A stretch of 64,000 bases of DNA from Neisseria bacilliformis. GTDB taxonomy: Bacteria > Pseudomonadota > Gammaproteobacteria > Burkholderiales > Neisseriaceae. The position numbers were made by a program, and so were the translations under genes. Shown here in pieces: positions 1 to 64,000 of this stretch. The notes below the pieces were generated by a model. The model was not told where the DNA came from, searched no databases, and saw only the letters and a program-made list of their open reading frames with translations. Position 1 is the stretch's first letter. Each line of letters opens with the position of its first letter. The stretch covers positions 558,001-622,000 of the forward strand of contig NZ_CP059571.1 of the NCBI RefSeq assembly GCF_014055025.1, read 5' to 3'.

Positions 1-153
1 CCAAGTGCCGCCCAGCGGCAGCGTCGGCGCAAACTCCACCGAACGCGCCTGCACCACGCTTACCCTCATCGGTGCCTGCGCCGCCGTTTCGTTTTGCCGC
101 CCGCAGGCCGCCAGCAGGGCAGCGAGTGGCAGCAGAAGCATGGCTTTTTTCAT
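1..153 (-). CDS. Periplasmic adaptor lipoprotein of an RND-type efflux pump (5' end only)
   Basis: The first 51 codons of a leftward gene run off the window. The start MKKAMLLLPLAALLAACG is a lipoprotein signal peptide with an LAAC lipobox, followed by a short polar linker and a segment (MRVSVVQARSVEF) typical of the beginning of HlyD/AcrA/MtrC-type membrane-fusion proteins. Such proteins bridge an inner-membrane RND pump and an outer-membrane channel. The inner-membrane pump and channel genes would lie to the left of the window. The assignment rests on the signal peptide and this opening only, so another exported lipoprotein remains possible. Confidence 0.6.
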   Translation of the reverse strand, partial: MKKAMLLLPLAALLAACGRQNETAAQAPMRVSVVQARSVEFAPTLPLGGTW

Positions 154-209
154 ATCCGGTTCCTTTTATGTGGGGCGGGTCTCGACCATCGTTTCAATAG
201 CACGTTGAA

Positions 210-266
210 GCCGTCTGAAAACAGTCAAAGCAGCCTGAAAAATATGGGCGGCTGTTTTCAGACGGC
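210..266 (-). terminator. Inverted DUS pair between the MipA pseudogene and the efflux adaptor
   Basis: GCCGTCTGAAAACAG at 210-224 pairs perfectly with its complement at 252-266, giving a 15-bp stem. The loop holds a Kingella-type core, CAGCCTGAAA. It lies after the MipA pseudogene and before the adaptor start, so it could end transcription of the former. Confidence 0.6.
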
Positions 267-287
267 CTTTTGTGTTTTCAGGCTGCC

Positions 288-1095
288 TCAAAAGTTATAC
301 GACACCCCCGCTGTGGTAGCTTTTTTCCACCATCGGGCTGTCTTTCACCGTTTTGGCCAGCTGCTCGACGCGCCCGCCGGCAAACGCGCTCCAATGCCGT
401 GCGAAGCGGTATTCGGCGGCGATTTCGGCATAGGGCTGCACCGAGGCTTTCGGCCGGTAGGCAGCCAGGCCGCTGCGCTCGGATTCGGCGGGGCGGATGC
501 CGTAGTAGTAGCGGTTGAAACGGCGGTCGGCATAGGCGATGCCCACGGCGGGGGTAAGGGTGAGTTTGTCGTTCGGCTGCCAGAAATAGCTGTACTGCAC
601 CTACGCCCGCGTGCCCTTGCTGAGGCCGGAAACATCGTGCGAAACCTGGGTTTCCAGATTGCCGTAGGGCGTGTAGAAATTGTAGGCGGCATCCAGCATC
701 ACGCTGTCTTTGCGCTCGTTTAAACGCTTGATTTGCGCGTCTTTCGATTTGTCCGGCTTGAAGCGGTACTGGCGCAGATAGGTTGCGCCCAGCAGCAGCT
801 CCTGCGACTGGTTGGGCGCGGAATAGAGTTTCACGCCGGCGGACAGGCCGCGCACATAGAAGCGGCGGCTTTCGATTTATAGCACGGGCGACACGGAAGA
901 CGTGCCGGAATAGTTTTTGTAGCCGCCGTTGGCATAGCCGCCGGCAAGGCCGACCGAGATTTCAGTGGCCTTGCCGGGATAGCCCGCGTCGTCGGGCGCG
1001 GGGGGAAGCGGGGTTTCGCCGTTGTCGGCGCGGGCGGCCAGCGAGAGCAGCAACAGCAGGCAGGCGGCGGGTTTGGCGGGGTTCGGAAACATCAT
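288..1095 (-). pseudogene. MipA/OmpV-family outer-membrane protein, inactivated
   Basis: Three consecutive leftward reading blocks in one frame encode a MipA/OmpV-type beta-barrel: a signal peptide (MFPNPAKPAACLLLLLSLAARA), then strands with GLAGGYANGGY, LLLGATYLRQYRF and YSYFWQPNDKLTLTP. They are interrupted by an in-frame TAA at 877-879 and an in-frame TAG at 601-603. The frame then ends at TAA 295-297, but reading one base over after a run of five G gives SYNF followed by TGA at 288-290. A terminal phenylalanine is usual for outer-membrane barrels, so a frameshift near the 3' end is likely too. In the family the protein is a scaffold for peptidoglycan enzymes (MipA) or an outer-membrane protein of unclear role (OmpV). 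The first ATG lies across the start of the divergent MarR gene. Confidence 0.8.
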
Positions 1096-1555
1096 GGAAA
1101 ACCAGGAAATCCCCGCGTACAACCCGCACCAAAACCTCGACAAACTCGGGCAGTTGTTGTCCGGAATCAACGATTTGTATGTGCAGTGGGCCAAAAGCAA
1201 AGGTATCGGCCACACCACCTTTATCATCCTCTACACACTCTACTACCGCGAAAGCTGCACCCAGAAAGACATCTGCGACGTGTGGAACCTCGCCAAACAA
1301 ACCGTCTCCACCCAGTGCAACGAACTCTTGGATCAGGGGCAGATCAACATCGTGCAAAATAGCGAAAACCGCCGCCAGAAAATCCTCAGCCTGACCGAAC
1401 AGGGATGCGCCTGCATCCACCCGCCGGCCGAAGAAATGCGCCGCGCCGAAACCGGCGCCTTCGCCGCACTGGGTGAGGATTTGGGACGGCAGCTGATCGA
1501 GGGCGCCGAGCGGTTTTACCAAGCGTTTGCCGACCGTATCCGGCAGGAGGGGTAG
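1094..1555 (+). CDS. MarR-family transcriptional regulator
   Basis: This 153-residue protein has the MarR winged-helix layout: an N-terminal dimerisation helix, a helix-turn-helix around CTQKDICDVWNLAKQTVSTQC (about residues 53-73), a wing with SENRRQKILSLTEQG, and a C-terminal helix. The start MENQEIPAYN is chosen because it is the first ATG giving a normal-length protein; only a weak GGA precedes it. Its start codon overlaps the first ATG of the divergent MipA pseudogene, so each promoter would lie inside the other gene's 5' end. MarR proteins often control neighbouring efflux or envelope genes, so the adaptor or the outer-membrane gene is a possible target; this is inference. Confidence 0.85.
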   Translation: MENQEIPAYNPHQNLDKLGQLLSGINDLYVQWAKSKGIGHTTFIILYTLYYRESCTQKDICDVWNLAKQTVSTQCNELLDQGQINIVQNSENRRQKILSLTEQGCACIHPPAEEMRRAETGAFAALGEDLGRQLIEGAERFYQAFADRIRQEG

Positions 1556-1570
1556 CCGCCGCCGGACAAA

Positions 1571-1609
1571 AGGCAGCCTGAAAACGGAAAAAACGTTTTC
1601 AGGCTGCCT
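1571..1609 (+). terminator. Terminator made of an inverted Kingella-type DUS pair
   Basis: AGGCAGCCTGAAAACG (1571-1586) and its exact complement (1594-1609) form a 16-bp stem with a 7-nt A-rich loop, just after the MarR stop. The core is the AGGCAGCCTGAA dialect, not the AGGCCGTCTGAA dialect used at most other places in the window. Confidence 0.75.
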
Positions 1610-1699
1610 TTGTTTGCGAATGCGCCCAAGCCAACCGGATCGGGCTTGCACGCCCGTGTTACAATAAAAATCACCAACCCAACACAGGATACTGAAAAT

Positions 1700-2236
1700 A
1701 TGGATAAATTTATTATTTTGCTGCTGGCGGCAAGTGCCGCATGGCTGCCTGCGGCCGCAGACACCCTGCCGCCCCAAGCGCAGCAGGCGGCTGGAAAAAA
1801 CGGGGTGCAGGCAATCCCGCAGTCTTTACGGGAAATCTTAAACAATCCGGAAGGATGGGAAATGGATGTCTATTCCTTCCCTTACGAAATCGATACCTTT
1901 GTTCCGGTTTTCGCTGAAAATTTGTACGCAAAAGGGGAGAAAGTCAGCTATGCGCACATTTCGGACAAAGCGCTGGTCGGGGAGGTTTTCCGCATTTTGA
2001 ACAATATGGCGTTTAAAAACTACTACCATGAATTGCGCGAGACCAGATTTTTAATAAAATTAAAAAACAGTCGGAAAAACATGGAAATCACCCTTTCGGA
2101 TGAAGCCAACGCGCCGGATTTTATGGTTTTCCAGATTGAAAAAACCGAAAATGGCAAAGTGGAAAAGTTCCCCACCGGAATCACTGTGCAAGCCGGAGCC
2201 TTGAAGCGGCTGGCAAAAAGGGCAATAGGCAAATAA
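1700..2236 (+). CDS. Hypothetical exported protein
   Basis: The gene encodes 178 residues starting MDKFIILLLAASAAWLPAAA, a clear Sec signal peptide with likely cleavage after the AAA/D region. The mature part is hydrophilic with no membrane segment. It is richer in A and T than the neighbours, especially at 2040-2100 (lysine- and asparagine-rich, KLKNSRKNMEITL), which may point to transfer. I do not recognise the family. The start at 1700 follows an AGGATACTGAAA leader and places the signal peptide at the N terminus. Confidence 0.6.
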   Translation: MDKFIILLLAASAAWLPAAADTLPPQAQQAAGKNGVQAIPQSLREILNNPEGWEMDVYSFPYEIDTFVPVFAENLYAKGEKVSYAHISDKALVGEVFRILNNMAFKNYYHELRETRFLIKLKNSRKNMEITLSDEANAPDFMVFQIEKTENGKVEKFPTGITVQAGALKRLAKRAIGK

Positions 2237-2629
2237 GCGTTGCGGCGGTTTGGGTGGCCTGCCGAACTTTCAGGCCGCTTCAAAAGTTATACGACATCCT
2301 CGCTGTGCCTTCCACGCGGTAGTTCGCAGGTCGGGCATCAATGCCCGACCTACTCATCCCGCCCGAAGCTGCACACGCGGTTTGCGCCATACAAAGGCCG
2401 TCTGAAAAACGGATTTGCGTTTTTTCAGACGGCCTGTTCCCCACTCCGTCCGTGCCGAACCTTCCGTAGGGTGTGCTGCCCCGAGGCGGCGCACGCGGTT
2501 GCTGCCGCGCGGCGAATCCGCGTGAGACGAAAATGCCGCACGATGCGGGCGGTGCGCCGAACCTGCGCCGCCGCTTCTGTTACCATGCCGCCCTTTTTGG
2601 GCCGCAGAGGCCGTCTGAAAGTGTGTTTT
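2237..2629. repeat. Intergenic repeat island before tehA
   Basis: No gene is supported here. The stretch holds a short near-copy (2271-2307) of the 3' end of the MipA pseudogene, a GTAG palindrome (2328-2353), an inverted DUS pair (about 2396-2436), one copy of the GTAGGGTGTG...CACGCGGTT hairpin repeat (2466-2500) and a single DUS at about 2609. Short reading frames over this stretch are translations of the repeats. Confidence 0.7.
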
Positions 2630-3580
2630 ATGAGTGTGCAGAACCGAAAATTTCCGATTCCTTTGAGCTATTTCAGCGCGCCGCTGGGGATGTTTGCGCT
2701 GGGTTTGGCGTGGCGTTACGGCGCGGCGGCGGGGCTGCTGCCCGCGTGGGCGGGGGAGGGGCTGCTGGCCGTGGCGTTTGCGGCCTGGCTGTTTCTGACG
2801 GCGGCCTATGTGTACAAAATCGCGGCCTTTCGCGCGGATTTTCTGGCGGACGTGCGCGATTTGGTGCAGTGCTGCTTTATCAGCGCGATTCCGATTACCG
2901 CGATGCTGGCGGGACTCTCCGCGCTGCCGTACGCGCCTGTTACGGCAAGGGTTTTGATTTGCGCGGGGGCGGCGGGGCAGGTGGCGTTTTCGATGTACCG
3001 CGCGGCGGGGCTGTGGCGCGGGCTGCACACGGTGGCGGCCACGACGCCGGTGGTTTATCTGCCGACGGTGGCGACGAATTTCGTCAGCACTTCGGCTTTC
3101 GCCGCGCTGGGGCTGCACGATTTCGCGCTGCTGTTTTTCGGCGCGGGGGTGTTTTCGTGGCTGAGTTTGGAAGCGGCGGTGCTGGGACGGCTGCGCACGG
3201 AGGCGGCGGTGGCGGCGCAGGTGCGCGGGATTGTCGGCATCCAGCTTGCGCCGGCCTTTGTCGGCTGCGGCGCGTATCTGGCGGTGAACGGCGGGCGGTT
3301 TGACGTGTTCGCCATGATGCTTTTGGGCTACGGCTGTTTGCAGTTTCTGTTTCTGCTGCGCCTGCTGCCGTGGTTGGGCGAGGGCGGCTTTACCATGAGC
3401 CTGTGGGGCTTTTCCTTCGGCTTGGCGGCGATGGCCGGCTGCGGCCTGCACCTTTTGGCGGCGGGGCGGCTGCCCGCTCTGGGGCTGGCGATGGCGGCGG
3501 CGGGCTCGGGGTTTGTGCTACTGCTGATGGCGGGTACGCTGCGGCTGATGTGGCAGGGGCGGTTTCTGGTGCGCGGCTGA
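2630..3580 (+). CDS. tehA: TehA/TDT-family membrane transporter
   Basis: The 316-residue protein is almost entirely hydrophobic with about ten membrane helices, opening FPIPLSYFSAPLGMFALGLAWRYG, the usual N terminus of TehA. The TDT family (tellurite-resistance/dicarboxylate transporters, related to SLAC anion channels) moves small anions across the inner membrane; the true substrate is unknown, and tellurite resistance in E. coli TehA appears only on overexpression. The ATG at 2630 is chosen because the open frame upstream is made of repeats. A DUS sits directly before the start and no strong ribosome site is visible. The gene stands alone and is followed by a DUS terminator. Confidence 0.85.
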   Translation: MSVQNRKFPIPLSYFSAPLGMFALGLAWRYGAAAGLLPAWAGEGLLAVAFAAWLFLTAAYVYKIAAFRADFLADVRDLVQCCFISAIPITAMLAGLSALPYAPVTARVLICAGAAGQVAFSMYRAAGLWRGLHTVAATTPVVYLPTVATNFVSTSAFAALGLHDFALLFFGAGVFSWLSLEAAVLGRLRTEAAVAAQVRGIVGIQLAPAFVGCGAYLAVNGGRFDVFAMMLLGYGCLQFLFLLRLLPWLGEGGFTMSLWGFSFGLAAMAGCGLHLLAAGRLPALGLAMAAAGSGFVLLLMAGTLRLMWQGRFLVRG

Positions 3581-3994
3581 AGCTGCCCGCTGCGGTGTGT
3601 GTTGAGGCCGTCTGAAAACGGGTTTTTCAGACGGCCTTTTTGTTTTTGCGGCAGGGAACGCGTGCGTCGCCTTGGGGCGACACACCCTACGGATGGTTCG
3701 GCACGGGCGGGATTTGGTTGCTCAGGTAGGGTGTGTGGCGCAAGCCACGCACGCGGTTTCGGTTGCCTGCTGTAAAGGCCGTCTGAAAAGCAGGTTTGTT
3801 TTTCAGACGGCCTCAACATTTCTCTTAATCCCAACCGTCCGACCGCGTGCGTCGCCTTGGGGCGACACACCCTACGGATGGTTCGGCATGGGCGGGATTG
3901 GCCGCCGAGGTAGGTCGGGCATTTATGCCCGACAAACGCGGCAACAAAAAAACGTCGGGCATGAATGCCCGACCTACTGCGTTTTCAGACGGCC
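3581..3994. repeat. Intergenic repeat island between tehA and the sensor kinase
   Basis: No gene is supported. Contents in order: the DUS terminator of tehA (3605-3648), hairpin repeats of the CACGCGGTT family at 3657-3690, 3726-3758 and 3842-3875, an inverted DUS pair (about 3778-3812), and a pair of GTAG palindromes in opposite orientation (3910-3933 and 3954-3977) around a 20-bp A-rich spacer. Confidence 0.75.
3605..3648 (+). terminator. DUS terminator after tehA
   Basis: AGGCCGTCTGAAAA (3605-3618) pairs with its complement (3624-3637), followed by TTTTTGTTTTTG. The U-rich tail on the plus strand makes this a good intrinsic terminator for tehA. Confidence 0.8.
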
Positions 3995-5344
3995 TCAGGT
4001 TTTTCGGATTTGTACATTCAATCCGCCTTCTGGGCGGTTTTCCAGTGTTACCGACAGGCCGTGCAGCGCGGCAATCTGCTCGACGATGGACAAACCCAGC
4101 CCGCTGCCCTGGGCGTTTTGGCCGGCGGGGCGGTAGAAGCGTTCTTTGATACGGGCGAGGTGTTCGGGGGCGATGCCTGCGCCGTGGTCGCGTACTTCGA
4201 TGAGGCCGTCTGAAAGGATAAGCCGCACTTCGCTGTTGTCGGGCGAATAGCGCACGGCGTTGTCGATGAGGTTGCGCAGCATGATTTGCAGCAGTGCGGC
4301 ATCGCCGGTGAGCGGCAGCGGGTTGGCGGCCAGCTCGCGTTTGAGGCGGATGCGTTTTTCGCGGGCGGCGAGGTTGCATTGTTGCAAAACCCGGCTGCTG
4401 AGGGTGTCCCAGTTGACGGGTTCGCGCTGTTTCAAGCCCTGCCCGGGGTCGAGGCGGGCAAGCGTGAGCAGTTGGTTGACGAGGTGTTCGGCGCGGCTGA
4501 TGCTTTCGCGGATTTGGTGCAGGTGGTAGGGTTGCTCGTCGGCTTCGCTCATTTCCAGCACTTCGGTTTGCACTTTGAGCGCGGCCAGCGGGCTGCGCAA
4601 TTCGTGCGCTGCGTCGGCGGTGAAGCGTTTTTCGCGCTCATTTGCGGTTTGCACGCGTTCAAACAGGCGGTTGAGTGCGTCGAACACGGGCTGGGTTTCG
4701 CGGGGCACGGCGCGGCTGACGGGGGCAAGGTTGTCGGCGCGGCGGGCGGCGAGGTCGTCGGCGAGCAGGTTCAGCGGGCGGATGCTGCGTTTGACGGCGA
4801 TGTGCAGCAAGAGCGCGAGCACGGGCAACACGAGCAGCGAGGCGGCAAGCTGCACCCATACGATGTGCCACAGCATTTCGAGGCGTTCGTGCCAGCGTTG
4901 CGACACGGCGGCGGTGAGGCCGTTGTCGGGATTGTGGTAATAAACGACGCGGAAGCTGTCGTCGTCCCACACGGGCGCGGTGTCGGTGAAGCCGTTGGTT
5001 TCGCTGTATGGAATTTGTCCGCCTTTTTGGTCGGCCAGAAGCAGCTCGCCTTTTTCGTTCCAGATGGCGATGCCGTTGTGTTTGTCTTCGGCGAAACCTT
5101 CGCCATCGTCGCCGAGGCTTTCTTCCACGCCCGGCAGGCGCACGAGTTCGTCGGATTCGATATAGGGCAGGGCGCGGGCGAGTTCGCTCATCTGGCTGTC
5201 GGCCGATTCGTTGAGTTCGCGCAGGGCGAGGGTGAGGGAGACGGCGTTGGCCATCAGCCAGACCAGCACCAAGCCGCCACCGATGTAGTAGAACAGGCGG
5301 GTGCGGATGGCGGTTTCGGGCGGGAGGGGTTTGAGCAGGGGCAT
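3995..5344 (-). CDS. Sensor histidine kinase of the QseC/PmrB type (orphan here)
   Basis: This 449-residue kinase starts MPLLKPLPPETAIRTRLFYY, followed by a membrane helix (about residues 18-40), a periplasmic domain of roughly 120 residues, a second helix (about 165-190), a HAMP region, the H-box TADAAHELRSPLAALKVQTE, N-box NLIDNAVRYSP, G-box DHGAGIAPEH and GSGLGLSIVEQIAALHG. It would autophosphorylate on the H-box histidine in response to a periplasmic signal. Kinases of this type normally sit beside an OmpR-type response regulator, but none is adjacent. A DUS inside the gene encodes the LSDGL peptide. The upstream open frame crosses a DUS hairpin and is not used. Confidence 0.85.
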   Translation of the reverse strand: MPLLKPLPPETAIRTRLFYYIGGGLVLVWLMANAVSLTLALRELNESADSQMSELARALPYIESDELVRLPGVEESLGDDGEGFAEDKHNGIAIWNEKGELLLADQKGGQIPYSETNGFTDTAPVWDDDSFRVVYYHNPDNGLTAAVSQRWHERLEMLWHIVWVQLAASLLVLPVLALLLHIAVKRSIRPLNLLADDLAARRADNLAPVSRAVPRETQPVFDALNRLFERVQTANEREKRFTADAAHELRSPLAALKVQTEVLEMSEADEQPYHLHQIRESISRAEHLVNQLLTLARLDPGQGLKQREPVNWDTLSSRVLQQCNLAAREKRIRLKRELAANPLPLTGDAALLQIMLRNLIDNAVRYSPDNSEVRLILSDGLIEVRDHGAGIAPEHLARIKERFYRPAGQNAQGSGLGLSIVEQIAALHGLSVTLENRPEGGLNVQIRKT

Positions 5345-5363
5345 GGCTTGGGTTCGGCAGGAT

Positions 5364-5397
5364 GAGGCCGTCTGAAAATCTGCTTTCAGACGGCCTC
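5364..5397. terminator. DUS hairpin between divergent genes
   Basis: GAGGCCGTCTGAAA (5364-5377) and its complement (5384-5397) form a 14-bp stem with a 6-nt loop. It lies upstream of both the sensor kinase and the zinc operon, where a terminator is not needed, so it may serve as an uptake signal or an insulator rather than ending a gene. Confidence 0.5.
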
Positions 5398-5456
5398 TGC
5401 TGTGTCTTCGGCTGGAAAACGCGCGATTATATACGCCGCTTCGGTTTACAAGAATA

Positions 5457-5473
5457 ATGTTACACTGTATCAT
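5457..5473 (+). promoter_or_regulatory. Imperfect 17-bp palindrome, candidate Zur operator of the zinc operon
   Basis: ATGTTACACTGTATCAT reads almost the same on both strands, with one mismatched pair (positions 4 and 14) around a central base. It sits in an AT-rich promoter-like stretch about 70 bp before the first small ORF and 170 bp before znuC. The ATGTTA...half-site and spacing resemble Zur operators of proteobacteria (GTTATANTATAAC type). That it is a Zur site is inferred from the palindrome and from the zinc transport genes downstream. Confidence 0.45.
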
Positions 5474-5544
5474 GCGCACCCTGCGCCCGAGGGGGCGTAC
5501 AGGCCGTCTGAAAAAGCGGCTTTTATAGAATGGCTCGTAAGTTT

Positions 5545-5643
5545 ATGAACATATTATTGTGCGGACTGCCCCAACGGCTGCTGCTGGCGGCTGCAGCTCT
5601 GGCCGTGGTGTGGGGCGTTTATTTTTGGGCGGCTTCGTCATGA
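5545..5643 (+). CDS. Small membrane protein translationally coupled to znuC
   Basis: An ATG at 5545 opens a 32-codon frame encoding one hydrophobic helix (about residues 11-28, RLLLAAAALAVVWGVYFWAA). Its stop TGA overlaps the znuC start in the ATGA configuration, the usual sign of translational coupling. It is too short to assign to a family. It could be a small membrane protein of the zinc operon or simply a leader that sets znuC translation. Confidence 0.5.
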   Translation: MNILLCGLPQRLLLAAAALAVVWGVYFWAASS

Positions 5644-6362
5644 TTGCAGTGGAAAACCTCACCGTGAGCTACCGGCAGAAGCCGGCGGTGCACCATGTGG
5701 ACATACATTTTGAAGAAGGCTCGATGTGGGCGGTGTTCGGCCCCAACGGCGCGGGCAAGTCCACCCTGCTCAAAGCGGTGATGCGCCTGCTCGAATGCAC
5801 CACCGGCAGCGTGTCGTGGCAGGGTTTGCAGCGGCGCGACATCGCCTATCTGCCGCAGCAGGCCGACATCGACCGCAGCCAGCCGATGACGGTGTTCGAG
5901 CTGGCGGCGATGGGGCTGTGGTACGAAATCGGCTTTTTCGGCCGCGTGTCGGCGGCGCAGAAAGAGCGTGTGATGCACGCGCTGCGCCGCGTGGAGATGG
6001 ACGCCTTCGCCGGCCGCCAGATCGCCCACCTCTCCAACGGCCAGTTCCAGCGCGTGCTGTTTGCGCGGATGCTGGCGCAGGACGCCAAATTCCTGCTGCT
6101 GGACGAGCCCTTCAACGCGGTGGACGCGAAAACCACCTACGCGCTGTTGGACGTGCTGCGCCGCTGCAACGGCGACAAACAGGCCGTGATTGCCGTGCTG
6201 CACGACTACGAACAAGTGCGCGCCTATTTTCCCAACACGCTGCTGATTGCGCGGGAAAAAATCATGGCGGGCAAAACCGAGGACGTGCTCACCGAAAGCT
6301 GTCTGCAACAGGCCGCCGAAGCCATGCAGCGGCACGACTACCCGCAGTGGTGCGCCGCGTGA
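5640..6362 (+). CDS. znuC: Zinc ABC transporter ATP-binding protein
   Basis: The 240-residue ATPase has Walker A GPNGAGKST (about residue 38), the signature LSNGQFQRV (about 137, a variant of LSGGQ), Walker B FLLLDEP (about 157) and the H-loop AVLHDY. It matches the metal-import subfamily (ZnuC/MntB) and belongs with the permease and histidine-rich binding protein downstream, which indicate zinc. The GTG/ATG choices upstream are excluded because the ATG at 5640 overlaps the preceding small frame. It is separated from znuB by 930 bp holding an unrelated exported protein and a MITE-like element, so transcription through to znuBA may be altered. Confidence 0.85.
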   Translation: MIAVENLTVSYRQKPAVHHVDIHFEEGSMWAVFGPNGAGKSTLLKAVMRLLECTTGSVSWQGLQRRDIAYLPQQADIDRSQPMTVFELAAMGLWYEIGFFGRVSAAQKERVMHALRRVEMDAFAGRQIAHLSNGQFQRVLFARMLAQDAKFLLLDEPFNAVDAKTTYALLDVLRRCNGDKQAVIAVLHDYEQVRAYFPNTLLIAREKIMAGKTEDVLTESCLQQAAEAMQRHDYPQWCAA

Positions 6363-6487
6363 GCGCAATCAGCCCGCTCTGCCCTCTCGGCGGCATTTGC
6401 GCCGAACCCTGCAAAGTTTTCAGACGGCCTATGCCGTTGTAAAATTTTCATGACGTTTGTCCCTTAACTATGAAAAAAGGAAAACCC

Positions 6488-7033
6488 ATGAAAAAAACCG
6501 CCCTGCTTCTGGCCGTCCTGCTGCCCTTCTGCGCCGCCCATGCCGCCGGCGGCAAAGCGCAAAGCCGCGAACAAGCCCGAAGGAAAGCCGACGAAAAAGC
6601 CGTGCTCGACTGGTACGCGAAAACCCACACCCTGGAACGCGAAAAAGACGTTATCCGCCAATACCAGCAGCGCAACGACCCCGAATCGCGCGAAATCGCC
6701 GCCGCAGAGGAAAAACTCGCCCCCGAACAGGAAATCGTCGTGCGCACGCGCTTCACCGCCGGCAAAACCTACAACATCACCGGCCGCTGCGACCCCGATT
6801 GCGACAATATGTATCTCGACCTGTACCGGAACGTCTATCTCGACCTGTACGACGAAGAAACCCGCCACGGCCTGCGCGTGAAAAACGACCTGCGCGTGCT
6901 CAAAAGCCCGGGTTTCAGCTGGACGGCCGAGAAAGACGAAGACTATACCGCCGTGCTCACCATGAAAAAATGCACCAAAAAAACCTGCGCCGCCGCCCTG
7001 CAAATCTTTGAAGGCAATAAGGCGTTCTGGTAG
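6488..7033 (+). CDS. Hypothetical exported protein inserted in the zinc operon
   Basis: A 181-residue protein with signal peptide MKKTALLLAVLLPFCAAHAA, then a charged helical part (about residues 20-75) and a C-terminal part with four cysteines (CDPDCDN and KKCTKKTC) that could form disulphides in the periplasm. The start at 6488 is preferred over 6470 because AAGGA lies 7 bases before it. I do not recognise the family. The stop TAG is built from the TA flank and first G of the MITE-like element that begins at 7033, so the natural C terminus may have been lost or replaced. Confidence 0.6.
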   Translation: MKKTALLLAVLLPFCAAHAAGGKAQSREQARRKADEKAVLDWYAKTHTLEREKDVIRQYQQRNDPESREIAAAEEKLAPEQEIVVRTRFTAGKTYNITGRCDPDCDNMYLDLYRNVYLDLYDEETRHGLRVKNDLRVLKSPGFSWTAEKDEDYTAVLTMKKCTKKTCAAALQIFEGNKAFW

Positions 7034-7194
7034 GGGCTGTTGATATTCGACTTGCGACGCGGATTTTGCGGCAGAAAATGGCAGATGCAAGGCAAAAATG
7101 CGAGCCTATGCCGTCCATAGGCGAGTGTCTTTAACGCGGCAGATGCCGTTTTATGGCGTAAAAGCCGCCGCAACCGTTGATTGTCAACAGACCC
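7033..7194. mobile_element. MITE-like element, copy 1 (162-bp core, TA flanks)
   Basis: The core begins GGGGCTGTTGATATTCGAC and ends GTTGATTGTCAACAGACCC, imperfect inverted termini, with TA on each side (7031-7032 and 7195-7196). It has no coding capacity. A second core of exactly the same length lies at 28462-28623 and a truncated one at 29340-29413. The 5' end here has drifted from the consensus GGGTCTGTTGACAATC. It lies between znuC and znuB. Confidence 0.75.
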
Positions 7195-7294
7195 TAGTGA
7201 AACCCCCGTTTTTCAGACGGCCTCAACGCTGCACGGAGGCCGTCTGAAAACGTTTTTTCCGGCCTGAGGCCGTCTGAAAAACAAAAAACCGAAT

Positions 7295-8176
7295 ATGACC
7301 ATCCCCTTTTACGAATGGCTGATCGAGCCCTTTGCCGAATTCGACTTCATGCGCTACGCGCTGGCCTCGGTGGTGTTCCTCGCCCTCAGTGCCGCGCCGG
7401 TGGGCGTGTTCCTCGTGATGCGGCGCATGAGCCTGGTGGGCGACGCGCTCGGCCACGCCGTATTGCCCGGCGCGGCGGTGGGCTACATGCTCGGCGGCCT
7501 CAGCCTGCCCGCCATGAGCGCGGGCGGTTTTGCCGCCGGCATGGTTATGGCTCTGCTGGCCGGGCTGGTGAGCCGCTTCACCGACCTCAAAGAAGACGCC
7601 AACTTCGCCGCCTTCTACCTCACCAGCCTCGCCGTCGGCGTGCTGCTGGTGAGCATGGGCGGCAGCAACATCGACCTGCTGCACCTGCTGTTCGGCTCGA
7701 TACTGGCCGTGGATCTGCCCGCCCTCACACTGGTGGCCGCCGTCGCCAGCCTCACCATCCTCACGCTGGCGGTGATCTACCGCCCGCTGCTGCTGGAAAG
7801 CATCGACCCGCTGTTTTTAAAGGCGGTAAACGGCAAAGGCGGCCTGTGGCACCTGATTTTCCTCGTGCTGGTGGTGATGAACCTCGTCTCCGGCTTTCAG
7901 GCACTGGGCACGCTGATGGCCGTCGGCCTGATGATGATCCCCGCCATCACCGCCCGCCTGTGGGTGCGCGGCATGGGCGGCCAAATCTTCCTTGCCGTGC
8001 TGTTCGCCCTCCTGTGCGGCCTGGCCGGGCTGCTGTTTTCCTACCACGTGGAAATCCCCTCCGGCCCCTCGATTATTCTGTTTTGCGGCGGCTGGTACGC
8101 CTTCTCCGTGCTCTTCGGCAGCGAAGGCGGCCTGCTGGCCAAATGGCTGCGCGGCGGCCGCCACAAAACTTATTGA
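7295..8176 (+). CDS. znuB: Zinc ABC transporter permease
   Basis: The 293-residue protein has about eight membrane helices and the features of the ABC-3 (ZnuB/MntC) permease family: the early MRRMSLVGDALGHAVLPGAAVGY segment, in which the aspartate/histidine region contacts the ATPase and line the path, and the later GTLMAVGLMMIPAITA segment. It forms the inner-membrane channel for zinc delivered by ZnuA. It follows a MITE-like element and two DUS, with only 79 bp to znuA downstream. Confidence 0.88.
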   Translation: MTIPFYEWLIEPFAEFDFMRYALASVVFLALSAAPVGVFLVMRRMSLVGDALGHAVLPGAAVGYMLGGLSLPAMSAGGFAAGMVMALLAGLVSRFTDLKEDANFAAFYLTSLAVGVLLVSMGGSNIDLLHLLFGSILAVDLPALTLVAAVASLTILTLAVIYRPLLLESIDPLFLKAVNGKGGLWHLIFLVLVVMNLVSGFQALGTLMAVGLMMIPAITARLWVRGMGGQIFLAVLFALLCGLAGLLFSYHVEIPSGPSIILFCGGWYAFSVLFGSEGGLLAKWLRGGRHKTY

Positions 8177-8255
8177 AAATAAACCTTTTTTTGACCAACC
8201 GGCGGCACGCTTCCCGCGCCGCCACCTTCCCAGCAAACCCGAAAGGATAAACCCC

Positions 8256-9182
8256 ATGAAACATTGGAAACCCGCCTTCGCCGCCCTCCTGGCGGCCGGC
8301 CTCGCCCACGCCGAACCCCTGAACGTTGTCAGCAGTTTCAGCATCCTCGGCGACGTCGCCAAACAGGTCGGCGGCGACAAAGTGGCCGTAACCAACCTCG
8401 TCGGCGCGGATCAGGACTCGCATGTTTACCGCCTCACCAGCGGCGACATCAAAAAAATCCGCGCCGCCAAACTCGTGCTGCTCAACGGCCTCGGTTTCGA
8501 GTCCGCCGAAATGGCGCGCGCCGTGAAACAAAGCAAAATCCCCTACGCCGAAGCCGCCGCCGGCATCAAAGCAATGGAAGCCGACCACGACCACGACGAG
8601 CACGAACACGGCCATGACCACGACCACGACCACGGCGGCCACGAACACCACCACCACGGCCAATTCGACCCCCACGTGTGGAGCGACCCCTCGCTGATGC
8701 AGAAATACGCCGCCAACGTGGCCGAAGCCTTCATCAAAGCCGACCCGCAAAACAAAGCCTATTACAGCCAACGCCTGCAAAACTACGGCAAAGAGCTGCA
8801 ACAGCTCGACGCCTACGCCAAAGGCAAATTCGACGCCGTGCCCGCCGCCCGCCGCAAAGTGCTCACCGGCCACGAAGCCTTCGGCTACATGGGACGCCGC
8901 TACAACATCAAATTCTACGCCCCGCAGGGCATCAACACCGAAGCCGAACCCTCCGCCAAACACGTCGCCGCCCTCATCCGCCAGGTGAAACAGGAAGGCA
9001 TCAAAGCCGTGTTTGCCGAAAACATCAAAGACTCGCGCATGCTCGAACGCATCGCCAAAGAGTCCGGCAGCAAAATCGGCGGCAAACTCTACTCCGACGC
9101 CCTGAGCAAAACCCCGCCCGCCGACACCTACACCGGCATGATGCGCCACAACATCGACGCCCTGGCCAACGCCATGAAATAA
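8256..9182 (+). CDS. znuA: Zinc-binding periplasmic protein
   Basis: A 308-residue binding protein with signal peptide MKHWKPAFAALLAAGLAHA and the cluster A-I fold. Metal-ligand histidines are seen in DSHVYRLT (about residue 55), FDPHVWSDP (about 131) and GHEAFGYM (about 207), with a late acidic ligand near SDALS. A histidine/aspartate-rich loop (about residues 108-129, repeats of HDHDH and HEHHHH) is the hallmark of zinc-specific ZnuA and separates it from manganese proteins. The ribosome site GAAAGGATAA precedes the ATG at 8256. A DUS terminator follows. Confidence 0.92.
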   Translation: MKHWKPAFAALLAAGLAHAEPLNVVSSFSILGDVAKQVGGDKVAVTNLVGADQDSHVYRLTSGDIKKIRAAKLVLLNGLGFESAEMARAVKQSKIPYAEAAAGIKAMEADHDHDEHEHGHDHDHDHGGHEHHHHGQFDPHVWSDPSLMQKYAANVAEAFIKADPQNKAYYSQRLQNYGKELQQLDAYAKGKFDAVPAARRKVLTGHEAFGYMGRRYNIKFYAPQGINTEAEPSAKHVAALIRQVKQEGIKAVFAENIKDSRMLERIAKESGSKIGGKLYSDALSKTPPADTYTGMMRHNIDALANAMK

Positions 9183-9487
9183 GCCCGCGTCCTGCCGCGC
9201 GTGAAAGAGGCCGTCTGAAAAACCTGTTTTCAGCTTTTCAGACGGCCTTCCGGCTTTTTGGCAGTGCTGACGCAGGGTGTGGCGCAAGCCGCGCACGCGG
9301 TTTGGGCTGTTACTGCAAACAGGCCGTCTGAAAAAACGTTTTCAGACGGCCTCCCCGCCGCCGTTTGACATTTGCCACCGCTTGCCGTTTAATCGCGCCC
9401 GCACTTTAAACATGTTTTTACACACCATGCCCGCTGTGCCGCACACGGGCTTTGTTTCATTTGAACCGACGAATGAACGAGACACAC
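9183..9487. repeat. znuA-metN intergenic region
   Basis: The stretch contains the DUS terminator of znuA (9208-9248), a CACGCGGTT-type hairpin repeat (9272-9303) and an inverted DUS pair at about 9320-9353. The remaining 130 bp before metN carries a promoter-like AT-rich patch around 9390-9430. I see no SAM riboswitch or other structured leader. Confidence 0.65.
9208..9248 (+). terminator. DUS terminator after znuA
   Basis: AGGCCGTCTGAAAA (9208-9221) pairs with its complement (9235-9248) around a 13-nt loop, 25 bp after the znuA stop. No long U tract follows, so termination strength is uncertain. Confidence 0.6.
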
Positions 9488-10228
9488 ATGATCATCCTCG
9501 ACCAAGTCTCCAAACGCTACCAAAACCGCGACCAATCCTGGTTTGCCGCCGTCGAGCCCACCAGCCTCGAAATCCGCGAAGGCGAAATCTTCGGCCTGAT
9601 GGGCTACTCCGGCGCGGGCAAATCCACCCTGCTGCGCCTGATTAATTTATTGGAACGCCCCGACAGCGGCCGCGTCCTCGTCGGCGGGCAGGACCTCACC
9701 GCCATGAATCCCGCCCAATTGAGAAAAGCCCGCCAAAACATCGGCATGGTGTTCCAGCAGTTCAACCTGCTCGCCAACCGCACCGTGGCCGGCAACGTCG
9801 CCTTCCCGTTGGAAACCGCAGGCTGGCCGTCTGAAAAAATCGCCGGACGCGTGATGGAGTGCCTCGAAATCGTCGGTCTGGCCGACCGCGCCGCCCACTA
9901 TCCCGCCCAACTCTCCGGCGGGCAGAAACAGCGCGTCGGCATCGCCCGCGCCCTCGCCCCGAACCCCAAAGTCATCCTCGCCGACGAGCCCACCTCCGCG
10001 CTCGACCCCGCCACCACCCGCAGCGTGCTCGGCTGCCTCGAAGACATCAACCGCCGCTTCAACGTAACCATCGTCATCGTAACCCACGAGATGAGCGTCA
10101 TCCGCCGCCTGTGCCGCCGCGCCGCCCTGCTCAACCACGGCCGACTGTTGGAAGTCGCCTGCGTGGAAAACCGCCAAATTCATGCGCAGACCGAAATCGG
10201 CCGCGAACTCGTATCGGAAGAACTATGA
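9488..10228 (+). CDS. metN: Methionine ABC importer ATP-binding protein
   Basis: The 246-residue ATPase has Walker [10 protein letters not shown], signature [15 protein letters not shown], Walker [13 protein letters not shown] and a THE switch, with the MetN-like order of motifs. It stops right after the nucleotide-binding domain and lacks the C-terminal ligand-sensing (NIL/ACT-like) domain that causes trans-inhibition in E. coli MetN, so feedback control by methionine is not expected through that route. The ATG at 9488 is chosen because the protein then opens with the conserved [11 protein letters not shown]. The stop overlaps the metI start (ATGA). An internal DUS encodes GWPSEK. Confidence 0.88.
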
Positions 10229-10899
10229 ACGCCAACGTCCTCGACAACCTGCAACGCCTACTGCCCGAGTTTTACAAAGCCATCGGACAAACCTTCGTCA
10301 TGGTCGGCGTGTCCGCCGCCTTCGCCATCGTCATCGGCGGCGCGCTCGGCGTCTGGCTGTTCGCCTCCGCCCCCGGCCAGGTGTTCGCCCGCCCCCGCCT
10401 CAACGGCCTCGTCAGCGCGCTGGTCAGCTTTATGCGCGCCTTTCCCTTCGTCATCCTTATGATCGTGCTGATGCCGCTCACCCGCGCCATCGTCGGCACC
10501 TCCTTCGGCCCCTTGGCCGCCTGCGTGTCCTTGTCCATCGCCGCCTCCTTCTACTTCGCCCGCCTGGTGGAACAAAACCTCAACGAAGTACCCAAAGGCG
10601 TGATCGAAGCCGCGCAGGCCATGGGCGCGAAACCGCTCGCCATCGTGTTCAAAGTACTGGTAAACGAAGCCCGCTCCGGCCTGATTTTAAGCATCACCAT
10701 CCTCCTGATCGCCATCCTCGGCGAAAGCGCGGCGGCCGGCCTCATCGGCGGCGGCGGCATCGGCGACTTGGGCATCCGCTACGGCCACCAACGCTACATG
10801 CCCGACGTGATGGCCGAAGTCGTCGCCCTGCTCAGCCTGATCGTCATCATCATCCAAAGCACCGGCAACTACCTCGCCGCCAAAGCCGACAAACGGTAA
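10225..10899 (+). CDS. metI: Methionine ABC importer permease
   Basis: A 224-residue permease with five or six membrane helices and the cytoplasmic coupling motif EAAQAMGAKPLAIVFKVLVNEA, typical of MetI. Start and stop overlap with metN shows translational coupling. The lipoprotein binding protein MetQ usually belongs to the same system, but here the gene is followed by a terminator and then bioB on the other strand, so metQ must lie elsewhere if present. Confidence 0.88.
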   Translation: MNANVLDNLQRLLPEFYKAIGQTFVMVGVSAAFAIVIGGALGVWLFASAPGQVFARPRLNGLVSALVSFMRAFPFVILMIVLMPLTRAIVGTSFGPLAACVSLSIAASFYFARLVEQNLNEVPKGVIEAAQAMGAKPLAIVFKVLVNEARSGLILSITILLIAILGESAAAGLIGGGGIGDLGIRYGHQRYMPDVMAEVVALLSLIVIIIQSTGNYLAAKADKR

Positions 10900-10989
10900 A
10901 ACCCGCCGCCGCACGGGCGCGGCGGATTCGGCCGCGTTGCAGGGTGTGCGGCGCAGCCGCGCACGCGGTTTTGGCTGTTTGCCGCAAAA

Positions 10990-11037
10990 AGGCCGTCTGA
11001 AAACACCGTTTGGCAAAACGGCGTTTTCAGACGGCCT
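10990..11037. terminator. Bidirectional DUS terminator between metI and bioB
   Basis: AGGCCGTCTGAAAAC (10990-11004) pairs with its complement (11023-11037), and an inner CCGTTT/AAACGG stem extends the hairpin. It lies between convergent metI and bioB and can serve both. Confidence 0.75.
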
Positions 11038-11051
11038 GTTTAGTTTGCCGC

Positions 11052-12104
11052 TCAATAATCCACGCGGATTTTCGGCTTTTGCCGCGCGGCTTCGTATTCC
11101 GTTTCCAACTCAAACTGCAAGGGATACAGATCGAGTTTTTCCATCAGCAGGCGGTCGCCGTCTTCGCCCGGGTTTTCCGTGGTGAGGAGCTTGTCGCCGT
11201 AGAAAATCGAGTTCGCCCCTGCCAGAAAACACATCGCCTGCATCGATTCGGGCATCCCGCTGCGTCCTGCCGACAGGCGCACATAGCTCTCGGGCATGGT
11301 GATACGGGCAACGGCGATGGTGCGGACAAACTCCGTCCAGTCCAAATCTTCCGCGTCGGCCAGCGGCGTGCCTTCCACTTTCACCAACTGATTAATCGGC
11401 ACGCTTTCGGGCTGCGGGTCGAGGTTGGCGAGGCTGGCAATCAAGCCGGCGCGTTCGGCGCGGGTTTCGTTCATGCCGACAATGCCGCCGCAGCAGACTT
11501 TCAAACCCGCATTGCGTACCTTGCCCAGCGTGTCCATGCGGTCTTCGTGGCGGCGGGTGTGGATGATGTCGTTGTAACGGTCGGGGTCGGTGTCGAGATT
11601 GTGGTTGTAATAGTCCAAACCCGCGTTTTTAAAGTCTTCGGCCATGCCCTCTTCAAGCATACCAAATGTGCCGCAGGTTTCCATGCCCAAGGCCTTCACG
11701 GCGCGGATGATTTCGGACACTACCGCCACATCCTTGGGTTTGGGGCCGCGCCAGGCCGCGCCCATGCAGAAACGGCTTGCGCCGCGCGATTTGGCAATGC
11801 GGGCTTTGGCGACGATTTCATCGACATCCATCATCTGCTCTTTGCCCAAATTGGTGTTGTGGTGCGCCGACTGCGGGCAGTAGGCGCAGTCTTCGGGGCA
11901 GCCGCCCGTTTTGATCGACATTAAAGTGGAAAGCTGGATTTCGCGCGGGTTGAAATGGCGGCGGTGCAGCTCGGCGGCTTGGAACACCAAATCGAGAAAC
12001 GGCAGGGAAAACAGGGCTTCGACATCGCATTTTTTCCAATAACGCGCAGTCGGATGCGGCTTGGGCACGGTTTTGCGGCGCAAGGCAATCGGGGAAACGG
12101 TCAT
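11052..12104 (-). CDS. bioB: Biotin synthase
   Basis: The 350-residue radical-SAM enzyme inserts sulphur into dethiobiotin. The cluster motif [11 protein letters not shown] (about residues 68-78) binds the 4Fe-4S cluster that cleaves SAM, and [23 protein letters not shown] and RLSAGR are all typical of BioB. The start [11 protein letters not shown] at 12104 is chosen because the open frame continues far upstream only through repeats. It stands alone, with no other biotin genes nearby. Confidence 0.95.
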
Positions 12105-12748
12105 ATTGTGTTCTTTCAAAATCGGCAGCGGCGCAATGACGCTGACCCGCCTGCCGCAGTCGCAATGACGGCGGCGGCTTCGGTTCAAATAAAAAAGACG
12201 GCCTGACAACAGGCGCGGGCGCAGTGTAGCCGTTTCGGCGCACGGCGGCAAAGGTTGAGGCTGTCTGAAAGCACCCAACCGCGTGCGCCGCCTCGGGGCG
12301 GCACACCCTATGGAAGATTCGCATTGTGTTTGCCGGACAAATACTTGGCCGAAAGATTGGGGCGGGGTTGTCCGAGATTTCGAGTAGGTCGGGCATTTAT
12401 GCCCGACTGACAAACGCCGGTAAATTTGAAAACGTCGGGCATAAATGCCCGACCTACTGCAATTACGTTTTTCAGACGGCCTCAACATTCCCGCCAGCTC
12501 CAACCGCCCAACCGCGTGCGCCGTCTCGGGGTGACACACCCTACGGAAGATTCGGCACGGGCGCGGATGTCGGCTGTTCGGGTAGGGTGTGTGGCGCAGC
12601 CACGCACGCGGTTTGGGATTTGGGGGAGGCGCGGATTCGTTGCGCGGCATGGAACGCGTGCGTCGCCTCGGGGCGGCACCCCCTGCCGCAGCGGCAGAGG
12701 CCGTCTGAAATAGGTTTTTCAGACGGCCTCTGCGTTTCGGCGCGCACC
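12105..12748. repeat. 640-bp repeat island between bioB and the hydrolase-like gene
   Basis: No gene is supported. It holds four hairpin repeats of the CACGCGGTT family (12277-12310, 12510-12544, 12582-12614, 12653-12683), a BIME-like pair of GTAG palindromes in opposite orientation (12384-12407 and 12434-12457, 26-bp spacer) and the DUS terminator at 12697-12730. About 12105-12270 contains the bioB upstream region with no clear operator. Confidence 0.75.
12697..12730 (-). terminator. DUS terminator after the aroKB operon
   Basis: GAGGCCGTCTGAAA (12697-12710) pairs with its complement (12717-12730), 6-nt loop, 18 bp beyond the stop of the leftward hydrolase-like gene. Confidence 0.7.
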
Positions 12749-13282
12749 TTACGAAAGCAGCATTTCCTGCATGAGTTTCATGCCCCACTGCCAGCCCTGC
12801 ATCGGGCCGTTGAGGCGGCCGCTTTGCGGGGCGCGGAGGAGGGTGGCGCGCCAGAGGGCGGCCTGCCTTTGCGCCCAATCCTGCGGGCAGGCGGGGTCGT
12901 TGCGGCCGATGACGAGGGCGGCGGGGCAGGGGCAGCGGGCGCGTTGCAGGGTATGTTCGGCGTCGTCGGGGAAGGCGGCGGCGAGGGGGGCGGCGAGGAT
13001 GATGTTGCGCACGCGGCGCAGGGTGGCGGCGTCGGCGCGGTAGAGCCAGGCAACGACGGCAGACACGCCCGCGCCGTGGGCGACGATGGCGGCGTTGCGG
13101 CTGTGGACGGTGCGCCACGCCCGCTCTATGGTGTTCTGCCACTCGGGGATGCTCTGGCTGCGGGCGGCGGCGGCGGTGCACACGGTGGGGTAGCTGAGCG
13201 TCCAGCGGTCTATCCACATTTCGGCTTCGTCGGCGTCGCGGACGAGCAGGAGGGTGAGGTCTTCGAGTTCGTGGCTGTGCAT
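12749..13282 (-). CDS. RBBP9/YdeN-family alpha/beta-hydrolase homologue lacking catalytic residues
   Basis: The 177-residue protein follows the RBBP9/YdeN fold: WQNTIERAW, then the nucleophile-elbow region and a C-terminal GxxN segment. The elbow reads [10 protein letters not shown] where active relatives have AHSLG, so the serine is replaced by glycine. The C-terminal segment reads SGRLN where active members have GHxN, so the histidine is also gone. The aspartate-region GRNDPACP is retained. It is therefore probably a non-catalytic binding protein, although I infer this from motif comparison by eye. It begins 28 bp after aroB and is the last gene of aroK-aroB-hydrolase. The start MHSHELED keeps normal length. 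Confidence 0.7.
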
Positions 13283-13310
13283 GGGCGGGACGGCGGCGGA
13301 CGGGTTCGGT

Positions 13311-14390
13311 TTACAGGTAGGGGGCGAGGGTGCGGCGCAGGATTTCGGGGTCTTCCACGGGGGTGATGTTGGCCGCGCCGAGGCGGTCGAGGCCGACGAA
13401 GCGCATGGTGCCGCCGCTGACTTTTTTGTCGTGGCGCATGTGGGACAGCCATTTTTCAAACGGGAAGCGGGGCGGGGCGTCGGGCAGGCCGGCGCGGCGG
13501 ATGAGGGCGGCGGCGCGTTCGGTGTCGGCGGCTTTCAGGCGGCCTGTCTGTTCGGAGAGGCGGCAGGCGAGCACCATGCCGGCGGCGACGGCTTCGCCGT
13601 GCAGCCAGTTGCCGTAGCCCATTTGGGCTTCGATGGCGTGGCCGAAGGTGTGGCCGAGGTTGAGGTGGGCGCGGATGCCGCGTTCGGTTTCGTCGGCGGC
13701 GACGATGGCGGCTTTCATGGCGCAGCAGTGGTAAACGGTGTGGGCGAGGGCATCGGGTTGCTGCGCCATGACGGCGTCGATGTTGTCTTCGAGCCAGGCG
13801 AGGAAGGCGGCGTCGCCGAGGAGGGCGTATTTGATGACTTCGGCCATGCCAGCGGAAAATTCGCGCGCCGGGAGGGTGGCGAGGGCGGTGAGGTCGGCGA
13901 TGACGGCTTGGGGCTGGTAGAACGCGCCGATCATGTTTTTGCCCAGGGGGTGGTTGACGGCGGTTTTGCCGCCGACGGAGGAATCGACCTGGCTCAGGAG
14001 GGTGGTGGGGATTTGCACGAAGGGCGCGCCGCGTTGGTAGGTGGCGGCGGCGAAGCCTGCGGTGTCGCCGATGACGCCGCCGCCGAGGGCGATGAGGGTG
14101 GTGCCGCGTTCGGCGTGGCGGCGCAGGAGTTCGTCGTAGATGCGGTTGAGCGATTCGATGTTTTTGTGCGCTTCGCCGTCGGGGAGGATGACGGCGAAGT
14201 GTTCGGTATCGAGCGCGGTTAAGGCCGTCTGAATGTGTTGCAGGTAGAGGGGGGCGACGGTGGTGTTGGTGATGACGGCGGCTTTTTTGCCGACATGGGG
14301 GGCGAGGTGTTCTGCGAGCTTGGCGAGGAGGTTTTCGCCGATGAAGATGGGGTAGCTGTGGGAGGGGGCGGCGACGGTGAGGGTGCGCAT
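13311..14390 (-). CDS. aroB: 3-dehydroquinate synthase
   Basis: The 359-residue enzyme converts DAHP to 3-dehydroquinate in the shikimate pathway, using NAD and a divalent metal. Visible are the NAD-binding DGEAHKN and [19 protein letters not shown] segments, the [21 protein letters not shown] substrate loop, and metal ligands in EVIKYALL and [11 protein letters not shown]. It lies 3 bp after aroK, forming an operon with it and the hydrolase-like gene; the arrangement next to aroK is conserved in Neisseria. Confidence 0.96.
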
Positions 14391-14393
14391 GGT

Positions 14394-14912
14394 TCAGTCC
14401 TGTATGCGTTGCAGAATGCGGGCGGTGGTTTTGCGGCAGTCGTTCTGGCCGGCTTCGACGACGAGGTCGGCGGCGGCGCGGTAGAGCGGGTCGCGGGCGT
14501 GGTAGAGGGCGCGCAGTTTGGCCAGCGGGTCGGCCACTTGCAGCAGCGGGCGGTTTTTGTCGCTGCGGGTGCGTTCGAGCAGGATTTCGGGGGCGGCGTG
14601 CAGGTAGATTACGGTGCCGCGCGCGGCGAGGCAGCGGCGGTTTTCTTCGCGCAAAACCGCGCCGCCGCCGGTGGCCAGCACGATGCCGGAAAGGGCGGAG
14701 AGCTCGTTGATGACGGCGGCTTCGCGCGCGCGAAAGCCTGCTTCGCCTTCCATCTCGAAGATGGTGGGCACGGACACGCCGGTGCGCTCGCAGATGACTT
14801 GGTCGCTGTCGTAAAACGCGCGGTTAAGCTGGGCGGCGAGGCGGCGGCCGAGGGTGGTTTTGCCCGCGCCCATCAGGCCGATGAGGAAGAGGTTGCTGTT
14901 TGCGGTGTTCAT
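14394..14912 (-). CDS. aroK: Shikimate kinase
   Basis: The 172-residue kinase phosphorylates shikimate with ATP. The P-loop GLMGAGKTT starts at about residue 12, the substrate aspartate is in FYDSD, and [18 protein letters not shown] and the lid arginines in SDKNRPLL complete the family pattern. It heads the leftward operon with aroB. In Neisseria aroK usually follows the pilMNOPQ genes; here the upstream 250 bp holds repeats and a divergent region, so that linkage is not seen within the window. Confidence 0.96.
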
Positions 14913-15124
14913 GGCAACTTATTTTAACCGAAAAATACGGAATATCGGTTTTTGCGGGGCGGGGGCGGGGATGGCGTTTCCGAAAAGGGTTGCTGCGGCC
15001 TGTTTTTCAGACGGCCTTTGAGGCCGTCTGAAAATTTGTCCCCTCCCCCGCGCGGGCGCAGGGGAGGGAGACGGAGGCCGCCGTTTTCAGGCTGCTTTTT
15101 GGTTTCAGACGACCTTTGGGGGGC

Positions 15125-15152
15125 GTAGGTCGGGCATTCATGCCCGGCCTAC
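15125..15152. repeat. Single GTAG palindrome
   Basis: A GTAGGTCGGGCAT half-arm is followed by its near-complement ending GGCCTAC. It sits next to a run of six G (15119-15124 region), the same arrangement as the paired copy at 16794, where the run is ten G. Confidence 0.7.
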
Positions 15153-15159
15153 TGTTCTG

Positions 15160-15510
15160 TCATTCCCGCGCCGCCCGCTGCCGATGCGCGTCGCCCCACG
15201 CTTTCAAAGCCGCCAGCACGGGGGCGAGGGTTTGGCCGTATGCGCTGAGGCGGTATTCCACGCGCGGCGGCACTTGGGCATAGACGGTGCGTTCGATGAT
15301 GCCGTCGGCTTCCAGTGCGCGCAGTTGCGCGGTCAGCGTGCGCTGCGACACCGTGGGCAGGATGCGGCGGATTTCATTGAAGCGCAGCACGCCGTCGGTG
15401 TGCAGGCGGTAGAGTATCGTGCCTTTCCACTTGCCGCCGATAACGGCCAGCGCGGCTTCCACCGAGCAGCCTTCGGCGCAGTCAAATGCGGTGTGTGCGG
15501 TTTTGCCCAT
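15160..15510 (-). CDS. HxlR-family (DUF24) transcriptional regulator, probable redox or electrophile sensor
   Basis: The 116-residue winged-helix protein shows the HxlR pattern: [22 protein letters not shown], then [35 protein letters not shown] and [12 protein letters not shown]. Two cysteines near the N terminus ([10 protein letters not shown], residues about 10 and 14) lie where YodB/HypR/QorR-type members keep a reactive cysteine that senses quinones, aldehydes or disulphide stress. It is divergent from a quinone-reductase-like dehydrogenase, the typical target of such regulators. The ATG at 15510 has GGAACAAATC upstream. Confidence 0.85.
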
Positions 15511-15574
15511 GATTTGTTCCTTTGAAAACGGTTTCAGACGACGTTTCGCTTTTTCAGGCTGCCTTTTGCAGTAT

Positions 15575-15601
15575 CTTATAAGTAACCTACTGAAAAATAA
15601 G
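15575..15601. promoter_or_regulatory. Candidate HxlR operator
   Basis: CTTATAAGTA ACC TACTGAAAAATAAG is an imperfect inverted repeat with a perfect AGTA-N3-TACT centre in the 159-bp gap between the divergent regulator and dehydrogenase genes. DUF24 regulators bind TACT/AGTA-type palindromes, so this is a plausible shared operator; binding is inferred. Confidence 0.4.
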
Positions 15602-15669
15602 TGCGTTCTTAACAAGCGTGGGCGTATATCTTATGATGGCCGCTCCTTTTTCACAACCGGAGAAACACC

Positions 15670-16683
15670 ATGAAAGCCGTCGGATTCAACCGCCCGCTGC
15701 CCGTCAGCGACGAAAACAGCCTGCTCGACATCGAACTGCCCGCGCCCGAACCCAAGCCGCACGATTTGTTGGTGGAAGTGCATGCCGTGTCGGTCAATCC
15801 CGCCGACGTGAAAGTCCGCGCCGCGCACACGCCTGCCGAAGGGCAGTACCGCGTGTTGGGCTGGGACGCGGCAGGTGTGGTCAAAGCCGTCGGCAGCGCA
15901 GTGCGCGGCTTTGCGGCGGGCGACGAGGTGTATTACGCGGGCGTGATCAACCGTCAGGGCTCGTATGCCCAATTGCAGGCGGTGGACAGCCGCATCGCCG
16001 CCAAAAAACCGCGCACGCTGGATTTTGCCCAAGCCGCCGCGCTGCCGCTTACCGCGCTTACCGCGTGGGAAACCCTGTTTGACCGCCTTGATGTAAACAA
16101 ACCCGTTGCCGGCGGCAGCCGCGCCCTGCTGCTGGTGGGCGGCGCGGGCGGGGTTGGCTCGATTACCGTGCAACTGCTCAAAACGCTTACCGACATTCAA
16201 ATCATCGCCACCGCCTCCCGTCCCGAGAGCGAAGCATGGCTGCGCAGCCTCGGCGCGGATTTTGTGATTAACCATCACCACAGCCTGCCCGAACAGGTGG
16301 AAAAACTCGGCATCGGCGCACCCTCGTGGGCGTTTTCCACCAGCCATACCGAACATTACCTGCCGCAACTGGCGGAACTGCTCGCCCCGCAAGGGCGCAT
16401 CGCGCTGATTGACGACCCCGCCGCACTCGATGCCAATCCTCTGAAAGGCAAGAGTATTTCTCTGCATTGGGAATTTATGTTCACCCGCCCCCTGCGCGAA
16501 ACCGCCGACATCGCGCGACAGGGCGAAATCCTTGCCAAAGTGGCGCAACTGGTAGACGAAGGCCGTCTGAAAACGACCGCCACGCAAACCATCGACGGCA
16601 TCAACGCCGCCAACCTGCGCCGCGCGCACCAGATGGTGGAACGCGGCGACATGGTGGGCAAAGTGGTGCTGGCAGGCTGGTGA
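15670..16683 (+). CDS. Zinc-type alcohol dehydrogenase-like / quinone oxidoreductase
   Basis: The 337-residue protein is a medium-chain dehydrogenase of the zinc-binding-ADH-like family 1. It has an N-terminal GroES-like domain (VEVHAVSVNPADVKVR, LGWDAAGVV, GDEVYYAG) and a Rossmann domain with GGAGGVGSITVQL (about residues 157-169). The catalytic zinc cysteines of true alcohol dehydrogenases are absent, which fits an NADPH-dependent quinone or enone reductase. It is divergent from the HxlR regulator, which probably controls it. A DUS inside the gene encodes GRLK. Confidence 0.85.
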   Translation: MKAVGFNRPLPVSDENSLLDIELPAPEPKPHDLLVEVHAVSVNPADVKVRAAHTPAEGQYRVLGWDAAGVVKAVGSAVRGFAAGDEVYYAGVINRQGSYAQLQAVDSRIAAKKPRTLDFAQAAALPLTALTAWETLFDRLDVNKPVAGGSRALLLVGGAGGVGSITVQLLKTLTDIQIIATASRPESEAWLRSLGADFVINHHHSLPEQVEKLGIGAPSWAFSTSHTEHYLPQLAELLAPQGRIALIDDPAALDANPLKGKSISLHWEFMFTRPLRETADIARQGEILAKVAQLVDEGRLKTTATQTIDGINAANLRRAHQMVERGDMVGKVVLAGW

Positions 16684-16715
16684 GGCAGCCTGAAAGCCTG
16701 ATTTGAACGCACAGC

Positions 16716-16763
16716 AAAAGCGGCCTGAAACGCCTTTAATGGCAGTTTTCAGGCCGCTTTTTT
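16716..16763 (+). terminator. Intrinsic terminator after the dehydrogenase
   Basis: AAAAGCGGCCTGAAA (16716-16730) pairs with TTTCAGGCCGCTTTT (16747-16761) and continues in T. The core GCGGCCTGAAA is related to, but not identical with, the DUS dialects used elsewhere. Confidence 0.75.
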
Positions 16764-16782
16764 GGGGTTTCAGACGACGTTT

Positions 16783-16862
16783 GGGGGGGGGGCGTAGGTC
16801 GGGCATTTATGCCCGACGTTTTTTTGTTGCTGGTATTTGTCGGGCATAAATGCCCGACCTAC
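16783..16862. repeat. G10 tract joined to a pair of GTAG palindromes
   Basis: Ten consecutive G (16783-16792) are followed by GTAG palindromes in opposite orientation at 16794-16817 and 16839-16862, with a 21-bp T-rich spacer. The island lies between convergent genes, so length change of the G tract would not alter a protein. Confidence 0.75.
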
Positions 16863-16878
16863 GGCCTTTTCAAACGGC

Positions 16879-17745
16879 CTAATGGCTCAACCCGATCATA
16901 ATCCCGCCTATCACCACCATCGCCAGCCCCGCCAGCACAAAGCGCATTTCTTTGCGCGTTTTCTTTTCGCCCAGCAGGAAAATACTGCCCAGCGTGGCGA
17001 TGACCACATTCATCTGCGACAGGGTAAAGCCCGTAGCCACGCCGTTGCGTGTCGGCTCAATAGACATCAGATAAGTGAGCGCGGCAAAAGAAAACACCAC
17101 GCCGCCGACGAGGTTTTGCAGCGATTTTTTGTCCCACGGACGGCTGCCGTCGCGCGAGAGCAGCGACAGCACCACCGCCGCCGTCGCCATGCCCACCGCC
17201 TGCGGCAGGAATTTCGCTTGCCCCGAAGACTCGGCGAAGTTGGGGAAAAAGGAGTAGCCCACATAGCCGACGGTGGAAACCAGCAGGGTGATAATCCCCG
17301 TTTTCAGGCTGCCTTTGCCATCGGCGGGCGGGTTTTCCTTTTTGGCGGTGAGCGCGATGCCCGCGATAATCAGCACCAGCGCCAGCGCGCCGACGATTTT
17401 CTGCGTCGCGCTGCCCCATTCGCCGAACACCGCCACGCCCATCAGCGAGGTGCCGACGAGCTGCATCCCTGTGGAGATCGGCAGTGCTTGCGACACGCCG
17501 ATTTGCGTGTAGGCGCGGTATTGGTTCATTTGCCCGAACGCCCAAAACGCGCCCGATAAAAAGCCCATCAGGAGCGTCCGCCCGTCGGTTTCAGGCTGCA
17601 TCACGAGCCAAAACAGTACCGCCACGGCCAGCGTGCCCAGCGTGGTGCCCATAATCTGCTGCGTGGGGCGGCCGCCGATGCGGGCGACGCACAGCGGCAG
17701 AATGCCCCAAAACAGGGCGGGGAGAAGACCGATCAGGATGTTCAT
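16879..17745 (-). CDS. GRP-family sugar permease
   Basis: A 288-residue, ten-helix protein of the glucose/ribose porter (GRP, DMT superfamily) type, with LLPALFWGILPLCVARIGG at the N terminus, the PISTGMQLVGTSLMGV segment and a second repeat ending SQMNVVIATLGSIFLLGEKKT. Relatives (GlcU, RbsU) import glucose or ribose by cation symport; substrate here cannot be told. It stands alone on the minus strand downstream of the oxidoreductase group. Confidence 0.8.
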   Translation of the reverse strand: MNILIGLLPALFWGILPLCVARIGGRPTQQIMGTTLGTLAVAVLFWLVMQPETDGRTLLMGFLSGAFWAFGQMNQYRAYTQIGVSQALPISTGMQLVGTSLMGVAVFGEWGSATQKIVGALALVLIIAGIALTAKKENPPADGKGSLKTGIITLLVSTVGYVGYSFFPNFAESSGQAKFLPQAVGMATAAVVLSLLSRDGSRPWDKKSLQNLVGGVVFSFAALTYLMSIEPTRNGVATGFTLSQMNVVIATLGSIFLLGEKKTRKEMRFVLAGLAMVVIGGIMIGLSH

Positions 17746-18296
17746 GGCGGATTCCTTCGGGTTGTTGGCGGGTTGTTTGCAAAGCGGGATGCAGCCTGAA
17801 AATCGGTTTTTGCTGCGTCGAAGCTGCGCTTTCAGACGGCCTTTTGGGGTTTCAGGCTGCTTTCGGGTTTTCAGACGGCCTGCGGGTTTCAGGCTGCCTT
17901 TGAGGCCGTCTGAAAACCTGTCCCCTCTCCCGCTTGCGGGGGAGGGCTAGGGTGGGGGCGGTTGCGTCTTGGGTAAGGTTTGCGCTTGGTCGGCCAAGCG
18001 GTTCTGCGAACCGCCACCCCCACCCCGACCCTCCCCCGCGCTGGGGCGCAGGGGAGGGGGAAAGTCGGCGTCGGGGCTGCCGTTTCAGACGGCCTGTGTA
18101 GGGTGTGTGCAGCAGGCACGCACGCGGTTGGCGGGTTGTCTGCCGCCGATTTTGTCTGGACATTTGCAAACCGCGTGCGCGGCAGAGCCAAACATCCTAT
18201 GGTGGGTTTTTCAGGCTGCCTTTGCGTGTTGAGGCCGTCTGAAAGCGCAGCTTCGGCGTAGCCAAAACCGGCTGTTCAGGGTGTGCGCCGACGGCC
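17746..18296. repeat. 550-bp repeat island
   Basis: No gene is supported. The stretch alternates both DUS dialects (about 17792-17920). Then comes a long inverted pair: CCCTCTCCCGCTTGCGGGGG at 17924 onward and its counterpart at about 18011-18057, with the small hairpin GCGGTTCTGCGAACCGC (about 17998-18014) between. A CACGCGGTT-family repeat (18098-18129) and a decayed second copy (about 18167-18199) follow. A related long inverted pair occurs at 36738-36864. Confidence 0.7.
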
Positions 18297-19142
18297 TCAC
18301 ACGCCGAATTTCACGCCGTGTATCCATTTCACGCGCTCGACGGGGCTGCGGGTGAACAGGCTTTGGCCGGTTTCCAGCGAGGCGATGGCGGCTTTGTCTT
18401 CGTCGTCCAGCGTAAAATCAAACACATTCAGGTTCTGTGCCATGCGCTCGGGTTTGGACGACTTGGCCAGCACCACAATCCCGCGCTCCACCAGCCAGCG
18501 GATAATCACCTGCGCCACGGTTTTGCCGTATTTTTTGCCGATGGCGGCAAGCACGGGGTTTTGGAAGATGCCGTTTTTGCCTTCGGCAAACGGTGCCCAC
18601 GCTTCCACGGCAATGCCTTCGCTTTGCAGCGCGGCGATTTGCTCGTTGCGCTGGTGGAAAGGGTTGATTTCAATCTGGTTTGCCTGCGGCATGACTTGGT
18701 TGAATATGCCCAAATCCACCGCACGGTCGGGCGTGAAATTGCTTACGCCGATGGCGCGGATTTTGCCTGCCGCCTGATAGCGTTCCAGCGCACGCCATGT
18801 ACCGTACACATCGCCGTAGGGCTGGTGAATCAGCACCATGTCTATATAGCTTAGGTTCAGGCGTTGCAGCGAGCGTTCCAGCGAGGCGGCTGCGGCTTCT
18901 TCGCCCGCGTTTTCCACCCACACTTTGGTGGTAATGAACAATTCTTCCCGTGCCACGCCGCAGCGGGCAATGCCGCGCCCGACTTCGCTTTCGTTCACAT
19001 ACGCCTGCGCGGTGTCAATGTGGCGGTAGCCCGCTCGGATGGCGTTGATAACGGCTTGCTCGGTTTCTGCGGGCGGAATCTGGTACACGCCGAAGCCGAG
19101 TACGGGGATTGGGATGCCGTTGGCCAGTTGGATGGTCTGCAT
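18297..19142 (-). CDS. Aldo/keto reductase
   Basis: This 281-residue reductase shows family signatures: GFGVYQIP, RAGYRHIDTAQAYVNESEVGRGI with the catalytic Asp/Tyr, FITTKVWV with the lysine, LIHQPYGDVYGTWRALE with the histidine, and AIGVSNF. It reduces aldehydes or ketones with NADPH; the 2,5-diketo-gluconate reductase (DkgA-like) subgroup is the closest fit. The start MQTIQLANG at 19142 is chosen over the upstream frame that crosses a DUS. It is the last of a leftward run of cupin, decarboxylase-like and SDR genes. Confidence 0.88.
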   Translation of the reverse strand: MQTIQLANGIPIPVLGFGVYQIPPAETEQAVINAIRAGYRHIDTAQAYVNESEVGRGIARCGVAREELFITTKVWVENAGEEAAAASLERSLQRLNLSYIDMVLIHQPYGDVYGTWRALERYQAAGKIRAIGVSNFTPDRAVDLGIFNQVMPQANQIEINPFHQRNEQIAALQSEGIAVEAWAPFAEGKNGIFQNPVLAAIGKKYGKTVAQVIIRWLVERGIVVLAKSSKPERMAQNLNVFDFTLDDEDKAAIASLETGQSLFTRSPVERVKWIHGVKFGV

Positions 19143-19219
19143 GGTTAACTCCTTAATCGAGTGTGGGAAAATAGGGGAACGGGCAGCCTGAAAACGGTTT
19201 TCAGACGGCCTTTCTCGTT

Positions 19220-19639
19220 TCAGTCGGGCAGCGCGTTGTAGTGCGCCTCGTCCACGGGTTCGAGAAACTCGGTGCTGCCTGCGGTAATGGCGATGTGGCT
19301 GAACCAGCAGTCTTTTTTCGCGCCGTGCCAATGCTTCACGCCTTTGTTGGTTACCACCACGTCGCCCGCTTTCAGGCTGCGGGCGGGGCTACCGTGTTCC
19401 TGATACCAGCCTTCGCCGCCTGTAACGAGCAGGATTTGGTAGCCGTCGGTGTGAATGTGCCAGTTGTTGCGGCAGGCGGGTTCAAAGCAGACGTGGGCAA
19501 CGGTTGCCAATGCGTCGGGCGCGGCAGCCAAGCCCGCCAGATAGCTTTGTCCGACAAAAACATCGGCGTATTTTTCGTTTTTCCCGCCAAACGGAAAAAT
19601 GCCGTGTTTGACTTGTTGTTCGCTGTTTTGGGTGTTCAT
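19220..19639 (-). CDS. Small cupin-domain protein
   Basis: A 139-residue single cupin: CRNNWHIHTDGYQILLVTGGEGWYQE gives the first motif (two histidines and a glutamate/glutamine position), and GDVVVTNKGVKHWHGAKKD the second. These residues would bind one metal ion. Such cupins are commonly paired with carboxymuconolactone-decarboxylase-like proteins, as here, where only 2 bp separate the genes. Its substrate is not known. Confidence 0.8.
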   Translation of the reverse strand: MNTQNSEQQVKHGIFPFGGKNEKYADVFVGQSYLAGLAAAPDALATVAHVCFEPACRNNWHIHTDGYQILLVTGGEGWYQEHGSPARSLKAGDVVVTNKGVKHWHGAKKDCWFSHIAITAGSTEFLEPVDEAHYNALPD

Positions 19640-19641
19640 TT

Positions 19642-19971
19642 TTATGCTCCTTGTTTGCCGTACACTTCTTTTGCCAAATTGAACGCCGACCACGCTTTCG
19701 GCCAGCCGACATAAAACGCCAGATGGGTAATCGCTTCGGCGATTTCCTGCTGCGTGATGCCGTTTTGTTTGCCGATATTCAAATGGGCGGGAAGCTGCTC
19801 AAAGTTACCGCCTGAGATTAAAGCGGCAATGGTAATTAAGCTGCGCGTATGCGGCGCAAGCTCGGCTTCGCGCGACCAAACCTGCCCGAACAGCACGTCA
19901 TCGTTCAGCTCGGCGAATTTTGGGGCGAACGTGCCGAGATGGTCTCGCCCTGCGGTTTGTTTCTTGGACAT
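19642..19971 (-). CDS. Carboxymuconolactone-decarboxylase-family protein
   Basis: A 109-residue helical protein of the CMD/AhpD superfamily, recognised by SREAELAPHTRSLITIAALISGGN and the later GITQQEIAEAITHLAFYVGWPKA. The CxxC pair of AhpD-type disulphide reductases is absent (the position reads GNFEQLPAH), so peroxidase-partner activity is not expected and a decarboxylase or other role is more likely. It is in one transcription unit with the cupin. Confidence 0.85.
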   Translation of the reverse strand: MSKKQTAGRDHLGTFAPKFAELNDDVLFGQVWSREAELAPHTRSLITIAALISGGNFEQLPAHLNIGKQNGITQQEIAEAITHLAFYVGWPKAWSAFNLAKEVYGKQGA

Positions 19972-19999
19972 TTTTTACTCCTTATCGGTATGGGCTTAC

Positions 20000-20032
20000 A
20001 GGCCGTCTGAAAAACACTTTTTCAGACGGCCT
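20000..20032 (-). terminator. DUS hairpin after the first SDR
   Basis: AGGCCGTCTGAAAA (20000-20013) pairs with its complement ending at 20032 around a 4-nt loop. A Kingella-dialect inverted pair follows directly at about 20036-20077, so two hairpins of different dialect stand side by side between the SDR and the CMD gene. Confidence 0.65.
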
Positions 20033-20089
20033 TTGGTTTTCAGGCTGCCTTTGATGTTGGCAAGGCAGCCTGAAAACGGTGTTACGCGC

Positions 20090-20839
20090 TTACCAAGGCT
20101 GCGTAGTCGGTCCAACCGTAAACTCGCACACATTGGTGTCATCGGGCTGGCTGATGGCGAACGCCACCACCGCGGCGATGCGCTCGGCGGGAATTTCGTA
20201 GTTGTCGTACAGCTCGCGGTAGCCTTTGGACGTGCCCTCGTCGGTGATATGGCTCACCAGCTCGGACTGCACGGCGGCGGGGTAAATCGTAGCCGTGCGG
20301 ATATGCGTGCCCGCCTGCGCCGATTCCATGCGCAGCGATTCCATAATGGCGCGCACCGCCCATTTGGTGCCGCAATACACCGCCGCGCCAGGGTAGACTT
20401 TCAGCCCCGCCACGGACGAGGTGGTAATCACATGGCCGCTTTTTTGCGCGTTAAATTCGGGCAGCACGGCGGCGATGCCGTTGAGCACGCCTTTGATGTT
20501 CACATCAATCATCGCGTTCCAGTTTTTGGTTTCCAGCGCGGCAAGGGGCGAGGAGGGCATCAAACCTGCGTTGAGGAAAATCACATCCACTTTGCCGAAC
20601 GCTTCTTTGGCCAGGGCGACGAGCGCGGCGTTGTCTTCGGGTTTGACCACGTCGGTTACGTGGTACACGGCCTGCCCGCCGTCGGCTTTGATTTGGTCGG
20701 CAATGGCTTTGAGCTTGTCTTCGCGGCGCGCGCCGAGCACGATTTTCGCGCCCTCTTTGGCAAGTTTCAGCGCGGTGGCTTCGCCGATGCCGCTGGACGC
20801 GCCGGTGATGATGACGACTTTGTTGGCTATGTTCTGCAT
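20090..20839 (-). CDS. SDR-family oxidoreductase
   Basis: A classical short-chain dehydrogenase of 249 residues: NAD(P) motif TGASSGIG (about residues 13-20), NAG at FLNAGLMPS, catalytic serine in TTSSVAG, and YCGTKWAV carrying the Tyr-x3-Lys pair. ARREDK after the second strand suggests preference for NADPH. It belongs to the YdfG/serine-dehydrogenase-like group, which reduces 3-hydroxy acids or reactive aldehydes. It lies in the leftward oxidoreductase group. Confidence 0.9.
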   Translation of the reverse strand: MQNIANKVVIITGASSGIGEATALKLAKEGAKIVLGARREDKLKAIADQIKADGGQAVYHVTDVVKPEDNAALVALAKEAFGKVDVIFLNAGLMPSSPLAALETKNWNAMIDVNIKGVLNGIAAVLPEFNAQKSGHVITTSSVAGLKVYPGAAVYCGTKWAVRAIMESLRMESAQAGTHIRTATIYPAAVQSELVSHITDEGTSKGYRELYDNYEIPAERIAAVVAFAISQPDDTNVCEFTVGPTTQPW

Positions 20840-21002
20840 GGTGAGACTCCTTGGGGTTGGGTTTCAGGCTGCCTGCGGGGCGGGCTGAAAGCGGGTTGGG
20901 AAAAGGGTTGGGCAGCCTGAAAAACGGTTTTGGCTACGCCGAAGCTGCGCTTTCAGACGGCCTTTTCGGCTTTCAGGCTGCCTTCGGATTTTTCAGACGG
21001 CC

Positions 21003-21830
<828 letters not shown>

Positions 21831-21911
21831 TCAGGCGATTGTAAGCGCGCCGTGCCGAACGGGGAAAGCGACTTTGCACAATCGGCGTATGAAAAAATCA
21901 AACTTTACAAA

Positions 21912-22093
21912 ATGGGCGAAGTGCCGCCGCAAGGCTGATTGCCGACACCCCAATGCGTATCCGCTGCCGCCCCGACACGCAAAACGGCGACGAGCTGAAA
22001 CAACGCTACGACTTCCATTGGAGCACGTTCACCGAAGAGCAGAAACGGGCGGTGATCCGTTTTCTGGACCATTTCCACAACATCGGCAAATAA
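21912..22093 (+). pseudogene. Remnant of a small unrecognised gene
   Basis: A 46-codon frame from ATG 21953 to TAA 22093 encodes a protein-like sequence ending RYDFHWSTFTEEQKRAVIRF, with a DUS immediately after the stop. An earlier ATG at 21912 with MGEVPPQG runs into TGA 21936-21938. Moving back one base joins it to LIADTPMRIR, so the two parts may be one frameshifted gene of about 60 residues. The C-terminal pattern (aromatic, then EEQ..AV..FL.H) recalls small DUF proteins, but I cannot name it. Confidence 0.4.
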
Positions 22094-22122
22094 AGGCCGT
22101 CTGAAAGAAGCTTTAACGAAGT

Positions 22123-22208
22123 TATAGTGGGACAAAATAAAAGATACCCATCGTAGGCTGGGCTGAAGCCCAGCCTACATCGGATACTTTTGATTTGTAT
22201 CCACTATA
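22123..22208. mobile_element. Correia-like repeat enclosed element, copy 1
   Basis: The element begins TATAGTGGGACAAAATAAAA and ends with CCACTATA, imperfect inverted termini of about 26 bp whose TATAGTGG ends match Correia elements of Neisseria. Its centre is a palindrome GTAGGCTGGGC...GCCCAGCCTAC, the same design as the GTAG palindromes of this window. Total 86 bp, no coding capacity. Confidence 0.65.
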
Positions 22209-22331
22209 AACCGAATGCGCGGCCGCGCCACATCCCCCGCCCACCGCGCCAACAACGGCACGCATCCTACCCGCCGCAGGGCAGGGCGGGAAATCGCAAA
22301 ACGGTATGGGGGGTATCGGCGGACGTGATAA

Positions 22332-22372
22332 AGGCCGTCTGAAAAACGCTTTTTGCGGTTTTCAGACGGCCT
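22332..22372 (-). terminator. DUS hairpin after the binding lipoprotein
   Basis: AGGCCGTCTGAAAA (22332-22345) pairs with its complement (22359-22372), about 65 bp downstream of the leftward lipoprotein gene. It would close the four-gene sensory locus. Confidence 0.6.
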
Positions 22373-22436
22373 CTGTTTGTGTGCGCATGCTTGGGCGGGG
22401 ATAAGCCCCTGCAATGCGCGAAAGTTTAGCGGTGGT

Positions 22437-23291
22437 TTATTCGGCTTGCGCGGGGGCGGGTTTGTCCGGCGCGGCGGCAAACCATTTTTGGTAGATTTTG
22501 TCGTAGGTGCCGTCGGCTTTAATCTGATCCAAGCCGCGATTGATTTTTTTGACCAGTTCGGGATCGCCTTTTTTGACGGCTATGGCGTAGTAGTCTTTGG
22601 GCGAATCGGCATCGGTGATGACCCGCAGTTTTTGGTCTTTATAAGTGTTGGCGTAATAGTTCAGGGGGCCGAAGTCGGCAAAGACGCCGTCTGCTTCTTT
22701 GCGCATCACTTGGCGGGTAGCCTCCCAGGCCGAGGGGCTGTGGATAATGGTGCCGTCGCCCGCTTGCAGTTTGGCAAGTTCGGTTTCGCCCACCGTGCCG
22801 GCAACGGTGGCGATGTTTTTGCCTTTCACGCCGCTGAGGGAGGTAATCGGGCTGTTTGCGGGCACAAGCAGACCCATCGAGGTTTCAAAGTGCGGGTTGG
22901 CAAAATCGACGATGGCTTTACGCTCTTCGGTAACGGTAATCGCGGCGATGGCGAGGTCTGCGCCCTTGCCCTTGCCCACGTCTTGCAACATGTTGGAGAA
23001 GGAATGGGGGATAAAATTGGGGCGGAAGCCTTGTTTGTCGCCGATGGCTTGTACCAGTTCGATACCGAAGCCGGACGGGCGGTTGTCGGCATCGGACATG
23101 ACAAACGGTGCGAAGCCTTCGGCATCGAAATAGACGTTGTGCACGGGGCGGTTGTCGTTTAATAAGGCACTCGGATCGGATGCGATTTGCGCGGAGCCGG
23201 TGCCCGAGTTCCCGCCACTGCCGCCGCTGCCGCCGCAGGCGGCCAGGGTGAGCGCAAGCAGTAGGGGCATGAAACGGCGTAATGTAATCAT
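22437..23291 (-). CDS. Family-3 amino-acid-type substrate-binding lipoprotein
   Basis: The 284-residue protein has a lipoprotein signal (RRFMPLLLALTLAACGG) and a glycine/serine-rich linker, then a family-3 solute-binding domain: YFDAEGFAPFVM, GFGIELVQAIGDKQG, DLAIAAITVTEERKAIVDFANPHF, TVAGTVGETELAKLQ and DGVFADFGPLNYY. Such proteins bind polar amino acids or similar ligands in the periplasm. No permease or ATPase is adjacent; instead it follows a CheX-like, a CheY-like and a CheA-like gene on the same strand with 57 bp to the CheX gene. It may feed a distant transporter, or present a ligand to the kinase; the second is inference. Confidence 0.85.
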   Translation of the reverse strand: MITLRRFMPLLLALTLAACGGSGGSGGNSGTGSAQIASDPSALLNDNRPVHNVYFDAEGFAPFVMSDADNRPSGFGIELVQAIGDKQGFRPNFIPHSFSNMLQDVGKGKGADLAIAAITVTEERKAIVDFANPHFETSMGLLVPANSPITSLSGVKGKNIATVAGTVGETELAKLQAGDGTIIHSPSAWEATRQVMRKEADGVFADFGPLNYYANTYKDQKLRVITDADSPKDYYAIAVKKGDPELVKKINRGLDQIKADGTYDKIYQKWFAAAPDKPAPAQAE

Positions 23292-23348
23292 GATGGGGTC
23301 TCCCTTGTTCGGTTTTGGATGGATACAGTTGGGGCGGGCGGCCTGAAA

Positions 23349-23801
23349 TTATTTGCGCAGGCTGATGACGATGGCCGCGCTGCGGTTGCGCCAGGTGAGC
23401 GGGATGACGAACGAGCGGTCTTTGCGCGGCAGCAGGATTTCGTCGGGCGCGCCGCGCAAAACGATGGGCACGGAAATTTCAAATTCTTCGCCGAACTCGC
23501 TGCGGGCGTTGCCGGCGATTGTGTTGGCCACTTCGCCCACCAAGTCCACCATCAGCTCTTCGCCGGTGTCTTTTTCGCCGATGAGCACCAGCAGGCGTTC
23601 GAGCAGCTCTTTGGGTGCGGTGAAATATACGACACCCTGGTTTTTGCCCGAAATGGCGATGACGCCGGTGAAGTCTTTGGCCGAGGGGATTTTGTTTTCA
23701 ATCAGATAGGGCGTGCCCACCACCAGCTCTTCGCCCGCGATCATTTGGGCGAAATATTTTTGTACGCCGTCGATAAATATCTGTAATTTCTCTTCTTTCA
23801 T
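23349..23801 (-). CDS. CheX-like chemotaxis phosphatase
   Basis: A 150-residue protein of the CheC/CheX/FliY phosphatase fold. The active-site pattern D/S-x3-E-x2-N is present in DLVGEVANTIAGNA (about residues 84-97), and SGKNQGVVYFTAP plus VPIVLRGAPDEI fit CheX. In the family the glutamate and asparagine position water to remove phosphate from CheY. Here it would reset the CheY-like regulator encoded 92 bp upstream. It has only one active-site motif, as CheX does (CheC has two). Confidence 0.8.
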   Translation of the reverse strand: MKEEKLQIFIDGVQKYFAQMIAGEELVVGTPYLIENKIPSAKDFTGVIAISGKNQGVVYFTAPKELLERLLVLIGEKDTGEELMVDLVGEVANTIAGNARSEFGEEFEISVPIVLRGAPDEILLPRKDRSFVIPLTWRNRSAAIVISLRK

Positions 23802-23893
23802 GTCTGATCCTGTATTTTTTCAATGGGGTTGCCAAACGGCCTGCCTGTCGGTTTCAACTTTGTTGAAACTTCGTTTTCAGACAGCCTCGATGT

Positions 23894-24259
23894 TTACTCT
23901 TCCAGCATTTCGTTTAACGCGCCAAACAGCTCTTCGTCGGAAAAGGGTTTGTATAAGAAACCGCGCGCGCCCAGTTGCAGGGCTTTGATGCCGGTGGCTT
24001 TGTCGGCCAGGGCGGATACCACCAGGATGTTGGCGTTTTCGTCCATATTGGTGATTTGGGCAATGCATTCCAGACCGTCCATTTTCGGCATGGTCAGATC
24101 CATCGTTACCACGTCGGGGCGGTACTGGCGGTAGAGGGCGATGGCTTCTTCGCCGTTGGAGGCGGAGGCCACGACCTCGAAATCCATCTTGCTCGATCCG
24201 CGCGAGATGCGGTTACGGATAACGTTGGAATCGTCAACAACCATAATGCGTTTTGTCAT
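23894..24259 (-). CDS. CheY-like single-domain response regulator
   Basis: A 121-residue stand-alone receiver domain. The acidic pocket is D9/D10 (VVDDS), the phospho-acceptor D54 (TMDLTMP), the switch residue S82 (VVSA) and the conserved lysine K104 (FLYKPF). There is no output domain, so it must act by binding a partner protein. Its start is 10 bp after the stop of the CheA-like kinase, which is the obvious phosphodonor. Confidence 0.92.
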   Translation of the reverse strand: MTKRIMVVDDSNVIRNRISRGSSKMDFEVVASASNGEEAIALYRQYRPDVVTMDLTMPKMDGLECIAQITNMDENANILVVSALADKATGIKALQLGARGFLYKPFSDEELFGALNEMLEE

Positions 24260-24269
24260 GATGCGGTCC

Positions 24270-26360
24270 TTATCCTAATTTGGGCAGGGTGAAAACGAAG
24301 CGGGTGTAGCCGTGCGGGCGGCTGGCGACGTTTACCGTGCCGTTTAAAGAGACGATGCGGTCTTTGATGATGTCCAGACCCACGCCCCGGCCGGCGTCTT
24401 CGGTGCTGTCGTCGGCGGTGGAGAAGCCGGGGGTGAACAGCAGGGAGACGAGTGCCTGCCTGTCCAGTTTGGCGGCTTCTTCGGCGGTGTAGCGGCCGAG
24501 GCTCACCGCTTTTTGCGCGATGGCGTTGTAGTCGATGCCGTTGCCGTCGTCTTCAAAGGTCAGCACGAATTTGTCGCCGTGGTATTTCAAGCCCATATGC
24601 ACGTGCCCCATGGCCAGTTTGCCGCGCTGGTTTCGTATTTCGGGTTTTTCGATGCCGTGCACCACCGCATTGCGCAGCAGCTGGATGGCGATTTCGGTGA
24701 TGACCCGGTCCATTTGTTTGTTGCCGGTGCTTTCCAGCCCGCTGTATGTGAACGCGGCTTCTTTTTTGTTGCGCTTGGCGATGTCGGCAACGAAGTCGGC
24801 ATAGCGGTTGCGGGTGGTCTGCGGCGCGATGACGCGGGTGTCCGGCTGCACGGCGGGGGCTGCGCCGCCGATTTTTGCCAGCAAATCTTCGATGGTGTGG
24901 CTCAATCGGATCAGTTCTTCAAGCTGCACGGCCAAACCCAGGAAGTTTTCGCCCGAGAGTCTGGGCATTTGTTTGAGGCGGTTCAGGTTGGCCTCGAAGT
25001 TTTCCGCCATATTGGTGAAGCCGCTCAGTTTCAGGGCGGACGCTTCGCCTTTCATGCTGTGCACTTCGCGGTAGATGGCGTTTACTTTTTCATACAGCGA
25101 CATGCCGCTTTCGTCTTGCACCTTCAATACCGAGTTGATGCTTTGGATGCGCTGCTTGGTGTTGTTGATAAAGTCGTTCAGCGAATCGCGGTCGGCCTGC
25201 AAAATGGTACTGAGCATTTCGAGCTGGACGTCGTTCTGCTCGCGCTCCTGCTCCATTTTCTGTTCCAAAAGCACGGCATCGGTTACGTCTTCCACGTTGG
25301 CCAGCACGCGGGTGATGGCTTTGCCGTGGTACACGCGGCGAAAGTTGAAATCGAGGAAGCGTTCGTTGCCGTCCACATGCACTTTCTGGCGGATCAGCGG
25401 GTTGAGCGAGGCGATCAGGCGCTCTTTGGTGCGCGGGTTGTAGAGCTGGGCGACGAAATCGTTGGTGGTGTGCAGGTCTTTTGCATCGATGAAGCCGGCC
25501 AATACGTCGAGCAGGTTTTTGCCGCCCACGTTTTTCTGGCCGATCAGGCTTTCGAGCTGTTTGGAGTATTGCGAACCGATGTTCAGGTCTTTGTCCAGCA
25601 GGAACAGGCCGGTGGTTACCGTGTCCATAATCTCGGTGGTTTCTTTTTTCGCTTCATCTGCCAATTTGTCGGCGGTAAGCAGTTTGCGGATGAAGTAGGT
25701 CAGGAACAGGGCAAGGTATAACACCGCGCCTACAATACCGACAATCTCCACGTTTCTTAACAGGATGGTACGCTCTTCCAATTTGGCACGTTTGTTTGCC
25801 AGCAGGAAGTTGGTAATTTCGGTGAAACGGGCATTGTTGTTTTGCAGGCTCAACAGCGCGGAATTGACTAGCGCGGCATCGGCGGTGGGGTCGTTGGCGC
25901 TTTTAAGGTATGCATCTACGATGGATTTGGATTCTTTCCATTTTTTCACCATCTCCGCTATCAAGTGTTTTTTGACACCTTTGTCGGCTGCGTCCACCAG
26001 ATATTGTCTGCCGTCAATGGAAAGATAGTCGCCGCCTTTGGCTGTGGCTTGCAGCGAGCGCGAAAAAACGTCTTGCGCCTCTTTGGCGCGTTTCAACGCA
26101 CCTTGCACCAAGGGGCTTTGCGGGTCTTGGTGGGTGTTGAGTTTCAGAAGCTGGACGTTTTCCAGCAATTCGCCATACGCGTTTGCCATTTCGGCGGTAA
26201 CGTAACTTTGGACGGAGTCTTCCTCAATCTCGTTGGAAATATCGTTGGCATAGAACAATAGCCCTGCCAGCAATACGACGAAGATACCGATGGAGATAAT
26301 CAACCCTCGATACCGACGTAAGCCAGTGTAGTCGGTTTGGGGCGCAGTATTGTCGCTCAT
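24270..26360 (-). CDS. Membrane-anchored CheA-like histidine kinase with HPt domain
   Basis: The 696-residue kinase has a membrane helix (residues about 18-37), a helical periplasmic domain (about 40-200), a second helix (about 206-224), a PAS-like region (about 243-360), a coiled coil (about 364-400), an HPt domain with phospho-acceptor His434 in REVHSMKGEASALKL, and a HATPase domain with N-box LLRNAVVHGIE (561-571), EDDGNGID (603-610) and DAGRGVGLDII (655-665). The phosphorylated histidine is in HPt and not beside the ATPase, as in CheA, yet the CheW-binding regulatory domain and the P2 domain are missing and two membrane helices are present. It seems a direct sensor merged with a CheA-type core. 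The ATG at 26360 is preferred because AAAGGA precedes it at proper spacing. Confidence 0.88.
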   Translation of the reverse strand: MSDNTAPQTDYTGLRRYRGLIISIGIFVVLLAGLLFYANDISNEIEEDSVQSYVTAEMANAYGELLENVQLLKLNTHQDPQSPLVQGALKRAKEAQDVFSRSLQATAKGGDYLSIDGRQYLVDAADKGVKKHLIAEMVKKWKESKSIVDAYLKSANDPTADAALVNSALLSLQNNNARFTEITNFLLANKRAKLEERTILLRNVEIVGIVGAVLYLALFLTYFIRKLLTADKLADEAKKETTEIMDTVTTGLFLLDKDLNIGSQYSKQLESLIGQKNVGGKNLLDVLAGFIDAKDLHTTNDFVAQLYNPRTKERLIASLNPLIRQKVHVDGNERFLDFNFRRVYHGKAITRVLANVEDVTDAVLLEQKMEQEREQNDVQLEMLSTILQADRDSLNDFINNTKQRIQSINSVLKVQDESGMSLYEKVNAIYREVHSMKGEASALKLSGFTNMAENFEANLNRLKQMPRLSGENFLGLAVQLEELIRLSHTIEDLLAKIGGAAPAVQPDTRVIAPQTTRNRYADFVADIAKRNKKEAAFTYSGLESTGNKQMDRVITEIAIQLLRNAVVHGIEKPEIRNQRGKLAMGHVHMGLKYHGDKFVLTFEDDGNGIDYNAIAQKAVSLGRYTAEEAAKLDRQALVSLLFTPGFSTADDSTEDAGRGVGLDIIKDRIVSLNGTVNVASRPHGYTRFVFTLPKLG

Positions 26361-26780
26361 GGCTTTCCTTTCACTCAAATAAGAAACGTGTTTTCAGGCT
26401 GTTGAAAAGATTGGTCGAAACCAAGGTGTAGTGTCTGTCGGTAAAAATTGCGCGGCCAGTCCGACGCATTGCGGGCGGGCTGGTTGTGCGGATGGCTCGG
26501 CACGCAAACATGGCGCGGCACGCAAACGAAGCGGGAAGGCGGCATTCCCCGGTAACGTTTCAGCCCCCTGTCCGAGCAGGCAGCCGCAGAGACGGTTTCA
26601 TTCATGGTTCAGTTCTTTTGCAGATTGGTGTTTTTATACCGCCCGAAATGCGGGCTTGGCGGTTCCCTTATCAAATTATTGTGCAAAGCAGGATTTGGGA
26701 ACGGATTTTCGTGTTTCCATAACGTTTTTATCTCCTTTGGCTGCATGCAGGTTCTGGCGGGCAAAATTTCCCCCTGCTTC

Positions 26781-26798
26781 TGTAAAGTAAAATTTACA
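26781..26798. promoter_or_regulatory. Palindrome TGTAAA-N6-TTTACA
   Basis: TGTAAAGTAAAATTTACA has perfect 6-bp arms with a 6-bp AT spacer, in an AT-rich zone about 420 bp before the CheA-like kinase start. The size and symmetry suit a dimeric regulator. No U tract or GC-rich stem supports a terminator. The regulator is not identified. Confidence 0.35.
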
Positions 26799-26829
26799 TG
26801 GCGTATCGGTGTCTTTTATTGACATAAAT

Positions 26830-26855
26830 CAAATTATCGGAAATTTGATAATTTG
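26830..26855. promoter_or_regulatory. Perfect 9-bp inverted repeat with 8-bp spacer
   Basis: CAAATTATC (26830-26838) and GATAATTTG (26847-26855) are exact complements around GGAAATTT. The arms are AT-rich, so it is more likely an operator or a cruciform than a terminator. It lies 32 bp from the palindrome at 26781. Confidence 0.35.
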
Positions 26856-27198
26856 TTCAAATATAAGTACAGGTAATAGATAAGAAATATTTTTTGTTGG
26901 ATAAAAGCACAGACGGCCGTTTTTTTAAACAGACGGCATGCGAAAAGCGGATGCCGTTTGCCGTGCCTGCCAGAGAAGCACTCGGGTGCGGGCGGTATGG
27001 CGGATAAGAAGCGGGCGTTTCGCCGGCAATGCAGATGATGAAGCAGGGTGTGTCGCCCCAAGGCGACGCACGCGTTCTCTGCCATTGAGGCCGTCTGAAA
27101 ACCGCGTGCGTGGTTGCGCCACACACCCTACCCAAACAATATTTTCCCGTTGCCGGCGAAAAGCCTGTTTGTGTCGTTTCACGCCGAAAAAGCGTTTT

Positions 27199-28386
27199 TC
27201 AGACGGCCTGTTTGTTTTGCAAAACGGCGCGGTAGATGTTTTTCAGACGGCCTGTTACCGCCGCTTCGCCGTATTGCGCCAGACAGTCTGCACGCAGGGC
27301 GGCGGCGTTGTAGCGGCGGCCGTTTGCGTACAGTTGCAGCAGGGCGGCGGCGAGGGCGGCGGGGTCGTCGGACGGGGCGAGCAGGCCGTTGTTTTCGTTG
27401 ACGATGCCTTCGGGGCCGCCGCAGCGGGTGGCGGCAACGGGCAGTCCCTGCGAGAGGGCTTCGATGAACACCACGCCGAAGGTTTCGCTGCGGCTGGCGA
27501 GGGCGAAGGCGTCGCTGCGGCGCATCAGGGCGAGGACGGCGGCGTTGTCCAGCGCGCCGTGGAAGGTTACGGCCTGCGCGATGGCGAGGTTTGCGGCGAG
27601 GCGGCGCAGGTTTTCCAATTCCGCGCCGCCGCCGCCGATTTCCAGCCGCAGGGCGGGTTGGCGTTGCAGGGCGAGGGCGAAGGCGGCGAGCAGGGTGTCG
27701 AAACCTTTGTTGCGGTCGAGGCGGGCGACGGCGCAGAAGGTGAATGCGCCGTTTGCCGCGTTTTCAGACGGCCTCTCGGGCGGGGGGATGTCTTCTGCGA
27801 AGGCGCGGCCGAGGATGTTGGGCAGGTATTGCCAGCTCAGGCCGGGGTATTCGCTTTCAAGCAGGCGGCAAAAGGCGGGGCTGACGGCCAGCCGCGCCGC
27901 CGCGCCTTGTGCCGCCGCCATCATGGCGGGACGCTGCCAGCGGCGGATGAGGCCGCGCGCGTAGGTGCTGCTGTGTTCGGTGATGACGTAGGGGATGCCG
28001 TGTCTGGCGGCGATGCGCTGCGCGAGGATGCCGCCGTGGTTCACCGCGTGGGCGTGCAGGATGTCGGGGCGGCCCTGTTCGGCCAGGTAGCGGGCAAACA
28101 GCTTCATGCCTGCCGCGAGCCAGCGTTCGCGGTCGAAATGGGGCAGCGGCGGGCAGAGGTAGGTGCTGTGCGCGGTGTAAGTGGGGATGGGGCCGTCTGA
28201 AAAAACGCGCGTGCCGTAGCGTCCGGCGAAGATTTCGCGCCGGCGGCGCGGCGAGCGGAACAGGGGCGCGGCCACGCCGACGCGCAAACCGGCGCGCGCC
28301 AGCGCGTGCGCCTGTTCGCGGAAGAAGATGCCGTCGGTCGAGTCGGGCGTTTCGGGATACCACGAGGGGAGGAGGAGGATGTGCAT
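27199..28386 (-). CDS. Glycosyltransferase family 4
   Basis: A 395-residue GT-B enzyme. The N-terminal domain opens MHILLLPSWYPETPDSTDGI and has HAHAVNHGGILAQRIA, usual for GT4 enzymes. The C-terminal domain has FCAVARLDRNKGFDTLLAAF, EIGGGGAELENL and the E-x7-E donor site region SETFGVVFIEALSQGLPVAATRCGGPEGIV. It would transfer a sugar from a nucleotide donor to a lipid-linked or other glycan on the cytoplasmic face. A Wzx-type flippase lies 1.2 kb upstream. Its last four codons, including the stop, are a DUS (NKQAV tail); two further DUS inside encode GRLK and RPSEN. Confidence 0.88.
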   Translation of the reverse strand: MHILLLPSWYPETPDSTDGIFFREQAHALARAGLRVGVAAPLFRSPRRRREIFAGRYGTRVFSDGPIPTYTAHSTYLCPPLPHFDRERWLAAGMKLFARYLAEQGRPDILHAHAVNHGGILAQRIAARHGIPYVITEHSSTYARGLIRRWQRPAMMAAAQGAAARLAVSPAFCRLLESEYPGLSWQYLPNILGRAFAEDIPPPERPSENAANGAFTFCAVARLDRNKGFDTLLAAFALALQRQPALRLEIGGGGAELENLRRLAANLAIAQAVTFHGALDNAAVLALMRRSDAFALASRSETFGVVFIEALSQGLPVAATRCGGPEGIVNENNGLLAPSDDPAALAAALLQLYANGRRYNAAALRADCLAQYGEAAVTGRLKNIYRAVLQNKQAV

Positions 28387-28461
28387 GGGTTCGGTTTGTG
28401 CGGTTATCAGACGGCTTCAAACGCAGCCTGCGGCTTGCGCAAACGGCATGCGCGGGTTTTA

Positions 28462-28623
28462 GGGTCTGTTGACAATCAGCTTGCGAGCGGTTTTTTGAGT
28501 AAAAAATGCCCGAATGCAAGGAAAAAAGCGCAGCAAGGTTGGACACCTTGCGAGCATTTTTGACGCGGCAGGCAGGTGTTTTTTACCAAAAACACCGCCG
28601 CAAGGCTGATTGTCAACAGACCC
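28462..28623. mobile_element. MITE-like element, copy 2 (162-bp core, TA flanks)
   Basis: The core starts GGGTCTGTTGACAATCAGC and ends GCTGATTGTCAACAGACCC, exact inverted complements of 19 bp, flanked by TA at 28460-28461 and 28624-28625. It is the best-preserved copy and the same length as copy 1 at 7033. The interior has further partial symmetry and no gene. The right end supplies the stop of the DUF4189 gene. Confidence 0.8.
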
Positions 28624-29300
28624 TAGAGTTTGCATTCCGGCCATGTTTCGACCAGGCGGCAGTTGCCGTATTGGGCGTTGCATTGCTGTAAGGCTTGCGC
28701 TTGGGCGGCGGCATCGGTCATTTTGGGCAGACGCTCGCCCGCGCCGCGTTCGCTGTTGTCGGAAGTGGAATCCAGATAGCGGACAACGGAAAACCGCGCT
28801 TTGCCCGCGCCGCCGCTGCGTGCGGCGGCAATGCACACAGGGCTGGTTTCGCGCAGGAAAACGGCTTTGGGGCTGCATTGGGCGCGGCCGCCGTTGCGGG
28901 CGGTTTCGTTGCACAGGCGCAGGGCCTGGCTGCGGGCATCGGCGAATGTGGCGGGCGGTTTGCCGGACGAGCCGCTGCCGCCGCCGAGCGAGCCGTGCAG
29001 GCCGTCGGGTTCGAGGATGCCGACCACATGGCCGGGCTTGGGGGGATCGACCTTGATGTTGCCTAATCCCCTGGATAAATACGGATAACGATAAGGCTGC
29101 CCGCTGTAAGGCTGTACGTTGTTTGAAGTGCAGGTGGCGTGTCCGATGGGAACCATGCCGCCCTTGCCGTCGGGAATCATGCAAACTCCTGCACCTGAAT
29201 GCAGTATGCCGCCCTGAGGGCAATAGCAGTCTGCGGCGGCGGGCGCGGCATACAGCGCGGCGGTGAGGGCGCAAACAAGGATGTGGGAGGGTTTGATCAT
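28623..29300 (-). CDS. DUF4189-domain exported protein
   Basis: The 225-residue protein has a signal peptide (HILVCALTAALYAAPAAA), then a cysteine-rich segment (DCYCPQGG...CMIPDGKGG) and a DUF4189-like domain with repeated FADARSQALRLCNETA and AQAQALQQCNAQYGNC units; eight or more cysteines could pair in the periplasm. Function of the domain is unknown. It lies between MITE copies 2 and 3. Its stop TAG is formed by the terminal G and TA flank of copy 2, so the natural C terminus may be cut short. The start MIKPSHILVC at 29300 puts the signal peptide first. Confidence 0.75.
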   Translation of the reverse strand: MIKPSHILVCALTAALYAAPAAADCYCPQGGILHSGAGVCMIPDGKGGMVPIGHATCTSNNVQPYSGQPYRYPYLSRGLGNIKVDPPKPGHVVGILEPDGLHGSLGGGSGSSGKPPATFADARSQALRLCNETARNGGRAQCSPKAVFLRETSPVCIAAARSGGAGKARFSVVRYLDSTSDNSERGAGERLPKMTDAAAQAQALQQCNAQYGNCRLVETWPECKL

Positions 29301-29339
29301 GGGTATTCCTGTCTGACGGGAACGGTGTCCCGACTGTTG

Positions 29340-29413
29340 GGGTCTGTTGACAATCAACGTTTTGGCGGCTTTCCCGCCCTAAAACGGTATCTGCCGCGTT
29401 CAAAACATTTGCC
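29340..29413. mobile_element. MITE-like element, copy 3 (truncated)
   Basis: GGGTCTGTTGACAATCAACG followed by about 55 bp resembles the reverse complement of copy 1, including AAAACGG.ATCTGCCGCGTT. The similarity then stops, so the distal half is missing and there is no TA on the left. Confidence 0.65.
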
Positions 29414-29487
29414 GCACGGCGCGGCGTTGAGGCCGTCCCCGCCTACGCGGGGATGACGTTTCTGAAAGCGCAGCTTCAACGAAGTTA

Positions 29488-29616
29488 TAGTAGGTACAGA
29501 ACAAAAGTATCCAATGCAGGCCGGGCTTCAGCCCGGCAAAATATCAGGAAAATAGTGATTTAGCCGGGCTGAAGCCCGGCCTGCGATAGGTAGTTTCTAT
29601 TTTGTTTCACTATAAA
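29488..29616. mobile_element. Correia-like repeat enclosed element, copy 2
   Basis: Termini TATAGTAGGTACAGAACAAA and the complement of TATAGTGAAACAAAATAG bound 129 bp. Inside are two inverted copies of the palindrome GCCGGGCTTCAGCCCGGC type. The sequence AACGAAGTTATAG at the left edge is shared with copy 1. Confidence 0.6.
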
Positions 29617-29622
29617 ACCGGT

Positions 29623-31029
29623 TCAGCGGCGCAGCAAACGCTTTTTCAGACGGCCTAAATCCCTGCGCCCTGCCCACGCTGAGGCGGCCAGCCCCGCCGC
29701 CCACAAGGCGGCAAACAGCGGGAAGTTTTCCGCACTGCCGAACAGGGCGAAGGCGCAGCAGGCGGCGAGGCAGGCGGCGGTTGCGCCGTATACCGCGCCG
29801 CGCGGCAGGCTCTGCCACAATCGCGCGGAGGCTTCGCTTTTTAACAGGAAAAACAGCCAGAACGCCGAGGCCGAGGCCGCCGCCGCGCCGCGCGCGCCGT
29901 AGCGCGGCACCAGCGCGTGCAGCAGCGCGAGGGCGCAGCCGAGGGCGGCGAGGGAAACCGGCGGAATCAGGCCGTTTTTGCGCCGCACATTGATGCCGAT
30001 GCCCGTGGCCTCGGTGAGCGTGTACAGCAGCGGCACCAGCATCACGGCGGGCAGGATAAAGGCTACGGCGGCATACTGCGGCGGCAGCACCCATGCGGCG
30101 GCGGGCGCGGCCAGGCCGCACAGGCACACGGCGGCGCACAGCGCGAAAGCCATCCGCCGCGCGATGCCGCCGATGTCCGCCGTTTTGTCTTCGGCCAGGT
30201 TTTGGAACACCAAAGGCGACCACACCGTGGCGAATACGCTTTGGAACACCGAGGCCGCCGCGCCGAAGTTCACCGCCAGCGCGTACACGCCCAACTCCTG
30301 CGCTCCTGCCAGATTGCGCAGCAGCCAGCGGTCGGCCGAGGAAAACGCCCAGTAAACCAGTCCGCCCGCCGCCAGCGGCAGGCCGTAGCGCAAAGCCGCC
30401 GGCAAATCCGCCGCCGCCCCCCGCGCGCGCGCCGCCGCCACCCATTCGCGCCGCGTCTGCCACAGCAGCAGCAGCGCGGCGGCCAGTTGCGAGGCGGCAT
30501 ACACCGCCAGCAGCGCGAAAGTGTCGGCACGCAAACCGAACACCGCCCACGCCGCCGCCGCCGCCAGCACCAGCAGCTTGGGCGCGAGCTGGGCAAAGGA
30601 AAAGGCCAACGCCCGCCCGTTCATGCGCAGAACCAGCGACAGATAGCGCGTAACGAGCAGCGCGGCGGCAAACAGCAGGCACAACGCGCCGAGCCGCGCA
30701 TCCGGCAGCGACAGGATTTTTTCAGACGGCCACTGCGGCGCGAACAGCAACAGCGCGGCGCAGCAGGCGGCGCACAGCGCGAGGGGCGGCAGCGCGGCGG
30801 TTTTGAACAGCGCGGCGCGGCTGCGGCTTTGGTGGAACTCGCGGATGTAAAACTGATCCAGCCCCAGCCCCAGCACAATCAGCGCGAGGCCGGCGGCGGT
30901 CTGCACCAGCAGCACGCGGCCGATGTCCGCGCCGGAAAAACTGTGCGAGAGCAGCGGCAGGGCAAGCACCCCCGCCGCCGCGCTTCCGGCGGGGCCGAGG
31001 GCATAGGCCGCGAGTGTTTTGGCGTTCAT
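29623..31029 (-). CDS. Polysaccharide flippase of the Wzx/MATE-like type
   Basis: A 468-residue membrane protein with 12-14 predicted helices, starting LAAYALGPAGSAAAGVLALPLLSHSFSG, a typical Wzx N terminus, and with GLPLAAGGLVYWAFSSADRWLL in the middle, where flippases carry charged residues in the lumen. It would move a lipid-linked oligosaccharide across the inner membrane, for surface polysaccharide or O-linked protein glycosylation. Only one glycosyltransferase gene is nearby, so the other enzymes must be elsewhere. Codons are very alanine- and GC-rich. An internal DUS encodes QWPSEK, another GRLKK near the C terminus. Confidence 0.8.
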   Translation of the reverse strand: MNAKTLAAYALGPAGSAAAGVLALPLLSHSFSGADIGRVLLVQTAAGLALIVLGLGLDQFYIREFHQSRSRAALFKTAALPPLALCAACCAALLLFAPQWPSEKILSLPDARLGALCLLFAAALLVTRYLSLVLRMNGRALAFSFAQLAPKLLVLAAAAAWAVFGLRADTFALLAVYAASQLAAALLLLWQTRREWVAAARARGAAADLPAALRYGLPLAAGGLVYWAFSSADRWLLRNLAGAQELGVYALAVNFGAAASVFQSVFATVWSPLVFQNLAEDKTADIGGIARRMAFALCAAVCLCGLAAPAAAWVLPPQYAAVAFILPAVMLVPLLYTLTEATGIGINVRRKNGLIPPVSLAALGCALALLHALVPRYGARGAAAASASAFWLFFLLKSEASARLWQSLPRGAVYGATAACLAACCAFALFGSAENFPLFAALWAAGLAASAWAGRRDLGRLKKRLLRR

Positions 31030-31143
31030 GGGTCGGGTTTCGGGTCGGGGTCGGACGGGTTTTTCGGCAGGCGGGTTTTAACTTCGTTGAAGCCGCGCTT
31101 TCAGACGGCCTCAAAAGCCGCAGAGGCCGTCTGAAAAGGCGGT

Positions 31144-31755
31144 TCAGGCGCGTATGGCGGCGCGGACGGCGGCCAGGTCGGCGGGGTGTTTTTCCAGCTC
31201 GGATATACCGACGGCGCGCACGTCGGGACGCTGTTGGTAGGCGGCGAAGGCGGCGCGGTTGGCCGCGTCCAGATGGCCGAACAGCGCGGGGTGGCGCAGT
31301 TCGGCGTAGGAAAAGGCCATGCCCAGAAGGTGCATGGCGAAGTCGTCTGTGTGCGCGTCGAGCTGCGGCGCGTGTTCGAGGCCGCGAACGACGGCGGCGC
31401 GGGCGCGGGGGATGTGCGGGTGTTCGGCCATGCCTTCGGGCAGGAATTTGGCCAGCGAAAAGGCTTTGACCACTTGGTCGAGCAGGGCTTGCGCGTATCC
31501 GGCCACGGCGGCCTGATGCGCGCTTTGCAGCGGGTGGTCGAGCAGGAAGTCGGCGACGTAGGCCGTGCCGCAGATGGTTTCGCCGCCGTCGGTGAGCAGC
31601 GCGGGCACTTGCGAGAGCGGGTTGGCGGCGGTCAGCTCGGGCGGGGTTGCCCACGGGTCGGCAAAAGCAAGCTGCAAGCCGTCCATGCCCCGCGCCAGCG
31701 CGGCGAGCATGATGGCGCGGGAATAGGGCGAGGTGGTGCTGGTGTAGAGTTTCAT
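31144..31755 (-). CDS. Glutathione S-transferase family protein
   Basis: A 203-residue protein with an N-terminal thioredoxin-like domain (MKLYTSTTSPYSRAIMLAAL, NPLSQVPALLTDGGETICGTAYVADFL) and a helical C-terminal domain. The serine in TTSPYSR fits the beta-class or omega-like position for glutathione activation. It probably conjugates electrophiles or reduces disulphides. The start at 31755 has AGGAGAAAACC upstream. Confidence 0.85.
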   Translation of the reverse strand: MKLYTSTTSPYSRAIMLAALARGMDGLQLAFADPWATPPELTAANPLSQVPALLTDGGETICGTAYVADFLLDHPLQSAHQAAVAGYAQALLDQVVKAFSLAKFLPEGMAEHPHIPRARAAVVRGLEHAPQLDAHTDDFAMHLLGMAFSYAELRHPALFGHLDAANRAAFAAYQQRPDVRAVGISELEKHPADLAAVRAAIRA

Positions 31756-32150
31756 GGTTTTCTCCTGTAAAGGTGCGGATTGTACGCCCGAGACTGTCTG
31801 AAAAAGGCGGTTCGGGCGCGGCGGCGGATTGCGCAGGGCGGCTCTTGCCCCGCTGTTGGCAGACTTTCTCCAAATGCCGCCCGCCGTGTATGCAATGGTG
31901 GGTCTTGACCTGCCCTGCAATGTTTCAGACGGCCTCAAAAGCCGCAGAGGCCGTCTGAAAAGGCGGTTACGGCGCGGACGGCTGCCGTTAGGGTAGGGTG
32001 TGTGGCGTAGCCGCGCACGCGGTATCGGGATGGGTTTTCAGACGGCCTTCCCGTTATGCGGCGGGGAACGCGTGCGTCGCCTCGGGGCGACACACCCTAC
32101 GTTAGCGGCAGAGGCCGTCTGAAAAGGCGGTTGCGCCGGAATCAAAACGC
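31756..32150. repeat. Repeat island between the GST gene and tgt
   Basis: Contents: two CACGCGGTT-family repeats in opposite orientation (31993-32022 and 32067-32100) and several DUS (about 31923-31963, 32036-32046, 32112). The first 150 bp show no feature I recognise. Confidence 0.65.
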
Positions 32151-33302
<1,152 letters not shown>

Positions 33303-33313
33303 TTATACGGCAA

Positions 33314-33345
33314 GAGGCCGTCTGAAAACGTTTTCAGACGGCCTC
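33314..33345. terminator. Perfect 32-bp DUS palindrome between hsdR and tgt
   Basis: GAGGCCGTCTGAAAAC directly abuts its complement, so the whole 32 bp is a perfect palindrome with no loop. It lies 10 bp past the hsdR stop and 40 bp before tgt, serving as the hsdR terminator. Confidence 0.7.
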
Positions 33346-33355
33346 AAACGGATGT

Positions 33356-36499
<3,144 letters not shown>

Positions 36500-37164
36500 G
36501 GGGATTCCTTTGCGTTTGGGGTAGTGAGGCCGTCTGAAAAACGGGTTTCAGGTAGCCTTTTTTCAGGTAGCCTTTTCAGACGGCCTTTGCCGACGGGGTA
36601 GGGTGTGTGGCGGTTTTTCAGACGGCCTCTGTTGCTGCGGTAGAGTGTGTGGCTCTGCCACGCACGCGGTTTGCGGGTTGCGGCGGCGGGGTGTGCGTCG
36701 GTTTTTCAGACGGCCTCTGTTGCTTGCGGCGGCTTACTCCCTCTCCCGCTTGCGGGGGAGGGTCGGGGTGGGGCTGTTGCCGCTTCGGCGGACGGCGGCG
36801 AAAGCAGTTCTGCGAACTGCCACCCCCTCCCCAACCCTCCCCCGCGCGGGCGCAGGGGAGGGGCAGAATGGCGGTTTGGTTTTTTCAGGCTGCCTTTCAG
36901 ACGGCCTGTTCCTGCATAAATTCCAAGTAGCCAAGTAGGTCGGGCATTTATGCCCGACGCTTTTAAATTTCCGGCATATGGCCTATCAGACAAATATGCC
37001 GGTGTTTGTCGGGCATAAATGCCCGACCTACTGCTTTCAGACGGCCTCTACCGTAGGTCGGATACTTGTATCCGACAAATGCACGGGCGGCATCAAGGGG
37101 TGTTTTTCCCCTGCGGGGAAACGTCGGATTCGAGAATCCGACCTACGGCTCGGTTTGGCGGTTT
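36500..37164. repeat. 665-bp repeat island splitting hsdR from hsdS
   Basis: No gene. It holds DUS hairpins at both ends, CACGCGGTT-family repeats (36597-36611 partial, 36640-36672), the long inverted pair 36738-36864 with hairpin GCAGTTCTGCGAACTGC inside, a GTAG palindrome pair (36935-36958, 37008-37031) and a second, variant pair with GTCGGAT arms (37053-37076, 37123-37146). Confidence 0.75.
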
Positions 37165-38619
37165 TCAGACGGCCTCTGAGGCCGTCTGAAAAGATGTGTC
37201 GGCGGGCAGTTCGCCGTTTAGGAGTTTGGGCAGGAGGGTGTCTCGGACATTTTGTAACCTTACGCTTTGTTTAATATTTTCGTTTATTTTGGCAAATATC
37301 GATTCAGAAATTTCAGCAAACTTTTTCAACAAAAATTCGTTGGGAACAGCAATTTCAAAACTAGGGACGGCATCTTTACCAAGATGAAGAACAGTTGTTC
37401 CAGTGCAAAAAGACTGGGTATGAGCCTGAAAAGCAACAGTCATTGCCATGCAGTAAAGGAAATATTTGTAAACGCTGTTATTTGGCCTGACTACACCAAC
37501 ATCCAAAGAAATAATCAAATGTTCATAGCGGTTATCCGACATAACCATTGCAGGTTTTCCAATAACATCTGCTGCCTGTGTTACGTCGGTATAAGCAATA
37601 ATTAAATCACCCGCAAAAACTTCCTGCTCTGGTTTATAAGTTCCTGTGTATTCTTTCAATCCATCCAAACGGTAACCGCCGCCACGATTAAAGGATTTAA
37701 GCGTTACCAAAGCTGTTTTTGAGGATTCTAATTCACTGCTTTTATAGGATTTTCCTTTGATGACTTTGGCAATATCGCCCACTTTTTTCACCTCCCACCC
37801 CGCCGGCACTTCGCCGTAGCTGTCTATGGAAACGAGGGCGGAGGGGAAGGCGGCGGCCAGGGTGGCGAGTTGTTGGTGGCGGGCGGGGTTTTGTCGGGCA
37901 AGGGCGGCAAGGGCGGCGGGGGGGTGGCCGCTGAGGGCGGACATGGCGGCGGTTTCGGCTTCTTCTTGGCTGCCGCCCGCCGCCAGCACGGCGGCTTTGG
38001 CGCGTGTCGGCTCGAAATCGACAAACCAGCTTTTGTAGAGGGCTTGGGCTGTTTGTTCGAGAGTTTGGTTGGTTTGGGTGTTGAGGTGGATTTTCTTGTG
38101 GATAGCTCGCGTAACATCTACGATTACATCTAAATAGTTCTCTGGCGGTAATGCAATAACCGCATCCTCAATTTCAATAGGATTAAAAGCAGGATATGCA
38201 GCACCATCCGCAACAGCTACTAAATGCGCCGTGAATATATCTGAGGTTATTAGAGCATATAAATACCAAGCCAGTTTTTCACTATCTGCACTAATGACAC
38301 AAAATCCTGTTGATGCAATCAGGTTAGAACCTGCTTCTTCAATGAAAGCAAACTGTTTGAGGTTTGGACGAACCGTTGAAATAATTATGTCATTATTAGT
38401 CAGGGTGCGTTTGGCTCTTGATGGTGCATCCTCTATTTTTATCAGTGTAGGTTCTTCAAATTTACCCGTGGAAGTTGAAGAAATATCTATGTACCTGATG
38501 TCAGTCAGGGCAGATTTTTTTGTAAGCGTTTTACCATTAATTTTGGCAATATCGCCTAACCTTATAAATTGCCATCCGCTGGGTAATTTAAATCCTGTAT
38601 TCCTAATATCAAAAGCCAT
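37165..38619 (-). CDS. hsdS: Type I restriction-modification specificity subunit
   Basis: A 484-residue HsdS with two target-recognition domains. The first runs from about residue 14 (LPSGWQFIRLGDIAKINGK) to 160, the second from about 270 (VPAGWEVKKVGDIAKVIKGK) to 420. They are joined by conserved helices (NLDVIVDVTRAIHKKIHLNT type) and the RAKAAVLAAG segment. The recognition domains are much richer in A and T than the joining parts, the usual sign of exchange. The gene overlaps the end of hsdM by 11 bp. The last residues (DTSFQTASEAV) are read from a DUS pair after the expected end LLPKLLNGELP. Confidence 0.93.
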   Translation of the reverse strand: MAFDIRNTGFKLPSGWQFIRLGDIAKINGKTLTKKSALTDIRYIDISSTSTGKFEEPTLIKIEDAPSRAKRTLTNNDIIISTVRPNLKQFAFIEEAGSNLIASTGFCVISADSEKLAWYLYALITSDIFTAHLVAVADGAAYPAFNPIEIEDAVIALPPENYLDVIVDVTRAIHKKIHLNTQTNQTLEQTAQALYKSWFVDFEPTRAKAAVLAAGGSQEEAETAAMSALSGHPPAALAALARQNPARHQQLATLAAAFPSALVSIDSYGEVPAGWEVKKVGDIAKVIKGKSYKSSELESSKTALVTLKSFNRGGGYRLDGLKEYTGTYKPEQEVFAGDLIIAYTDVTQAADVIGKPAMVMSDNRYEHLIISLDVGVVRPNNSVYKYFLYCMAMTVAFQAHTQSFCTGTTVLHLGKDAVPSFEIAVPNEFLLKKFAEISESIFAKINENIKQSVRLQNVRDTLLPKLLNGELPADTSFQTASEAV

Positions 38620-40328
38620 AACCCAACTCCTCCAAGTTCTTTTTAATCTGTGCTTCCAGTTCCGCGCCCTGCGCGAATTGTTCGTTGAGCTGTTTGGTCA
38701 GCCGTGCCATTTTTTCGACGAAGGGTTCGCTGTCTGCTTCGGCTTCCACTGTGCCGACGTAGCGGCCGGGCGTTAAAACATAGTCGTTGCGGGCGATTTC
38801 TTCTGTTGTGGCGGCGTGGCAGTAGGCGGGCTGGTTTTGGTAGCGGTCGGCTTTTTGCCAGCGGTGGTAGGTGTCGGCGATGCGTTCGATGTCGGCGGGG
38901 GCGAGGTCGCGTTGGGCGCGGTCTTTCAGGTAGCCCATGTTGCGGGCGTCGATAAAGAGGGTTTGGCCTTTTTGCGGTTTGGCTTTGTGCAGTATCCAGA
39001 TGCAGGCGGGGATTTGGGTGTTGGTGAAGAGCTGGCCGGGCAGGGCAATCATGGCTTCCACTAAATCGGCTTGGATGAGGGCGCGGCGGATGTCGCCTTC
39101 GCCGCTGCTTTGGCTGCTCATGGAGCCGTTGGCGAGCAATAAGGCCATGCGGCCGGCGGGGGCGAGGTGGTGGAGCATGTGTTGCAGCCAGGCGTAGTTG
39201 GCGTTGCCTTCGGGCGGGGTGCCGTATTGCCAGCGGGGGTCGCCGGCGAGTTCTTCGCTCCACCAGTCGGAGGCGTTGAACGGGGGGTTGGCCATGACGA
39301 AGTCCATTTTTTGGTCGAGGTGCTGGGGAGCGGTGAAGGTGTCGGCGTTGCCTTTGCCGAAGTTGTATTCGAGGCCGTGGATGGCCATGTTCATGGCGGC
39401 GAGTTTCCAGGTGGTGCGGTTTTTTTCCTGGCCGTAGATGGAGATGTTGCCGGTATTGCCTTGGTGGGCGCGGATGAAGCGTTCGGTTTGGATGAAGAAG
39501 CCGCCGCTGCCCATGGCGGGGTCGTACACGCGGCCTTGGTAGGGTTCGAGCAGGGCGACGATGAGGGAGACGATGGCTTTGGGGGTGAAGTATTGGCCGC
39601 CGCGTTTGCCTTCGGCCAGGGCGAAGCGGCCGAGGAAGTATTCGTAGACGTGGCCGAGGATGTCTTTGGCGGTGAGTGTGCCGTGGCTTTGGAAGGTGTT
39701 TTGGCTGAAAAGCTGGATGAGGCCGATGAGGGTGTCGCCGCGCACGCCGTAGCCGCTGATGCGTTCGAGCACGCCTTTGAGGCGGGGGTTGTCTTTTTCT
39801 ACGGCGTCGAAGGCGTTGTCGATGAGTGCGGGCACGCTGTTGAAGCGGCCGCCCCAGGGCAGTTCCGCGCCGTTTTCAAGCAGGGCGGCAGCGGCGATTT
39901 CGTGCCAGCGGGCGGGACGGGGCACCCAGAAGACGTTGTCTTGGGTGTAGTAGTCGCGCTCTTCGAGTTCGGCTTCGAGGGCGGCTTGGTAGTCTTCGGG
40001 GCTTTCGTAAAGCGCGGGATCGAGATAGAGGGGGTTTTCGGGGTTTTGCAGGTCGGCAAGGATTTTGCGCTGCTGGGCGGCGAAGGTGTCGGAGATGTAT
40101 TTGAGGAAAATCAGGCCGAGGACGATGTGTTTGTAGTTGGCGGCGTCCAGCTCGGAGCGGAGCTTGTCGGCGGCTTTCCAGAGGGTGTCTTCGAGGCTGT
40201 GGAGGAAGGTTTGCGTTTCAGCGGCTAAATCGGGCTGTTGGCTGTTGGCTGTTGGCTGTTGGCTGTTGGCTGTTGGCTGTTGGCTGTTGGCTGTTGGCTG
40301 TTGGCTGTTGGCTGTTGGCTGTTGGCAT
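38609..40328 (-). CDS. hsdM: Type I methyltransferase subunit, phase-variable and out of frame as sequenced
   Basis: The gene encodes an N6-adenine methyltransferase: N-terminal HsdM helices (LEDTLWKAADKLRSELDA, IFLKYISDTF), motif I DPAMGSGGFFIQ and catalytic NPPFNASDWW. The frame is open from within the repeat run but has no ATG, GTG or TTG upstream of GTG 39925, which would remove the helical N-terminal domain. The only start with a ribosome site (AAAAAGGA) is ATG 40328, at the edge of 13 copies of a 7-bp repeat. With 13 copies that ATG is in another frame and stops at TGA 40218-40220 after 36 codons. With 12 or 15 copies it joins the HsdM frame to give 570 or 577 residues with a PTANSQQ-repeat head. 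The stored sequence is thus the OFF state. Confidence 0.88.
40234..40324. repeat. Heptanucleotide tandem repeat, 13 x GCTGTTG
   Basis: Thirteen perfect copies of GCTGTTG (CAACAGC on the coding strand) fill 91 bp immediately after the hsdM start codon. Seven is not a multiple of three, so gain or loss of one unit shifts the frame. Runs of this kind change length by slipped-strand mispairing in Neisseria and Haemophilus. Confidence 0.97.
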
Positions 40329-40465
40329 TATACTACAAATCCTTTTTATTTCAAATAGTTAAATAAGAAAATAAAGGCATAGGGTTGGGATTGGCGGCGA
40401 TTTTAGCAGACGAACGGCGGACGGGGTTTTGTTTTACAATCGCGCTTTTTGCCGGGGATGCCGCC

Positions 40466-41209
40466 ATGTCTGTTCCTTTTCTGCCGCCGCACGACTACCG
40501 TTTTCCCGACCCTGTTTTCGCGCCGCGCGAAACGGACGTGCTGGTGGGGGTGAGCGGGGATTTGGATGCGGGGCGGCTGCTGGCGGCCTACCGCGCGGGG
40601 GTATTTCCGTGGTTTGCCGAGGGCGGGTTGTTTTACTGGTTTGCGGTGTCGCCCAGGGCGGTGCTGCTGCCGCAGAATCTGCATGTGGGGCGGTCGCTGG
40701 CCAAGACGCTGCGCAATCGGGCGTACCGGGTTACGGCGAACCGCTGTTTTGCGCGGGTTATCGCCGCCTGCGCGGGCAAGGCGCGGCCGGGGCAGGAGGG
40801 GACGTGGATTGCGCCGGAATTTCAGACGGCCTATGCTCGGCTGCACGCGCTGGGGCATGCGCATTCGTTTGAGTGCTGGCTGCCCGATGCGGGCGGGCGT
40901 TTGCGGCTGGCGGGCGGCTTTTACGGGGTGCAGATCGGGCGGGTGTTTTACGGGGAGTCGATGTTTGCCGACGCGCCGGACGCGTCGAAAATTGCGTTTG
41001 CCTGCGCCGTGCCGTATCTGGCGGGCTGCGGCGTCGCGCTGATCGACTGCCAGCAGGACACGGAACATTTGCGCCGCTTCGGTTCGCACACGGTGGGCTT
41101 CGCGGATTTTCAGACGGCCTTGCGGGATTTGAACGAAGAGCCGCTCTGGCGGGAAATCGGAAGGATGGTGGCGGATACGGGGTGCGCGGGGATGGTTGAG
41201 GCCGTCTGA
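40466..41209 (+). CDS. aat: Leucyl/phenylalanyl-tRNA-protein transferase
   Basis: A 247-residue enzyme that adds Leu or Phe to proteins with N-terminal Arg or Lys, marking them for ClpAP. The FPWF segment ([10 protein letters not shown]), [19 protein letters not shown] and [18 protein letters not shown] with DASKIAF are family hallmarks. The start [10 protein letters not shown] is chosen because the longer frame overlaps the hsdM promoter side. The stop is part of a DUS (VEAV tail). Two other DUS inside encode EFQTA and DFQTA. Confidence 0.95.
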
Positions 41210-41273
41210 AAACGGGTTTCGGCCGTTTGGGCGGGAAGGGAAGATGAGGCCGTCTGAAAAGCCCGAATTCCCA

Positions 41274-41346
41274 GTAGGTCGGGCATTTATGCCCGACGTT
41301 TTTGAATTGGCCGGTATTGTTCGGTCGGGCATGAATGCCCGACCTG
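41274..41346. repeat. GTAG palindrome pair
   Basis: GTAGGTCGGGCAT... (41274-41297) and an oppositely oriented copy ending at 41346 enclose 35 bp. The second copy has lost its terminal GTAG (reads CCTG instead). Confidence 0.7.
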
Positions 41347-41373
41347 CAAACTTTCAGACGGCCTTTTTGGTGT

Positions 41374-41655
41374 TCAGACGAAGGCGGCGATGACGCCGTA
41401 GATGCAGAAGAAGACGATGGCGGCGGCGGCTTTTTCAAAGGGGCGGCGGGGGAGGAGGGCGGAGGCGGCGATGCCGGATGCCCAGGCGGCGAGGATGGCG
41501 TACATGCGGCGGTAGAGCCAGATTTCGGCGGCGGCGTGGTTGCCGGTCATGGTTTTGAAGTCGGCCAGGGCGAGGGCGCGGCTGCTGCACCAGGCGGCGT
41601 AGGCGGTGAGGAGCAGGGCGGCGGTGTAGAGGAGGGCGGGGAGGAGGCGTTTCAT
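41374..41655 (-). CDS. Small inner-membrane protein
   Basis: A 93-residue protein with three hydrophobic helices (about residues 4-24, 46-65 and 72-92) and a short positively charged segment RRRPF-like between the last two. It resembles small conserved membrane proteins often seen next to hemH in Neisseria, but I do not recognise a named family. It is the last gene of the leftward hemH group. Confidence 0.55.
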   Translation of the reverse strand: MKRLLPALLYTAALLLTAYAAWCSSRALALADFKTMTGNHAAAEIWLYRRMYAILAAWASGIAASALLPRRPFEKAAAAIVFFCIYGVIAAFV

Positions 41656-41759
41656 GGGGTGTTTGTGCTTTTGAGGCCGTCCCCGCCTGCGCGGGGATGA
41701 CGTTTCTGAAAACGGGTTTTGGCTGCGCAGAAGCTGCGCTTTCAGACGGCCTTTCGGGT

Positions 41760-42776
41760 TTACAGCCAGCCGGCGGTTTCGTGGCAGACGATGTCGGCGA
41801 GGGTGTCGATCCAGAGGGGGTTGTCGTTGAGGCAGGGGATGTAGCGGTAGGTTTTGCCGCCGGCCTGGTGGAAGGTTTCGCGGCCGTCGAGGGCGATTTC
41901 TTCGAGGGTTTCGAGGCAGTCGGAGACGAAGGCGGGGCAGATGACGTCGAGTTCGTCGGTGCCGTTTTTGGGCAGGCTTTTGAGGAGGTCTTCGGTGGCG
42001 GGTTCGAGCCATTTGCCGCCGCCGAAGCGGCTTTGGAAGGCGGCGGTGTATTGGTCTTCGCGCAGGCTGAGGGCGGCGGCGAGCAGGCGGGCGGTTTCGC
42101 GGCATTCTTGGGGGTAGGGGTCGCCGGCGTCGGCGTGGAATTGGGGGATGCCGTGGAAGCTCATGAGCAGGTGTTTGCCTTTGCCGTGCTGCTGCCAGTA
42201 GGCGGACACTTGGGCGCGCAGGGCTTCGATGTAGCCGGGGTGGTTGTGGAAGCTGCGGACGGTGCGTATTGCGGGCTGGCTGCGGGTGTGGAGCAGGGCG
42301 CGCCAGAGGGTGTCGAGTGCCGCGCCGCTGCTGGATGCGGCGTATTGGGGGAAGAGGGGGATGGCGAGGATTTTGTCCGCGCCTTGGGCTTTGAGTTCGG
42401 CGAGGGTGTAGGCGATGTCGGGCAGGCCGTAGGTCATGGCGCAGCGCACGAGGGCGGTGTCGGGCAGGCGTTCGGCGAGGGCTTTGGCCTGGCGTTGGCT
42501 GTATATGAGCAGGGGGGAGCCTTCTTTGAACCAGATTTTTTTGTAGTGCGCCGCGCTTTTTTTGGCGCGCAGGGGGAGGATGAGGCCGCGCAGAAGGGGC
42601 TGCCAGAGGATTTCGGGCAATTCGATGACGCGGGGGTCGGAGAGGAATTGGCGCAGGTAGGGGCGGACGGCTTGGGCGGTGGGGGCGGCGGGGGTGCCGA
42701 GGTTGAGGAGGAGGATGCCGGTTTTGCGGGGGGCGGCGGCGGGGAGGGCGGGTTCGGCCTGATAGCGTTTTTTCAC
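41760..42776 (-). CDS. hemH: Ferrochelatase
   Basis: The 338-residue enzyme inserts ferrous iron into protoporphyrin IX. GILLLNLGTPAAPTAQAVRPYLRQFLSDPRVIELP opens the protein, followed by KIWFKEGSPLLIYSQRQ, the catalytic histidine segment LLMSFHGIPQ, SRFGGGKWLEPATEDLL and CPAFVSDCLETLEEIALDGRE with the essential glutamate. No iron-sulphur C terminus is present, as in most proteobacteria. Confidence 0.96.
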   Translation of the reverse strand: MKKRYQAEPALPAAAPRKTGILLLNLGTPAAPTAQAVRPYLRQFLSDPRVIELPEILWQPLLRGLILPLRAKKSAAHYKKIWFKEGSPLLIYSQRQAKALAERLPDTALVRCAMTYGLPDIAYTLAELKAQGADKILAIPLFPQYAASSSGAALDTLWRALLHTRSQPAIRTVRSFHNHPGYIEALRAQVSAYWQQHGKGKHLLMSFHGIPQFHADAGDPYPQECRETARLLAAALSLREDQYTAAFQSRFGGGKWLEPATEDLLKSLPKNGTDELDVICPAFVSDCLETLEEIALDGRETFHQAGGKTYRYIPCLNDNPLWIDTLADIVCHETAGWL

Positions 42777-42828
42777 GGGTTTTCCTTTTCGCTGTGTTGC
42801 TGCGGCGGGTCTGTTTCAGACGGCCTGT

Positions 42829-43053
42829 TTATTGGGAGGCGGTTTGCTCGGAGGCGGTATCTTCTGCGTCGGAGGCGGCGGAGGCGGTTTCGTCGGGGGC
42901 GTCGGCGGGGGCGGTGTAGTCTTTGTCGGGGTCTTTGAGGGGGGTGGCGGCTTCCTGGTCGCGGATTTCGGACGCGCCCGGTTCGTTGTCGGCGGGGGCT
43001 GCGCCGCAGGCGGCAAGGAGGAGGGCGAGGAGGACGGCGGGGCGTTTGGGCAT
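42829..43053 (-). CDS. Small acidic lipoprotein
   Basis: A 74-residue lipoprotein: MPKRPAVLLALLLAACG has an LAAC lipobox, and the remaining 57 residues are acidic and rich in Ala, Asp, Glu, Ser and Thr with no fold predicted by eye. The low-complexity tail could be an attachment site for O-linked glycan, as is known for Neisseria lipoproteins, but that is a guess. It sits 52 bp from hemH. Confidence 0.6.
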   Translation of the reverse strand: MPKRPAVLLALLLAACGAAPADNEPGASEIRDQEAATPLKDPDKDYTAPADAPDETASAASDAEDTASEQTASQ

Positions 43054-43121
43054 GGTGTCGGGTTTGGTGAACGGGTTTGCGGTTTTTTCAGACGACCTGT
43101 GAGGCCGTCTGAAAAAGGGGG

Positions 43122-43529
43122 CTATTTCTGCGCGGCGGTTTGCAGCAGCCATTGTTGGGTTTGTTTGATTTTTTGTTTGGCTTCGGGGGTGCAGCCTTCG
43201 GCGGTAAACAGTTTTTCTTGTTGGGCGCGGCCTTTGGCGTAGGCGGCGGCTGCGGTTTCGGCGATTTTTTGGTCGCTGAGTTTGAGGCCGGCGGCGGCGG
43301 CGGACTGTTTGAGGCCGCGCAAAAGGGCGGTGTGCAGTTTGCCGCCGGGGGCGTAGAAGGGGTCGTCTTTTTTCGAGATACCGCAGGCTTGGGCTTCTTT
43401 GTGCAGGCTGCCGGCGAGTTGAGCGAGGTCGGTAAGGTCGACGAAACGGGCGCGCGCGGCGGCGGGGTCGGGTGCGGCTTGGGCGGTGAGGGCGGCGGTC
43501 AGCAGGAGGGCGGGGAGGGCTTTTTTCAT
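43122..43529 (-). CDS. Hypothetical exported protein
   Basis: A 135-residue protein with signal peptide MKKALPALLLTAALTAQAAP and a helical, alanine-rich mature part containing two cysteines (AQACGISKKDD and TAEGCTPEAK). No family recognised. It is co-oriented with a membrane protein gene 22 bp upstream and the acidic lipoprotein downstream. Confidence 0.6.
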   Translation of the reverse strand: MKKALPALLLTAALTAQAAPDPAAARARFVDLTDLAQLAGSLHKEAQACGISKKDDPFYAPGGKLHTALLRGLKQSAAAAGLKLSDQKIAETAAAAYAKGRAQQEKLFTAEGCTPEAKQKIKQTQQWLLQTAAQK

Positions 43530-43551
43530 GGGCGGTTTCCTTTGTTTGCGC

Positions 43552-44058
43552 TTAGTCGGTTACGGGTTCGCCGTTGTCGCACAGCCAGCGGCGGCGGTCG
43601 AAATCGTAGCTGTAATACTCGAAGGGCAGCAGGGGGTCTTTGTAAAGGAGGCTGTGTTTTTTGAGGTCTTTCCAGTAGTTGTAGCGGACTTCAAAGCTGT
43701 CGGCAATATGCAGGCCGGCGGCTTCGAGGGTGTCGGGCAGGCGGCCGTTGGCGGTTCGGTAGTGTTCGACGGCGGCGGCGATGGCGGCCATGTCGCTGCG
43801 GGCGGCGCGGACGTAATAAATGTTGGTGCCGATCATAAACGCGGCGGCGGCCGACCAAATGAGGATGCGGAAGTTTTCCAGCCGCCGTGTCTGCGGGTGT
43901 TTGCGCGCTTTCCACCATGCGGCGGCGCGGACGACGGCGAGCAGCGGCAGGAAGAGGAAGAGCATGAAGCCGAACATTTTCTGGTTGAAGAAGAGGACGG
44001 CAAGGGCGGCGCAAACCAGTGTGGCGAGGTGCGGGGCGCAGGCTTTGGGGGGGTTCAT
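43552..44058 (-). CDS. Hypothetical membrane protein with a pseudopilin-like C-terminal segment
   Basis: A 168-residue protein with two or three membrane helices (about residues 10-45 and 63-82). The periplasmic part contains MAAIAAAVEHYRTANGRLPD, a pattern seen after the membrane helix in type II pseudopilins (GspG-like), followed by EVRYNYWKDL and a late acidic WLCDNGEPVTD. There is no prepilin cleavage motif at the N terminus, so it is not a standard pseudopilin. Function unknown. Confidence 0.55.
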   Translation of the reverse strand: MNPPKACAPHLATLVCAALAVLFFNQKMFGFMLFLFLPLLAVVRAAAWWKARKHPQTRRLENFRILIWSAAAAFMIGTNIYYVRAARSDMAAIAAAVEHYRTANGRLPDTLEAAGLHIADSFEVRYNYWKDLKKHSLLYKDPLLPFEYYSYDFDRRRWLCDNGEPVTD

Positions 44059-44200
44059 ATTGTGTTGTTTTCCGTAATGCGGTTTTTTCAGACGGCCTCT
44101 GTGCGGGGTGAGGCCGTCTGAAAAGGTTGGAACGCGTGCGTGGCTTGCGCCACACACCCTACCTTAGGCCAGAGGCCGTCTGAAAAGCCTGCACGCGGGT

Positions 44201-46624
44201 TTACAAATCATCTTTCCTCGCCAGCACTTTGCGCGCGCCGCCGACGTCGGCGGGGGAGACGACGCCGGCTTCTTCCAGCGCGTCCATCATGTTGGCGGCG
44301 CGGTTGTAGCCGATTTTGAGGTGGCGTTGCAGCGAGGAGATGGAGGTTTTGCGCGTTTCGATGACGAAGGCCACGGCGCGGTCGAACAGGTCGTCCGCGC
44401 CCATGTTGGGGTTGACGGCGTTGGCGGTTTCCATCGCGGCTTCGCCCGAAAGTAGGCCGTCCACGTAGTCGGCGGGTGCCTGGCGTTTGATGTGGGAGAC
44501 GACTTCGTGCACTTCGTGGTCGGAAACAAACGCGCCCTGCAAGCGGGTGGGCTCGGCGTTGCCCGGCTGCAAAAACAAGAGGTCGCCGTATTTGAGCAGG
44601 TCTTCCGCGCCCATTTGGTCGAGGATGGTGCGGCTGTCGATTTTGCTCTGCACGGTGAAGGCCATGCGGGTGGGGATGTTGGCTTTGATCAGGCCGGTGA
44701 TCACGTCCACGCTGGGGCGTTGGGTGGCGATGATGAGGTGGATGCCGGCGGCGCGGGCCTTTTGCGCGAGGCGGGCGATTTGCTGCTCCACGGCTTTGCG
44801 CTCGGTCATCATCAGGTCGGCCAGCTCGTCGATGACGACAACGATGAGCGGCAGTTTTTCCAACGGCTCGGGTTCGTCGGGGTTGAGGCTGAACGGGTTG
44901 GGGATTTTTTTCTCCGCGCTTGCCGCTTCGGCGATTTTTTCGTTGTAACCCGCGAGGTTGCGCACGCCCAGATGCGAGAGCAGGCGGTAGCGTTTTTCCA
45001 TTTCGGCCACGCACCAGTTCAGCGCCTGCCCCGCTTCGCGCATGTCGGTAACCACGGGGCACAGCAGGTGCGGGATGCCGTCGTACACGGAAAGCTCGAG
45101 CATTTTCGGGTCGATCATGATGAAGCGCACTTCGTCGGGCTTGGCCTTGAACAGCATGGACATAATCATGCCGTTCACGCCCACTGATTTGCCCGAGCCG
45201 GTCATGCCCGCCACCAGAAGGTGCGGCATTTTGGCCAAGTCGCCCACCACCGGCACGCCGGCGATGTCCTTGCCCAGCGCGACGGTAAGCAGCGATTTGG
45301 CTTCGGCGAACACCGGCGAGGCGAGGATTTCGCGCAGGGTAACTTCCTGACGGCGGTCGTTGGGCAGCTCGATGCCCATGGTGTTGCGTCCGGCGATGGT
45401 TTCGACGATGCGCACCGACTGCAAGGACATCGAACGCGCCAAGTCTTTGGAAAGGCTGACAATCTGGCTGCCCTTCACTCCCTGCGCCGGTTCGATCTCG
45501 TAGCGGGTGATGACCGGGCCGGAGGTGGCCGACACCACCTGCACGTCGATGCCGAATTCCGCCAGCTTGCCTTCGATGCGCTCGGCAGTCTGTTCCAGCT
45601 TGTCGGGGTCGATGGGCAGGGCTTCGCTTTTGGGCGCGGCCAGAAGGCCGAGGGCGGGTTTGACGTATTCGCCGGACGGCGGCGGCACGGCTTCGCCTTC
45701 GCGGTCGAACAAGGCCGTCTGCACCGGCACCGGCGGGGTTACTTCAAGACGCGCGGCCTTGCGGTTGCTGCTGGCGGCGGCGGGGCGCGCCACCGGCTCG
45801 GCGGTAATGGTTTCCGCCTCCTTCACCATGCGGCGCGTGGTTTTCGCGTCGGGCATGTCCTGCCCCTTGATGTAGGCTGAACGGCGGCGCGTGGCCTTTT
45901 CCCACAGCCACTCGATGCGCGCGCCCAGGTTTTCCAGCATGTCCAGCCACGACACTTGCGCAACGAAAGAAAAGGCCAGCAAAACCAGCACCAGCGTAAT
46001 CACAAAACTGCCGCTGCTGCCGAATAATTTGGCCGAAAGCCCGCCGAGCAGAAAGCCCGCCAGCCCGCCCGCGCCTACCGGCAGCGCGTCGCCCAGCTGC
46101 TGCTGCCACAGCGCGTATTCCAACACCGGACTGCACAGCAGCAGTCCCGCCAGCCCCGCCGAGGCCAGTTTCAGGCTGTACGGCCGCGCGTCGGGCGAGC
46201 GCGTCGGGCGGAAGTTTTTCCACAGCCACACCACCGCCGCCGCCACCAGCCACCACGAGGAAATGCCGAAAAGATAGTAGGACACGTCGGCGAAATACGC
46301 GCCGAACAGCCCGCCCAGATTGCGCGTTTCGCCGTCGGAGAGCACGCTGCGCGACCAGGCCGGATCGCCCATCTGGAAGCTGCCCAGCGCGACGGCGGCG
46401 TAAACGGTGAGCGTGAGGGCGAACAGCCACAGCGTGTCGCGCACGAGGTTGGACAAATGCTCCGCCCGCCGCCGCGCCGCCTCGTTGCCGGCCACGCTGC
46501 CGGGTTTGGGCGTGGTTTTGCTTTCGATTTTTTTAACGGACGCGCTGCGCCGGCGCGTGCCGGAGCCGGTGCGGCTTTCGGCGGCTTTGCGCGGTTTTTT
46601 CGGGGTTTCGGGTTTGCTGCTCAT
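44201..46624 (-). CDS. ftsK: FtsK/SpoIIIE-family DNA translocase
   Basis: The 807-residue protein has a basic N-terminal tail, four membrane helices (about residues 65-215), a short proline/alanine linker, the motor domain (about 330-740) with Walker [14 protein letters not shown] and Walker [24 protein letters not shown], and a C-terminal winged-helix gamma domain ([28 protein letters not shown]) that reads KOPS. It pumps chromosome ends through the septum and activates XerCD at dif. The linker is short compared with the E. coli protein. Neisseria carry more than one FtsK-type protein, so which copy this is cannot be said. Confidence 0.95.
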
Positions 46625-46777
46625 AAAGGACGGGAAGGATATTGAGGCCGTCTGAAAAGCACAGGCGGCGTGGAAAACGCGGAATTATAGAGCATTTTCG
46701 CCGCAGGCGTGGTTGGAGGCCGTCTGAAAGCGCGGCTTCGGCGCAGCCGAAACGGTTTTTCAGACGGCCTCAAAGGT

Positions 46778-47875
46778 TTACGGATAGCAGCCGCAGCCGA
46801 GGATGCAGGCTTGGCGCGCGCCGGTGGCCTGCGGGGGGTTGCTCGGGATTTTGCGCACCCAGCAGGCGGCCAGCCAGGCGAAGGCGGCGGCTTCGACCTG
46901 CTGGGGAGCGAGGCCGAGGGCGGCGGTGGACTGGATTTCGGCGTGCGGCAGGCGGCAGGCCAGTTCGGCCATGATGACGGGGTTGCGCACGCCGCCGCCG
47001 CAGACGTAGAGGCGGCGGCTTTCGGGTGCGGTGCGGCGGATGTCGGCGGCGGCGGTTTCCGCGGTGAAGGCGGCCAGAGTGCGCAGTACGTCGTGCGGGT
47101 TTTCGCCGCCGTTCAGGCGTTCGAGCAGGTAGGCGGGGGCGAAGAGTTCGCGGCCGGTGCTTTTGGGCGGTGTTTGTGCGAAATAGGGGTGGTCGAGCAG
47201 GCGGTTGAGCAGTTCGGGCAGGATGCGGCCTTGCGCGGCCTTTTCGCCGTTGTGGTCGTAGGGCTGCTGCCAGATGCGCTGTGTCCATGCGTCGGCAAGC
47301 ATGTTGCCCGGGCCGGTGTCGAAGCCGAAGGCGGGGGCGTCGGGCGGCAGGACGCTGATGTTGGCAATGCCGCCGATGTTGAGCACGGCGCGGGTTTCGT
47401 CTGGCGCGGCAAACACGGCCTGGTGGAAGGCGGGCACGAGGGGCGCGCCCTGGCCGCCTGCGGCGATGTCGCGGCTGCGGAAGTCGCCGACGGCGGTGAT
47501 GCCGGTGAGTTCGGCCAAAAGCGGCAGGTCGGCGAGTTGGACGCTGTATCCGTGTTCGGGGGCGTGGCGCACGGTTTGGCCGTGGCAGCCGAGGGCGGTG
47601 ATGGCGGCGGGGGTGAGGTTTTGTTCGGACAGCAGGTTTTGCACGACGCGGGCGTAGAGGCGGGAGAGTTCCTGTGCGAGCAGGCGGCTGCGGTGGATTT
47701 CGTCTGTGCCGCTGTTTTGCAAGGCGAGCAGGTCGTTTTTCAGGCGGCCTGTGTAGGGAAGGAAGCTGTGCGCGTCGGCGGACAGGAAGCGGCTGCCGTC
47801 CATGCGGACGAGTACGGCATCCGCGCCGTCCATGCTGGTGCCGGACATGATGCCGATGTAGAGCTGGGTGGTCAT
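46778..47875 (-). CDS. anmK: Anhydro-N-acetylmuramic acid kinase
   Basis: A 365-residue sugar kinase that hydrolyses and phosphorylates 1,6-anhydro-MurNAc in cell-wall recycling. IGIMSGTSMDGADAVLVRMDG, LGCHGQTVRHAPEHGYSVQL, DFRSRDIAAGGQGAPLVPAFH, LNIGGIANIS and FDTGPGNMLADAW are family motifs. The start MTTQLYIGIMSG at 47875 is preferred; the longer frame upstream is a translation of repeats. A DUS inside encodes YTGRLKND. Confidence 0.95.
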   Translation of the reverse strand: MTTQLYIGIMSGTSMDGADAVLVRMDGSRFLSADAHSFLPYTGRLKNDLLALQNSGTDEIHRSRLLAQELSRLYARVVQNLLSEQNLTPAAITALGCHGQTVRHAPEHGYSVQLADLPLLAELTGITAVGDFRSRDIAAGGQGAPLVPAFHQAVFAAPDETRAVLNIGGIANISVLPPDAPAFGFDTGPGNMLADAWTQRIWQQPYDHNGEKAAQGRILPELLNRLLDHPYFAQTPPKSTGRELFAPAYLLERLNGGENPHDVLRTLAAFTAETAAADIRRTAPESRRLYVCGGGVRNPVIMAELACRLPHAEIQSTAALGLAPQQVEAAAFAWLAACWVRKIPSNPPQATGARQACILGCGCYP

Positions 47876-48250
47876 AAAGGAGAGGCCGTCTGAACACGGC
47901 GGGGCGGGACAATCGGGCGCGTATTGTAGCGCGGTTGGCGGCTTGGGGAGGGGCGGCTTTTGCCGTTCGGGTAGGGTGTGTGGCGCAAGACACGCACGCG
48001 GTTTGGCTTTTTGGGGAAGGGCGCAGATTGGTCGGGCGGCGGGGAACGCGTGCGTCGCCTTGGGGCAACACACCCTACCTTGTCGGCCACGGGCGTTTTG
48101 GGGAGGCGGCTTGCCGATAAGGTTTGAGGCCGTCTGAAAACGAAGTTTCGACGCAGCCAAAAACGGATTTTGTTTTTTCAGACGGCCTTTAAGCAGAAAA
48201 AAGGTATGCGCCATACGCATACCTTTTTGTTTCGACCTTAGTTGCGGTGT
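47876..48250. repeat. Repeat island between anmK and cytochrome c5
   Basis: It contains two CACGCGGTT-family repeats in opposite orientation (47971-48004 and 48045-48078), an inverted DUS pair (about 48126-48188) and the intrinsic terminator 48198-48228. No gene. Confidence 0.7.
48198..48228. terminator. Non-DUS intrinsic terminator after cytochrome c5
   Basis: AAAAAGGTATGCG (48198-48210) pairs with CGCATACCTTTTT (48216-48228) around a 5-nt loop. The A and T tails make it work on either strand; it lies 22 bp beyond the leftward cytochrome gene. It is one of the few terminators here that is not built from DUS. Confidence 0.85.
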
Positions 48251-49123
48251 TTAGAATTTGCCGCCGGAGGAGTTCACCATGTAGGTAACGGCCGCTTTGA
48301 CTTCGTCGTCGGAGAGGGCTTCGTTGCCGCCTTTGGCGGGCATCATGCCTTTGTCGGTGAAGCCTTCGATGGCGTGTTTGAACAGGGTGTCTTTGCCTTT
48401 TTTGATGCGCGGCGCCCATTCGTCGTTGTGGGTGATGCGCGGGGTGTCGGGGATGGCGGAGGTGGCGGCGTGGCAGCCGAAGCACAGGCCGTCGAACACT
48501 TTTTTGCCTTCGGCCATCACGTCCGCGCCGGCGGCGGCGGGTGCGTCGGCTTTGGTGTCTTTCGCGCCTTCGGCCGGGGCGGAGGCTGCGCCGGAAGCGG
48601 CGGCTTCGGATGCACCGGAGGCGGGTGCGGCGGCCGGGGCTGCGTCGGGATCGGGGAAGTTGCCGCCGGACTGGTTGGCCATGTAGACGATGGCGCGTTT
48701 GAGTTCGAGCTCGGTCAGGTCGGACTGGCCGCCTTTGGCAGGCATGGCGTTAAAGCCGTTCCAGGCGTGGTCGAACAGGGTTTGCAGACCCTGGGCGATG
48801 CGCGGCGCCCAGTCGGCGTTGTGGGTGATTTTCGGGGCGTTGGGGGTTGCGCTGTCGGCACCGTGGCACTGGATGCAGACTTTGGCGAAGATTTTGTCGC
48901 CTTTGCGTTCGCCGACGGGCACGCCGTCGCCTTCGGTGATCGCGCCCTGGGGCTGGATGCGGGTTTGGACGGCGGCGGCGGTGGATTGTTCTACTGTGCC
49001 GGGCTGGTAGCCGCTGGTGGCCAGGCGGACGAGAAAGAAGAGGGTGGCCAAAAGGATGACGATGCCGCCGATGAGGTTGAACAGGGCGGAACCGCGGGCG
49101 TTTCTGGTGGAGGGTTGGTACAT
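48251..49123 (-). CDS. Di-haem cytochrome c5
   Basis: The 290-residue protein has an N-terminal membrane anchor (LFNLIGGIVILLATLFFLVRLA) and two cytochrome c domains, each with one haem site: CIQCH (about residue 83) with axial Met in NAMPAKGG, and CFGCH (about 215) with GMMPAKGG. A linker of about 45 residues rich in Ala, Ser, Pro and Glu joins them. In Neisseria such a membrane-bound di-haem c5 passes electrons from bc1 to cbb3 oxidase and, in N. meningitidis, to nitrite reductase. The low-complexity linker fits known O-glycosylation sites of Neisseria periplasmic proteins; whether this one is modified is inference. Confidence 0.9.
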   Translation of the reverse strand: MYQPSTRNARGSALFNLIGGIVILLATLFFLVRLATSGYQPGTVEQSTAAAVQTRIQPQGAITEGDGVPVGERKGDKIFAKVCIQCHGADSATPNAPKITHNADWAPRIAQGLQTLFDHAWNGFNAMPAKGGQSDLTELELKRAIVYMANQSGGNFPDPDAAPAAAPASGASEAAASGAASAPAEGAKDTKADAPAAAGADVMAEGKKVFDGLCFGCHAATSAIPDTPRITHNDEWAPRIKKGKDTLFKHAIEGFTDKGMMPAKGGNEALSDDEVKAAVTYMVNSSGGKF

Positions 49124-49343
49124 GTTTTAAGCCTCGCCGTTTTTGGTTGTGGTGGTTTGTGGTGGGGATTTGTTATGCGTTAATATCAATTAACATTAAT
49201 TTGCGGATTATACTGAATCGGCCATGTCTTTCCAATCTTTAAAGTTTGGCTTACCTCAAAAAAACTGTGGAAACGGCCGTGTGTTGCAAAGGCGGGCGCG
49301 GATTTTGCCAAACGCGGGAATTGTGGGATAATGCGCGGCTTCC

Positions 49344-49419
49344 GTACCCGTAGCTCAGTTGGAAGAGTGTCGGTTTCCGAAGCCGAAGGTCGCTGGTTCG
49401 ATCCCAGTCGGGTGCGCCA
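49344..49419 (+). tRNA. tRNA-Arg (anticodon CCG)
   Basis: A 76-nt cloverleaf: acceptor GTACCCG/CGGGTGC (one G-U pair), D-arm GCTC...GAGT, anticodon stem TCGGT/GCCGA with loop TTCCGAA (anticodon CCG, reading CGG arginine codons), variable loop AGGTC, T-arm GCTGG TTCGATC CCAGT, discriminator G and encoded CCA. A GGATAATG box about 12 bp before it is a likely -10. A DUS hairpin terminator follows. Confidence 0.96.
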
Positions 49420-49430
49420 TATCCGTTCAA

Positions 49431-49467
49431 AAGGCCGTCTGAAAACCTGTTTTCAGACGGCCTTTTT
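49431..49467 (+). terminator. DUS terminator after tRNA-Arg
   Basis: AAGGCCGTCTGAAAAC (49431-49446) pairs with its complement (49449-49464) around a 2-nt loop and is followed by TTTTCC. Confidence 0.8.
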
Positions 49468-49702
49468 CCTGTCCGCGCGGCCGTGCGAGCATTCTGTGCT
49501 TGCCTGCGGCGCGGGTTTGCGTTATCTTATGCGCCCTTTACTTTTTTAAACACTTTGCGCTCCAATCCGATTTGGAAGCCCGCCAGCTGTCGCCGGTCAT
49601 CCGTTCGCGTACCCTAAACCGCCGTTCGGAAATCCGCCATTACCCTTGTATTGCGAAGCCCGGGTTTGTTATCGGTTTGCAGGCAGAATAAAAGAGGCCG
49701 TC

Positions 49703-51478
49703 ATGCAATTATCAGGTGCACAAATCCTTGTGCAGAGTCTGAAAGCGGAAAACGTGGAATACGTTTTCGGCTATCCCGGCGGCGCGGTGTTGGAAATCTA
49801 CGACGCGCTGTTCCAATTAAACAAGTTCAAACACATTCTGGTACGCCACGAGCAGGCTGCGGTGCACGCCGCCGACGCCTATGCCCGCGTCAGCGGCAAG
49901 GTGGGCGTGGCTCTGGTTACGTCCGGCCCGGGCGCGACCAACGCCATCACCGGCATCGCCACGGCGTATTCCGATTCGATTCCGCTGGTGGTGATTTCCG
50001 GCCAGGTCGGCTCGCCCGCCATCGGCTCGGACGCGTTCCAGGAAATCGACATGGTGGGCGTGTCGCGCCCGTGCGTAAAGCACAATTTCCTGGTTACCGA
50101 CATCAACGATCTGACCGTTACGGTGAAAAAAGCCTTCCAAATCGCCCGCACGGGGCGGCCGGGGCCGGTGGTGATCGACATCGCCAAGGACGTTACGCAG
50201 GCGATGGCCAAATTCAGCTATCCGCAGGAAGACATTTTCATCCGCTCCTACCAGCCGGTGCTCAACGGGCACACGGGGCAGATTAAAAAGGCGGTGCAGA
50301 TGCTGGCGGCGGCCAAACGCCCCGTGGTGTATTTCGGCGGCGGCGTGGTGCTGGGCAACGCCGCGCAGGAGCTGGCCGATTTCGTCCGCCTCACCGGCGC
50401 GCCCTGCACGGCGACGCTGATGGGCTTGGGCGGCTATCCGTCCGGCGACAGGCAGTATCTGGGCATGCTGGGCATGCACGGCACATACGAAGCCAATCTG
50501 GCGATGCAGAATGCCGACGTGGTGCTGGCCGTGGGCGCGCGTTTCGACGACCGTGTGGTGTCCGTGCCGGCGAAGTTTCTCGAGAAACCGAAAAAAATCA
50601 TCCATATCGACATCGATCCTTCCAGCATTTCCAAGCGCGTCCACGCCGACGTGCCGATTGTGGGCGACGTGAAAAACGTGCTGCGCGAGATGGCCGCCCT
50701 GTGGCGCAAGCAGGAATTGCAGGCCAATGAAGCTGCGCTGGCAAAATGGTGGCAGGACATCGAATCCTGGCGCGCGCGCAACTGCCTGCTGCTGCCCGAG
50801 AGCGACGTGATTCTGCCGCAGATGGTGGTGAAAACGCTGGCCGAAGTAACCGGCGGCGACGCCGTCATCACCTCCGACGTCGGCCAGCACCAAATGTTCG
50901 CCGCCCAGTTTTACCCGTTCAAACGCCCGCGCCAGTGGCTCAATTCCGGCGGGCAGGGCACGATGGGCGTCGGCCTGCCCTATGCGATGGGCGCGTATCT
51001 GGCCGACCGGTCAAAAGACGTGTGCTGCATCACCGGCGAAGGCTCGATCCAGATGAACATCCAGGAATTGTCTACCTGTTTCCAATACCGCCTGCCGATC
51101 AAAACCGTCTGCCTGAACAACGGCTATCTGGGCATGGTGCGCCAGTGGCAGGAGCTTTATTACGGCGAGCGCGAGTCGGAAACCTATTTCTCCTCGCTGC
51201 CCGATTTCGTGAAGCTGGCCGAAGCCTACGGCCATGTCGGCATGAGGATAGAAAAGCCCGCCGACGTCGAAGGCGCGCTGCGCGAAGCCCTAGCCCTGAA
51301 AGACCGTTTTGTGTTCATGGACTTCATCACCGACAAAAAACAAAACGTCTTCCCCATGGTGGGCAACGGCAAGGGTCTGGACGAAATGGTGCTGCCGCCG
51401 CACATGCGCGAGCGCAAGGCCGACAGCGACGTGAACGACGTCCACGACAGACACTACGACACAAGGAGCGTGCCATGA
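49703..51478 (+). CDS. ilvB: Acetolactate synthase, large subunit
   Basis: The 591-residue ThDP enzyme condenses pyruvate with pyruvate or 2-ketobutyrate, first step for valine, leucine and isoleucine. The N-terminal glutamate site is in VRHEQAAVHAADAYARVSG, the FAD region in GARFDDRV, and the ThDP/Mg motif in CITGEGSIQMNIQELSTC...NNGYLGMV. The start MQLSGAQIL at 49703 has AAAGAGG at suitable spacing. Its stop overlaps ilvH (ATGA). The symbol ilvI is used in some annotations. Confidence 0.95.
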   Translation: MQLSGAQILVQSLKAENVEYVFGYPGGAVLEIYDALFQLNKFKHILVRHEQAAVHAADAYARVSGKVGVALVTSGPGATNAITGIATAYSDSIPLVVISGQVGSPAIGSDAFQEIDMVGVSRPCVKHNFLVTDINDLTVTVKKAFQIARTGRPGPVVIDIAKDVTQAMAKFSYPQEDIFIRSYQPVLNGHTGQIKKAVQMLAAAKRPVVYFGGGVVLGNAAQELADFVRLTGAPCTATLMGLGGYPSGDRQYLGMLGMHGTYEANLAMQNADVVLAVGARFDDRVVSVPAKFLEKPKKIIHIDIDPSSISKRVHADVPIVGDVKNVLREMAALWRKQELQANEAALAKWWQDIESWRARNCLLLPESDVILPQMVVKTLAEVTGGDAVITSDVGQHQMFAAQFYPFKRPRQWLNSGGQGTMGVGLPYAMGAYLADRSKDVCCITGEGSIQMNIQELSTCFQYRLPIKTVCLNNGYLGMVRQWQELYYGERESETYFSSLPDFVKLAEAYGHVGMRIEKPADVEGALREALALKDRFVFMDFITDKKQNVFPMVGNGKGLDEMVLPPHMRERKADSDVNDVHDRHYDTRSVP

Positions 51479-51966
51479 GACACATCTTATCCGTGCTGAT
51501 GGAAAACGAATCGGGCGCGATGAGCCGCGTGGTCGGCCTGTTTTCCGCGCGCGGCTACAACATCGACTCGCTCTCCGTGTCCGCCACCGAAGACCCCACC
51601 CTCTCGCGCATGACCATCGTTACCCAGGGCAGCGGCGTGGTCATCGAGCAAATCACCAAGCAGCTCAACAAACTGATCGAAGTGGTGAAAGTGGTCGATT
51701 TGAACGAAAGCCGTTTTGTCGAGCGCGAGCTGATGCTGGTAAAAGTGCGCGCGCTGGGCAAAGACCGCGACGAAATCCTGCGCCTTGCCGAAATCTATCG
51801 CGGCCACATCGTCGATGTCAGCGAAAAAAGCTACACCGTCGAAGTAACCGGCACCACGGAAAAACTCGATTCCTTCCTCGAAGCCGCCGGAGGCCACCTG
51901 ATACTCGAGACCGTGCGCACCGGCGCGGCCGGCATCGGGCGCGGCGAGAGGATTTTGAAAATCTGA
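51475..51966 (+). CDS. ilvH: Acetolactate synthase, small regulatory subunit
   Basis: A 163-residue protein with an N-terminal ACT domain (MRHILSVLMENESGAMSRVVGLFSARGYNI) that binds valine for feedback control, and the C-terminal domain ELMLVKVRALGKDRDEILRLAEIYRG. It activates the large subunit. The ribosome site AAGGAG lies in the end of ilvB, and the four-base overlap couples their translation. Confidence 0.95.
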   Translation: MRHILSVLMENESGAMSRVVGLFSARGYNIDSLSVSATEDPTLSRMTIVTQGSGVVIEQITKQLNKLIEVVKVVDLNESRFVERELMLVKVRALGKDRDEILRLAEIYRGHIVDVSEKSYTVEVTGTTEKLDSFLEAAGGHLILETVRTGAAGIGRGERILKI

Positions 51967-52052
51967 TTTTTCAGACGGCCTCAAAGGCGTTGAGGCCGTC
52001 TGAAAACATCCGCCCCGCCGCTTTCCAACCATCCGATACAAGGAGCGTATCC

Positions 52053-52355
52053 ATGAGCAACATCAAAATCGCGGCAACCATCGCCGTCCGTCCCGAACAC
52101 CGCGCCGAGCTGCTTGCCGTCTTCACCGCACTGGTGTCCGCCAGCCGCAGCGAAGAGGGCAACCTGCGCTACGACCTGCACCAAGACCTGAACGACGAAA
52201 ACCGCTTCGTCTTCTTTGAAAACTGGCGCGACCGGGCCGCCGTGGACAGCCACAACGCCAGCGCGCATTTCCAAAACTTCCTCAAAGCCATCGACGGCAA
52301 AACCCAAGCCGTAGACATCGTGCTGCTGAAAGACGTGTCCGACAACGGCAACTGA
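52053..52355 (+). CDS. Antibiotic-biosynthesis-monooxygenase (ABM) domain protein
   Basis: A 100-residue single ABM domain (IKIAATIAVRPEHRAELLAVF, LVSASRSEEGNLRYDLHQDL, FVFFENWRDRAAVDSH, SAHFQNFL), similar to YgiN quinol monooxygenase and LsrG. These are small dimeric ferredoxin-like enzymes or degradative isomerases; the substrate is unknown. It sits between ilvH and ilvC with AAGGAG before the start and a DUS before that, and shares the operon direction. Confidence 0.85.
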   Translation: MSNIKIAATIAVRPEHRAELLAVFTALVSASRSEEGNLRYDLHQDLNDENRFVFFENWRDRAAVDSHNASAHFQNFLKAIDGKTQAVDIVLLKDVSDNGN

Positions 52356-53408
<1,053 letters not shown>

Positions 53409-53943
53409 ACCGCTGCTTTGAATAGAAAGAGGCCGTCTGAAAACCGTGTTGCAAGGTTTCCAGACGGCCTCTGCTGTTAAGGTAGGGTGTGTCGCCCCAA
53501 GGCGACGCACGCGTTTTCGGAGTTTGCGGGAAGCGTGAGGATTGGTTGCATAGGATAGACCGCGTGCGTGGCTTGCGCCACACACCCTACCTTAGCGGCG
53601 GAGGCTGTCTAAAAAACGGAATATGCTTTTCAGACGGCCTCTTGTTTCTCAAATGTCCGCGCCGCCGCTGTTTTCCAAAGGCTCTTGCGTTTCCGCCGCA
53701 CTCCGAAAACTGCGTGCGTGGCTGCGCCACACACCCTACCTAACGATGGAGACCGTCTGAAAATTCGTTTTCAGACGGCCTTTTTGTATGCGCGGCGGGT
53801 CAGCGTCGTAGGTCGGATTCTTGAATCCGACGTTTTCCACAGAATCATCCGGTCGCGCAGGATGTCGGATACAAGTATCCGACCTACGATCTCTGAAAAA
53901 GCGTTTTGACGTTTTTCAGACGGCCTCTCTGTCTGCGCGGGTG
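53409..53943. repeat. Repeat island between ilvC and ntrX
   Basis: The 535 bp hold the ilvC terminator (53429-53471), CACGCGGTT-family repeats at 53482-53515, 53559-53590 and 53710-53739, DUS hairpins (about 53757-53782) and a variant GTAG palindrome pair with GTCGGAT arms (53808-53831 and 53864-53887). No gene. Confidence 0.75.
53429..53471 (+). terminator. DUS terminator after ilvC
   Basis: GAGGCCGTCTGAAAACC (53429-53445) pairs with GGTTTCCAGACGGCCTC (53455-53471); one mismatch shows the right half is a decayed DUS (CCAGACGG). Confidence 0.7.
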
Positions 53944-55245
53944 TCAGTTTTCTTCGCTTTCGGTGTCGGCTGCGTCGCTTTTGCCCTGGCGGCGGGAGAA
54001 CTGGATGCCGAGTTGTTTGAGTTTGCGGTAGAGGTGGGTGCGCTCCAAGCCGACTTTTTGGGCGACGCGGCTCATGTTTTGGCCTTCCTGCGAGATGTGG
54101 TACTCGAAGTAGCGGCGTTCGAGTTCTTCGCGCAGTTCGCGCAGGGGGAGGTTGAAGTCGAGGCCGGCGGTGTTGTCGTCGGGGGTTTGCGCACGGGTGC
54201 GGCCGAGGAGGGCGGCGGCGGCGGTTTCGTCGATTTCGTTTTGTCCGGCGGCGAGGATGAGGTCGCGCACGGTGTCGTGCAGTTGGGCGTAGTTGCCCGG
54301 CCAGGTGTGCTGGCGCAGTTGGGCGAGCGCGCCGGGGGTGAAGGCGGCGACGGGGATTTTCTGGGTTTCAGACAGTTCGGCGGCGATGCGGGCGATGAGG
54401 AAGGGGATGTCGTCGGCTTGGGCGCGCAGGGGGGGGATGCGGATGCACAGGCCGGAGAGGAGGGCGGCGAGGCGGCCGTCGTGGGCGGGGTGTTCGAGCA
54501 TTTCTTCGGGGAGGAGGGTGCTGGGGCAGATGATGCGGACGTTTTGTTTGTCGGCTTTGCCCAAGAGCAGGAGGATGCCTTGCTGGATGTTTTTGCTGTA
54601 TTGGGCGATGTCGTGGAGGAAGAGGACGCCGCCTGCGGCTTTTTGCAGCAGTTCGGCGGGGGTGTCGACGATGTGTTCGGTTTTTTCGGGCACAACCCAA
54701 GGGGTGCCGGCTTTGTGGAAGTAGCGGGCGACAGTTTCAAAGGGGGAGCCGGCTTCGCCGCAGAGGAGGACGGAGCCGCTTTGGCGGACGGCGGTTTCGA
54801 TGCGGCGGTTCATTTCCTGGACGGCGGGGCTGTTGCCGAGGCGGTCGAGGGAGGGGCCGGCGGCGGTCTGCATTTCGCCGTATTTGAGGGCGCGTTCGAC
54901 GGTAGCGAGGAGTTTTTTGAGGGCGATGGGTTTTTCAAGGAAGTCCATCGCGCCGATTTTGGTGGCTTCTACGGCGGTGTCGATGCTGGCGTGGCCGCTC
55001 ATCATGACGACGGGCATGGTGAGCTGGCCGTTTTTGGCCCATTCTTTGAGGAGGGTGATGCCGTCGCAGTCGGGCATCCAGATGTCGAGCAGCACCATGG
55101 CGGGGCGGGTGCGGTTGCGCAGGCGGCGGGCTTCTTCGGCGTTTTCGGCAAGGGCGACGGTGTAGCCTTCGTCTTGCAGGATGTCGGAGAGGAGGTCGCG
55201 GATGCCGATTTCGTCGTCCACAATCAGGATGTCGTTACTTCTCAT
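53944..55245 (-). CDS. ntrX: NtrX-type response regulator with a degenerate AAA+ domain
   Basis: The 433-residue protein has a receiver domain (VDDEIG, phospho-acceptor in LLDIWMPDCDG, K in FLEKPIALK), a shrunken central domain and a Fis-type helix-turn-helix (NMSRVAQKVGLERTHLYRKLKQLG). In normal NtrX the centre is a sigma-54-activating ATPase. Here Walker A reads GEAGSPFE instead of GESGTGKE, Walker B reads FLHDIA instead of FLDEIA, and the GAFTGA loop that contacts sigma-54 is absent. It should bind DNA but not activate by the usual mechanism, consistent with the lack of functional RpoN in Neisseria. It overlaps ntrY by 11 bp. Confidence 0.88.
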   Translation of the reverse strand: MRSNDILIVDDEIGIRDLLSDILQDEGYTVALAENAEEARRLRNRTRPAMVLLDIWMPDCDGITLLKEWAKNGQLTMPVVMMSGHASIDTAVEATKIGAMDFLEKPIALKKLLATVERALKYGEMQTAAGPSLDRLGNSPAVQEMNRRIETAVRQSGSVLLCGEAGSPFETVARYFHKAGTPWVVPEKTEHIVDTPAELLQKAAGGVLFLHDIAQYSKNIQQGILLLLGKADKQNVRIICPSTLLPEEMLEHPAHDGRLAALLSGLCIRIPPLRAQADDIPFLIARIAAELSETQKIPVAAFTPGALAQLRQHTWPGNYAQLHDTVRDLILAAGQNEIDETAAAALLGRTRAQTPDDNTAGLDFNLPLRELREELERRYFEYHISQEGQNMSRVAQKVGLERTHLYRKLKQLGIQFSRRQGKSDAADTESEEN

Positions 55246-57364
55246 GTTCGCTTTCTGCCAGTGCGGGTAGGGTGATGGTGATGCACGCGCCGCCTTCGGG
55301 CGGGTTGGCCGCTTCGATGCGGCCGCCATGCTCTTCGATGATTTTTTTGACCACGGGCAGGCCGAGGCCGGTGCCGGTCGGTTTGTCGGTTACGTAGGGC
55401 TCGAATGCGTTGTGCAGCATTTCGGGGCTGAAACTTTTGCCGTTGTTGGCGACGGTGAGGATGATTTCGCCGCCGTGGTGTTCGGTGCGCACCAGCACGC
55501 GCGGGTGTTCTGCGGTTTCGGCCGCTTCGGCGGCGTTTTTGAAGAGGTTGTGCAGAACTTGGCGCATGGCGGTGGTGTCGGCGTCGGCCATGGCGGGTAT
55601 CTTACTCAACTGCGCTTCAAATGTACACGCGCCGCCTTCGTAGAGCAGGCGCACTTCTTCTATCAGGCGGTTGAGGTCTTGTTTTTGCGGTTTGAGGTCG
55701 GGGGCGCGGGCGTAGTTGCGGAAGGCTTCAACCATTTCCTGCATGGCTTCGACTTGTTTGACGATGGTGTCGGTGCTGCGGGTGAGGATTTGGGCGTCTG
55801 CGCCGTCGAGTTTGTCGTGCAGTTTCCAGGCCAGGCGTTCGGCGGAGAGGCGGATGGGGGTGAGGGGGTTGCGGATTTCGTGGGCGAGGCGTTTGGCCAC
55901 TTCGCCCCAGGCGGCTTCTTTTTGGGCGCGCACGGAGAGGGTGATGTCGTCGAATACGAGGACGAGGCCGCCGCCGTTGTCGGCGGGCAGGGGGGCGGCT
56001 TTGGCCAGCAGGATGCGGGGGCTGCCGCCTTCGGGGGTGTAGGCCGTCTGAATGCTGCGGCCGGTTTGGGCGGAGACGGTTTGGAAGAGGGCGGCCAGTT
56101 CGGCGTATTGCGGCACGTCCTGCGGCCAGTCGTGCCAGCTGCTGCCGGCCATTTCGGAGAGGGGCAGGCCGAGGATGTGTTCCGCGCTGCGGTTGAGGGT
56201 TTTCAGACGGCCTTTTTCGTCGAAGGTGATGACGCCGGCGGTGAGGCTTTCGAGCACGGTTTCGAGGTAGTGGCGGGCGGCTTCCTGTTTGAGGCGGTTG
56301 AGTTTTTCCGCGTCGCTGGCGATGGCGAGCTGTTCGGTCATGTGGTTGAACAGGCGGGTGAGGCGGCCGAGCTCGTCGTTGCGGTAAACGGGGCGGCGTT
56401 GGGTGAAGTCGCCTTCGGCCACGGCCTGCGCGCCTTCGGAGAGCGAGAGGATGGGTTCGATGAAGCGGCGGGAAAAATAGAGGGCGATGACCAGCGCGAG
56501 CATGACGGAAAGCAGGGCGGCGGCCAGCAGGGTGATGAGGAAGAAGGTTTGCAGGCCCTGTTTGGCGTAGGTGAGTTCGGCGTATTTGCTGCGGGCCGCT
56601 TCGATGAGTTCGGCGTCGCGGGCGACGTTGGCGGGCACAGGCCGTCTGAAAAACAGTGCCTGTTCGCCGCCGTCGGCCTGCGGGGGCAGGGCGAGCCAGC
56701 CTTGGGCGTAGAGGCGGCCGTTGAGGCTGACGATGGCGCGGGCGGAGCCGGTTTGGGCGAGGGCGGCGGCAACGCCGTTTTCCGGCTGCGGCAGGGGCAG
56801 TTTGTTTTCGTTGCGCACCAGTTCGGTGCGGCCGCTTTGCGGGTGGTAGATGCCGATTTGCGGGAAGGAGGCGGCTTCGCCGCTGCGACGCAGGATGTCG
56901 GCCGCGCTGCCGCCCATCGCCGTGCCGCTGATGATTTGGATCTGCACCACGGCGGCCTGGCGCACGCTTTGGTCGAGGGCGGCGTCGAGGGCGGACTTGC
57001 TGAGGGTGAGGCTGCTTTCGAGTGCCTGGGCGGTGTCGTTGCCGAACCAGGATTTGATGCTGTACGAGATGAATTGGGCGGACACGCCGGCGAGGAAGAG
57101 GCCGGGCAGCACGGCCACGAGGGCGAACATCAGGGCGAGGCGGCGGGCGAGGCGCGAGCCGAGCATGTTTTGCTGGCTGTGGCGCAGCAGCAGCCAGCCG
57201 TAGCGCAGCACCAGTATCAGCAGCACCGACACCATCAGGCCGGCGGCGGCGATGATGCCCCAGAAATACTGCGAGAGCGAGCTGTCGCTGCCGGTGGCGA
57301 CGGTGAGGGCGTACACGATGGCGGCGCAAATCAGGGCGAGCAGGAACAGGTAGCGGCGGTGCAT
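55235..57364 (-). CDS. ntrY: NtrY-type sensor histidine kinase
   Basis: A 709-residue kinase with three or four N-terminal membrane helices, an extracytoplasmic region, HAMP (after SRRFIEPILSLSEGAQAVAEGDFTQ), a PAS domain (VLESLTAGVITFDEKGRLKTLNRS), H-box KRLAHEIRNPLTPIRLS, N-box HNLFKNAAEAAE and GTGLGLPVVKKIIEEHGG. NtrYX controls respiratory genes in N. gonorrhoeae, in published work. It lies downstream of DUF4390 and rsmB in an order conserved in beta-proteobacteria. The DUS inside it encodes GRLK. Confidence 0.93.
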   Translation of the reverse strand: MHRRYLFLLALICAAIVYALTVATGSDSSLSQYFWGIIAAAGLMVSVLLILVLRYGWLLLRHSQQNMLGSRLARRLALMFALVAVLPGLFLAGVSAQFISYSIKSWFGNDTAQALESSLTLSKSALDAALDQSVRQAAVVQIQIISGTAMGGSAADILRRSGEAASFPQIGIYHPQSGRTELVRNENKLPLPQPENGVAAALAQTGSARAIVSLNGRLYAQGWLALPPQADGGEQALFFRRPVPANVARDAELIEAARSKYAELTYAKQGLQTFFLITLLAAALLSVMLALVIALYFSRRFIEPILSLSEGAQAVAEGDFTQRRPVYRNDELGRLTRLFNHMTEQLAIASDAEKLNRLKQEAARHYLETVLESLTAGVITFDEKGRLKTLNRSAEHILGLPLSEMAGSSWHDWPQDVPQYAELAALFQTVSAQTGRSIQTAYTPEGGSPRILLAKAAPLPADNGGGLVLVFDDITLSVRAQKEAAWGEVAKRLAHEIRNPLTPIRLSAERLAWKLHDKLDGADAQILTRSTDTIVKQVEAMQEMVEAFRNYARAPDLKPQKQDLNRLIEEVRLLYEGGACTFEAQLSKIPAMADADTTAMRQVLHNLFKNAAEAAETAEHPRVLVRTEHHGGEIILTVANNGKSFSPEMLHNAFEPYVTDKPTGTGLGLPVVKKIIEEHGGRIEAANPPEGGACITITLPALAESEHEK

Positions 57365-57367
57365 GGT

Positions 57368-57985
57368 TCAGCCCCTGCTGACGGAAAGCGGTTTCCAGCC
57401 GGAATCGAGCTGCCAGTTTTTCGCTGTGATGGCGTTGATTTGGAAGGGTTTGGGCAGCTGCACGGTGCTGAGGGAGAGGCGGATTTCGGCGCGGATTTCG
57501 GCCAGCTCGGTGTCGGCCAGCGTGCCCGAGGGCAGTACGCGCCAGCCGGCAATCGCGCCGATGGCGCGCAGGGCGGTGTCGAGCGAGGCGTATTCGGTGG
57601 AAAAGGTGCCGACGGTTACGCGGTAGCGGTTGGTGAGCGGGTGGAAGGAGAGTTTGTAGGAGACGTTGTTGTCGCTGCCGACAAGCTGGCCGAGTTTGAA
57701 TTTGTAGGCGGCCACGGTGGGCGCGGAGAGCTGGTAGCTGAGGGTGAAATGCAGCGGCACGCCCTGTTTCAGAGCCTGTTTGAGCGGGTCGGGCAGCTCG
57801 GTGTGGAAGCGGCTGCTGACATCGAGCTGCCCCGTGGCGGTGAGCACCGCCGTGCTGCGGGTGGGGGCGATGCCTTCGGCGGCGGCGGGAGACGGCTTCA
57901 ACAGCAGCAAAACGATTGCGGCCGCCGCGAACAGGACGCGGAGCGGTTTAAGGCTGTTTTCGGATAAGCGCGTAATAAAAGCCAT
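57368..57985 (-). CDS. DUF4390 exported protein
   Basis: A 205-residue protein with an N-terminal hydrophobic segment (PLRVLFAAAAIVLLLLKPSPAAA, signal or anchor) and the DUF4390 pattern: LDVSSRFHTELPDPLKQALKQGVPLHFTL, NNVSYKLSFHPLTNRYRV and AIAGWRVLP. Function is not known. Genes of this family stand between rsmB and ntrY in many beta-proteobacteria, as here. It overlaps the end of rsmB by 38 bp and ends 3 bp before ntrY, so the three genes are probably co-transcribed. Confidence 0.85.
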   Translation of the reverse strand: MAFITRLSENSLKPLRVLFAAAAIVLLLLKPSPAAAEGIAPTRSTAVLTATGQLDVSSRFHTELPDPLKQALKQGVPLHFTLSYQLSAPTVAAYKFKLGQLVGSDNNVSYKLSFHPLTNRYRVTVGTFSTEYASLDTALRAIGAIAGWRVLPSGTLADTELAEIRAEIRLSLSTVQLPKPFQINAITAKNWQLDSGWKPLSVSRG

Positions 57986-59210
57986 CTTGTTTCGGGGTGG
58001 GCAGCAGGGTTTGCGGCGCGGCGCAGGCGGCGTCGGCGTGGCGGCGCAGGAAGTTTTGCAGTTGGAGGTCGTTTTCTTCGGTGAACAGCGAGCAGGTGGC
58101 AAACAGCATTCTGCCGCCGGGCTTTACCACCGTCCACAGCGCGTCGAGCAGGCTTTCCTGCTGACGGGCGGTTTTGAGCGCATCGCCCGGGCGGCGCAGC
58201 CATTTGATGTCGGGATTGCGGCGCACCACGCCCGAGGCCGTGCAGGGCACGTCGGCCAGCACCGCGTCAAACGGCCTGCCATCATACCATGCCGCCAAAT
58301 CCCGCGCATCGGCGCAGACCGTGGAGGCCGTCTGAAAACCGAGGCGCGCCAGGTTGTCTTCCACTCTTTTCAGACGGCCTCTGTCGATGTCCAGCGCAGT
58401 GATGTCGCAGTCGGCGGTTTCCAAAATATGCCCCGTTTTTCCGCCCGGCGCGGCGCAGGCGTCGAGAATGCGCTCGCCGTTTCGCGGTTGCAGAATGTAC
58501 GCCGCCTGCTGTGCGCCGAAATCCTGCACCGACACGAGGCCGTCTGAAAAACCGGGCAGGCTGTGCACCGGCACGGCGGCTTCCAGCGTTACCGCGCAGT
58601 CGTCCAAAGCCTTGGCGGCGATGCCCGCTGCGGCGAGTTCGGCCAGATAGCTTTCGGCGTTGCCGTGGCGGCGGTTGACGCGCAGGGTCATGGGCGGGTG
58701 GAGCTGGAATGCCGTTACGATGTTGTTCCAGTGTTTCGGATAGTGGTTGCGCAGATAGTCGAGCCACCAGCGCGGCAGGTTGTATTTGGCCACGTCGTCT
58801 TTTTTGTACGAAGCCGCCAGCCTGTCGCGCTCGCGCAGAAAACGGCGCAGGATGGCGTTGGCAAACGAGCAGTATTGCCCGCGCCCGATTTTGGCAATGG
58901 CTTCCACGGCCTCGTTTACCACCGCATGCGGCGCGTTGCGCGTGTAATGGAGCTGGTAGAGCGCGGCCAGCAGCAGGCTTTCGAGCTCGCGGTTGTCCAC
59001 CGGCTTTTTCAGCATGTGCGAGAGCATGTGTTTCAAACTGCCGAGATAACGCTGGCAGCCGTAGGCGATGTCTTGCAACGTGCCGTTTTCCTGCGCGGAA
59101 AGTTCGGGATGCGCGGCGCGGATGCGCTCGAGTACATCTTGCAGGTTTTGCCCTGCGGCCACGGCGGCAACGGATTGGGCGGCGAGTTTTTGGGCGAGAG
59201 CCATGCTCAT
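57948..59210 (-). CDS. rsmB: 16S rRNA (cytosine-967-C5)-methyltransferase
   Basis: A 420-residue enzyme with an N-terminal NusB-like helical domain (residues about 1-140) and a C-terminal SAM-dependent methyltransferase. DACAAPGGKTGHIL binds SAM, DVPCTASGVVRRNPDIKW carries the PC catalytic motif, and FATCSLFTEEN the TC cysteine. The start MSMALAQKL at 59210 gives normal length. DUS inside encode DRGRLKRV, LGFQTAS and FSDGL. Confidence 0.95.
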   Translation of the reverse strand: MSMALAQKLAAQSVAAVAAGQNLQDVLERIRAAHPELSAQENGTLQDIAYGCQRYLGSLKHMLSHMLKKPVDNRELESLLLAALYQLHYTRNAPHAVVNEAVEAIAKIGRGQYCSFANAILRRFLRERDRLAASYKKDDVAKYNLPRWWLDYLRNHYPKHWNNIVTAFQLHPPMTLRVNRRHGNAESYLAELAAAGIAAKALDDCAVTLEAAVPVHSLPGFSDGLVSVQDFGAQQAAYILQPRNGERILDACAAPGGKTGHILETADCDITALDIDRGRLKRVEDNLARLGFQTASTVCADARDLAAWYDGRPFDAVLADVPCTASGVVRRNPDIKWLRRPGDALKTARQQESLLDALWTVVKPGGRMLFATCSLFTEENDLQLQNFLRRHADAACAAPQTLLPTPKQDGFYYALIRKQP

Positions 59211-59251
59211 GGGTTTGGGATTCCTAAATAAATGATGTGCGAAAACGGGTT

Positions 59252-59929
59252 TCAGACGGCCTCTGCCAGCCATCCGACGGCCGCCGCCATGCGCTGCGCC
59301 ACCCGGTCGAAATGGCCGCCTTCGTTTAAGGCAAAGGCCGTCTGAATGCCGCGTCCGCGCCACAGTTTTTCGGTGAGGCGCATATTGTCTTCCACCGCCG
59401 CCATGCGCGGGTTGCGGCTGTTTTTTTCGCCGCTGCCGATGGAAAAATACGCGCGCTGCGGCGGCGTGGGCATTTCGTTTGCCGCCGCAAATTCCGGCCA
59501 GCCGTCGAACCACAGCGAGCCGGAGACGCAGGCGGTGCGCGAAAACGGGCTGGTTTGGTACGCGCTCCACGCGGCAAACAGCCCGGCCAGCGAGTAGCCC
59601 GCCATGCCGCGCCAGCGCGGGCGCAGGTTCAGACGGCCTTCGATTTCGGGCAGGATTTTTACCAGCCAGGCCAGATAATCCGCCGCGCCGCCGCCGAAAT
59701 CCGCCGCCTTTTTAAACACGTGCGGCGCAGGCCACGGTGTGAAGGCGTACTCCCAATCGGGTTCGTCGACAGAAACCAAAACAAGGCCGTCTGAAAGCAG
59801 CGCGGCGGTTGCGTCGGCTTCGTGCGGCTGCAAAAAAGTCAACACCAAAGGCGCGTCGAACGCAGCGTTTTCGGGCGCGTACACGCGGACGGATTTGGCA
59901 TCGGCGGTAAAGCTGTCGGTAAGGTTCAT
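59252..59929 (-). CDS. Alpha/beta-hydrolase, esterase-like
   Basis: A 225-residue esterase-D/Fes-like hydrolase. The nucleophile serine is in MAGYSLAGLFA (about residue 112), the oxyanion region in TFLQPHEAD, and the catalytic histidine in NEGGHFDRVAQ. All three parts of a catalytic set seem present, in contrast to the hydrolase at 12749. It may act on siderophore esters or other small esters. The last four codons are a DUS (LAEAV tail). Confidence 0.7.
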   Translation of the reverse strand: MNLTDSFTADAKSVRVYAPENAAFDAPLVLTFLQPHEADATAALLSDGLVLVSVDEPDWEYAFTPWPAPHVFKKAADFGGGAADYLAWLVKILPEIEGRLNLRPRWRGMAGYSLAGLFAAWSAYQTSPFSRTACVSGSLWFDGWPEFAAANEMPTPPQRAYFSIGSGEKNSRNPRMAAVEDNMRLTEKLWRGRGIQTAFALNEGGHFDRVAQRMAAAVGWLAEAV

Positions 59930-59992
59930 GGCGGTTTTTCCTGCAGGAGGCCGTCTGAAAATCGGATTTTCCGTTTTCAGACGGCCTTTTGT

Positions 59993-60922
59993 TCAACCCA
60001 GCACTTCACCCGCCGCGATGCTGTGCCCTGCGGCGAAGGCGGCGGCGGCCATGCGTTTGCCGCCCGCGCTTTGCAGCTCGGTGATGGTCAACGCGCCTTC
60101 GCCGCAGGCGACGGTGAGGCCGTCTGAATTGCAGGCAAGCACTTGGCCGGGGCGGCCGTTTTGCGGCGAAACTCCGGCGCGCCAGATTTTCAGCGGTTTG
60201 CCTTGGTATTGCGTCCATGCGGCGGGCACGGGGTTGAAGGCGCGGATTTTGCGCTCGACGGTTTGCGCGGGTTCGTTCCAGTCGATGCGGGCTTCTTCTT
60301 TGCTGAGTTTTTGCGCGTAGGTAACGCCGTTTTCGGGCTGTTTTACGGTTTTCAGACGGCCTTCTCGTTGGAGTTGTTGCAAATCGGCAACAATGGCGGC
60401 CGCGCCGATTTCCATCAATGCGTCGTGCACTTCGTTGGCGGTGTCGCTGTTTTTAATGGTGTAACGGTGTTCGCTGACCACGCCGCCGGTGTCCAAGCCC
60501 GCGTCCATCTGCATGATGCACACGCCGGTTTCTTGGTCGCCCGCTTCGATGGCGCGCTGGATGGGGGCTGCGCCGCGCCAGCGGGGCAGCAGCGAGGCGT
60601 GGATGTTCAGGCAGCCGTGGCGGGGGGTGTCCAGCACCTGCTGCGGCAGAATCAGGCCGTAGGCGGCCACCACCATCACATCCGCGCCTGCGCTTTCAAT
60701 CAGGGCGAGCGCGTCGGCGTTGCCGCGCAGTTTTTCGGGTTGCGCCACACGCAGGCCGAGCTCTAACGCAGCCTGTTTCACGGGTGAGGCTTGAAGCTGC
60801 ATACCGCGTCCTTTGGGGCGGTCGGGCTGGGTGAGTACCAGCGGAATCTCGAAGCCTGCGGCGGCAACGGCTTTGAGCGCGGCTGCGGCGAAATCGGGCG
60901 TTCCGGCAAAAATCACTTTCAT
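59993..60922 (-). CDS. fmt: Methionyl-tRNA formyltransferase
   Basis: A 309-residue enzyme that formylates initiator Met-tRNA. MKVIFAGTPDFAAAAL, QPDRPKGRGMQLQASPVK, the active-site SLLPRWRGAAPIQRAIEAGD with Asn/His upstream (CLNIHASLLP), MDAGLDTGGVV and a C-terminal OB domain are present. It is preceded by def, separated by DUS hairpins, the usual order. A DUS inside encodes REGRLKTV. Confidence 0.96.
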   Translation of the reverse strand: MKVIFAGTPDFAAAALKAVAAAGFEIPLVLTQPDRPKGRGMQLQASPVKQAALELGLRVAQPEKLRGNADALALIESAGADVMVVAAYGLILPQQVLDTPRHGCLNIHASLLPRWRGAAPIQRAIEAGDQETGVCIMQMDAGLDTGGVVSEHRYTIKNSDTANEVHDALMEIGAAAIVADLQQLQREGRLKTVKQPENGVTYAQKLSKEEARIDWNEPAQTVERKIRAFNPVPAAWTQYQGKPLKIWRAGVSPQNGRPGQVLACNSDGLTVACGEGALTITELQSAGGKRMAAAAFAAGHSIAAGEVLG

Positions 60923-61064
60923 GGTTTTCCTTGCTCCATCATGCTTTCAGACGGCCTGTTTGATTTGTTGCAGGCCGTCTGAAAACGGGGTTGGCGGGTG
61001 TGTACAGGCCGTCTGAAAAAGCCGCGACAGGGTTCGGCTGAGTTTTCAGACGGCCTGTTGGCGT

Positions 61065-61568
61065 TTACATGTTCTGCCGCTGGCGTTTTTTCAGTTTGGT
61101 GCGGATGCGGCCTTGTTTGAGCTGGGAGAGGCGTTCGACAAACACGATGCCCATCAGGTGATCGAGTTCGTGCTGCACGCAGATGGCCAAGAGGCCGTCG
61201 GCTTCGAGGGTGAATTTTTCGCCGTTTTCGTTTAGGGCTTCGACGGTTACGGTTTCGGCGCGGGTTACGGTGTCGTAAATGCCGGGTACGGACAGGCAGC
61301 CCTCTTCGTAGGTGGTTTCGCCGTTTTTGTGCGTGATGACGGGGTTGATGAAGACGCGCGGTTCGTTGCGCTCTTCGCTCAAATCCATCACTACCACGCG
61401 CTCGTGCACGTCCACCTGTGTGGCGGCCAGGCCGATGCCGCGCGCTTCGTACATGGTTTCAAACATGTCGGCAATCAGGGTTTTGATGCGCGCATCGATT
61501 TTTTCGACGGGCTTGGCAACGGTGTGCAGCCGTTCGTCGGGATATTGGAGGATGTTCAGCAGTGCCAT
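61065..61568 (-). CDS. def: Peptide deformylase
   Basis: A 167-residue metalloenzyme that removes the N-formyl group from new proteins. Its three motifs are GIGLAATQV (about residue 45), EEGCLSVPG with the metal cysteine (about 93), and QHELDHLMG with two metal histidines and the catalytic glutamate (about 135). It is divergent from the LysM-protein gene, sharing a 167-bp promoter region. Confidence 0.97.
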
Positions 61569-61735
61569 TTTTGTCTCGATGTTGTCGGGTGTTTATGCAG
61601 AATAGTTTTTAACGCTATGTGGTTTGCGGTAAAGAGTGGTAAAATCGTGCGATAAATCGGCAAGACGGTTTTTATCTGTGTCCGCCGGTATCTTTTCAAT
61701 GATGACTGTGTGAATAAATTTCAATGGGGAGTGTC

Positions 61736-63013
61736 ATGCAAAAACGTATTATAACCCTGCTTTGTGCAGCCGGCTTGGCTGTTTCCGCCCCGGCGTTCGC
61801 CGCCGCGCTGAAAGTGCGCGCCGACGCGCCGAATCGTTATGTGGTGAAACAGGGCGATACCCTGTGGGGGATTTCCGGCAAATACCTGCACCGCCCGTGG
61901 CAGTGGAGCCGCCTGTGGGGCGCAAACCGCAGCCAAATCCGCAATCCCGACCGCATCTATCCGGGGCAGGTGTTGGTTTTGCGCTACGTAAACGGCAAAC
62001 CGCGCCTTTCGGTGGAACGCCGCGCGGGCGACAGCGGCATCCCGACCATCAAACTTTATCCGCGCGTGCGCGAAGTCAGCTCCGGCTACGGCATCCAGGC
62101 GGTCAACGTCGATTTCTACCGCATGTTCATGCAGCATCCGCAAATCATCGACCAAAAGCAGACGCAGCACGCGCCCAAGCTGGTGGCCGGCCCGGACGAC
62201 CGCATGATGTATTCCAAAGGCGACCGCGTGTACGCCTATGAAATCACCGAACCCGGCCGCTATCTGGTTTACCGCGCCCGCAAAGACATCATCGACCCGC
62301 AAACCAAGAAATACCTCGGTCAGGAAGTGGTGTTCAGCGGCGTAGTGGCCACGCTTCCGGCAACCAACAGCGCGCTGGACGGACGCAGCAGCAGCGACGC
62401 GGAATCGCTGCCTGCCGACGAGTACTACACCCGCCTGCACCCTCTGCTGAAAGTGCCCACCGAAACCGCGCAGCCGATGGTGGTGGAAGAGGCCGTATCC
62501 GAAATCCGCAAAGGCGATTTCCTGCTGAAAATGGACGAGAGCGGCGACAGCTTCAACATGATGCCCCATGCGCCCAGCCAGCATATCGATGCCCGCGTGG
62601 TTTCGATTTTCGACGGCATCAGCGAAGCCGGCCAGTTCCAAACCATCACGCTGAACAAAGGCGAGGCCGACGGCTTGGACAAAGGCACGGTGCTAAGCCT
62701 GTACAAACGCAGCCGCCAGATCAAAACCGATCTGCAAAAAGGCAAAGACGGCAGCCGCAGCGTGGTGAAATACCTGTCGATTCCGGCCGAAGAAGTCGGT
62801 TTGGCAATGGTTTACCGCACCAGTCAAAACCTGTCGTCCGCCATCATTTTGGAAAGTACTACCAGCATCAGCGTGGGCGACACCGCGTCCGAGCCGGGAC
62901 ACGATTTGGACAATATGTCCGACGATATGCCGCATGTAACCAATGTGCCGCAAGACCCGCACGACGACGAAAACAACACCACCAATATCAAGAGCAACAT
63001 CCGCGCATACTAA
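61736..63013 (+). CDS. LysM-domain exported protein
   Basis: A 425-residue protein with signal peptide MQKRIITLLCAAGLAVSAPAFA and one LysM domain (about residues 33-84: YVVKQGDTLWGISGKYLHRPWQW...NPDRIYPGQVLVL) that binds peptidoglycan. The rest (about 100-425) is a beta-rich region with no domain I can name, and a low-complexity polar tail. Genes of this type sit divergent from def in many beta-proteobacteria. The GGGGAGTGTC before the ATG is the ribosome site. Confidence 0.88.
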   Translation: MQKRIITLLCAAGLAVSAPAFAAALKVRADAPNRYVVKQGDTLWGISGKYLHRPWQWSRLWGANRSQIRNPDRIYPGQVLVLRYVNGKPRLSVERRAGDSGIPTIKLYPRVREVSSGYGIQAVNVDFYRMFMQHPQIIDQKQTQHAPKLVAGPDDRMMYSKGDRVYAYEITEPGRYLVYRARKDIIDPQTKKYLGQEVVFSGVVATLPATNSALDGRSSSDAESLPADEYYTRLHPLLKVPTETAQPMVVEEAVSEIRKGDFLLKMDESGDSFNMMPHAPSQHIDARVVSIFDGISEAGQFQTITLNKGEADGLDKGTVLSLYKRSRQIKTDLQKGKDGSRSVVKYLSIPAEEVGLAMVYRTSQNLSSAIILESTTSISVGDTASEPGHDLDNMSDDMPHVTNVPQDPHDDENNTTNIKSNIRAY

Positions 63014-63036
63014 ACACATGCCCGGCTGCTGCTGAC

Positions 63037-63069
63037 AAAGGCCGTCTGAAAAGTTTTCAGACGGCCTTT
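63037..63069 (+). terminator. DUS terminator after the LysM gene
   Basis: AAAGGCCGTCTGAAAA (63037-63052) pairs exactly with its complement (63054-63069) around a single G, followed by CTTTATTTTTC. Confidence 0.8.
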
Positions 63070-63232
63070 CTTTATTTTTCAGGCGGCCTGTACGGCAGCG
63101 TCGGACGCAGAGGAAATCGGGCGTTTCAAGATGCCGTGCCGACTTGTGTTTTCCGGTACAAAAACCGGCTTTCCTGTGTCTTTTGAAGGCGGCGGGGAAT
63201 GGTTCGGAAATATAAGCAAATCGTAAACCAGT

Positions 63233-63251
63233 AATAACAATTATCATTTAG
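63233..63251 (+). promoter_or_regulatory. Candidate Fur box upstream of nuoA
   Basis: AATAACAATTATCATTTAG matches the 19-bp Fur consensus (GATAAT GATAAT C ATTATC) at 12 positions by my count. It lies about 125 bp before the nuoA start. In N. meningitidis nuoABCDE is reported as a Fur-activated operon, so the position is sensible, but the match is partial. Confidence 0.4.
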
Positions 63252-63375
63252 TTGTTGAAATTATTGAACTTTTTTTCGGAATTTTGATTTTGCCATCTTT
63301 AAAACACGCCCTGATTTGGCTAAAATGGCGGCCTGTTTGATTTGGTTGTACACCACCGGTTCGGGTACGAATATC

Positions 63376-63732
63376 ATGCTCTCCAATTACTTCCCCGTAT
63401 TCATCTTTATGCTCGTCGGCCTCGCAGCCGGCGTGCTGTTTATCGCGCTCGGGCTGCTGCTCGGGCCGAACCGCCACTATGCTGAAAAAGACACGCCTTT
63501 CGAGTGCGGCTTCGAGGCGTTTGAAAACGCGCGCATGAAATTCGACGTGCGCTACTATCTGGTGGCGATACTGTTTATCCTGTTCGACTTGGAAATCGCC
63601 TTCGTCATCCCGTGGGCGGTGGTGTTCAAAGAGCTGGGCGCGCCCGCGCTGTGGCCGATGCTGGTGTTTATCGTTGTTTTAGGCATCGGTTTTGTTTACG
63701 AATGGAAAAAAGGAGCGCTGGAATGGGAATAG
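63376..63732 (+). CDS. nuoA: NADH-quinone oxidoreductase subunit A
   Basis: A 118-residue membrane subunit with three helices. The conserved loop [40 protein letters not shown] identifies NuoA of complex I. The start MLSNYFPVF at 63376 gives the family length; an upstream extension of 20 residues is not conserved. Its last codons overlap nuoB by 10 bp. Confidence 0.96.
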
Positions 63733-64000
63733 AAGGCGTATTGAACAAAGGGTTCATCACCACCAGCGCGGACACCGTGCTCAACTATATGCGTACCGGC
63801 TCGCTGTGGCCGGTAACGTTCGGTTTGGCCTGCTGCGCCGTGGAAATGATGCACGCCGGCATGGCGCGTTACGACCTCGACCGCTTCGGCATCATCTTCC
63901 GCCCCTCGCCGCGCCAGTCCGACCTGATGATTGTGGCCGGCACGCTCACCAATAAAATGGCGCCCGCCCTGCGCCGCGTGTACGACCAGATGGCCGAACC
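63723..64000 (+). CDS. nuoB: NADH-quinone oxidoreductase subunit B (5' part)
   Basis: The frame from ATG 63723 runs off the window after 92 complete codons. The N-terminal [34 protein letters not shown] carries the CC pair that ligates the N2 4Fe-4S cluster, with [27 protein letters not shown] downstream, unmistakable for NuoB. It transfers electrons to quinone within complex I. The remaining nuo genes should follow to the right. Confidence 0.97.

Follow-up and report, generated by a model that had tools for sequence, protein, structure and literature searches.

A heptanucleotide repeat tract at the start codon of a probably phase-variable type I methylase gene in Neisseria bacilliformis, and the HsdM clade to which it belongs

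In Neisseria bacilliformis, a type I methylase gene, hsdM, begins with a row of identical heptanucleotides, behind which the frame set by the start codon is not that of HsdM. The locus raises the question of whether such a gene is broken or can be switched on and off by a change in repeat number. The original prediction held that the tract makes hsdM phase-variable and that the sequenced state is OFF. Here, we analysed the gene within a stretch of 64,000 nucleotides (the window) and together with its relatives. We estimate a probability of about 85% that hsdM is subject to phase variation by repeat slippage and was sequenced in the OFF state.

The hsdM locus and its reading frames

The features needed for the argument are the following:

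40235..40325, minus strand: CCAACAG x13, perfect copies, counted in the sequence; proposed phase-variation tract
40326..40328, minus strand: ATG, inferred hsdM start codon, from the Shine-Dalgarno-like motif at the tract-nearest ATG in 42 of 43 tract genes, the window's included
40218..40328, minus strand: 36-codon open reading frame from the ATG in the sequenced (OFF) state, ending with TGA 40220-40218; frame reading
38609..40327, minus strand: HsdM reading frame, open across the tract to TGA 38611-38609; frame reading, domains and motifs
39923..39925, minus strand: GTG, the first ATG, GTG or TTG of the HsdM frame; frame reading
40340..40344, minus strand: AAGGA, Shine-Dalgarno-like, 11-12 nt 5' of the ATG (a long spacing); sequence
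40327..40354, minus strand: TTGAAA-16-TATAAT, promoter-like, 11 of 12 matches, with the -10 box overlapping the ATG; sequence
37165..38619, minus strand: hsdS, 484 aa, overlapping the end of hsdM by 11 bp, with a Methylase_S domain; open reading frame and domain search
33356..36499, minus strand: hsdR, 1047 aa, with HSDR_N, SWI2_SNF2 and a HindI-like C-terminal T1RH-like_C domain (PF11867); open reading frame and domain search

The first CCAACAG copy (40325) directly abuts the ATG (40328-40326), and the thirteen copies that had been counted behind this codon are exact; the unit had been written as GCTGTTG, a rotation of it on the plus strand. Translation from the ATG does run outside the HsdM frame and meets the TGA at 40220-40218 after 36 codons, and the HsdM frame itself is closed just 5' of the tract by a TAA (40330-40328). 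By frame arithmetic, the ATG is in frame with HsdM when the number of CCAACAG copies is divisible by three, so that the proposed restoration by 12 or 15 copies is correct; the deposited assembly has 13. The tract is pure, lies in the 5' coding region, has a unit whose length is not a multiple of three and is open in all frames, as is asked of an SSR gene. Nowhere else in the genome, a single contig of 2,492,712 bp, do three CCAACAG copies stand in tandem (11 overlapping matches, all within the hsdM tract).

As had been stated, the HsdM frame, open from 40327, contains no ATG, GTG or TTG before the GTG at 39925. This GTG is residue 135 of the frame translation (P0001), and initiation there would, as had been argued, delete the helical N-terminal part, namely 90 of the 163 residues of the HsdM_N match (residues 45-207), about half of it, and the first four predicted helices (H31-57, H62-94, H110-121 and H125-128). 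Because these 90 residues would be lost, the internal GTG is not plausible as a rescue. CTG 40150 was considered as a start and rejected, as its position is already within HsdM_N; 5' of it, the HsdM frame was searched for CTG, ATT, ATC and ATA and contains none. No codon was found that would give full HsdM with 13 copies, and the assignment of the sequenced gene to the OFF state is supported, provided that ATG 40328 is the start codon.

Domains and motifs identify the gene as encoding a predicted type I HsdM, an N6-adenine methylase: the translation contains HsdM_N (PF12161, 1.2e-21) at residues 45-207 and N6_Mtase (PF02384, 1.7e-115) at residues 220-530, the motifs DPAMGSGG and NPPF are intact and the 541 HsdM codons 3' of the tract stay open. 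With an intact hsdS and a HindI-like hsdR beside it, hsdM appears to be part of a HindI-type type I restriction-modification system. In the predicted fold (24 aligned rows, overall mean pLDDT 75.0), residues 1-32, encoded by the tract, have pLDDT values below 50, helices start at residue 31 and the block-mean pLDDT is 82-95 over residues 41-130. The low values over the tract and the confident HsdM_N helices therefore indicate that the tract can form a disordered tail before a normal HsdM.

The target-recognition parts of hsdS (37200-37800 and 38100-38550) have a GC content of 37-41%, whereas the hsdS centre has 65% and hsdM and hsdR about 61-62%; such a difference would be expected of recognition domains swapped from a low-GC donor. 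The gap of 665 bp between hsdS and hsdR (36500-37164) contains the uptake-sequence-like 12-mers AGGCCGTCTGAA, AGGCTACCTGAA and AGGCAGCCTGAA, which we take to be several uptake-sequence dialects. AGGCCGTCTGAA occurs in 110 copies in the window and is presumably the DNA uptake-type motif of Neisseria or a close relative. A hairpin, GTCGGGCATTTATGCCCGAC, is repeated in both orientations at 3914, 12388, 12434, 16798, 16839, 36939, 37008 and 41278, and forms facing pairs three times in the window.

Tracts at the same place in related genes

In the window's family, 7 of 83 genomes have a close HsdM match (E<=1e-60), the window's own being counted. Two relatives of the same genus (L010 in genome G032 and L011 in genome G028) have an ATG followed by another heptamer, ACCAAGC, in four and two copies, respectively, and both tracts are out of frame too. 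In L010, the HsdM frame continues for about 110 codons beyond the end of the match before it meets a stop. Among named genomes, 33 loci with 59-70% identity were found, in genera including Haemophilus, Rodentibacter, Aggregatibacter, Avibacterium, Gallibacterium, Actinobacillus and Muribacter; we take the genera in 32 of the 33 titles to be Pasteurellaceae. The exception, L042, from a record titled Pseudomonas stutzeri NCTC11607, encodes this HsdM with 70% identity; the record may be mislabelled, since the matching locus L088 groups with Haemophilus-like loci in the tree. The unit of the window, CCAACAG, is also found in Muribacter muris (L052), in runs of seven and three. In the family holding the Haemophilus sputorum locus (Pasteurellaceae), the gene is present in 67 of 140 genomes (E<=1e-150), and all 67 loci (L075-L141) were retrieved and scanned for tracts, a few of them being cut by contig ends. 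Among viral contigs searched for a copy from other strains, only L142 was found (62% identical, not used), and all matches of a plasmid search were less than 60% identical.

A tree was built from 72 of 75 HsdM proteins, with three short rows omitted. Every row with at least three tract copies falls within one clade of 62 rows with full support (100/100), which is made up of 59 Pasteurellaceae rows and three from the window's family. The window thus lies inside a tract-bearing clade of HindI-type HsdM proteins (100/100), on a long branch whose sister is a group of 24 rows from Rodentibacter, Aggregatibacter and Haemophilus (87/92). The best tree parts the window from L010 and L011; a single clade of the three is not rejected (AU p 0.166). 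At least three copies are present in 46 of the 62 rows, two copies in four and fewer in 12, and since these 12 rows have fewer than two copies, the tract has been lost or locked in some lineages.

The units differ widely. Rows with at least three copies have 16 distinct units, seven of 7 nt, six of 5 nt and three of 4 nt, and none has a length of 3, 6 or 9 or any other multiple of three. Over the 50 rows with at least two copies, which have 17 units, a minimum of 21 changes from one unit to another is needed to fit the tree. Each of the 17 can be read through in three frames without a stop and lacks ATG, GTG and TTG; compared with shuffled units, this freedom from stops gives P 0.11, a weak signal taken alone, because the units are poor in T. 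The peptides that they encode (PTANSQQ, TAQHS, QPAS, RHDTT and others) are unrelated.

Tracts are absent from the controls. None was found in 84 other HsdM_N genes of the same Pasteurellaceae genomes, two of which have other short repeats (GCAx4 in L232 and A9 in L238), compared with 44 of the 62 clade members from Pasteurellaceae and 46 of 65 clade rows overall (Fisher 4e-23, a value that ignores relatedness). Nor does a tract occur in any of the 27 homologs from other families (23 class-sample loci and L013-L016), each of which has its ATG in frame. In the tree reconstruction, absence of a tract had been assigned manually to the ten rows outside the clade, and the resulting count of one change in tract presence is therefore not independent evidence; a separate scan found a tract of at least three copies in none of the ten. 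Chance two-copy repeats lie near three outside rows (L012, L074 and L134).

How units have been exchanged was addressed with close pairs, defined by gene-body DNA at least 85% identical. In all 20 close pairs with different units, the DNA upstream is only 52-59% identical (shuffle baseline 49%), and the gene bodies are 87-97% identical. Pairs with the same unit range from 48% to 99% upstream, and the two sets differ with a Mann-Whitney p of 0.01, calculated on pairs that are not independent. As 17 of the 27 same-unit pairs have 66% upstream identity or less, the upstream region is frequently replaced without a change of unit too, but every unit change in this comparison was accompanied by upstream replacement. 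In the few lineages that these pairs represent, the pattern would be accounted for by recombination events that end at the tract or close to it. We tentatively propose, at somewhat less than even odds, that a frame-shifting tract at the start codon has been under selection across the clade, in Pasteurellaceae as well as in the three genomes of the window's family, and that its unit has been exchanged at least 21 times, perhaps by recombination together with the upstream region. What is inherited would then be the property of being a switch and not the sequence of the tract.

Start signals, selection and the proposed switch

The choice of ATG 40328 as the start codon agrees with the tract genes in general, although the spacing of 11-12 nt in the window is long and counts against it, and the 42 of 43 given above is the unbiased count; an alternative count of 59 of 60 is partly built in, because there the ATG had been picked by the Shine-Dalgarno-like motif. 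The same ATG overlaps the -10 box of a near-consensus promoter, which counts against the switch model. An alternative reading is that the tract acts in transcription or as a leader, with the TTGAAA-TATAAT box as the real promoter, transcription starting inside the tract and the copy number setting the expression level or the 5' end rather than the frame. The 11 of 12 match at 40354-40327 fits this idea, and similar arrangements recur: TTGAAA-TATAATG is found in L010, L011 and L113 and TTGACT-TATAATG in L103 and L109, which together with the window are the loci with a good -35 box, the other TATAATG loci lacking a good one. However, if TTGAAA-TATAAT were the sole promoter, the mRNA would begin inside the tract and lack the ATG, and 3' of such a start the HsdM frame offers no ATG, GTG or TTG before GTG 39925. 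In addition, 17 of the 60 loci scored, among them that of the window, have TATAATG and 43 do not, and a spacer element would not need units whose length is in no case divisible by three, as holds for all 16. We consider this explanation improbable.

An explanation that we regard as marginally less probable still is that hsdM is a decaying pseudogene or the repeat number an assembly miscount; the tract would then be incidental, and the frameshift either permanent or an artefact. Of 43 tracts that could be scored from the tract-nearest ATG, 33 are out of frame, and six relatives (L090, L095, L101, L119, L130 and L132, from genomes G228, G136, G233, G154, G174 and G234) have further stops inside the match, both of which could speak for decay. 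Two of the in-frame alleles, L090 and L140, have truncated bodies. However, the 43 tracts are spread over all three frames, 10 being ON and the others divided between the two OFF frames (20 and 13), and 10 of 43 does not differ from the one third expected for random phase (p=0.20). The 541 codons below the window's tract are open with their motifs intact, and the arrangement recurs in many assemblies. Furthermore, all 13 close pairs that were chosen for comparison have dN/dS values of 0.04-0.21, and in nine of them both alleles are OFF. Purifying selection between out-of-frame alleles makes OFF look like a state rather than decay, the six relatives with stops notwithstanding. That the tract is kept for its peptide as a low-complexity N-terminal tail, with the frame effect being secondary, is very unlikely: the tail is predicted to be disordered and compatible with the fold, but the unit peptides are unrelated, none of the 16 units has a length of 3, 6 or 9 and all 27 distant homologs manage without a tract.

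The conserved position of the tract, the units of 4, 5 and 7 nt, the presence of all three frames, the purifying selection and the tract-free controls strongly support the predicted phase variation of hsdM. According to the proposed mechanism, the CCAACAG tract would gain or lose whole units by slipped-strand mispairing during replication. As each unit shifts the frame by one, HsdM would be made only at copy numbers divisible by three. In the ON state, the tract would encode a disordered N-terminal tail of PTANSQQ repeats ahead of the normal HsdM fold. OFF cells would have no M subunit although hsdS and hsdR are intact, and could thus assemble neither the M2S methylase nor the R2M2S nuclease. 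A regulon that follows the methylation state, as the original prediction proposed, would be a possible further consequence. We infer that slippage takes place in the strain of the window, that ATG 40328 is used and that OFF cells lose both methylation and restriction.

Known phase-variable systems and the significance of the tract

Phase variation of hsdM has been described in Haemophilus influenzae. The hsdM3 gene of non-typeable strains (NTHI1838, 556 aa) has a CGAGA tract at its 5' end, and reads from one isolate show mixed tract lengths (PMC6646836). Zaleski 2005, as cited in PMC2651432, estimated how often a (GACGA)4 tract in the type I methylase gene HI1287 switches. The original prediction had named the pentanucleotide hsdM of H. 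influenzae as a published analogue; the publication stands, but the relationship is closer, as the hsdM of the window is very probably an ortholog of this gene with another unit. Loci with a CGAGA tract (L086, L091, L092 and L097) share the window's clade in the tree, and L087 encodes 556 aa in frame; the orthology of NTHI1838 rests on the unit, the position and this length and not on a direct alignment. Both genes belong to the same HsdM family and have a tract near the start codon that sets ON and OFF by the frame, and the kind of switch is thus already known. In contrast to the CGAGA/GACGA tracts of H. influenzae, the window has a heptamer and a host of another family, and switching has been published for the former, while the locus of the window is known from its sequence. 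In two pairs of H. influenzae isolates, it was the OFF isolate that had more transcript of hsdM and hsdS (PMC6646836), and the OFF state therefore need not lower the amount of mRNA.

Other systems are similar in part. The gonococcal NgoAV system is also a phase-variable type I system of Neisseria, but its poly-G tract sits in hsdS and alters specificity rather than switching the enzyme ON or OFF (PMC9577141, PMC7394358). The type III mod phasevarions (modA, modB and modD) likewise switch methylation by tracts in a methylase gene (PMC5953494, PMC7394358); they involve a different type of enzyme, and it is for mod that regulons have been reported. Heptanucleotide phase variation is known from pglE of Neisseria with its CAAACAC tract (PMC5953494, Table 3), although this is a pilin glycosylation gene and the unit differs from CCAACAG. 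Repeats have been counted in 2% of hsdM genes, and the same article describes type I switching by repeats as shown only for the non-typeable H. influenzae hsdM and the gonococcal hsdS (PMC7394358). The Neisseria phasome paper names mod genes and an S subunit, describes units longer than five as little studied in Neisseria and has no occurrence of hsdM in the main text (PMC5953494). In the literature searched, the coverage of which was partial, we found no paper on a heptamer hsdM and no description of a family-wide exchange of units, and we do not claim their absence in print; the unit itself, CCAACAG, is shared with M. muris.

Taken together, what is added to the known H. influenzae case is a tract that is found at one place across a whole clade with changing units. 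Type I methylase genes with a frame-switching tract are accordingly a recurrent feature of one HsdM lineage, which comprises many Pasteurellaceae genomes and three of the window's family, and not a peculiarity of H. influenzae. An hsdM of this kind could be labelled as broken by automatic annotation, and the methylome of a single culture could miss such a restriction-modification system. In addition, the natural variety of units at one site provides a ready set for comparing how repeats of 4, 5 and 7 nt slip within the same gene.
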